DNA of 36,967 nucleotides from NCBI RefSeq assembly GCF_000970465.2, contig NZ_LAJE02000107.1:1-36967 (forward strand). Direction: 5' to 3'. A program made the translations under genes and the position numbers. Source of the DNA: Devosia insulae DS-56. GTDB taxonomy: Bacteria > Pseudomonadota > Alphaproteobacteria > Rhizobiales > Devosiaceae. The notes below the pieces were generated by a model. The model was not told the DNA's origin. It did no database searches and saw only the letters and a program-made list of their open reading frames with translations. Shown here piece by piece: positions 1-36,967 of this stretch (its first letter is position 1; each line of letters begins with the position of its first letter).

Positions 1-82
1 CCCTCCCCCTAAACATGGGGAGGGAGACCAAAACACTGGCTTCCCAGTAAGCGTCTCCCTCCCCCTGATTCAGGGGGAGGGA
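1..82. repeat. Two C/G-rich palindromic repeats downstream of cysK
   Basis: Two inverted repeats stand next to each other: CCCTCCCC (1-8) with GGGGAGGG (17-24), and TCCCTCCCCCTGA (56-68) with TCAGGGGGAGGGA (70-82). They lie just past the cysK stop codon and could end its transcript, but no T-run follows on the minus strand. Similar elements occur at 4434-4451, 9986-10102, 11354-11390 and 36898-36920, so this looks like a dispersed family of intergenic palindromes. No gene is visible in 1-133. Confidence 0.6.
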
Positions 83-133
83 TCAAGGGTGGAGGTCAGC
101 CCGCGCCGGCCGAACCGATAGGTCTTCGCGGAA

Positions 134-1189
134 CTAAGCCGCCACCTTCGGCGGCAGCTGCTGGCCCGGGGTAGACACCGAGATCGCTTCCTCTTCCGGC
201 GACATGTCGGCCGGCACGTCCGCGAATAGCGGGGTCGAGAGGTAGCGCTCGCCAGTATCGGGCAGCATCGCCAGAATGGTCGAGCCGTCGGGCGCCGTCT
301 CGGCAACCTTCAACGCCGCGGCGAAGGTCGCCCCGGCGGTGATGCCGACGAAGATGCCTTCCTTCTGCGCCAGCTGCATCGACTGCTTCATCGCATCGGG
401 GCCGGCAATGGTCAGCACCTGGTCGATCAGCTTCTCGGTGACCGCCTCATTGGTGATCCACGGAATGAAGTCGGGGCTCCAGCCCTGGAACGGGTGCGGC
501 TTCCACGCCGAATGGCTGCCGGTGGCAGCATGGTCGGCGCGCCGCTCTTGGCCTTCACCACTGGTCAGCATCGGCGCGCCTTCGGGCTCGGCGACGATGA
601 TCTTGGTGTTCGGCATCTTGTCGCGCAGCACCCGGCCGACGCCGGTGAGCGTGCCGCCGGTGCCGAAACCGGTGACCCAGTAGTCGAGCGGCTCGTCGGA
701 GAAATCGCGCACGATCTCCTGTGCGGTGGTCCGCGAGTGCATGTCGGGGTTGGCTTCATTCTCGAACTGGCGGGTCTGGAACCAGCCATTCGCCTCGGCC
801 AGGGCCTCCGCCTTGCGGATCATGCCGTTGGCGCGCTCGGCCGCCGGGGTCAGCACCACCTTGGCGCCGAGGAACCGCATCAGCTTCCGCCGCTCGACCG
901 AAAAGCTTTCGGCCATGGTGACGACCAGCGGATAGCCCTTGGCGGCGCAAACCATCGCCAGCCCGATGCCGGTATTACCCGAGGTGGCCTCGATCACCGT
1001 CTGGCCCGGTTTCAGCGCGCCGGACTTCTCGGCCGCCTCGATGACGCCGAGCGCCAGGCGGTCTTTCACCGACCCCAGCGGATTGAACGCCTCGACCTTG
1101 ACGTACAGCTTGACGTTTTTCGGGCCCAGCTTGTTGATCCGGACAACCGGCGTGTTACCGATGGTCCCCAGAATATCCTTGAATTTCAT
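134..1189 (-). CDS. cysK: Cysteine synthase A (O-acetylserine sulfhydrylase)
   Basis: This is a PLP enzyme that makes L-cysteine from O-acetylserine and sulfide in the cytoplasm. The 351-residue protein shows the PLP lysine in GSVKDR (K42), the TSGNTG substrate loop (69-74) and the GTGGT phosphate-binding loop. The internal segment rich in H and W (HSAWKPHPFQGW) and the C-terminal tail after GERYLST are typical of alphaproteobacterial CysK as I remember it. The ATG at 1189 is preceded by AGAGGAAGAACC, a good ribosome site; a longer open frame upstream has no such support. A separate candidate promoter lies at 1222-1250, so the gene need not depend on rsm22 upstream. Confidence 0.95.
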   Translation of the reverse strand: MKFKDILGTIGNTPVVRINKLGPKNVKLYVKVEAFNPLGSVKDRLALGVIEAAEKSGALKPGQTVIEATSGNTGIGLAMVCAAKGYPLVVTMAESFSVERRKLMRFLGAKVVLTPAAERANGMIRKAEALAEANGWFQTRQFENEANPDMHSRTTAQEIVRDFSDEPLDYWVTGFGTGGTLTGVGRVLRDKMPNTKIIVAEPEGAPMLTSGEGQERRADHAATGSHSAWKPHPFQGWSPDFIPWITNEAVTEKLIDQVLTIAGPDAMKQSMQLAQKEGIFVGITAGATFAAALKVAETAPDGSTILAMLPDTGERYLSTPLFADVPADMSPEEEAISVSTPGQQLPPKVAA

Positions 1190-1221
1190 GGTTCTTCCTC
1201 TTGGTGCCCCACTCAACCAAG

Positions 1222-1250
1222 AGAATACGCTTCGGCCTCGGGAGCGACAA
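1222..1250 (-). promoter_or_regulatory. Candidate sigma-70 promoter of cysK
   Basis: On the minus strand TTGTCG (1250-1245), a 17-base spacer and TATTCT (1227-1222) precede the cysK ATG by about 33 bases. Spacing is ideal and both boxes fit moderately. Predicted by eye only. Confidence 0.45.
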
Positions 1251-1286
1251 GTGAACCTATGGTACGGAATTGAGGAGACGACCGGC

Positions 1287-2243
1287 TTAGCCGTCTGTCG
1301 CATCGCCCCAATCGAGCTTCTTCGCCGCCTTGAAGGCCGGCTTGTCGCGGCTTGGTACGACCCGCGTCTCGAGCCCATCCGACCCGCACACCGCCAGCGT
1401 CACCGAGAACTTGTTCTCTTCCGGCCGCCGCAGCACGCGCCCCGGCGCCGGCGCACCTATGTCCGGGCGCGCCACAACCAGGTAGCTGTACTTCTCGTCC
1501 TCGTAGCCGAGCGTACCGCCCTTCATCCGCATGTGGTCGCGGCTGCGGCTGAGCCGCACTGCGAAGTGGCACCAGTCCGGCTCGAGCAATGGGCACTCGC
1601 GCTCGTGCGGACACGGTGCCAGCACCCGGCCCCCGAGTTCGATCAGCCGTCGCCGCACCCCCATCAGCCGCTGGTAGTCGCGCGGCCGACCGGGCTCGAT
1701 GATCGCCAGCACACCGTCGCTGTGCCGCCACAACCGTTCGGCTGCCGCCAGCATCTCGGCATCCGGCAGCTCGGTCAGCGCATAGGCACAAGTCACCAGG
1801 TCGTATCGGGTTACCAGCTCGAACCGCCCGAGATCAGCCTCCAGCAGCTCTGCATTGGCGAGCCCGGTCCCTTCGGCCAGCGTCCCCGCCAGCGCCAGAA
1901 ACGCCCGGTTGTGATCCATCAGCGTCGGCGCAATCCCCGAGAACGCTTCCGCCACCGCCCAGCCGGCAGTGCCCGGCCCTGCCCCGGCATCGAGCAGTGT
2001 TCGCGGCGCGAAGTCCGGCGCCCGAGCCTGCAACTCGCCAAGCACCGCTGATACGGCCGCGTACGTCGCAGGCATTCGGCTCAGCGCATAGGCAATGGCG
2101 TCGTCTGCACCGCCGATCACCTGCCGCGACGCGCCGCGTTGGCGATAGTGCTCGGAGATGCGTGCGGAACTGTCCCCCAGCCCCTTGCGGCCCTCTGCAA
2201 GTCGCCGTACCGCGGCGGCGAGGTCAGCTGGCAGGTCGGTCAA
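1287..2243 (-). CDS. Rsm22-family small-ribosomal-subunit methyltransferase-like protein
   Basis: The 318-residue protein has a SAM-binding glycine motif LLDAGAGPGT (83-92) of a class I methyltransferase. The C-terminal third carries CPHERECPLL and DWCHF, followed by RMKGGTLGYEDEKYSY, the hallmark of the Rsm22/METTL17 family that acts in assembly of the small ribosomal subunit. Four cysteines (C211, C217, C225, C286) are spaced much like the four Fe-S ligands described for human METTL17, so a 4Fe-4S cluster is likely. The ATG overlaps the stop codon of the upstream patatin gene by four bases (ATGA), which indicates translational coupling. Whether it methylates rRNA is uncertain for this family. 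Confidence 0.88.
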   Translation of the reverse strand: MTDLPADLAAAVRRLAEGRKGLGDSSARISEHYRQRGASRQVIGGADDAIAYALSRMPATYAAVSAVLGELQARAPDFAPRTLLDAGAGPGTAGWAVAEAFSGIAPTLMDHNRAFLALAGTLAEGTGLANAELLEADLGRFELVTRYDLVTCAYALTELPDAEMLAAAERLWRHSDGVLAIIEPGRPRDYQRLMGVRRRLIELGGRVLAPCPHERECPLLEPDWCHFAVRLSRSRDHMRMKGGTLGYEDEKYSYLVVARPDIGAPAPGRVLRRPEENKFSVTLAVCGSDGLETRVVPSRDKPAFKAAKKLDWGDATDG

Positions 2244-3085
2244 TGCCCCCTCGCCTTGCGGATGCTGTGGGCCAGCAGCGCGTCGGTCACCGCCCGTTTG
2301 AACCGATCCTTGTCGCCGGCCGCATTATCGACGATCTCGCGCACCCGCCAGAACTCGCTGCCGCCGAACGGCCCGACCTCGGCCCGGACATAAACGTCCG
2401 GGGAGTATTGCAGCACGGTGGCGTCGACCAGCTTTTGCGACATGATCTCCGTCGCCACCACGGCGGAATCGGTGATGCTCGGCTCACGCGAGGCATCGAG
2501 CAGTTGCGGCGTGCGATGCACGTCGATGCCGATAAGCACGTCGCACTTGCCGGCAATCAGCCCCAGCGGCAACGGGTTGGTGACGCCTCCATCGATGAAA
2601 TACCGACCCTCGACGTTCACCGGCCGGAACAGGCTGGGGATCGCCAGCGACGCGGCGATCGCCGGGCGCAGCGGGCCGGAGTCGAACACCACTTCCTTCC
2701 AGGCGTAGAAATCCGTCGCCACGACCGAGAACGGCACCTTGAGCGCGGCGAAATCGTCGGGAAACCCATCCGGCAGGAATGCCGTGGTGATCCCCTTCGG
2801 GTTCACCTGCATCGACAGGCCGTCTTCGATCATCTGCTTGAAGCTGAAGCGGTTACGATTCCACAGCGTCGAAGCGATCTGCTGCAGGCTGCCCAGCACG
2901 CCATAGGCATGTTCGCGCAGCTCCGCGCCGGTCATGCCGTTGGCCCAGCCCGAGCCGATCAGCGCGCCGATCGACGAGCCGGCGATGATTGAGGGTTTCA
3001 ACCCCAGCTCATCCATCGCCTCGATGTAGGGAATGTGTGCCAGGCCGCGCGCCGCGCCGCTGCCGAGTGCCACGCCGATCCGCAT
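2240..3085 (-). CDS. Patatin-like phospholipase family protein
   Basis: This 281-residue protein is a serine lipid acyl hydrolase of the patatin/RssA type. It starts MRIGVALGSGAARG, which supplies the oxyanion-hole glycines; the nucleophile lies in GSSIG (S38) and the dyad aspartate in FIDGGVTNPL (D165). The length fits single-domain bacterial patatins. The ATG at 3085 follows GGAGGCGGCACC, a strong ribosome site; an in-frame extension of 30 residues upstream is low-complexity and crosses the terminator hairpin at 3136-3160. It overlaps rsm22 by four bases. I recall CBS-patatin-Rsm22 as a recurrent gene order in Hyphomicrobiales, which matters for the chimeric gene just upstream. Confidence 0.9.
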   Translation of the reverse strand: MRIGVALGSGAARGLAHIPYIEAMDELGLKPSIIAGSSIGALIGSGWANGMTGAELREHAYGVLGSLQQIASTLWNRNRFSFKQMIEDGLSMQVNPKGITTAFLPDGFPDDFAALKVPFSVVATDFYAWKEVVFDSGPLRPAIAASLAIPSLFRPVNVEGRYFIDGGVTNPLPLGLIAGKCDVLIGIDVHRTPQLLDASREPSITDSAVVATEIMSQKLVDATVLQYSPDVYVRAEVGPFGGSEFWRVREIVDNAAGDKDRFKRAVTDALLAHSIRKARGH

Positions 3086-3135
3086 GGTGCCGCCTCCAGT
3101 CCGCCTTCTTATGCGACGGCGCCGCCCCAAATGAA

Positions 3136-3160
3136 AAGGCCCCGCCGATGGCGGGGCCTT
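3136..3160 (-). terminator. Rho-independent terminator after the CBS-ClpX gene
   Basis: Stem AAGGCCCCGCC (3136-3146) pairs perfectly with GGCGGGGCCTT (3150-3160) around a 3-base loop. Read on the minus strand the right arm runs into a short T-tract, so it should end the transcript of the gene at 3242-4324. Confidence 0.85.
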
Positions 3161-3187
3161 CGAACTCTTGCTCATCGAGCGTGTTCA

Positions 3188-3208
3188 GGAAAAGTTGCAG
3201 ACTTTTCC
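3188..3208. repeat. GGAAAAGT...ACTTTTCC palindromic repeat, copy 1
   Basis: GGAAAAGT (3188-3195) and ACTTTTCC (3201-3208) flank TGCAG. The next bases read CGGTTCGAAC. The same element with the same flank (CGAACC), in the other orientation, is at 14251-14272, and a related palindrome is at 30668-30691. It sits between the ClpX-like stop codon and the terminator. Confidence 0.6.
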
Positions 3209-3241
3209 GGTTCGAACGCGCGACAAACAAAAACTCTCGGA

Positions 3242-4324
3242 TCAGGCGCTGGTGGACAGCGCCTCTTCCTTCTTGCGCTCGGCATAGATGTACAGCGGAC
3301 GCGCGTCCTTGCCGTTCACCACTTCCTCGCTGATCACCACTTCTTCCACGCCATCGAGCGACGGCAGGTCGTACATGGTGTCGAGCAGGATGCCTTCGAG
3401 GATCGAGCGGAGGCCACGGGCGCCGGTCTTGCGCTCGATGGCATGCTTGGCGATCGCCTTCAGCGCATCCTCGTGGAAGGTCAGTTCTACCTCTTCCATC
3501 GAGAACAGCCGCTGGTACTGGCGCACCAGCGCATTCTTCGGCGCGGTCAGGATTTCGATCAGCGCGGGCTCGTCGAGATCTTCGAGCGTCGCGAGGATCG
3601 GCAGGCGGCCGATGAATTCGGGGATCAGCCCGAAGCGCACCAGGTCTTCCGGCTGCACGTCCTTCAACAGGTCACCGACGCGGCGATCCTTGGGATCCTT
3701 GACCACGGCCGAGAAGCCGATGCCCGAGCCCTCGCCACGCGCCGAGATGATCTTCTCGAGCCCGGCAAACGCGCCGCCGCAGATGAACAGGATGTTGGTC
3801 GTATCCACCTGCAGGAATTCCTGCTGCGGATGCTTGCGGCCGCCCTGCGGAGGCACCGAGGCAACGGTGCCTTCCATGATCTTCAGCAGCGCCTGCTGCA
3901 CGCCTTCGCCCGACACGTCGCGGGTGATCGACGGGTTGTCCGACTTGCGGCTGATCTTGTCGACGTCGCCGATCGAGACGATGCCGGTGAGTTTGCCGGC
4001 CTCGACGATGGGGATGTGGCGGATGCGGTGGCGGGTCATGGTTTCCATGAGGTCCGAAACCGAGCTGGCCGAGGTGCAGGTGATGACCTTGCTGGTCATG
4101 ACGTTGCGCACCGGGCCGGCGAGAACCGCAACGGGGTCCTTTTCGAGGTGACGGACGACGTCACGCTCGCTGAGGATGCCCGCGACCTTGCCCTTGGCGT
4201 CGACGACGACCACGGCACCGATTTTCTTGCTGTTCAGTATCCGCACCGCTTCGGAGAGCGGCGCGCCGGCTTCCACCGTGAAGACGGTGTGGCCCTTGGA
4301 TTGAAGGATAGTCTCGACTTGCAT
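3242..4324 (-). CDS. Chimeric CBS-domain pair fused to the C-terminal half of ClpX
   Basis: The 360-residue frame is uninterrupted. Residues 1-120 are a tandem CBS pair ([20 protein letters not shown], then [19 protein letters not shown]), normally a small adenine-nucleotide-sensing protein. From residue 121 on ([12 protein letters not shown]) the sequence is ClpX from just after Walker B to its C terminus: RKH loop (163-165), sensor-1 region (TTNILF), IGF loop for ClpP docking (202-204), arginine finger in FIGR (R240) and sensor 2 in GARGLR (R303). The zinc domain, Walker A, pore loop GYVG and the Walker B glutamate are absent, so it cannot be a working ATPase. The ATG at 4324 follows GAGAGGAGGACTGACG. 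The join is at about 3956-3970. It may be a real recombinant gene, a decayed one, or an assembly fault. Confidence 0.85.
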
Positions 4325-4348
4325 CGTCAGTCCTCCTCTCAGGCGGCC

Positions 4349-4377
4349 ATAGTGCGCCAAAGGTGAGGAACGGACAA
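4349..4377 (-). promoter_or_regulatory. Candidate promoter of the CBS-ClpX gene
   Basis: TTGTCC (4377-4372), a 17-base spacer and CACTAT (4354-4349) lie about 25 bases ahead of the ATG at 4324 on the minus strand. The fit is moderate and by eye only. It suggests that the CBS part keeps its own promoter. Confidence 0.4.
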
Positions 4378-4402
4378 GAGTCCGATAGTCTGAGGTGGAA
4401 AA

Positions 4403-4427
4403 GGGGGCCGCTAGTGTGGCGGCCCCC
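4403..4427 (-). terminator. Rho-independent terminator after the 628-residue secreted protein gene
   Basis: GGGGGCCGC (4403-4411) pairs with GCGGCCCCC (4419-4427); on the minus strand the stem is followed by TTTT. It lies 58 bases past the stop codon at 4485. A CCTCCCCC/GGGGGAGG palindrome (4434-4451) lies between the two. Confidence 0.75.
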
Positions 4428-4433
4428 CTCTTA

Positions 4434-4451
4434 CCTCCCCCGTGGGGGAGG
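4434..4451. repeat. C/G-rich palindrome of the CCTCCCCC family
   Basis: CCTCCCCC (4434-4441), two bases, GGGGGAGG (4444-4451). Perfect stem with a core like the elements at 9986-10102 and 11354-11390. Confidence 0.5.
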
Positions 4452-4484
4452 GCGCTGTTCAGTGGATGTGGAAAGACCTGGTCT

Positions 4485-6371
4485 TTACTGCGCGGCGGGA
4501 GCCTTGAGGTCGCGCTTTTCGTCCTGGGTCGACGGGGCGGGCGTATCGAGCACCGGCAGTTCGACCGGTTCGCCGCTGGCTTCGGCGACGACGTTGAGCT
4601 TGCCGGCCAGCGCCGCCGGGTTGGTCTCGGCGGCAGCGAGGTCGGCGAGGCCGATGCCGGCTTCGTCCTTGGCGGTGATGGTCAGCTTCAGGTGCGAAGC
4701 GCCGCTGAGGAAGGTGCCGAGCTGCTGGGCAGCGGTCAGCGCTTCGGTGGTGTTACCGAGGAAGGCGAGCGTCATGCCTTGGGCCATGCCGGCGACGGCA
4801 GTGCGGAAGGCGGCCTCGGATTGGCCGGCATCCTTGGCGCCGGCGGCGAAGGCGAGCGCGCTCATGCCTCGGTCCTCGATCTCGATGGTGACGTCACGCA
4901 GGGTGAGCAGCATCGCGGCCATGGTGGCTTCGTCGGTGTTGTCGGCGAACAGCGATTGCGTGGCGTTGCCGAAGGTGCCCGAGAGGTTGACGCGCCCGAG
5001 CGCACCCATGTCGATCAGCACGTCATCGACCTTGATGGTCTGCGTCGCCTGGTCCCAGGCGAGCTTGGTGCCGAGCGAGATATCGAGCTTGTCGATGCCG
5101 CGGGCGAGGAGATCGGCCACCGGCAGATCGGTCATGTCGGCAGTGATCGGCAGGATGAAGTTGGCGAGGTTCAGCGAAATGTTGGCCGGAATGCCGTTGA
5201 CGTAGTTGCCGAGCGTCGCATCGAAGGCGCCGAGGGTGCCGGTGATGCGCTTGCCCGAGGATTCCGGATCGGGCACGTCGATGGTGAGATCGGTGAGGCT
5301 CATGCCGTCGAGCGCCGGGACGAGCTTCCGCCAATTGGCGGTGAAGTAGGCCTCATCGAGCGTGGTGGCCGCTTCGATGGCCGCGATGGCGGCGGTGAAG
5401 TCCATCTGCTTCCAGGTGAAGTTGCCGAACTTCAGGAAGCCGTCGTTCTCGACGGTCATGTCGAAATCGTCGAGCGAGATCTCGGGGTAGATGGCGGGCT
5501 CGAAGCCGCCGACGGTGATCGGGCCCGAGGCAACGGTGAGCGGGTTGCCCTTGTCGTCCTTGCCCGAGCAGCTGAAGCCCTCGAAAGTCATCGGCGTCGA
5601 GGAGAAGGCGGTGAACATGTCGGCGTAGAAGCGCACCAGCTTGGCGACCGTCTCGGGCGCCACGTCGGTGCCGGCCTTCTGGGCGGCCTCGGCTTCCATG
5701 ACGAGGGCGTTGATCTCGGTCATGCTCTGCTTGAGCGGGCGGGCGCTGAAGCTGCCGAGCTCGGCGGCGCCGAAGTCGCAGTTGACCACGTCGCCGCCCT
5801 TAAGGCTGCCGCCGGAGAATTTGAAGTCGGTATAGACCTCTTTCATCTCGGTGCCGGCGGTGGCGGTGGTGAGGCCGTAAAAGCCGAGGAGACTGGCCAG
5901 ATCGAAGCGGCTGGTCGACATCTCGCCGAACGTGGCGGTGAGGTTCTCTGGGCCAGTCAGGTCGGCCGAGCCGACATGGGCGCTGGCGGCGACGCCATCG
6001 GCGATGTTGTTGAGGGTGATGTCGCGATAGGTAATGACGAGGGTGCCGGCGCCTTCGCCCAGGTCGCTGGTCATCCTGAGCTCAGGGATGCTCAGCGAGG
6101 TGGCGTCGAGGGTGGCCAGCGCATCGAGCGCGCCCGGGGCGCCGGTAAACAGGCCGCGCACCGCGCCTTCGTTGATGTTGCCGTCGACCACTTCAACCGT
6201 GGGGACGGCGATGTCGTACATCGTGCCGGTGGCGCCTTTGATCTCGATGCCGGTGACAGAAAGCGTTTCGGCGGAAGCGCCGGTGACGGCAAAGCCGGCA
6301 AACACGGAGCCGAGCAGCAGGGCACGCATCGGACGCAGGCGGCCGAGCGGGGCGGAGGCGATACGGGTCAT
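4485..6371 (-). CDS. Large exported protein of unknown function (628 aa)
   Basis: I do not recognise the family. The N terminus has basic residues, then a hydrophobic stretch ([13 protein letters not shown]) ending in ASA before ETLSVTG, a clear signal peptide, so the mature protein should be periplasmic or outer-surface. The rest is rich in Gly, Asp, Thr and Leu, with many alternating strand-like stretches (for example [31 protein letters not shown]-like segments), suggesting an extended beta protein somewhat like AsmA or other long periplasmic beta proteins. A lone internal cysteine pair is possible (NCDFG, FSCSG). The C-terminal end is Pro/Ala-rich and charged. The ATG at 6371 follows GAGGAAACCGAC. 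It is followed by its own terminator and stands alone. Confidence 0.8.
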
Positions 6372-6540
6372 GTCGGTTTCCTCAGTCGCAAAATCATGAG
6401 ACGCCGCGTCCCGCGCTCACCTTGGGTGAGGGAGGACACGGCGCGGGGAACGGCCCGAAGTGAGCGTCACCGGCTTCTAGCCTAGCCTAGCTAACGGGAA
6501 GATGAACGGCGACGCGCGAAACGCGTGGAATTATGCCGTT

Positions 6541-6873
6541 TCAGCCTTCGCCATGGCCGGGCTTCCAGGCGGCAAGCGGATTGGCCTGGCGGGCCCTGGG
6601 CGGCTGCAGGCCCTCGCGCAGAATGGCGCGGACGACTTCGATGAGGATGGCGAAGAGCAGGGCGCAGAGCGGCACGAACAGCAGCACGACGGCGGTGTCG
6701 ATCTCGCCGGCGCCGATGATGGCGCGGGGCGGGATGATACCGAGCAGCAGCGCGATGCCGGCGCCGACGAAGGTGAGCGAGAACGAGATGGCTGTCGCCG
6801 CACTCAGGGCGTTGCGGAACAACGGCCGCCGCAATGACGGTCGCTTCGGCTGGGGAAGCTTGGTGGGAGACAT
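6541..6873 (-). CDS. Small two-helix membrane protein, unknown
   Basis: The 110-residue frame begins MSPTKLPQPKRPSLRRP, a basic cytoplasmic head, followed by two strongly hydrophobic segments (about 25-50 and 60-82) and a charged tail ending near RARQANPLAAWKPGHG. This is a plausible inner-membrane protein of two helices. No family is recognised. The ribosome site before the ATG at 6873 is weak (AGCGAGTCCTC), and a longer frame upstream lacks a better one. It diverges from the DUF4864 gene. Confidence 0.6.
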   Translation of the reverse strand: MSPTKLPQPKRPSLRRPLFRNALSAATAISFSLTFVGAGIALLLGIIPPRAIIGAGEIDTAVVLLFVPLCALLFAILIEVVRAILREGLQPPRARQANPLAAWKPGHGEG

Positions 6874-7018
6874 GAGGACTCGCTGAACAGGCAGATCACA
6901 ACGCAGTGATAAGGCCCACTGAATGCGCGGATGTTTCGTTGCTAAGTGGGTGAAGCGGGTACGATTTGAAGGCCATCGTGTGGCGAGAACCCGCCGGGCG
7001 ACGTTGGGGAGATGGGAT

Positions 7019-7474
7019 ATGGGACTGTTTGCAACGGGGCTGAGGCTGGTGCTGGCGGGAGTGCTTGCCGCATTCCTGACGATCGGCATGGAGGCAAGGG
7101 CCCAGGATCAGAATACCGAGACGGTGACGCTCGAGCCATGGCAGAGCGTGATCACCAGCCAGATCGAGGCGTTCCGGACCAAGGATGCGGCTGGGGCATT
7201 CAGCTATGCCGGAGCAGGCTTTCAGGTAGCGTTCCCCAGTGCCGAGGCGTTCTTCAACGCCATCGTGACGGCGGGGTACGCACCGATCATGGACTCGCGC
7301 TCGCACAGCTTCGGCAAGTTCCAGAAGCTCGGCGACAAGGCGGTGGCGCAGGAGGTGAAGTTCATCGGTACCGACCAGGGTCTGTACAGCGCCATCTACA
7401 TGCTGGCCGAGGAGGCCAATGGCTGGCGGGCGCAGGGCGTGCAGCTTGCCAAAGAGGCCGGCGTCGGAATCTGA
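7019..7474 (+). CDS. DUF4864 domain-containing exported protein
   Basis: The 151-residue protein starts with a signal peptide (MGLFATGLRLVLAGVLAAFL, cleavage near ARA-QDQ). The mature part matches the DUF4864 pattern as I remember it: an early WQSVITSQIEAFRTKD helix, GAFSYAGAGFQ, a FFNAIV...YAPI segment and a C-terminal strand region with LYSAIYML and WRAQGVQL. The fold resembles small NTF2/SnoaL-like proteins; function is unknown. The ATG at 7019 is preceded by GGGGAGATGGGAT. Confidence 0.8.
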   Translation: MGLFATGLRLVLAGVLAAFLTIGMEARAQDQNTETVTLEPWQSVITSQIEAFRTKDAAGAFSYAGAGFQVAFPSAEAFFNAIVTAGYAPIMDSRSHSFGKFQKLGDKAVAQEVKFIGTDQGLYSAIYMLAEEANGWRAQGVQLAKEAGVGI

Positions 7475-7563
7475 GCCTTCCTGAGCCGAGAATGAACGGC
7501 GGTATCAGTGAATGTTCAACGGGTTGGAGCGAAAAGCGGGTAATTAGAGTCACGTTGTCCAGG

Positions 7564-7731
7564 ATGTTCCCGTTGAAGCTCCTCGCCCTTTCCGCCGTCC
7601 TCGCCGCCATTCTCGTCAGCCTGATGCCCGATGGCGAACAGGCGATGGGGAGCAGCAAGAGCAGCGTGCGGGCCGATGGCACCGAGATCTCACTGCCGGC
7701 GCATACACCGGTGCCGGCCCGGGCCGTTTGA
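7564..7731 (+). CDS. Possible small exported or membrane peptide (55 aa)
   Basis: A short frame encodes a hydrophobic N terminus (FPLKLLALSAVLAAILVSLM) and a Ser/Pro-rich tail ending VPARAV. This reads like a signal peptide or single membrane helix. The ribosome site is poor (GTTGTCCAGG) and there is no recognised family, so it may be chance. It lies between the DUF4864 gene and aspC on the same strand. Confidence 0.4.
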   Translation: MFPLKLLALSAVLAAILVSLMPDGEQAMGSSKSSVRADGTEISLPAHTPVPARAV

Positions 7732-7786
7732 CCTCCCCAGCCGTTTGACCAACGTCCCGGTTGTCTCTGGGCAATCGAAGCCTTAG

Positions 7787-9019
<1,233 letters not shown>

Positions 9020-9021
9020 CG

Positions 9022-9981
9022 ATGCTCCCGATCACCGAACCGGTCGCGAGCGGCTGGCTCGAGGTCGGGGATGGCAATGCGATCTGGTGGGAAGAGGCCG
9101 GCAACCCCGATGGCGCGCCGGCGCTGATCCTGCATGGCGGACCGGGCTCGGGGTTCTCGACCTGGATGCGGCAGTTCTTTGACCCCCGGCGTTATCGGAT
9201 CATCGGCTTCGACCAGCGCGGTTGCGGCAGGAGCACGCCGCATGCCTCGGGTGAGGGTGTCGATTTCTCGGTCATCACCACGGCGCACCTCGTCGCCGAC
9301 ATCGAGCGGCTGCGGGCGCATTTCGGCGTCGACAAATGGGTGATCTATGGCGGCTCGTGGGGCACGACGCTGGGGCTTGCCTATGCCGAGGCGCATCCCG
9401 AGCACGTCGCGGCCATGGTGTTCGGCGGCGTGACGACGACGCGGCGGCGCGAGATCGATTGGCTCTATCGCGGCCTGGCGCCACTCTACCCCGCGGAGTG
9501 GGAGCGGTTCGTCGCCGGCGCGCCTCCGGGGACACCAGAAGATGGGCTGATCGCCGCCTATAATGACCTGCTGTTCGATGCCGATCCGGCAGTGCGCAAC
9601 CAGGCGGCGCGGGACTTTCACGATTGGGACAATGCGGCGGTCTCGGTTGCGGCGCAGGTCGGCCGTCCGTCCGATGGGGTGGATCCCAAGCGGTTGTTGG
9701 CGCGTAGCCGGATCGTTACGCATGTCTTTCGGCACGCAGCGTGGATGGAAGAGGGCAGGCTCCTGGCTAATGCCGATCGGTTGCGCGGCATCCCGGGCGT
9801 ACTGGTGCAGGGGCGGCTCGACCTGCAGGGGCCACTGGTGACGGCCTGGGAGCTGGCCCGGGCCTGGCCGGAGGCGAAGCTGGTGGTGATCGACGGGGCG
9901 GGGCACTCGGCCGGCGATGCCGGAATGCCGGAAGCGATCACCGCGGCGCTGGATGGATTTGCTGGGCGTGATCACCGATAG
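9022..9981 (+). CDS. pip: Proline iminopeptidase, alpha/beta hydrolase (peptidase S33)
   Basis: This cytoplasmic enzyme releases N-terminal proline from peptides. The 319-residue protein shows the oxyanion motif LHGGPGSG (37-44), DQRGCGRSTPHA (64-75), the nucleophile elbow GGSWGTTL (S112), the acid in GRLDLQGP (D267) and the histidine in GAGHS (H295). Length and motif order match the S33 proline iminopeptidases. It starts two bases after the aspartate aminotransferase stop codon and ends just before a long inverted repeat shared with the convergent gene. Confidence 0.92.
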   Translation: MLPITEPVASGWLEVGDGNAIWWEEAGNPDGAPALILHGGPGSGFSTWMRQFFDPRRYRIIGFDQRGCGRSTPHASGEGVDFSVITTAHLVADIERLRAHFGVDKWVIYGGSWGTTLGLAYAEAHPEHVAAMVFGGVTTTRRREIDWLYRGLAPLYPAEWERFVAGAPPGTPEDGLIAAYNDLLFDADPAVRNQAARDFHDWDNAAVSVAAQVGRPSDGVDPKRLLARSRIVTHVFRHAAWMEEGRLLANADRLRGIPGVLVQGRLDLQGPLVTAWELARAWPEAKLVVIDGAGHSAGDAGMPEAITAALDGFAGRDHR

Positions 9982-9985
9982 AGAC

Positions 9986-10102
9986 GGCCCCCTCCCGGCC
10001 TCCCCCATGAAGGGGGAGGTGAAGAGTCGAGGCCGTTGCTCAATCGTGCCAAGCACACTGGCGGGGCACCTCCCCCTTCATGGGGGAGGATGGGAGGGGG
10101 CC
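9986..10102. repeat. Nested inverted repeat between convergent genes
   Basis: Two 35-base arms (9986-10020 and 10068-10102) are inverted copies with 33 of 35 matches, separated by 47 bases. Each arm also contains its own hairpin, CCTCCCCC...GGGGGAGG with a 5-base spacer. The element fills the gap between the proline iminopeptidase gene (plus) and the gene at 10120 (minus) and could act as a two-way terminator. It is the largest member of the C/G-rich palindrome family in the window. Confidence 0.75.
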
Positions 10103-10119
10103 TTCTGTTTCGGCTCTGC

Positions 10120-11214
10120 TCAGAGATAATCCATCAAACTCATCGACCCGCTGTCGCTGCCACCGAACGATGACGACCCCGTCGCCTGGCTGAGCAGCGA
10201 GCCGAGCTTGCTGGCGGTCTGGTAGTTGGAAACGGCGGCGGCGTAGAGGTTTTCGGACCAGCCGGCGGCGGCGCGTTCTTCGCTGCTCATCGCGCCATAG
10301 AGCGAGATGACGTTCTGGGCGAAGCCGGCAGGGTTGCCGGTGCCGGCGGATTTGAGGCTTTGCAGCAGCGCGGCGCCGGAGCGCGAGCGCATTTCCATCG
10401 AGGCGGTGCGGACCTCGGTGGCGGAGAACTTGCCGTTGGAGTTGAGCGCCACCGAGGCGAGCGAGCGGCTGTCGAAGTCGGAATAGTCGGGCTTGCCATT
10501 GCCGCTGGTCTTGTACTGGGCATCGAGCGTGGCGCGGGCGTCGCCGGCGACGTCCTTGATATCGCGCGGCTTGCCGGTTTCGCCGCCGGCGAGGCGCTCC
10601 ATATAGGCGTTGATCGGATCGTTGGGCACGGCGCCAGGCAGGGTCGAGGGCTTGGCCTCGATCTGCTTCAGCATCTCCTCGAGTGCGGCGCGCTGGTCGA
10701 CATAGGCGGCGGAGGCTTTCTCCTCGGGGCCCATGGCGTCGAAATAGGCGAGGGCGGCGACATAGAGGCCCTTGACGCTGCCGGTGACGCGACCAACGGC
10801 AGTCGGGCCGGCCATCGCCTGGTCGAAGCGGTTCTGCAACTCGATGGCGGCGGCCTTCTGCTCGTCGGCGGTGAACAGCTGGTTGGAATTGGTGCTCATC
10901 GCATAGAGCTCGCGGCGATCGACCTTGCTGAGATCGAGCGCGAGCTTGCCATCCTTCAGCGGCGTGGTGAGCTTGGCGTCGGCGAGCAGCTTGTCGAGGG
11001 TGGCGCGCGCCTCCGTCGTGACGGTGGCAAAATCCTTGATGGTGGTCAGCGCCGCCTTGGCGGCATCGGACAGCGTGACGTTGGTGGCGCCGGACTCGCT
11101 GGAGCTGGCCGCGGGCGGATTGGTCAGCGCCTGCTGGTGGGCCTTCTGCGCATTGGCGATGATCTGCGCGTAGGTCAGGGAACTGGTGCTGGTCGCGGTG
11201 CCGACGCTGGTCAT
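10120..11214 (-). CDS. Ala/Ser-rich protein of unknown function (364 aa)
   Basis: No family is recognised. The protein opens with a Ser/Thr/Ala-rich segment (MTSVGTATSTSSLTYAQII) with no signal peptide, then helical Ala/Lys-rich regions such as LSDAAKAALTTIKDF and EQKAAAIELQNRF, and ends in a Ser/Gly-rich tail finishing SLMDYL. A TLSDAAKAAL-like segment is common in proteins of flagellar or cell-surface loci in this order, but nothing nearby supports that role. The ATG at 11214 follows GGAGGCACCC, a good ribosome site. It converges with the proline iminopeptidase gene across the inverted repeat at 9986-10102. Confidence 0.75.
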   Translation of the reverse strand: MTSVGTATSTSSLTYAQIIANAQKAHQQALTNPPAASSSESGATNVTLSDAAKAALTTIKDFATVTTEARATLDKLLADAKLTTPLKDGKLALDLSKVDRRELYAMSTNSNQLFTADEQKAAAIELQNRFDQAMAGPTAVGRVTGSVKGLYVAALAYFDAMGPEEKASAAYVDQRAALEEMLKQIEAKPSTLPGAVPNDPINAYMERLAGGETGKPRDIKDVAGDARATLDAQYKTSGNGKPDYSDFDSRSLASVALNSNGKFSATEVRTASMEMRSRSGAALLQSLKSAGTGNPAGFAQNVISLYGAMSSEERAAAGWSENLYAAAVSNYQTASKLGSLLSQATGSSSFGGSDSGSMSLMDYL

Positions 11215-11353
11215 GGGTGCCTCCGGGCGGTCGCGCCTTACCATGCAGGCGGCGTGCCAGCGCGAAGGGCCGGGATTCCGGGCTTTGCTGCGGAGCGAAA
11301 TGGGGCAGGCGGCAGGAAATGCCGGGTAGGGATTGCTGGTCGCGCAGGACTCT

Positions 11354-11390
11354 CGGTAATCCTCCCCCGCGGGGCGGGGGAGGATTACCG
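11354..11390. repeat. Perfect 16-base-arm palindrome
   Basis: CGGTAATCCTCCCCCG (11354-11369) and CGGGGGAGGATTACCG (11375-11390) flank 5 bases. It lies 18 bases past the aldo/keto reductase stop codon and may end that transcript, although there is no T-run. Same CCTCCCCC core as the other palindromes. Confidence 0.65.
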
Positions 11391-11407
11391 CGCAGCCGGT
11401 GGTCCTC

Positions 11408-12250
11408 TCAGATCATCTCCAGCGCCTGCTTGCGGCGTGGCGGTGGGAAGGCGGCGTCGAGGGCGGCCTGTTCTTCGGCGGTCAGCGAGAGATCAGCTGC
11501 CGCGCGGTTCTCGGCGACGTGGTCGAGGCCGGTGGCCTTGGGGATGGCGATGACGCCGGGGCGAGCCAGCACGAAGGCGAGGGCGACCTGGGCGGCAGTG
11601 ACGCCGCGGGCATTGGCGATGCGCTGCAGCGACGGGTGGCGGAGCATGCGGTTGTCGTTGCCGAGCGGCGAGTAGGCCATGATCGGCATGGCGTGCTCGG
11701 CAGACCACGCCAGCAGGTCGTACTCGATGCCGCGGGCGGTGAGGTTGTAGAGCACCTGGTTGGTGGCGCAGGCCTTGCCCCCGGGGACGGCGAGCAGCTC
11801 TTCCATATCGTCGACATCGAAGTTGGAAACACCCCAGGCACCGATGGCGCCGGAGCGCTGCAGGGTTTCGAAGGCATCGACGGTTTCGGCGAGCGGGTGC
11901 CGGCCGCGCCAGTGCAGCAGATAGAGCTCAATATGGTTGGTGCCGAGGCGCTTCAGGCTCCGCTCGCAGGCGGCGATGGTGCCGCTTCGGCTGGCATTAT
12001 GGGGCAACACCTTGCTGACCAGTTGTACCTCGTTGCGGTGGCCTTTGATGGCTTCGGCGATCACCTGCTCGGCACCACCATCGCCGTACATCTCGGCGGT
12101 ATCGAGCAGCGTCATGCCCAGCTCAATGCCGCGGCGCAGCGCCGTGACCTCGTCGGCGTGGCGGCGGCGATCCTCGCCCATGCGCCAGGTGCCTTGGCCG
12201 AGCGAGGGCACGGATATGCCGGAGGGAAGGGCGACGGTGGGAAGAGTCAT
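11408..12250 (-). CDS. Aldo/keto reductase
   Basis: An NADPH-dependent oxidoreductase of the AKR superfamily, 280 residues. The tetrad is visible: D50 and Y55 in [12 protein letters not shown]80 in LVSKVLP and H113 in LYLLHWRG. The family segments GAWGVSNFD and the cofactor-binding [15 protein letters not shown] follow. The substrate cannot be told from the sequence. I chose the ATG at 12250 ([11 protein letters not shown]) because it starts the conserved domain directly; a longer frame upstream runs through the small-RNA terminator at 12320-12351. Confidence 0.9.
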
Positions 12251-12311
12251 GAGCGGCCTCGCGTTATGAGAGCAGCCTAGCGTGGCCGGCGCGAGGGGCA
12301 ACCGGAGGGCC

Positions 12312-12422
12312 AAAAGAAAAAGGCTCCGCTCGAGGGGATGAGCGGAGCCTTCAGAGGCCGGCTCGCCGAAGCGGGCGACCCATCGAAGCGCAGCCAGGGA
12401 GGAGGAGCGGCTGCAATTCGTT
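12312..12422 (-). ncRNA. Anti-Shine-Dalgarno small RNA, unit 3
   Basis: The unit is about 110 nt on the minus strand. It has a candidate promoter (TTGTTC 12457-12452, 17 bases, GATAGT 12434-12429), a hairpin GCAGCC/GGCTGC (12414-12390) whose loop is GCTCCTCCTCCCT, a second hairpin with TCGCC/GGCGA arms, and a terminator (12320-12351). The loop is complementary to the Shine-Dalgarno sequence. This matches the architecture of the alphaproteobacterial CCUCCUCCC small RNAs (cuckoo/CcsR, suhB and ar14 types). Ends are estimated. Confidence 0.7.
12320..12351 (-). terminator. Terminator of small RNA unit 3
   Basis: AAGGCTCCGCTC (12320-12331) pairs with GAGCGGAGCCTT (12340-12351). On the minus strand it is followed by TTTTTCTTTT. 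Confidence 0.88.
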
Positions 12423-12524
12423 GAGATGACTATCGGGTGATGCGGCGAACGGAACAATCGCCAAGTCGGAACGTCAGCCATGCGCTGGGCGCGAGGCGAC
12501 CGGGCCACAAAGATCAGCCAAAGC

Positions 12525-12718
12525 AAAAAAAGAGGCCCCATCCGAAGATGGGGCCCAATGAAAAGGACCGAAGTCCAAATCTAAAGTGGTGGCAAATGGA
12601 CGAGGGAGGAGGATACGCCATTTGCCGATGGCCCTAAGTCGAGGGAGGAGGATACGACTTCGGACCGGTGTCGCAGAGCAGGACCGAGGGAGGAGGATAC
12701 GGTGCGGCTCACATCGAC
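12525..12718 (-). ncRNA. Anti-Shine-Dalgarno small RNA, unit 2, with three identical loops
   Basis: The unit is about 194 nt. The candidate promoter is TTGTGG (12753-12748), 17 bases, CATATT (12730-12725). Three hairpins follow in order on the minus strand, each showing the same loop TATCCTCCTCCCT: stem ACCG/CGGT (12703-12683), stem AAGTCG/CGACTT (12660-12636) and a 9-pair stem GGCAAATGG/CCATTTGCC (12626-12591). The stems differ in sequence while the loops are identical, a pattern expected of a selected RNA. A terminator closes it at 12534-12555. A protein-coding reading on the plus strand is not supported because all three terminators in this cluster face the minus direction. Confidence 0.75.
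12534..12555 (-). terminator. Terminator of small RNA unit 2
   Basis: GGCCCCATC (12534-12542) pairs with GATGGGGCC (12547-12555) around CGAA. The minus strand continues TCTTTTTTT. Confidence 0.9.
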
Positions 12719-12724
12719 AGTCAC

Positions 12725-12753
12725 AATATGCACTTTGACCGTTTGGTCCACAA
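12725..12753 (-). promoter_or_regulatory. Candidate promoter of small RNA unit 2
   Basis: TTGTGG (12753-12748), a 17-base spacer and CATATT (12730-12725), read on the minus strand, place the start near 12718, ahead of the first anti-Shine-Dalgarno hairpin. A 14-base perfect palindrome TGACGCATGCGTCA (12813-12826) lies 60 bases further upstream and could be an operator. Confidence 0.45.
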
Positions 12754-12871
12754 TGCGGAGTTCAACATGCCAGCTATGCAGTTTGCGCAGGCATAGGTCA
12801 GTCATGCTGCCGTGACGCATGCGTCAATCACCTGCCGCAGAGCAGCTGGTTTCGGACGTTCGTACGGGGAG

Positions 12872-12988
12872 AAAAAACAAGGCCCCGCTCGAGGGGAGAG
12901 CGGGGCCGAGTAGCAGCCGTTGCCGGCTACAGGGAGGAACAAACAACGAGCGCGAGGAGGAGGAGGGAGATGCGCTCAGCTGCTGTCG
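12872..12988 (-). ncRNA. Anti-Shine-Dalgarno small RNA, unit 1
   Basis: The unit is about 115 nt. On the minus strand GAGCGC/GCGCTC (12977-12948) closes a loop made almost entirely of CTCC repeats, followed by a single-stranded TTCCTCCCT, a GTAGCCG/CGGCTGCTAC hairpin with a GCAA-type loop, and a terminator at 12881-12907. Promoter at 12995-13023. Same design as units 2 and 3 but little sequence shared outside the loops and terminators. Confidence 0.7.
12881..12907 (-). terminator. Terminator of small RNA unit 1
   Basis: GGCCCCGCTC (12881-12890) pairs with GAGCGGGGCC (12898-12907). The minus strand then reads TTGTTTTTTC. The stem and its CGAGGGG-type loop resemble the terminator of unit 3. 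Confidence 0.88.
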
Positions 12989-12994
12989 AGCGGG

Positions 12995-13023
12995 GATATA
13001 TGGGGTGAGTGCCGACCCAGCAA
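12995..13023 (-). promoter_or_regulatory. Candidate heat-shock-type promoter of small RNA unit 1
   Basis: TTGCTG (13023-13018), 17 bases, TATATC (13000-12995). The -10 region read in full is CCCCATATA, which matches the sigma-32 (RpoH) -10 pattern CCCCATnTA, with 12 bases between TTGCTG and it. Published CcsR-type RNAs in Rhodobacter are under RpoH control, so this would be consistent. Predicted by eye. Confidence 0.5.
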
Positions 13024-13198
13024 CCGAGGAGTATCGAATGAGGGGCATGCGTTTTTCGCATGGCTGTTAAGTCGATGAGTTTGCTCGTGTATTGCGGTTT
13101 CCGGCGTGCGTCGTGGCGTCGCACGCCGATGTGATCGCGACGCCAAGTGCTTGATTGTGACGGTTTTTTGTCAGATTCGACGGGCGAATCCCTAGGGC
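13024..13198. other. Gap between corA and the small-RNA cluster with three hairpins
   Basis: No gene is visible. Three inverted repeats occur: CATGCG-TTTTT-CGCATG (13046-13062), CGGCGTGCG/CGCACGCCG (13102-13128) and GATTCG/CGAATC (13174-13190). The last lies 9 bases past the corA stop codon and may mark its 3' end, though no T-run follows on the minus strand. Confidence 0.4.
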
Positions 13199-14185
13199 TT
13201 AGAGCCAGCCGCTGCGTTTGAAGAAGGCGTAAGGGACGATGGCGGAGAGGACCATGAGCCCCAGCGCGAATGGATAGCCCAACGGCCAGCTTAGTTCGGG
13301 CATGAACTCGAAGTTCATGCCGTAGATCGAGGCGACGAGGGTGGGCGGCAGGAACACCACGGCGGCCACCGAGAAGATCTTGATGATCTGGTTCTGCTCG
13401 AGGTTGATCAGCCCAAGCGTCGCATCGAGGAGGAAAGTGATCTTGTCGGAGAGGAAGGCGGCGTGGTCGCTGAGCGCCGCGGCGTCGCGCTGCAGGGTCT
13501 TCAGGCCCTGACGCAGTTCCTTGGTGGCCTTCACGTCGGCGCTTCCCAGGGTCTGGTGGAAGCTGGTGAGCCGGGTGATCGAGACGAGACTCTCGCGAGC
13601 CAGGGTGAGGACATCGCCCTTCTTGCCGATGCGCTCGATCAGCGACTGCAGGTCGCGGGTCTTGCGGGTGGGCTTTTTGACCTTGTTGCCGAAGACCTCG
13701 CGCGAAATCTGGTCGATGCCGTCGCCGGTGTTCTCGAGCAGCTGCGCCAGACGGTCGATGAAGGATTCGAGCAGGCCGATCATCACGCGCTCGCCGCCGA
13801 GCTCGCCCGTGGTGGGACGGGAGACCAGGCGCTCGTAGAGGCGGAAGGGCTTTGGATCGGCATAGCGCACCGTCACCAGCTGGTCGTTGCGCAGGACGAA
13901 AGTGATCGGGGTTTTGACCACCTGACCGGCTTCATCCTCGATCAGCGCGGTGATGGTCATGAACTCCGCCCCTTCCTCGCTGTAGAGGCGGGCGGAAGGC
14001 TCGATGTCCTGCATCTCGCGGCGGGTGGGGATGTCGATGCCGAGGCAGGCCTCGACGAACTTATCCTCCTCGCGCGTCGGGTCGGTAAGCGAGTACCAGA
14101 CGGCGCCGGTCAGCTCAGTGCCGGCGGCGGGGTCGAAATCGGTGGGAGCGAGGCGGTCGCCTTCGCGGATATAGGCACGCAGCAT
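13199..14185 (-). CDS. corA: CorA family magnesium/divalent metal transporter
   Basis: An inner-membrane channel for Mg2+ (and Co2+ or Ni2+ in relatives). The 328-residue protein has the long cytoplasmic alpha/beta and helical domain, then two C-terminal membrane helices. The first helix ends in the signature YGMNFE (GMN at 289-291) and the loop MPELSW, which forms the selectivity filter; the protein ends with a basic KRSGWL tail. Length and layout match CorA. The start at 14185 (MLRAYIREGDRL) is the first of the frame. It stands alone, with small RNA genes downstream. Confidence 0.93.
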   Translation of the reverse strand: MLRAYIREGDRLAPTDFDPAAGTELTGAVWYSLTDPTREEDKFVEACLGIDIPTRREMQDIEPSARLYSEEGAEFMTITALIEDEAGQVVKTPITFVLRNDQLVTVRYADPKPFRLYERLVSRPTTGELGGERVMIGLLESFIDRLAQLLENTGDGIDQISREVFGNKVKKPTRKTRDLQSLIERIGKKGDVLTLARESLVSITRLTSFHQTLGSADVKATKELRQGLKTLQRDAAALSDHAAFLSDKITFLLDATLGLINLEQNQIIKIFSVAAVVFLPPTLVASIYGMNFEFMPELSWPLGYPFALGLMVLSAIVPYAFFKRSGWL

Positions 14186-14250
14186 AGCGGGGCTCCAATA
14201 GATGGCCGGGCCGGCGCGCCTGGCCCACCTGTTTGCCGCGAGATCGAACC

Positions 14251-14272
14251 GGAAAAGTCTCAGAACTTTTCC
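14251..14272. repeat. GGAAAAGT...ACTTTTCC palindromic repeat, copy 2
   Basis: GGAAAAGT (14251-14258) and ACTTTTCC (14265-14272), preceded by CGAACC, as in copy 1 in the other orientation. It is enclosed by AGATC/GATCT, so the whole forms a larger stem. It lies upstream of corA; the rest of 14186-14439 shows no gene. Confidence 0.6.
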
Positions 14273-14439
14273 TGATCTCGCTTCTGGAGCCTAGAGCGCC
14301 GGCAAGATCGAAGATCGACTTCGACTGTCGGGGTTCATTTTCAGTCCTTGATGAAGGTCCTGACGCAAGCGTCCGGAACAGAGCCGCAATGCGCCTTTGT
14401 GCGCGGGGCGTCAAGGGCGAAGCAACGCGCGGAAATACA

Positions 14440-14934
14440 CTAGTTGGCGAAGGCAGAAACCAGCACCGAACGCAGGTCGCCTTCGGTGGCGTAGGCGAGG
14501 TTCTCGATGCGCCAGAGCGGCTCAGGAAGGTCCGGCTGCGCCACAAGGATCAACTGCAGATGATCGGTGAAGTTGGCGTCGGGATAGTCGGGGAAACCGT
14601 AGGCGATATCGACCACGGCGCGGTCGGCCTCGAGCGTAACGGCGCCGACCTTGCACTCGGCCGCATAGTCGGGGAAGGCCTGCCAAGGGATACCGTCGCC
14701 GAGCGGCGGCTTCTCGTCGGGGTGGGTTTGCTGGATGGCCGCGTTCTTCGCCTCGGCTTCGGCGATCGCCGCGGTGAGCTCAACGGTCAACAGCCCCCCG
14801 ACCGGCGCCATATCGTTGCCGAGGCGCGAGATGCAGAAGATCTCGCCGATCTGTTCGGGGCTGATGCTGACCATCTGGGCGAAAGACGGTGTGGCGACGA
14901 GGCAGAGCGCGGCGGCAATAACGAAGCGATGCAT
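14440..14934 (-). CDS. Exported protein of unknown function (164 aa)
   Basis: A signal peptide is clear (MHRFVIAAALCLVATPSFA, cleavage before QMVSISPE). The mature part is acidic, has two cysteines (FCISRLG and AECKVG) that could form a disulfide in the periplasm, and ends in a beta-rich half (AVTLEADRAVVDIAYGF, HLQLILVAQPDLPEPLWRIENL) that resembles DUF3828-type or lumazine-binding-like small domains. I cannot assign a function. Start at 14934. It diverges from the GNAT gene. Confidence 0.75.
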   Translation of the reverse strand: MHRFVIAAALCLVATPSFAQMVSISPEQIGEIFCISRLGNDMAPVGGLLTVELTAAIAEAEAKNAAIQQTHPDEKPPLGDGIPWQAFPDYAAECKVGAVTLEADRAVVDIAYGFPDYPDANFTDHLQLILVAQPDLPEPLWRIENLAYATEGDLRSVLVSAFAN

Positions 14935-15057
14935 GAAGGGTCCCCAGAATTTTGCTCGTTTTAGCCGAGGCGACTGAATTGCCGATGAACGCGGGGGAGT
15001 TGGGAAGTCGCGGGCGGGATGGTAGAGGCGTGGCGCGCATTCGAAGGACTTTCAGGA

Positions 15058-15741
15058 ATGACCAACTTCTCCCTGCTCGACGATCCGGCATGGCACGCCT
15101 TGACCACCGACCACATGGCGCTCGGACAGCGCAATGGCGCGGCGGCACGCTACCGGGCCGAGCTGTCGCCGATCGGCGGGCTCGCTCGCTATGACGCCGA
15201 AGCCTTTGCCGAGCTGCGGCCGCTGATCGCGCCGGAGGATGCGGTGGGGCTGGTGTCGGCGACGTCGTACCAGGTGCCGGCGGACTGGGAAGTGCTGCAG
15301 GCCGTGCCGGTGTTCCAGATGGTCTGCGAGTCGATACAGGCGGTGCCCGACGTCGCGCCGATGCAACTGACCGCAGCGGACGCCGAGGCCGCGCTGGAGT
15401 TGGCGACAGCGACGGAGCCCGGGCCATTTCGCGCCGGCACGCTCGGCATGGGCCGCTATTTCGGGCTGCGCGCTGACGACGGACGACTGATGGCGATGAC
15501 CGGCGAGCGGATGCGGCTTGGCGCGTTTACCGAGGTGAGCGCGGTGTGCACCTGGCCGGAGTTCCGGGGCAGGGGGCTGGCGAAGGCGCTGGTCGCGTAT
15601 GTGTCGGGCTTGATCGCGGCAGAGGGGCGAGTGCCGTTCCTGCATGTGAAGACGGAGAACGCGGCGGCCATCGCGCTCTATGAGAGGCTAGGGTTTGCCG
15701 TGCGGAAGGGACTCACCTTCACGGTGGTGCAGCCGCGCTGA
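15058..15741 (+). CDS. GNAT family N-acetyltransferase
   Basis: An acetyl-CoA-dependent acetyltransferase with unknown acceptor. The 227-residue protein has an N-terminal half without a clear fold and a C-terminal GNAT domain: strand VSAVCTWPEF, the acetyl-CoA pyrophosphate loop RGRGLAKALV and the motif B segment ENAAAIALYERLGF near the end. The architecture resembles the FR47-like subgroup. I prefer the ATG at 15058 (MTNFSLLDDP) behind AAGGACTTTCAGG; an ATG at 15019 is also open. Confidence 0.88.
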   Translation: MTNFSLLDDPAWHALTTDHMALGQRNGAAARYRAELSPIGGLARYDAEAFAELRPLIAPEDAVGLVSATSYQVPADWEVLQAVPVFQMVCESIQAVPDVAPMQLTAADAEAALELATATEPGPFRAGTLGMGRYFGLRADDGRLMAMTGERMRLGAFTEVSAVCTWPEFRGRGLAKALVAYVSGLIAAEGRVPFLHVKTENAAAIALYERLGFAVRKGLTFTVVQPR

Positions 15742-15747
15742 GAAGTG

Positions 15748-15771
15748 CAGTCGGGAGAGGGACGCCGACTG
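15748..15771. terminator. Weak hairpin between convergent GNAT and lsrB genes
   Basis: CAGTCGG (15748-15754) and CCGACTG (15765-15771) flank a 10-base loop. No T-run follows, so this is only a possible terminator. Confidence 0.3.
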
Positions 15772-15795
15772 AGATTGCGGGGACGCGGCCAGCTC

Positions 15796-16689
15796 CTAGA
15801 ACGACCACTCCCGGGCCTTGCCGACGAGGAAGTCGCGGAAGACGCCGACGCGCTTAGAGTTCTTCAGCGCCGGGGGATAGACAAAATAGGCTTCGTAGGC
15901 CGGCAGCTCGATGCCTTCGAGGACGCGCCGCAAGTTGGTTTCGCCCTCGGTGACATAGTCCGGCAGCATGGCGATGCCGATGCCGGCGCGGGCGGCCTGC
16001 ATCATGCCGTAGATGGCGTTGACCTTCATCGAAGCGCGGCGCGGCGAGGAATCCGGGCGGCCGAGCCGCTCGAGATAGTTGATGTCGCCGAGATAGGACG
16101 GCACCGGCTCGCCGAACGAGATGACGCGGTGCTTGTCGAGATCCTCGACCGCCTGCGGCTCGCCGAACTCCTGGAGGTACTGCTCCGAGGCGTAGAAGTG
16201 GTTGTGCACGGTGAACAGCTTGCGCTGGATCATCTCGGACTGGTTCGGCCGGTGCAGCCGGATGGCAACGTCGGCCTCGCGCATGGCGAGATCGAGTTCG
16301 GCGTCGTTGAGCTTAATCTCGATCTGGATTTCCGGATAAAGGATCAGGAACTCGTGGATGCGCGAGCTCAGCCAGGTCGAGCCTATACCCACTGTGGTGG
16401 TGACGAGCAGGGGGCCGGTGGGCACCTCCTGGCTCTCGGACATCTGGGTCTCGACCTGCTGCAGTTCCCAATGCATGCGGTGCGCGGTGCGGAACAGTTG
16501 CTCGCCCACCTCGGTGAGCACCAGGCCGCGGGCGTGGCGGATGAACAGCTTTAGCCCCAGATCCTCCTCGAGCGCTGAAATCTGCCGCGATACGGCAGAC
16601 TGGCTCATGTTGAGCTTTTCAGCGGCGTGGGTGAAGGACCCGGATTCGGCGGCGGTGTGGAAGATGCGGAGCTTGTCCCAATCCAGCAT
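15796..16689 (-). CDS. lsrB: LysR-type regulator, LsrB/VtlR type
   Basis: A DNA-binding regulator of 297 residues. It begins MLDWDKLRIFHTAAESGSFT, with the winged helix-turn-helix at about 18-60 (AAEKLNMSQSAVSRQISALE), then a periplasmic-binding-type effector domain. Both the opening sequence and the position 3 bases behind trxB match LsrB of Sinorhizobium and VtlR of Brucella, which control redox defence, envelope polysaccharide and a small RNA in those bacteria. The orthology claim rests on remembered sequence and gene order. Co-transcription with trxB is likely. Confidence 0.88.
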   Translation of the reverse strand: MLDWDKLRIFHTAAESGSFTHAAEKLNMSQSAVSRQISALEEDLGLKLFIRHARGLVLTEVGEQLFRTAHRMHWELQQVETQMSESQEVPTGPLLVTTTVGIGSTWLSSRIHEFLILYPEIQIEIKLNDAELDLAMREADVAIRLHRPNQSEMIQRKLFTVHNHFYASEQYLQEFGEPQAVEDLDKHRVISFGEPVPSYLGDINYLERLGRPDSSPRRASMKVNAIYGMMQAARAGIGIAMLPDYVTEGETNLRRVLEGIELPAYEAYFVYPPALKNSKRVGVFRDFLVGKAREWSF

Positions 16690-16692
16690 CGC

Positions 16693-17655
16693 CTATTCCG
16701 CCGCTTCTGCGAGCTCGAGCGATGCCAGATATTCCTCTGCGTCCAAGGCCGCCATGCACCCCATCCCTGCTGCCGTCACCGCCTGCCGGTAGATGTCGTC
16801 GGTGACATCGCCCGCGGCGAAGACGCCGGGGACGTTGGTGGCGGTGCTGCCCGGCTGCACTTCGAGATAGCCGCCCGGCTTCATGTCGAGCTTACCGGAA
16901 AAGATCGAGGTCGCCGGCGAGTGGCCGATGGCGATGAACACGCCGTCGACGGTCTTTTCGGTGACATGGCCGGTCTTAGTGTCGCGGATCTTCACCCCCT
17001 GAACCGAGCGCGGCATGTGCTGGCCGTAGACTTCCTCGATCTCGGCGTTCCAGATCACCTCGACCTTGGGGTTCTTGAACAGCCGCTGCTGCAGGATGCG
17101 CTCGGCGCGGAACTCGCCACGGCGGTGAACCACCGTGACCTTCGACGCGAAATTGGTGAGGAACAGCGCCTCCTCGACCGCGGTATTGCCGCCGCCGACG
17201 ACGATCACTTCCTTGCCGCGATAGAAGAAGCCATCGCAGGTGGCGCAGGCTGAGACACCAAAGCCCTGGAACTTTTCCTCGGATTCGAGGCCCAGCCAGC
17301 GCGCCTGCGCGCCGGTGGCGACGATCACCGCGTCGGCCGTGTAGCGCGTGCCGCCATCGCCGATGAGGACGAATGGGCGCTTGTCGAAATCCACCTCGAC
17401 GATGATGTCATTGATCATCTTGGTGCCGACATGCTCGGCCTGCGCCTTCATCTGCTCCATCAGCCAGGGGCCCTGGATGACGTCGGCGAAGCCGGGATAG
17501 TTCTCGACATCGGTGGTGATGGTGAGCTGGCCGCCCGGCTGGATGCCGGAGATCATGACGGGCTCGAGCATGGCGCGCGCCGCATAGATGGCCGCCGTGT
17601 AGCCGGCAGGACCCGATCCGATGATGACGACCTTGGCGTGCACCTTACGCTCCAC
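16693..17655 (-). CDS. trxB: Thioredoxin-disulfide reductase
   Basis: A cytoplasmic FAD enzyme that passes electrons from NADPH to thioredoxin. The 320-residue protein has the FAD site GSGPAG (13-18), the redox pair CATC (C137, C140) and the NADPH site GGGNTA (154-159), then HRR for the NADPH phosphate and the C-terminal FAD motif GVFAAGDVTDDIYRQ. The frame opens with GTG at 17655 (MERKVHAKVV). A second GTG at 17643 has a better ribosome site (GGAGCGTAAG), so the N terminus is uncertain by four residues. Promoter at 17696-17725; lsrB follows after 3 bases. Confidence 0.95.
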   Translation of the reverse strand: MERKVHAKVVIIGSGPAGYTAAIYAARAMLEPVMISGIQPGGQLTITTDVENYPGFADVIQGPWLMEQMKAQAEHVGTKMINDIIVEVDFDKRPFVLIGDGGTRYTADAVIVATGAQARWLGLESEEKFQGFGVSACATCDGFFYRGKEVIVVGGGNTAVEEALFLTNFASKVTVVHRRGEFRAERILQQRLFKNPKVEVIWNAEIEEVYGQHMPRSVQGVKIRDTKTGHVTEKTVDGVFIAIGHSPATSIFSGKLDMKPGGYLEVQPGSTATNVPGVFAAGDVTDDIYRQAVTAAGMGCMAALDAEEYLASLELAEAAE

Positions 17656-17695
17656 TTACTCTGAGACTTGAGCCCAAGACAAATAGCTATGGACC

Positions 17696-17725
17696 AAAAT
17701 AGGAGGTTCGGCGCGCACCTTTCAA
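17696..17725 (-). promoter_or_regulatory. Candidate promoter of the trxB-lsrB operon
   Basis: TTGAAA (17725-17720), 18 bases and TATTTT (17701-17696) on the minus strand, about 40 bases ahead of trxB. Just upstream an 8-pair inverted repeat CCATCGCC-CTGA-GGCGATGG (17734-17753) could be an operator or the 3' end of the greA transcript. Confidence 0.5.
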
Positions 17726-17785
17726 GGGCACTACCATCGCCCTGAGGCGATGGAGCGCACGGACTCACCGAAAAGTCACAGCCGC

Positions 17786-17805
17786 CGGGCGCGACAAAGC
17801 GCCCG
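17786..17805 (-). terminator. Possible terminator after greA
   Basis: CGGGCGC (17786-17792) pairs with GCGCCCG (17799-17805), 8 bases past the greA stop codon. Only a weak T-rich stretch follows on the minus strand. Confidence 0.4.
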
Positions 17806-17813
17806 AGCGGGGC

Positions 17814-18287
17814 TCAGACGAACTTTACGTCGAGGATTTCGTAGGTCTTGGCGCCGCCTGGGGCAGCGACTTCGACCGAATCGCCGGCTTCCTTGCCGAT
17901 CATGGCGCGGGCGATGGGCGACGAGATCGAGATGCGGCCCTTCGACAGGTCCGCCTCGGCGTCGCCGACGATCTGGTACTGCTTCTCGGCTTCGGTATCC
18001 TCATCGACCAGCTTTACCGTGGCGCCGAACTTGATGGTCGAGCCGCTGAGCTTGGTGATGTCGATGATGTCGGCGAGCGCCAGCAGCGCCTCGAGTTCCT
18101 TGATCCGGCCTTCGTTGAGGCTCTGCTGCTCCTTGGCGGCATGATACTCGGCGTTTTCGCTGAGGTCGCCATGGGCGCGCGCTTCAGAGATATCGGCAAT
18201 GATCTTGGGGCGCTCTTCGGAGGTGCGGCGACGATATTCCTCCGACAGGGTCTTGTGACCGCTCGGTGTCATCGGAATTTTGTCCAT
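17814..18287 (-). CDS. greA: Transcription elongation factor GreA
   Basis: GreA enters the secondary channel of RNA polymerase and stimulates cleavage of backtracked RNA. The 157-residue protein has the N-terminal coiled coil with the tip acids ([19 protein letters not shown]) and the C-terminal FKBP-like domain ([22 protein letters not shown]). Length is normal. I chose the ATG at 18287 ([11 protein letters not shown]) behind GGAGACGGCC over a longer open frame. In the leader are a perfect palindrome GTCAGCATGCTGAC (18338-18351) and GCCTTCG-G-CGAAGGC (18377-18391) next to a TTGACC box (18400-18395), a possible regulated promoter. Confidence 0.95.
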
Positions 18288-18486
18288 GGCCGTCTCCAAC
18301 GCAAAGAAAGGCTCCCCTGCCAAAGTCATTCGGCGTCGTCAGCATGCTGACCTGAGGGGGAGCGTCTATGTAAACTGCCTTCGGCGAAGGCTTCGGTCAA
18401 GCGGGGCGTATCCGCGCTGTGCGAGCGGTGCATATCGTTGCGGATAGGCTTGTGGTCAAGGGGCTCCGCAACCGCGTTGGCGCGGC

Positions 18487-20160
18487 TCAGGTGTCAGGCT
18501 GGGCGTAGTCCGCGGCGGTGAACCGCTCGAGCACGCGGTGCAGGCCCATCAGGCCATGCTGGACGTTGTCGACGCGGATCTCGTTATTGTAGGTCTCGGT
18601 GCGGATGCCGCCTTCGACGCGCTGGCGCTGGCCGATGTAGAACATGTCGTCATCGGTCTTGAACTGCAGCCGCGCCAGGCTTCTGGCGCCGCGCAGGATG
18701 GCGGTCCGATAGCTGGCCTGGCGTGGCTTGTCGTCATAGAGCCGAGCCAGCTCGAAGGCATCGATCAGGCCCTCGAGATAGACGCCGGTCGCCGAGGCAT
18801 GCGGTGGGCCGAGGTGCGGCCGCTCCGGGTCGTAGAAGCGGCCAAGCAGGTCGGCATAGGGGGCGCTGTCCCATTGCTGCATCGAGAGCAGCCAATCGTT
18901 CATTTCGAAGATGAAGCCATCCAGCTCCGGCTCGTCGACCAGCTCGCGCATGACGAAATGCGCCTGTGTGTGCCACGGCACGAAGGCCGGGTTGGAATCG
19001 GCGCGGAACCAGCCGCGGTAATAGCGGAAGGCGCGCATATAGGCGTCGACGGTGACGCCGGGCAGCCCGGCCTTCAACGCGTAGGCCCAGAACAGCAGGG
19101 TCTCGCCGGGATAGAAGTTCTGGCAATCGTTGCGGTCGGCCGGGGCATAGAAGGTGCGGAAGCTGCCATCGGCATTGTGGAGGTGGTTGATGGTGGCGGT
19201 CAGCCGCGTCAGCGCTTCGGCATGACGGTTGCGGTTGGGTGACTCGAGGATGGCGAGTGCCATGAGCGCGACGCCGCCCAATTTGACCTTCTCCTCTTCG
19301 ATGGCGAGGCCATAGTCGCCTTCCTCGCGGTAGTAGGTGGCAAGCAGGTGGTCGAGATTGCGGTCGGCGCGGTCGCGGGCATCCGGGTCCGCCGTGCGGG
19401 CGGCGATGCGGCCGAGGCAGATGGTGGCCATGGCCTGGCGGATGGTGTTGTCGCCGTCGGCTTCGGTGCCGCGGCTCGGCCAATACTTGTAGACGGTCCG
19501 ACCGTCGGGCTGAACCTGGTTCAGCATCCAGCGCGACATGCCGCCCGCGAGCTCCGCTACGGCCCGCTGGTCCATGGGGACGAGCTCGATCGGGCGTGCG
19601 GCGCGGAACAGCGACCGAACGTCGGCGCCACCGGGCGTGAGCCGGCAGAGATACTGCTCCGACTTGAAGGTGGCCGCGGTGATCGCTCCGACGGCCAGCG
19701 CGTCGGCGGTCAGGCCATCGCTTTCGAGCAGGCTGGCGATGGCGCGCTTGGGCGATCGGTTGGAGGCGATCAATTCGGTCGGGGCGAACAGCGAGTGCAA
19801 CTGGCCGCCTTCGAGCAGTGCCACGCCAAGGATGCCGGCCTGGTTATTGTCGAGCCGCCCGGAGTTGAGGTCGGCGGGAACCGGGCGCAGCGAGTGACAG
19901 AAATTCAGTTCCACCGTATCCGTCTGGCCGTCAGCGAGATCGAGCTCGTCAATCGTCTTGTCGAGCACCACGGCCAGCGTGTCACCGGCGACGCAAATGC
20001 GCTGGCGGATCTGGCCGCGCCGGCGACTGGTGGCCACCACAACGCTGCCGAGCGTCTTGGAGAAGCGGGGCAGGGCGGCGTCGCCATCGAGTGCGTCGGC
20101 CAGTGCAGCGCGCAGCGTGGTTCTGACATCGGCTCCAGCATCCATCACGTCACTTGGCAT
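18487..20160 (-). CDS. Two-domain protein: N-terminal alpha/beta domain plus probable alpha/alpha toroid, unknown (557 aa)
   Basis: No signal peptide or membrane segment. Residues about 1-190 look like a compact alpha/beta domain (GSVVVATSRRRGQIRQR, NNQAGILGVALLEGG, ALAVGAITAATFKSEQYL) of a kind I cannot place. From about 200 to the end there are repeated paired helices with aromatic and acidic residues (GMSRWMLNQVQPDGR, EEEKVKLGGVALMALAIL, NFYPGETLLFWAYALKAG, RVDNVQHGLMGLHRVL), the pattern of an (alpha/alpha) toroid as in glucuronyl epimerase-, lantibiotic cyclase- or glycosidase-like proteins. Acid-rich helix ends and His/Trp suggest an enzyme acting on a sugar or polymer. The start at 20160 lies behind AGGATACC. 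It is a single gene. Confidence 0.75.
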   Translation of the reverse strand: MPSDVMDAGADVRTTLRAALADALDGDAALPRFSKTLGSVVVATSRRRGQIRQRICVAGDTLAVVLDKTIDELDLADGQTDTVELNFCHSLRPVPADLNSGRLDNNQAGILGVALLEGGQLHSLFAPTELIASNRSPKRAIASLLESDGLTADALAVGAITAATFKSEQYLCRLTPGGADVRSLFRAARPIELVPMDQRAVAELAGGMSRWMLNQVQPDGRTVYKYWPSRGTEADGDNTIRQAMATICLGRIAARTADPDARDRADRNLDHLLATYYREEGDYGLAIEEEKVKLGGVALMALAILESPNRNRHAEALTRLTATINHLHNADGSFRTFYAPADRNDCQNFYPGETLLFWAYALKAGLPGVTVDAYMRAFRYYRGWFRADSNPAFVPWHTQAHFVMRELVDEPELDGFIFEMNDWLLSMQQWDSAPYADLLGRFYDPERPHLGPPHASATGVYLEGLIDAFELARLYDDKPRQASYRTAILRGARSLARLQFKTDDDMFYIGQRQRVEGGIRTETYNNEIRVDNVQHGLMGLHRVLERFTAADYAQPDT

Positions 20161-20221
20161 CTCGCGGTATCCTGTTGTGGCATAGCCACGCTGAAGGCTC
20201 TCGGCGCATGGGCAAATAGGG

Positions 20222-20251
20222 TTGCCCCGCCACTCTGAAGTGGCGGGGCAA
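20222..20251 (-). terminator. Strong hairpin after the Gly-Asp repeat gene
   Basis: TTGCCCCGCCACT (20222-20234) pairs perfectly with AGTGGCGGGGCAA (20239-20251) around CTGA. It lies 6 bases past the stop codon at 20258. The T-content after it is low, so stability of the stem may matter more. Confidence 0.65.
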
Positions 20252-20257
20252 GGTTAT

Positions 20258-20755
<498 letters not shown>

Positions 20756-21023
20756 GTTGATACCCTCATCAGGTGTTGGTTTCGATGGGGCGGTTAATGA
20801 TCCCTTGCCACTGAACGCGATCTGAACGCGCGGTTCATGGTGACGGGTTCTCGCGCGCATTTCCGCGCGTGCGTTGTTCACTGGTAGGTTTTCCGCAACT
20901 CTAGCGGAAAATCTGTCGTAATTCCGCTGTCGCTGGAATGACACCGGCGAACACGTCGGTGATCATACGACTTTCTTGCGGGCTTTCCACAATGGGGCCA
21001 GCGGCACCTCGAGGCCAAAAACA
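20756..21023. promoter_or_regulatory. Regulatory gap upstream of the Gly-Asp repeat gene
   Basis: No gene is seen. Two copies of CTGAACGCG begin at 20811 and 20822, 11 bases apart, the spacing of sites for OmpR/PhoB-type response regulators. Also present are a hairpin CGCGCG/CGCGCG (20852-20869) and an 8-base inverted repeat TTTTCCGC/GCGGAAAA (20889-20911), which could be operators. Confidence 0.4.
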
Positions 21024-21049
21024 AAGGCGCAGCCCGAGAGCTGCGCCTT
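21024..21049 (-). terminator. Terminator of the cold-shock gene
   Basis: AAGGCGCAGC (21024-21033) pairs with GCTGCGCCTT (21040-21049). On the minus strand it is followed by TGTTTTTGG. Confidence 0.85.
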
Positions 21050-21100
21050 GTCTGATCTGGCGTTGATCCGGCGGGATGCCCCAAGGCATCCGATCGGAAA

Positions 21101-21310
21101 TCAAGACGCCTGGAGGTTGTCGGCGGCGTTCTTGCCGGTCCGCTTGTCCTTGACGATCTCGTACGTCACCTTCTGGCCTTCATCGAGGCCCGAAAGCCCC
21201 GAACGCTGGACAGCGGAGATATGCACGAACACATCAGCCCCACCCTCGTCGGGCTGAATGAAGCCATAGCCCTTCTGGCCGTTAAACCATTTCACAGTGC
21301 CGGTAGCCAT
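21101..21310 (-). CDS. cspA: Cold-shock protein, CspA family
   Basis: A 69-residue single-strand RNA and DNA chaperone with an OB fold. The RNA-binding motifs KGYGFI (13-18) and VFVHI (27-31) are intact, as is the opening [10 protein letters not shown]. The ATG at 21310 follows AAAGGGACTATTT. The gene has a hairpin terminator at 21024-21049 and a gap of more than 400 bases upstream; a long structured leader, as in other csp genes, is possible. Alphaproteobacteria carry several csp paralogues, so this copy is not necessarily cold-induced. Confidence 0.95.
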
Positions 21311-21743
21311 AAATAGTCCCTTTCGCAGTCTGCCGTGGCAGTTCCCACCCCAATGGAAACTCCGCCAATCGAATTCTTGGAATGACCTCAGCAGGCGCGT
21401 TTGAGACGCCAGGCACGAAGTGTCGGCCGCAATATTCGACGGTTAACTTGTAGACCGAAAAATTCCGCCTATCAATACGGGGTCGTGAACTGGTTTTGCC
21501 CGGCGTGCAGGGGGCACGTCGGGTTGAAATTCGATCTGACTAGCAGGCCATCGGGCCCGGGGAGTGGGGCGCCGAAGGCGTAGAGATACCGGGCGACTCG
21601 GCCCGACGAGCGGGCTTCCGCTGTCGCGAAATGCCCATAGCTCAGTGTATGCCTCGGCAATGTGACAGCAAAGTGGAAATTCCGCCACTTGCGCATCTTC
21701 CCCGCGACAAGCCGACGCGCTACATGCGTGCGGTTCCAGCCCG
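21311..21743. other. 433-base gap between the csp and methyltransferase genes
   Basis: This divergent region should hold the cspA leader and promoter on the minus strand (an AATATT box is at about 21431-21436, weak) and the promoter of the methyltransferase gene on the plus strand. Frames that cross it translate to low-quality sequence and are not credible genes. No tRNA-like fold was found. Confidence 0.4.
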
Positions 21744-22676
21744 GTGCCAAGCAACTTGCGCGAAATACAGTATTCGTCCGGCGACCTCGTCGCCGATCGT
21801 CGTGCGTCCTACGCCGCGGCGCTCGCCGCCGAGCGCGCTTTTGCGGAAGCTGCCGACCTGATGGCACAGGCGCTGGAAATGGTGCCGCAATGGGTGGCCG
21901 GCTGGAACCTGCTCGGCGGCTACCGCGAGGCGGCGGGCGATATCGCGGGCGCCGTGGCGGCGTGGACGCAACTGCTGCAGCTCGACGCCAGGGGGCTGTT
22001 CGGCGCGGCGCTGAAGCTCGCCGCGCATGGCGCAGGTGGCTCGACAGCGGCGGCCCCGGCCTATGTCGAGGCACTGTTCGACGACTATGCGCCGCGCTTC
22101 GAAGACTCGCTGGTCGCGCGGCTGGGTTACCGGACGCCGGAAATGCTCGAAGTGGTGATCCGCAATGCGCTCACGGCGCGCGGCGCGGCGCGGTTCGAGC
22201 GGGCGCTGGACCTCGGCTGCGGTACCGGGTTGATGGGCGCGCGGCTGCGGCCTCTGGCCGATCGGCTGGAGGGCGTGGATCTGTCAGCGAACATGCTGGT
22301 GGAGGCGCGGCGCAAGGGGGTCTACGACCGACTCGAGAAGGCGGACCTGGTGAGCTACCTGCTCGGTGAGCCGGGGTCGGTCGACCTGATCGTCGCCGCC
22401 GACGTGTTCAACTATGTCGGCGCGCTGGAGGGGGCGCTGACGGCCGCCGGCAGCGCGCTGCGGCCGGGCGGGATGGTGGCGTTTTCGCTCGAGACGCATA
22501 CGGGTGGCGATGCGGTGCGGCTGGGGACGACATTGCGGTTCCAGCATGCGACCGAGCCGACGCTGGCGATCTGCCGGGCGGCGGGGTTGCGGGTCGTCAT
22601 GGTGGAAGCGACGACGATCCGCATGGATCGCGGCCTGCCGGTCGAGGGGACGATCGTCCTCGCCGAACGGCTGTGA
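21744..22676 (+). CDS. TPR-containing class I SAM methyltransferase
   Basis: The 310-residue protein has an N-terminal pair of tetratricopeptide-like helices (about 18-70: RASYAAALAAERAFAEAADL, WVAGWNLLGGYREAAGD) and a C-terminal methyltransferase domain with motif I DLGCGTGLMGARL, then GVDLSANMLVEAR and LIVAADVFNYVGAL. Its opening SSGDLVADRRASYA and the linker YVEALFDDYAPRFEDSLV recall a family widespread in alphaproteobacteria whose substrate is unknown. The start is a GTG at 21744 without a clear ribosome site; a TTG at 21756 is an alternative. A hairpin follows the stop codon. Confidence 0.85.
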   Translation: MPSNLREIQYSSGDLVADRRASYAAALAAERAFAEAADLMAQALEMVPQWVAGWNLLGGYREAAGDIAGAVAAWTQLLQLDARGLFGAALKLAAHGAGGSTAAAPAYVEALFDDYAPRFEDSLVARLGYRTPEMLEVVIRNALTARGAARFERALDLGCGTGLMGARLRPLADRLEGVDLSANMLVEARRKGVYDRLEKADLVSYLLGEPGSVDLIVAADVFNYVGALEGALTAAGSALRPGGMVAFSLETHTGGDAVRLGTTLRFQHATEPTLAICRAAGLRVVMVEATTIRMDRGLPVEGTIVLAERL

Positions 22677-22704
22677 TCGGGACCGGCAAGTAACCGGCCC
22701 CGAT
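22676..22704. terminator. Hairpin between convergent methyltransferase and dioxygenase genes
   Basis: ATCGGGACCGG (22676-22686) and CCGGCCCCGAT (22694-22704) pair with one mismatch. It fills the 33-base gap between the two stop codons and could end transcripts from both sides; TGGGTT follows on the plus strand. Confidence 0.55.
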
Positions 22705-22709
22705 TGGGT

Positions 22710-23504
22710 TCAGGCGAGCGCCCGGCGGATGGCCAACTCCACTGGAGAGGTGTCGCTATCGGCGCGGTCGAGACGCAGCGGCTCCCGCGGCAGCAATGGC
22801 GGCTGGGCCATGAAGCGCGGCTCGGTGCCATGGTGTGGCTGGGCGGCATGCACCAGGAACGGATGGCAGAGATAGACCGTGCCGGGGCTGCCGGTGGCGA
22901 GAACCTCCGGCCGATGCGCCGAGGCGGCAAAATTGTCGGCCGCGAGCTCGCGCAATGTCAGCCCGGCTTCGCCCGCCGGCGCCAGTTGCCGCGCGATATC
23001 GAGATGCGAGCCGACGCGGATGCGGGTCGGCGCATCCTGTTCGCCAACTTCCGAGAACAGGAACAGCATGAGCAGCGCGCGGCCGCGTGAGCTGACATTG
23101 GCGCGCCAGCTCAGGAAGTCGCTCGGGTTCTCCTCCCAGCCGAAGCTGACATCGATGTGCCAGCCGGCATCGCCCGGATCTTCGGGCGAAGGGAAGCGGA
23201 CCGGGAAGGTACCGAGATTGCCCTGCGGCAGCCAGCGGCCGGCACCGACCAGTTGATCGAAGGCGGCGCGCAGCACCGGGGTATTGGCTGCCGCGACGAA
23301 TGGCGCCTGGCTGTAGTTGCCGAGGCGGATGACCGGCTTGGTCCAGGTTTTGGGATCGTCGGGGTCGCACCCGGTATCGGCCCAGAGGATGGCGCGACCT
23401 TCAGCCGCGAGATCGGCCGAGAAGGCATTGTCGATGCGGACGAAGCCGTCGGTGATGAAGGCGTCGAGTTGCGCTGCGCTGAGCGCGGGAGTGTTCACAG
23501 GCAT
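22710..23504 (-). CDS. Phytanoyl-CoA dioxygenase (PhyH) family protein
   Basis: A probable Fe(II)/2-oxoglutarate oxygenase of 264 residues. The metal site is visible as H116 and D118 in WHIDVSFG and a histidine in CHPFLVHAAQ (H219, or less likely H214), with a following arginine (R230) for 2-oxoglutarate. The opening LDAFITDGFVRIDNAF is the typical first segment of the family. Substrate unknown. The ATG at 23504 (MPVNTPALSAA) has a weak ribosome site (CGGAAACACCAA). The 5' leader contains several hairpins. Confidence 0.85.
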   Translation of the reverse strand: MPVNTPALSAAQLDAFITDGFVRIDNAFSADLAAEGRAILWADTGCDPDDPKTWTKPVIRLGNYSQAPFVAAANTPVLRAAFDQLVGAGRWLPQGNLGTFPVRFPSPEDPGDAGWHIDVSFGWEENPSDFLSWRANVSSRGRALLMLFLFSEVGEQDAPTRIRVGSHLDIARQLAPAGEAGLTLRELAADNFAASAHRPEVLATGSPGTVYLCHPFLVHAAQPHHGTEPRFMAQPPLLPREPLRLDRADSDTSPVELAIRRALA

Positions 23505-23758
23505 TTGGTGTTTCCGAATTCGCATGAGCTCGCGCCATGTCGACAGGCAAAGCCAGCGACGGCGAGCAGGGCCCCAAGGGGCAGTGGCGTTGCCTTACGG
23601 CTCCTCAGGCGAGGAGAAACACCGATGCGAAATTGCGGATCATCATCATGATGCGCGGAACATAGCGGAGGAAACGACGAGGTCAAGCCGCGGAGACAGT
23701 GGTCGGCCGCACCTTACCGTTGGGGGAGAGGTAGGCGCGACCACGGCAAATCGCCCCG
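23505..23758 (-). promoter_or_regulatory. Structured leader region of the PhyH gene
   Basis: No gene is visible in these 254 bases. Read towards the PhyH gene there are a hairpin CTCCTC-GCCT-GAGGAG (23616-23601), a short GCC/GGC stem (23601-23592), a GCCCC/GGGGC stem (23582-23571) and flanking GGCAA/TTGCC complementarity that could close a multi-branch. No known riboswitch consensus was recognised. Confidence 0.3.
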
Positions 23759-24556
23759 TTACCACTCGATGCTCTGCCCCGGTAGCGCGCGCTGCAGGTT
23801 GCGCCGCGTGGCGGCCTCGAAGGCGGTGGGCCATTCGACCCCGAGCGAGGCACAGAGCGCCTTGGCGCGCGGCATGAAAACGCGGGCCAGGGCGAGGTTG
23901 GAGGCGATGGCCGAGTCGGCGTTGAGCTGGGGCAGCGGCACCGAGGCAAGCACTACCATGCGCTCGGCATCGAGCACGCGACTCAGGTGCAGCATGCCGC
24001 CCGGAATCCTTGGGTTGATCTCGATGGTCAGGAGGTCGGTGAGGAAGCGGCGGAGGAAGGTGTTGCCGACAGTCATCAGTTCGACCTCGCCTCGCCCGAT
24101 GGCCACCGGCGTCAGGCCGAGGATGCGGATGAACTCGCCGACCATCCAGCCAAGCCGTCCGGGATTGCGGGCCGGCTCGGGCGTTTCGCGGCGGAGCGTG
24201 GCGTAAAGGTTGCCGCGATCGACCAGTGGTTTCAGGCTGTCCTGGGCGGTGTGGGCCAGATGATCGGGGTTGGCGATGTGGAGGTCGATACGCAGCCAGT
24301 CGTCGGTGATGGCGTTGAGCACCAGGGCGTGCGGCAGACGGTTGTAGTGAACGATGGGGGCAATGGCCCCGAGCGCCTTGCGCCAATCGGTAGCGAGCCC
24401 TTCGTGTTCGGCGGGGTCGGCGATGGCGAGCAGGTCGACATCGCTGAACGCGTCGGCGGTACCCGTGCCGAAGCTGCCGGAGAGGAACAGCGCCGTAATG
24501 CGCGGATCGCCGCCAAAACTGTCGACGACCCGCGCAATCAAGGTTTTCTGGTCCAT
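23759..24556 (-). CDS. Nucleotidyltransferase-fold protein, aminoglycoside adenylyltransferase-like
   Basis: The 265-residue protein carries the polymerase-beta nucleotidyltransferase signature GSFGTGTADAFSDVDLL (G27-S28 and D39-x-D41), then a helical C-terminal half, the layout of ANT and related small-molecule nucleotidyltransferases. The substrate cannot be read from sequence; many such genes do not confer resistance. The ATG at 24556 (MDQKTLIARV) follows GGGAGCGAGCGGC; a TTG at 24571 is also in frame. It lies just downstream of the chloramphenicol acetyltransferase gene on the same strand. Confidence 0.82.
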   Translation of the reverse strand: MDQKTLIARVVDSFGGDPRITALFLSGSFGTGTADAFSDVDLLAIADPAEHEGLATDWRKALGAIAPIVHYNRLPHALVLNAITDDWLRIDLHIANPDHLAHTAQDSLKPLVDRGNLYATLRRETPEPARNPGRLGWMVGEFIRILGLTPVAIGRGEVELMTVGNTFLRRFLTDLLTIEINPRIPGGMLHLSRVLDAERMVVLASVPLPQLNADSAIASNLALARVFMPRAKALCASLGVEWPTAFEAATRRNLQRALPGQSIEW

Positions 24557-24622
24557 GCCGCTCGCTCCCAATGGTTTTTCAGTATTGGAAGAGAGCAGTC
24601 GCAGGGTCCAGAGGACCTATGT

Positions 24623-25261
24623 TCATCTTGTCAGTATTTTAGACTGCCAATATACATGAAGATCCGCGATGCGGTTCGAGGTGAACAGCGGCATCGCCCC
24701 GGCAAGTTGCTCGTCGGTCCAATTCCACCAGTGCATTTCCAGCAGCATGGCGATCTCCGCGTCGGCGAAACGTTTGCGGATGGGCTTGGCCGGATTGCCG
24801 CCGACGATGGTGTAGGGCTCGACGTCCTTGGTCACCAGCGCCCGGGTGCCGATCAGCGCGCCGTGGCCGACGGTGATGCCGGGCATGATGATCGCCTCCG
24901 AGCCGATCCACACATCGTTGCCGATGACGGTGTCACCGGCCGGCGCGAAGCCGTCGGCGGCGCCGGCGAAGGCTGCGATCTCCGGCATGTAATGGAACGG
25001 GAAGGTGCTGATCCAGTCGTTGCGGTGGCCCTGGTTGCCCGCCATGATGAAGGCCGCGCCCGAGCCGATGGAGCAGAAGCTGCCGATGATCAGGCGATCG
25101 ACATCGGAGCGGTCCGGCATCAGGTAGCGGGCACAATCGTCGAAGCTGTGGCCGTGGTAGTAGCCGGAATAGTAGCTGAAACGACCAACCCGGATATTGG
25201 GGTTGGTCACCTGCTCGTCGAGCCGGATGCCCTTGAACGGGCTTTCGAAAGTGTTGGTCAT
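24623..25261 (-). CDS. catB: Type B chloramphenicol acetyltransferase (xenobiotic acyltransferase)
   Basis: A hexapeptide-repeat (left-handed beta helix) enzyme that moves acetyl from acetyl-CoA to chloramphenicol or a similar hydroxyl compound. The 212-residue protein follows CatB closely: [53 protein letters not shown], the catalytic histidine at H79 as in the Pseudomonas enzyme, then [16 protein letters not shown] and [13 protein letters not shown]. It is full length. In soil alphaproteobacteria such genes are usually chromosomal and intrinsic, and nothing here suggests a mobile element. Confidence 0.93.
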
Positions 25262-25486
25262 GATGCTGTCTCGATAGATGGCCGGCGCCGCACGAGCGGA
25301 CGCTGCAAGCCATGTGGTTGTTGAGAATGAGCAGCCGCACTCACCCGGCGCGACGCGCCGGGGGCAGCAGCATCGCCACGCCGATCAGGCGCGCGACGCG
25401 ATGGAGGTGGTTCGGTCTGCCAGCTTCATGATGGCCCGCGTTTAGGTGATGGACGAAGCGGTGTCAAACAGCCGGCCTTGTGCACC
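25262..25486 (-). promoter_or_regulatory. Leader region upstream of catB
   Basis: No protein gene is convincing. A CCGGCG-CGA-CGCCGG hairpin lies near 25349-25365, overlapped on the minus strand by short frames such as MKLADRTTSIASRA (stop after 14 codons) and [10 protein letters not shown]. Some cat genes use leader peptides and hairpins for induction, so this might be an attenuator, but the evidence is weak. Confidence 0.25.
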
Positions 25487-25855
25487 TCACAAAGGCATCT
25501 CGGCGGCCAGCCGTTCGTCGATCTCGATGATGTGGGCGCATAGTTCGCTGGCGCCGGAGGCGTAACCGTCGAGCTTGAGCACATCGCCATCGGCAAAGCC
25601 GATCAGGATGTTGCCGGTCCAGCGCCGCTGCATGCCCACCACCTGCGCGAGGTCCTTGGAGATCCGGCTGCCGTTGGCTCCGGCGTAGTCGAGACTGGTG
25701 CCGCGCCAGCGCACATCGGTGCGCACGATGGAGCGAATTGTCGCCGCAGCAGTCAGCATGCACAGCGCGAAGGCTAGGATCAGCCAGGTCAGCATCTGCA
25801 TCTGGGCTTCCGCGTCGGCGCGCGCCGAACCGACGAAGAGGCGAACATAGAGCAT
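25487..25855 (-). CDS. Small membrane protein with a C-terminal beta domain (122 aa)
   Basis: The protein starts MLYVRLFVGSARAD, has a membrane helix (LTWLILAFALCMLTAAATI) at about 22-42, then a soluble domain with alternating strands (WRGTSLDYAG, RRWTGNILIGFADGDVLKL) that resembles a bacterial PH-like domain. Function unknown. Its ATG overlaps the stop codon of the preceding small gene (TGATG), so the two are translationally coupled. Confidence 0.6.
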   Translation of the reverse strand: MLYVRLFVGSARADAEAQMQMLTWLILAFALCMLTAAATIRSIVRTDVRWRGTSLDYAGANGSRISKDLAQVVGMQRRWTGNILIGFADGDVLKLDGYASGASELCAHIIEIDERLAAEMPL

Positions 25856-26034
25856 CAGACAAACAAGCCCGGCGCCAACACGATGCCGGACCAGTGCATG
25901 CCGCTTGGTGCGATCCGGCGCCAGCCCTGGCGCTCGGGCGGTGGCCGAAACAGGGCGCGCACCAGCAGGCCGACGGCCGCTGCGCCAGCGAGCCCCGCCG
26001 TGAACGGGCCGAAGAGATTGATCCACCACTGCAT
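25855..26034 (-). CDS. Small membrane protein (59 aa) coupled to the next gene
   Basis: It encodes MQWWINLFGPF, one membrane helix (TAGLAGAAAVGLLVRALF), a basic stretch PPPERQGWRR and a second hydrophobic end (WSGIVLAPGLFV). The stop codon overlaps the next ATG as TGATG. The ATG is preceded by CTCCTCCC, the reverse of a ribosome site, so the true start could lie further upstream in the open frame; I list the first well-formed one. Confidence 0.5.
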   Translation of the reverse strand: MQWWINLFGPFTAGLAGAAAVGLLVRALFRPPPERQGWRRIAPSGMHWSGIVLAPGLFV

Positions 26035-26191
26035 GGGAGGAGATCTAGCCGAAGACGGCTGCAGATTTGCTAAGGTTGTCGGACGAATGCTCAGGATGAA
26101 GGCGGTCGTGCCGCCGGCGGTCGACCGATGCAAGGAACACGGAGTTATCCCAGTGCCGACCCATGCTGCTGGGCATCGCCAGTTGTGGCGG

Positions 26192-26581
26192 ATGATGGTT
26201 GCCGTAGTTGGCGCGCTCGTCCTGGCTGGCACGCCCGCGCTCGCCGCGACGTCTTACACCTGCTCCAATGCCGAATTGGTGCGCGTCGCCTGCGCCGACG
26301 CGGCCTGCGAGGTGCTGGATGAGGCGATCCTGACGGTGGCGATCGACGGCTACGATCGCTTCACGGTGTGCGGCGAGGCGCTGTGCTGGAGCGGGACCGG
26401 GACGCGCCAGGTCTCGGGCGCCTACGAGATCGTCACCGGCGTCGGCCTCAAGTCAGAAATAGGCGATGGCGGCGCGCCCAATGATGCGGTGCTGGCGTTC
26501 GACCCGAAGACCGGAATGGGGACGATCCTGGCGCCCCCATTCTATTCGCCGATCCACTGCCAGGTTCACCCCGGCGAGTGA
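26192..26581 (+). CDS. Small exported Cys-rich protein (129 aa), unknown
   Basis: An ATG pair at 26192 opens a signal peptide (MMVAVVGALVLAGTPALA, cleavage before ATSYTCS). The mature protein of about 110 residues has six or seven cysteines (YTCSN, VACADAACEV, TVCGEALCW, IHCQV), suggesting a disulfide-bonded periplasmic or secreted protein with several beta strands. An earlier ATG at 26087 in the same frame would add a hydrophilic 35-residue head and is less likely. No family is recognised. Confidence 0.65.
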   Translation: MMVAVVGALVLAGTPALAATSYTCSNAELVRVACADAACEVLDEAILTVAIDGYDRFTVCGEALCWSGTGTRQVSGAYEIVTGVGLKSEIGDGGAPNDAVLAFDPKTGMGTILAPPFYSPIHCQVHPGE

Positions 26582-26671
26582 GCGGGGATCAGGCCCGGGG
26601 ATAGCAGCGTGGCTAACGCGCCCCCCACGTCCCCATTGCCACATTGGTACCACATATGACACCATAATGGG

Positions 26672-26995
26672 ATGGAAATCGTCGAGTATACATTGGCCGA
26701 TGGACGGAGCCCGTTCGGCGCGTGGTTCGAGGATTTGGATGCGGTTGCTGCCGCCAAAGTTACTGTCGCGATCAGCCGCTTGGCGCAAGGCAACGTTTCC
26801 AATGTCAAAGGCGTCGGCGGTGGCGTGCTTGAGCAGAAGATCAACTTCGGCCCGGGCTACAGGATCTATTTCGGTCGCGACGGGGACAGATTGATCATCC
26901 TGATCGGCGGCGGGACCAAGCAGCGCCAGCACCGGGACATCGCCGAGGCGTTGCAACGGTGGAGCGACTACAAAACCAGAAAGACCGGAGGCTAG
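26672..26995 (+). CDS. RelE/HigB-like toxin of a type II toxin-antitoxin pair
   Basis: The 107-residue basic protein fits the phage-derived Gp49-like/HigB group of RelE/ParE toxins: MEIVEYTLADGRSPFGAWF, a central DAVAAAKVTVAISRLAQGN helix, VKGVGGGVLEQKINFGPGYR and IYFGRDGDRLIILIGGGTK near the end, the core strands and glycines of that fold. Such toxins cleave mRNA at the ribosome. It precedes its antitoxin by one base (TAG, then C, then ATG), in the HigBA order. Several repeated TGGTACCA and CATATG motifs lie just ahead of the ATG and could be the operator. Confidence 0.88.
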   Translation: MEIVEYTLADGRSPFGAWFEDLDAVAAAKVTVAISRLAQGNVSNVKGVGGGVLEQKINFGPGYRIYFGRDGDRLIILIGGGTKQRQHRDIAEALQRWSDYKTRKTGG

Positions 26996-26996
26996 C

Positions 26997-27314
26997 ATGC
27001 CGCTGACACGCGACTTCAAGGATAGCATCAAGACCAGGGCTGATGCCGACCCGGCGTTCCGCGCGGCACTGCTGAGCGAAGTGGTCGACTTGTTCCTTGC
27101 CGGCGACGTCGCGACCGGACGGGCAGTGCTGCGTGACTACATCAACGCCACAGTGGGATTTGCGGCTCTGGCGGAGATCACCGGGATACCGGTGAAGAGT
27201 CTGATGCGAATGGTAGGTACCACCGGCAATCCGCGCGCCGAGAATCTGTTTGCGATCCTCGGCGCGTTGCAACGGGCAACCGGCGTGCAGCTGAGCGTGC
27301 GCGCTGCCGCCTGA
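26997..27314 (+). CDS. Helix-turn-helix antitoxin of the pair
   Basis: The 105-residue protein has an N-terminal dimer region (FKDSIKTRADADPAFRAALL, AGDVATGRAVLRDYINATVG) and a C-terminal helix-turn-helix (FAALAEITGIPVKSLMRMVG, NPRAENLFAILGALQRATG), the layout of HigA-like antitoxins that neutralise the toxin and repress the operon. Its stop codon directly abuts the stop codon of carB on the other strand. Confidence 0.88.
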   Translation: MPLTRDFKDSIKTRADADPAFRAALLSEVVDLFLAGDVATGRAVLRDYINATVGFAALAEITGIPVKSLMRMVGTTGNPRAENLFAILGALQRATGVQLSVRAAA

Positions 27315-30638
<3,324 letters not shown>

Positions 30639-30667
30639 CTGTGGCTCTCGGTTGCGCTTTGGCTTGT

Positions 30668-30691
30668 CCGAAAAGTCTCGCGACTTTTCGG
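30668..30691. repeat. CCGAAAAGTC-TCGC-GACTTTTCGG palindrome in the carB leader
   Basis: A perfect 10-base stem (30668-30677 with 30682-30691) around TCGC. It shares the AAAAGT/ACTTTT core with copies at 3188-3208 and 14251-14272. It lies 30 bases ahead of the carB ATG, in a 214-base leader without a gene. Confidence 0.65.
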
Positions 30692-30852
30692 GCCTCAGCG
30701 TTTGGCGCGCGCGGAAAGACGCGCGTTGGCGCGGACTTGGGCGGCAGACTCTGTGGGCTAGGCGCGTCCTGTAACCGAAGCGCTGAGGGAAGGGAACCCC
30801 CAGCGCGAACGAAGCGTGTGCAAGTTGTCGCGGGGGCAGCCGTGCCCACGCG

Positions 30853-31581
30853 TCACGCGTCGACCGGCCAGCGCTTCAACGCCTCGGCGCCGGCCGTGCT
30901 GAGGCCATAGACGCCACGGTCGATGCGGTCGAACCAGCCATAGACATTGTGGAGCAGGATCCGTGCGGCGAGCGGGGTAGCGGTCTTGAGGTCGCGGGGA
31001 CGCAGCGGGCCCGCCTGCAGTGCCGCGGCGCAGGCAAGGGCCTGCTGCCGGTAGGCGGTCGTGATCGGCTGCCGGGTGCTGCCGCCGGAGGGGGGGTCGC
31101 CGTTGCGGAGGCGCTGCTCCTCCACCAGCCGGTTGCGCTTACGGGTGTTCTTTTTCGGCATCGGCGCGATCGGGCTGACGATGATCTCGACATGGTCGCC
31201 GGTGCTGACCCCGAGCATGCCGAGGCCGAGGCGCCGGCAGAGGTCGCGGAAGCGGCGGTCGCGCTCGCGGCCCTTGCCGGTCAGAGAAGTGCGCGCGGCG
31301 ATCCAGACCTCGTCGCTTTGCGCCTGGCGGTCGACCGCCTGCAGCACCAGCTCGAGGTTGAAGGCCTGCTTCAGCTCGCAGATCACCACCAACGGCGGTT
31401 CGCCCTCGAGCAGCCCGACGAGATCGCAGCCGCCGACCTCGCCTTTCACAGCGTAGCCGGCGGCTTCGAGGAAGCTTTTCACAGGCGGGTAGAGGGTGGT
31501 TTCCAGGGCAGGGCGTCCGAGTATGATTCTCGGAGCCGATGTTAGCTCAATGTCGGGCGTCGAGCGCGTCCCTGACCGCAT
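30853..31581 (-). CDS. DUF2161 family protein, PD-(D/E)XK nuclease-like
   Basis: The family body is clear: [56 protein letters not shown] and a C-terminal [20 protein letters not shown] with [19 protein letters not shown]. The EVGGCDLV...ICELK pattern matches the D-ExK core of restriction-fold nucleases. Function is unknown. The start is uncertain: the conserved part has no ATG, GTG or TTG near its beginning, and the first in-frame ATG (31581) lies inside the preceding DUF1127 gene, overlapping it by 35 bases, without a good ribosome site. About 242 residues from there. Confidence 0.78.
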
Positions 31582-31759
31582 CGATGCTGATGCCGAGATC
31601 ATCAAGGCGCCAGGGCTCCAACTCCATCAGGCTGAGCATGGCCAGCCGACGGCTACGCTGTTGGCGCCAGGCGATAAAGCTCGAGGCCAGGGCGCGGATT
31701 GCGACGGCGGCAAGGCTGGAACGCGGTGCGTCCTCGTGGGCGGCGGACATCAGGCTCAT
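31547..31759 (-). CDS. DUF1127 domain small protein
   Basis: The 70-residue protein ends in the DUF1127 signature (IAWRQQRSRRLAMLSLMELE, then [18 protein letters not shown]), a small basic helical protein common in alphaproteobacteria. Relatives bind RNA or small regulatory proteins and are stress- or phosphate-linked. The ATG at 31759 follows CGAGGAGAACCGCA. It overlaps the start of the DUF2161 frame. In Rhodobacter a DUF1127 gene is co-transcribed with CCUCCUCCC small RNAs, but the RNA cluster here is 19 kb away. Confidence 0.85.
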   Translation of the reverse strand: MSLMSAAHEDAPRSSLAAVAIRALASSFIAWRQQRSRRLAMLSLMELEPWRLDDLGISIDAVRDALDARH

Positions 31760-31950
31760 TGCGGTTCTCCTCGGTTTGGCTTGCGGCACAGCGTGGCCGT
31801 TCGACTTCATGACGAAAGAGGAGGGCTGGGATCGACATCGGGAGCGCAGAAAGTTCCGAGGACCAGTTGCACGCGGGGTCCCGCGGGGTGTCGAACTTGC
31901 CGGTATTGGATCGACTACCTAGGTGAGCAGGTGAGGGCCAAGCCTTGTCG

Positions 31951-31973
31951 AAGCTCGCCTGAAGTGCGAGCTT
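31951..31973. promoter_or_regulatory. Inverted repeat AAGCTCGC/GCGAGCTT between DUF1127 and DUF2277 genes
   Basis: Eight-base arms (31951-31958, 31966-31973) around CTGAAGT. It sits about 32 bases before the DUF2277 ATG and could be an operator for either divergent gene. The rest of 31760-32005 shows no gene. Confidence 0.4.
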
Positions 31974-32005
31974 TCGGCTCACGATCGTACTGGGAGACAG
32001 ATGCC

Positions 32006-32287
32006 ATGTGCCGCAACATCAAGCCGCTGTTCAACTTCGAACCGCCGGCCAGCAAGAACGAGATGCATGACGCGGCGCTGCAGTTCGTGCGGAAGATCTC
32101 GGGCTACACGCACCCATCCAAGGCGAACGAGGAGGCGTTCAACGACGCCGTGGCCGACATCGAACGGGTGGTGAAGCGGCTGCTCAAGGAACTCGAAACC
32201 GACGCACCCAAGCGCGACCGCGAGGTGCTGATCGCGCGGCTGCGGGAAAAGGCGAAGCTGCGCTATGCGCCGCGGGTCGAGGCGTGA
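32006..32287 (+). CDS. DUF2277 domain-containing protein
   Basis: The 93-residue protein opens MCRNIKPLFNFEPPASKNEM and continues with QFVRKISGYTHPSKANEEAF, the unmistakable DUF2277 pattern, a small helical protein of unknown function. The C-terminal half is charged and helical (IERVVKRLLKELE). The ATG at 32006 follows GGGAGACAGATGCC; an ATG at 32001 is in another frame. Confidence 0.92.
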   Translation: MCRNIKPLFNFEPPASKNEMHDAALQFVRKISGYTHPSKANEEAFNDAVADIERVVKRLLKELETDAPKRDREVLIARLREKAKLRYAPRVEA

Positions 32288-32290
32288 GCA

Positions 32291-32314
32291 GATGCGGCCG
32301 CTGACGGCCGCATC
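32291..32314. terminator. Two-way hairpin between DUF2277 and a convergent gene
   Basis: GATGCGGCCG (32291-32300) pairs perfectly with CGGCCGCATC (32305-32314) around CTGA, between stop codons at 32287 and 32323. Confidence 0.6.
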
Positions 32315-32322
32315 CGGAGCAC

Positions 32323-32832
32323 TCAGCTCTTCTTGAAGGTGATGGCCGAGGCGGTGGTCTGGCCCTTCTTGTCGACCAGGGTAAAGCCCAGCTTGATGCT
32401 GCTGCCGCTTAGCGTCATCACCGAGGAGGCGGTGCCGTAGCTGGTCTTCATACCGGCGGAGGCGAAGACGATGGTGCTGCCGGCCCGCTTGCCGACGGTG
32501 GTGGTGTTGGCGCCCTGGGCCGAGGACGAGGCCTCGAAGCGCTTGGTCGCATCATTGTAGACCATGCTGCCGCGGAAGCTGGCTGCACCCGAGCCGCCGA
32601 ACGAGCAGCGGCCGGAATAAGTGAGTTTGCCGGCACTCGCTGCCTTGAAGGTGAGGCGGCAGACCACAGTGCCCGGATCTGGGCCGGTGACCTTGCCGCT
32701 ACCGCGCCAGCTGCCCTCGTATTTGGCGAGGAGCGCATTCTCGGCGGGGCCGGCAACAGCCGGCAGGGCGACGGGCAGGGCGAGGACGGATGAGAGGGCG
32801 AGGACCTTGAGGCTCGTCGGCAGGCGCAGCAT
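32323..32832 (-). CDS. Small exported beta-rich protein (169 aa), unknown
   Basis: A signal peptide is clear (SLKVLALSSVLALPVALPAVA, cleavage before GPAENALLA). The mature protein is basic, Ser/Gly-rich and alternates strands (YEGSWRGSGKVTGPDPGTV, LTYSGRCSFGGSGAASFRG, FRGSMVYNDATKRFEAS), a pattern of small beta-barrel or lipocalin-like periplasmic proteins. Two cysteines (VVCRL, GRCSF) may pair. The ATG at 32832 follows GGAGATGCTTA. No family is assigned. Confidence 0.75.
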   Translation of the reverse strand: MLRLPTSLKVLALSSVLALPVALPAVAGPAENALLAKYEGSWRGSGKVTGPDPGTVVCRLTFKAASAGKLTYSGRCSFGGSGAASFRGSMVYNDATKRFEASSSAQGANTTTVGKRAGSTIVFASAGMKTSYGTASSVMTLSGSSIKLGFTLVDKKGQTTASAITFKKS

Positions 32833-33096
32833 TAAGCATCTCCGGAATCGGGCGTTCGGTGGAGCAACGGTAGCGCGGCGGCTAAGGTTGCGGGAGGGGC
32901 TCGCGGAGTTTTGCGAGAAACGCGATGAAGCGGGGATGAACGGGCCCCCAAGTATTCCCCGGCGGTTCCAGAAACCGGCGTCGAGCGCTCCCCGGCCCCT
33001 TTGCATTTTTCTGAAGTTTTTTCGTCGGGCTTGTCGATTCCGCTTCGCCTGCTTCGTCGTGAAGTCGAACAGGCTGTTCAAACAGAGGAAACGAAC

Positions 33097-33579
33097 ATGA
33101 CCACGAAGCTCGATATCGCCCCCGACAACGACAACCAGCTGGTGTTGGCTCGCATCATCGATGCCCCGGTGGAGCAGGTCTATCGCGGCTGGACCGACCC
33201 GGTGCTGATGAAGAAGTGGTTCGCGCCACGGCCGTGGACCACGCCGAAAGTGGTGACGGATGTGCGGCCGGGCGGCAGCACGCTGGTGGTGATGGCCGAC
33301 GAGAACGGCACTGAATACCCCAACCCGGGCCAGTATCTCGAAGTGGTGCCGAACAAGAAGCTGGTGTTCACCGATGCCTATACCGGCGACTGGCAGGCAA
33401 GCGAGAAGCCGTTCATGACGGTGACGCTGACCTTCGAGGATATCGGCGGCAAGACCCGTTACATCGCGCGCTGCCAGCACTGGAATGCCGAGGACAAGGC
33501 CGCCCATGTGCAGATGGGCTTTCACGAAGGCTGGGGCATGGTGACCGAGCAGCTCGAGGCAGTGCTGAAGGCGCACTGA
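33097..33579 (+). CDS. SRPBCC/AHSA1 family protein
   Basis: The 160-residue protein has the START-like fold typical of bacterial AHSA1 proteins: ARIIDAPVEQVYRGWTDPVL, MKKWFAPRPW, GGSTLVVMADENG and a C-terminal helix (HEGWGMVTEQLEAVLKA). These bind hydrophobic ligands or act as stress accessory proteins; the role here is unknown. The ATG at 33097 follows AGAGGAAACGAAC. The 264-base gap upstream shows no gene. Confidence 0.9.
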   Translation: MTTKLDIAPDNDNQLVLARIIDAPVEQVYRGWTDPVLMKKWFAPRPWTTPKVVTDVRPGGSTLVVMADENGTEYPNPGQYLEVVPNKKLVFTDAYTGDWQASEKPFMTVTLTFEDIGGKTRYIARCQHWNAEDKAAHVQMGFHEGWGMVTEQLEAVLKAH

Positions 33580-33585
33580 GGCAAA

Positions 33586-33716
33586 GCGAATAGCGAATAG
33601 CGAATAGCGAATAGCGAATAGAAGGGGTTGCCGGGACAACGAGCCCTGGCAACCCCTTTCGCTACTCGCTACTCGCTACTCGCTACTCGCTACTCGCTAC
33701 TCGCTACTCGCTATTC
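33586..33716. repeat. Inverted arrays of heptamers around a hairpin, ending in the clpS stop codon
   Basis: The left array is five copies of GCGAATA (33586-33620). A hairpin follows, AAGGGGTTGCC (33622-33632) with GGCAACCCCTT (33648-33658). The right array is seven copies of GCTACTC (33661-33709) and one GCTATTC (33710-33716). The right array is the inverted counterpart of the left one, with one base changed in most copies. The clpS TAG is part of the last unit. Confidence 0.95.
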
Positions 33717-34019
33717 CTCAGGCTCGGTGGTGAAGAGCAGCGGAAAACCCTCGTTGCGCGCCATCTCCGTGGCGCGCGTCGCCTTGCTCTCGGCGATCTC
33801 CTGGGTGAAGACGGCGACCACGCACGAGCCCTTGGTGTGGGCGGTGATCATGATGCGGTGCGCCTGGTCCTCGGTGATGCGGAACTCCGCTTTCAGCACG
33901 CGCACCACGAACTCGCGCGGCGTGAAGTCATCATTGAGCAGGATGACCTTGTGCAGCGGCGGCCGCGCCACCTTGGGTGCGGTGCGGGTACGCGGCTTGG
34001 TGTCGGTGTCGTTGGCCAT
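33711..34019 (-). CDS. clpS: ATP-dependent Clp protease adaptor ClpS
   Basis: ClpS brings N-degron proteins to ClpA-ClpP. The 102-residue protein has a flexible Thr/Arg/Pro-rich head and the conserved core PLHKVILLNDDFTPREFVV, HRIMITAHTKGSCVVAVF and EIAESKATRATEMA, which includes the N-degron pocket and the ClpA contact. The ribosome site before the ATG at 34019 is weak. Its stop codon falls inside the heptamer repeat. clpA, its usual neighbour, is not here; the gene to its other side is a divergent M16 peptidase. Confidence 0.95.
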   Translation of the reverse strand: MANDTDTKPRTRTAPKVARPPLHKVILLNDDFTPREFVVRVLKAEFRITEDQAHRIMITAHTKGSCVVAVFTQEIAESKATRATEMARNEGFPLLFTTEPEE

Positions 34020-34125
34020 GGTGCTGCCAATATAGTGCAGCCTAACCGGCGCTGCACCCTTTCGGTTGGACGACCGTCAAAGCCAGTGCGATGAATGACG
34101 TCGGATTTCAACAGGGTCATATTGC

Positions 34126-36876
34126 ATGCGCGTTATTGGATCGGTTCTGGTCGCTGCCTGGCTTGTGCTTGGCGGCGGTGCGGCTGCTGCGGGCGATGAC
34201 CTGCCCCCGGTGGTGCAATACCGGCTCGATAACGGGCTCGAAGTGCTGCTGTCGCCCGACAGCAAGGTGCCCAAGGTCGGGCTGGCGCTGGTCTATCGCG
34301 TCGGTGGGATGAACGAGCCGGCGGGGCGCTCGGGCTTTGCGCACCTGTTCGAGCACCTGATGTTCTCAGGCACGACGAAGTATCCCAAGTTCGACGACAC
34401 CTATTCGGCGCTGGGCGCGCAGAACAACGCCTTCACCGAGGAAGATCGCACCATCTATGTCGTCGATGCGCTGGCTTCGGCGCTGCCGGTGCTGCTCTCG
34501 GTCGAGGCCGACCGGATGGCCAATCTCGGTGGCGAGGTCGATCAGCGCGAACTCGACCTGCAGCGCGACGTGGTCAAGAACGAGATGCGGCAGACGGTGC
34601 TCGACAGCGCCGGCCAGCCGGGCCTGCAGGCGCTGCGCTCGGCGCTGTTCCCGGCCCCGCACCCCTATGCCGAGGCGGTGATCGGCTCGATCGCCGACCT
34701 CGATGCGGCCAAGCTCGAAGACGTGAAGGCGTTCTTCGATCGCTACTATGTGCCCAACAATGCAGTGCTGGCGCTGGCCGGAGATTTTGACGTCGAGACG
34801 GTGAAGGCGCTGATCGCCGATACTTTTGGGCGCGTACCGCGCGGCGCCGACGTAGCATTGCCCGAGGTGCTGGACCCAAAACCCGTGGCGTTGCGCATGG
34901 AGGTGACCGACCGGCTGCCATCGCCCATCGTGGTGCTGGCGACCGCCGGGCCGGCCATCGGCACTTCGGACAGCGCGGCTCTGATGGTGGCGGGTGATCT
35001 GCTCGGCGATTACGAATATGGCGTGCTGCGCCGGGAGCTGGTGAACAAGGGGCTCGCCATCAACGCTACGGCGGGCTGGGATCCGGGCCGGCTCGGTGGG
35101 CGGTTCATGATTTCGGCCACGGCGGCGCCGGGCGTGACGCCTGACCGGCTCGAGGCGGCGCTACGCAAGGCCGTGGCGGAGTTTGTCGCGGCGCCGCAGG
35201 ACGCCGCCGGGATCGAGCGGGCGCGGCAGACGCTGCGGCTCGACCGGGCGCTCAGCGGCGAAGCGATGCTGGACCGGGCGCGGTCGCTGGCGACGCGCTA
35301 CGATCTCTATGGTGAGGCTTCGCCCGGGCTGGGAGACGATCCCCGGCTCCTGGCGCTGACCGCTGCAGACGTCGAAGCGGCGGTGCGCAAGCGCCTGGCG
35401 CCGGAGGCGTTGAGTGTTCTGACCATGCTGCCAGGCGCGGCGCGCAGCGAATATCCGGCCGTGCTGCAGGCAAGCTCGGGCACGGCGGCGCCGATCGACG
35501 TCGAGCCGCGGCCGGTGGTCGATGTGCCGGTGCTGACGGCAGGCGAGCCCGGGCGGGCAGAGTTGCCGCCACTCGAGACGGCGACGCTGTCGAACGGCAT
35601 CCGGGTCGTGCACTACGAAACCGCCGGCTCGCCGCTGGTGCTGCTTGCCGCCTCGGTCAGCGGTGGCGCCGGCAGCGATGTGCCGGGCGAAGAAGGTCTG
35701 ATCGAGCTCACCACGATGATGATGTCGCGAGGCGCGGGCGAGCGAGGCTTCGAAGCGTTCAGCAAGGCGGCCAAGGATATCGGCGCCGACATTTCGGGGC
35801 AGACCGGAATGGAGCAGTCGGCGGTGGTCCTCGGTGTGCCGCCCGAGCATTTCGCCGCCGGCGTGGACCTGATGGCTGATGCGGTGCAGCGACCGCGCTT
35901 CGAGCAGCCGGAATGGGATGCGCTCAGGGCCGAGGTGCAGCAGGGGCTGGCCTATCGCAAGATGGACCCTGGGGCGCTCGCCTATTACGCGATGGAGGAA
36001 CTGGCGTTCCCGATCCCCGCGGGCCGGGCGGCGCTGGAGCCTACACCGTCGGGGGTGGCGGCGCTGACCGTAGCGCAGGCCCAGGCGACGCACCTCAAAC
36101 TGTTCACGCCCAGGACCATGACAATCTACAGCGTCGGCTCGGTGAGCCTTGCGACCGTCAAGGCGGAACTGGAGCGGGCCTTTGGCGGCTGGAGCAATGC
36201 CAGCCCCGGCATCACCCCGGTGCCGCACCCATCGGCGGTGTTCGCCGATGGGCTGAAGGTCTATGTGACGCCGAGCGCCGGCAACAGCCAGGCAATCATC
36301 AATCTGTCGCGGCCTGCTCCGGCGTTCAACGATCCCGGGGTGCTGGAGGCGATCGCCGTGGCACGGCTCTTGGGCGGCGATTTCACCAGCCGGCTCAACC
36401 AGGTGATGCGCGAGGCGAAGGGCTATTCCTATGGCGTCGGCGCCTCGGTGTGGACCAACATCCCGACGGGCGGCATGCTGACGGTGTCCTCGGCAGTGGC
36501 GGCGGACCAGGTAGGGACGGCGATCGCCGATATCCGCGCCGGCTTCGAGGGGCTGGCGTCGCTCCCGGTGGCGCAGACCGAGCTCGACCGCACGGTGATG
36601 GCCACGGCATCCGGTACAGCCGGGACGGTCGAGACCTCGAGCGGGTTGTTCGGACTGGTGATGAGCGCCGCCAGCGCCGGGATGACGGCCGAGGAAATGA
36701 ACGACAAGCTCGACGAGATCGTCGCGCTGCAGTTGCCGGCAGTAGAGGCCTCGGCGCAGTCGCTGGCCTCGCTCGACCGCGCTCTGGTGGTGATCTCCGG
36801 CGACCCGCAGTCGATCCTGCCGCAGTTGCAGGCGATCGGCATTACCGACGTGACGGTGATCCCGCCGGAGGAGTGA
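34126..36876 (+). CDS. Fused double-domain M16 family metallopeptidase
   Basis: The 916-residue protein has a signal peptide (MRVIGSVLVAAWLVLGGGAA), so it acts in the periplasm. The first M16 half holds the inverted zinc motif HLFEH (H73-H77) with the third ligand probably E153 (KNEMRQ). The second half (from about 480, LETATLSNGIRVVHYETAGS) has the same fold pattern but LIELTTMMM in place of HxxEH, so it is structural. This matches peptidases of the pitrilysin/PqqL type built as one chain, versus the two-subunit form. The ATG at 34126 follows AGGGTCATATTGC. A palindromic repeat lies past its stop codon. Confidence 0.92.
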   Translation: MRVIGSVLVAAWLVLGGGAAAAGDDLPPVVQYRLDNGLEVLLSPDSKVPKVGLALVYRVGGMNEPAGRSGFAHLFEHLMFSGTTKYPKFDDTYSALGAQNNAFTEEDRTIYVVDALASALPVLLSVEADRMANLGGEVDQRELDLQRDVVKNEMRQTVLDSAGQPGLQALRSALFPAPHPYAEAVIGSIADLDAAKLEDVKAFFDRYYVPNNAVLALAGDFDVETVKALIADTFGRVPRGADVALPEVLDPKPVALRMEVTDRLPSPIVVLATAGPAIGTSDSAALMVAGDLLGDYEYGVLRRELVNKGLAINATAGWDPGRLGGRFMISATAAPGVTPDRLEAALRKAVAEFVAAPQDAAGIERARQTLRLDRALSGEAMLDRARSLATRYDLYGEASPGLGDDPRLLALTAADVEAAVRKRLAPEALSVLTMLPGAARSEYPAVLQASSGTAAPIDVEPRPVVDVPVLTAGEPGRAELPPLETATLSNGIRVVHYETAGSPLVLLAASVSGGAGSDVPGEEGLIELTTMMMSRGAGERGFEAFSKAAKDIGADISGQTGMEQSAVVLGVPPEHFAAGVDLMADAVQRPRFEQPEWDALRAEVQQGLAYRKMDPGALAYYAMEELAFPIPAGRAALEPTPSGVAALTVAQAQATHLKLFTPRTMTIYSVGSVSLATVKAELERAFGGWSNASPGITPVPHPSAVFADGLKVYVTPSAGNSQAIINLSRPAPAFNDPGVLEAIAVARLLGGDFTSRLNQVMREAKGYSYGVGASVWTNIPTGGMLTVSSAVAADQVGTAIADIRAGFEGLASLPVAQTELDRTVMATASGTAGTVETSSGLFGLVMSAASAGMTAEEMNDKLDEIVALQLPAVEASAQSLASLDRALVVISGDPQSILPQLQAIGITDVTVIPPEE

Positions 36877-36897
36877 CGCCATACGCGCAGTCGGCGA

Positions 36898-36940
36898 CCC
36901 TCCCGCTTGCGGGGAAGGGGGGACCAGCCGAAAGGCTGGT
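36898..36940. repeat. C/G-rich repeat and GAAA-loop hairpin past the M16 gene
   Basis: An imperfect CCCTCCCGC/GCGGGGAAGGG palindrome (36898-36920) is followed by a perfect hairpin ACCAGCC-GAAA-GGCTGGT (36923-36940). It fits the palindrome family seen elsewhere and may end the M16 transcript. The window stops at 36967. Confidence 0.5.
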
Positions 36941-36967
36941 GGGAAGGGGAGCCCCACGTACCGTGCC

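Follow-up and report, generated by a model that had tools for sequence, protein, structure and literature searches.

The minus strand of a 36,967-nt stretch of Devosia insulae DS-56 (contig NZ_LAJE02000107.1, positions 1 to 36,967; hereafter the window) carries three predicted small RNAs (sRNAs), units A, B, and C, whose hairpins present C-rich anti-Shine-Dalgarno (aSD) loops downstream of the gene for the LysR-type regulator LsrB. The structure of the units, the covariation of their stems, promoters with the published LsrB box at units B and C, and the position after lsrB are all seen in the DNA. We consider it fairly probable that they form an LsrB-activated array of trans-acting aSD sRNAs, which would mainly repress ABC-type uptake genes and would correspond to the AbcR locus of rhizobia; in this reading, the expression of the units, the binding of LsrB, the pairing with targets, and their repression are predicted. 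It points to an sRNA regulon that spans a bacterial family, is tied to a named regulator, and is not annotated by Rfam in the 13 stretches scanned. In all family counts, the family is Devosiaceae (placement of Devosia according to NCBI taxonomy).

Structure of the array

Units A, B, and C are flanked by corA and an aldo/keto reductase gene on the minus strand (Table 1). The genome assembly comprises 5.75 Mb in 410 contigs, and the closest named relative of the CorA protein of the window is that of Devosia sp. Root413D1 (91%). The initial annotation had proposed three separate rho-independent terminators on the minus strand, and all three were found; the region from 11800 to 13600 contains 3 terminators, against a mean of 1.4 (sd 1.0) in shuffled sequences. 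The proposed loop counts of one, three, and one were confirmed as well, with a near form of the motif in unit A and exact CCTCCTCCC in units B (ends at 12688, 12643, and 12604) and C (12397). The pieces fold better than shuffles, with z-scores of -5.8 (unit A), -4.9 and -4.8 (two pieces of unit B), and -4.0 (unit C).

Table 1. Features of the sRNA array and the associated genes in the window.
Feature	Position	Strand	Details
Unit A promoter	12995..13023	minus	-35 TTGCTG 13023-13018; N17; -10 TATATC 13000-12995
Unit A sRNA, predicted	12873..12988	minus	~116 nt; 5' end assumed, 6 nt after the -10
Unit A hairpin	12988-12940	minus	aSD loop 12971-12954 (18 nt, near form CTCCCTCCTCCTCCTC)
Unit A linker aSD stretch	12939-12931	minus	TTCCTCCCT
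Unit A second hairpin	12930-12913	minus	
Unit A terminator	12907-12881	minus	C-rich loop
Unit B promoter	12725..12779	minus	LsrB box GCATAGCTGGCAT 12779-12767; -35 TTGTGG 12753-12748; N17; -10 CATATT 12730-12725
Unit B sRNA, predicted	12525..12718	minus	~194 nt
Unit B hairpins	12703-12683, 12666-12630, 12626-12591	minus	loop CCUCCUCCC in each
Unit B terminator	12556-12533	minus	UUCG loop
Unit C promoter	12429..12483	minus	LsrB box GCATGGCTGACGT 12483-12471; -35 TTGTTC 12457-12452; N17; -10 GATAGT 12434-12429
Unit C sRNA, predicted	12311..12422	minus	~112 nt
Unit C hairpin	12420-12384	minus	single CCUCCUCCC loop
Unit C small hairpin	12378-12363	minus	
Unit C terminator	12352-12319	minus	C-rich loop
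corA	13199..14185	minus	variable neighbour, outside the conserved core
lsrB (VtlR)	15796..16689	minus	LysR-type regulator, proposed activator of the array
trxB	16693..17655	minus	thioredoxin reductase, partner of lsrB

Over the whole window the motif shows no enrichment when one mismatch is permitted (17 sites versus 16.1 expected), and the exact 9-mer CCTCCTCCC is barely enriched genome-wide (44 sites versus 38 when the pattern is reversed). The remarkable feature is the clustering, with four exact copies in ∼300 bases (Poisson probability 8e-13 at the genome rate, for a stretch picked after the fact). A stem of at least 7 pairs together with a terminator-like hairpin within 180 bases was found at 3 of the 4 array sites and at 1 of the 40 other exact sites, this one (L148) having a weak terminator-like hairpin. 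The composite promoter described below is absent from all 40 exact CCTCCTCCC sites outside the array. Two further loci of the same genome (L121 and L127, on contigs C52 and C97) form hairpins of 7 and 14 pairs around exact CCTCCTCCC, with no terminator in view. In units A and C the loop of the terminator is a C-rich stretch (CCCCTCGAG) that hardly varies among the aligned relatives, and these loops are perhaps further pairing sites.

Covariation and conservation

Conserved loops on stems that differ but stay paired had been noted from the window, and the relatives agree, with compensatory changes in their stems. For unit B (alignment A1, 14 of 15 extracted sequences, L084 left out), 97.8% of cells are paired and two-sided changes occur in 22 of 40 pairs. 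None of 500 shuffles reached both values, and sliding the pairing partner destroyed them. Invariant columns make up 26/27 of the unit B loops versus 15/56 of the surrounding stems. Unit C (A2, 9 of 11 sequences; L084 and L085 left out, L091 trimmed to the second hairpin, none extracted from L004 or L090) has two-sided changes in 11 of 27 pairs at 95.4% paired, which 0/500 shuffles reached. In unit A (A3, 9 of 12 sequences; L083, L084, and L085 left out, none extracted from L089), two-sided changes affect 7 of 24 pairs, a count reached by 33/500 shuffles, and no shuffle among 500 reached its paired percentage of 91.1%. The number of further pair types was not above shuffles in unit C (reached by 479/500) or unit A (452/500). 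The loops are thus held while the stems drift yet stay paired. Cluster density, covariation, and conservation together rule out a chance origin of the array.

Promoters and the LsrB box

Candidate promoters with 17-base spacing had been assigned to the units. All three are present, but a strict sigma-70 scan found none of them, and their support is conservation. The LsrB/VtlR box is published as GCAT-N3-TG-N3-T (PMC7486931), and for PabcR1 it is reported at -61 to -49 together with CTTGAC-N17-CTATAT (PMC8844928). Units B and C each carry a perfect published box 26 bases before the TTG of the -35 element. The composite pattern of box and promoter has 2 perfect matches in the 5.75-Mb assembly, at units B and C only, and the reversed control has 0, a test not fully independent in this genome, as the spacing of 26 bases was initially derived from the same loci. 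Among the extracted copies, a perfect box at spacing 26 precedes 13/15 of unit B, 8/11 of unit C, and 1/12 of unit A. In the window the box of unit A is degenerate (GCATGCCCCTCAT from 13050, 5/7, at spacing 27 rather than 26), and before unit A of six relatives (L086, L088, L091, L092, L003, and L004) it matches 5-7 of 7 positions at spacing 26.

Across 136 family genomes, the composite pattern gave 295 matches in 121 genomes, versus 8 for the reversed pattern. Among the matches listed, 112 of 133 composite promoters (in the 51 genomes with a listed unit B) lie at most 1.5 kb from unit B on the same strand, 21 lie elsewhere, and a perfect composite promoter immediately precedes 72 of 96 unit B copies. 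A narrower pattern, GCATRGCWGNCAT-N2-16-GCATTG, matched once only, at unit B, and is uninformative. Some LsrB-box promoters, in the window (12753-12725) and in fetched loci, contain a dyad such as TGACC-N4-GGTCA between the -35 and -10 elements; half-sites of at least 5 occur in 19 of 103 distinct spacers from the fetched loci, versus 5.8 in shuffles. This dyad is perhaps the operator of a second regulator.

Distribution and genomic neighbourhood

A covariance model of unit B (E<=1e-4, with approximate E-values and, in some genera, weak matches that may represent other units) matches 121 of 136 family genomes, about a dozen of which supplied training rows, in 14 of 16 genera; it found no match in 15 of the 136. 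One genus, g25, has at least two unit B matches in 68/75 genomes. In an order-wide sample of 297 genomes at E<=1e-6, the model matches 28: the best scores all exceed 55 bits in the 13 that belong to the family and are 33-52 bits in the 15 others. The number of copies varies. In two arrays downstream of corA (L003 and L004) unit B is duplicated (A-B-B'-C) and the place of unit C lacks a CCUCCUCCC loop; where unit B is duplicated, the array can contain 7 exact copies of CCTCCTCCC (e.g. L190 and L191). In other families, L227, L230, L231, and L234 show 6 to 8 exact CCTCCTCCC within ∼300 bases.

In 18 of 20 hand-chosen family regions, the array is preceded by trxB and lsrB on its own strand; no lsrB occurs within the fetched stretches of the remaining two (L205 and L207). 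The gap between lsrB and the first unit is ∼110-390 bases in L196, L197, L198, L201, and L202. The initial annotation had placed the array beside corA, which is true of the window, but corA is not a constant neighbour. It separates lsrB from the array in L192, L199, L200, L001, L003, L004, and the window and was not detected there in other regions; among 22 downstream flanks of corA (up to 1300 bases; that of L087 ends early), the array was found within 1300 bases in 13 and not in 9. Since many regions showed no corA between lsrB and the array, it was dropped as a functional partner. The initial annotation missed the LsrB box and the AbcR-locus position of the array, and its statement that no DUF1127 gene adjoins it agrees with the 150 of 191 candidates scored, of which none on the contig (C107) matched. 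The genome has 6 DUF1127 matches in this set, none on a contig with exact CCTCCTCCC. The array is a real, selected, and family-wide set of predicted aSD sRNAs, under probable LsrB control.

LsrB and its signal

The LysR-type protein of the window aligns over its length with PDB 9HH1 (E 4.9e-110), which is LsrB of Agrobacterium (PMC11975290). An lsrB gene beside trxB is reported for Rhizobiales in the same source, and the window fits. The same paper describes Agrobacterium LsrB as a thiol switch with the pairs C144-C273 and C236-C244, in which the double substitution C144S/C273S behaves like a deletion (PMC11975290). The LsrB of the window contains zero cysteines. The 23 distinct LsrB sequences from Devosiaceae divide into 12 with no cysteine and 11 with a single one at residue 233, and three outgroup proteins (L223, L224, and L245) have none. 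In seven other LsrB rows, residue 140 is cysteine in 7/7 and residue 269 in 6/7, these residues being taken as C144 and C273 from a constant offset of four. Lacking the redox cysteine pair, LsrB here cannot use the published C144-C273 switch, and its input signal probably differs, being a small ligand or another cue and not a disulfide. What LsrB senses without a redox cysteine pair thereby becomes a testable question.

The lack of a thiol switch would also suit a different reading, in which the units are aSD regulators of the cuckoo/ar14 kind activated by a factor other than LsrB, and the GCAT box is the site of some other regulator. The promoter-spacer dyad, which may bind such a regulator, and the weak box of unit A point in the same direction. 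We regard this reading as unlikely: the box is the one published for LsrB and sits where it is reported to lie in PabcR1 (PMC8844928), its composite form is found only here in the genome, and lsrB adjoins the array in 18/20 regions.

Candidate targets and proposed mechanism

A whole-genome search for GGAGGAGG-N4-9-ATG returned 27 places, one of them antisense of unit A, versus 5 for the reversed control. An ORF of at least 100 aa begins at 12 of these places; L265 and L283, with ORFs that run off the stretch, are outside the 12. These candidate targets comprise 6 ABC solute-binding proteins, 1 ABC permease, 1 RbsD/FucU protein, 1 short-chain dehydrogenase, 1 DUF6636 protein, 1 weak ABM-like protein below the Pfam cut-off, and 1 without a family. 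The solute-binding share (6/12) has P 1e-5 if such proteins are 5% of genes and 5e-4 if they are 10%, both backgrounds being assumed. Genes for solute-binding proteins may simply have strong Shine-Dalgarno (SD) sequences. Published work reports that LsrB activates AbcR1 (PMC8844928) and, in S. meliloti, NfeR1 (PMC10746234), and that the tested or predicted targets of AbcR1 and NfeR1 are largely ABC-transporter mRNAs (PMC8844928, PMC10746234).

In the proposed mechanism, the nearby LsrB would switch on three independently transcribed, trans-acting sRNAs, each displaying at least one C-rich aSD loop on a sturdy stem. The loops would bind long GGAGGAGG(A)-type ribosome-binding sites by base pairing and so block translation, chiefly of genes for ABC-type nutrient uptake. 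Having multiple loops in an RNA and multiple RNAs in the array may provide redundancy and dosage. In Devosiaceae, the array would correspond to the AbcR locus of rhizobia, with an AbcR-like layout in unit A and an NfeR1/ar14-like one in unit B.

The loops of the array resemble the aSD sequence of 16S rRNA, and the array could instead be a general damper of translation that titrates SD sites broadly or competes with the 16S tail, with no defined targets. Any AGGAGG site gives 6-7 pairs with the loops, and the seven motifs of arrays with duplicated unit B would fit such a role. We give this idea little credence. In modelled duplexes with 13 leaders, the loops reach about -18 to -28 kcal/mol versus -12 to -19 kcal/mol for the 16S tail, a comparison in which the tail was a 15-nt sequence and the loops were longer than its core; moreover, the related NfeR1 is reported to have defined targets (PMC10746234).

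That the hairpins act as decoys and not as base-pairing regulators, attracting an RNA-binding protein such as Hfq or a DUF1127 protein like CcaF1, seems very improbable. CcsR RNAs are reported to be made together with the DUF1127 protein CcaF1 (PMC10253847), and 6 DUF1127 genes lie elsewhere in the genome, but no DUF1127 gene was found beside the array, the composite promoter occurs nowhere else in the genome, and the loop sequence complements SD sites. The basis of the analysis is sequence and the transcripts are predicted, so an untranscribed relic or repeat family may be imagined, to which covariation, family-wide retention, and conserved promoters leave a negligible chance. We retain LsrB-activated aSD sRNAs as the preferred reading.

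Comparison with known sRNA families

The array had been likened to the alphaproteobacterial CCUCCUCCC sRNAs (cuckoo/CcsR, suhB, and ar14). The kind is right, but neither the window nor 12 loci of relatives yielded a match at the gathering score of any Rfam family. Scores for ar14 (RF02344) are 45.9 bits in unit C, 34.4 in unit B, and 19.0 in unit A versus a gathering score of 58.8; CcsR1 scores 26.1 bits versus 65.3 and suhB (RF00519) 24.5 bits versus 41. Weak ar14 matches also occur at contigs C242 and C171, with no exact CCTCCTCCC there, and at contig C401. For ar15 (RF02345, gathering score 40) the array gives no match at E<=5, and the 10 Devosiaceae genomes searched give none at E<=0.01; one 21.8-bit match lies elsewhere in the genome (contig C219, E 0.085). 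The layout, which the initial annotation did not know as described, has no description among the titles and abstracts listed, and an earlier notice in the cuckoo and CcsR papers is possible. The closest published account is PMC3927594.

The suhB/mmgR type (RF00519) is likewise a short sRNA with an aSD loop and a terminator, and the array differs in scoring below the gathering threshold. CcsR1-4/CIN1 (RF02791) of Rhodobacter also have CCUCCUCCC loops in a tandem group. They differ in that each unit here has its own promoter and terminator and no DUF1127 gene is adjacent; as no DUF1127 gene was found on the contig among the 150 of 191 candidates scored, the DUF1127/CIN1 type was ruled out. The array carries an LsrB box versus the RpoHI/RpoHII promoter reported for R. 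sphaeroides (PMC10253847).

With the ar14/NfeR1 sRNAs (SmelA075/SmelA099 type, Sinorhizobium) the array shares several hairpins, identical CCUCCUCCC loops, and variable stems. The three-hairpin CCUCCUCCC design is found in unit B only, which adds a terminator hairpin: the RNA of the ar14 model terminates with its third aSD hairpin, whereas unit B has a separate fourth hairpin with a UUCG loop. A further difference is that the Devosiaceae units are arranged as an array after lsrB. NfeR1 is LsrB-activated in S. meliloti (PMC10746234), and box and geometry are present here at units B and C. The published distribution of ar14 names, in the text excerpted, Rhizobiaceae, Brucellaceae, and Phyllobacteriaceae, and not Devosiaceae (PMC7143759). 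In an Rfam scan of six loci from the 15 non-family genomes matched by the unit B model, L220, L227, L229, and L230 are ar14 over the cut-off, and L223 and L224 match no family. Unit B is thus kin of ar14 beyond the curated bounds of that family.

The likeness to ar15 (AbcR1-AbcR2) lies in sRNAs that follow lsrB in tandem on its strand (18/20 Devosiaceae regions), the same promoter geometry, and unit A, which consists of an aSD hairpin loop and a second aSD stretch in the linker. Here, by contrast, the loops of units B and C read CCUCCUCCC, and there are at least three unlike units versus two alike. As a control, 24 chosen genomes were searched for ar15, and 11 gave a match (9 over the cut-off), directly downstream of lsrB in 9 of the 11; in the exceptions, the three fetched matches of G420 and the three that were fetched of the five in G425 do not follow lsrB. 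Three distinct promoters from this control fit the composite pattern (L237/L249, L245, and L251/L258). In L223 (family f13), one RNA directly after lsrB scores 37.5 bits with ar15, below the cut-off, and 44.4 bits with unit B, and carries CCTCCTCCC. The unit A model finds the AbcR/ar15 or post-lsrB RNA in 22 of 25 sources, several of which overlap (E 6e-8 to 4e-3, 78 kb), and misses L223, L245, and L259; the unit B and C models find fewer of the 25. Because the unit A model also matches units B and C (19-50 bits), these results indicate kinship of class and not orthology of unit A and AbcR.

These comparisons link two sRNA families treated as separate, ar14 and ar15. We tentatively suggest, as a possibility on the doubtful side, that AbcR (ar15) and NfeR1/cuckoo (ar14) may descend from one LsrB-driven aSD array next to lsrB that stayed intact in Devosiaceae and was broken up in Rhizobiaceae, with an ancestral LsrB that responded to a non-thiol signal and a C144-C273 redox switch that arose later in the rhizobial branch.
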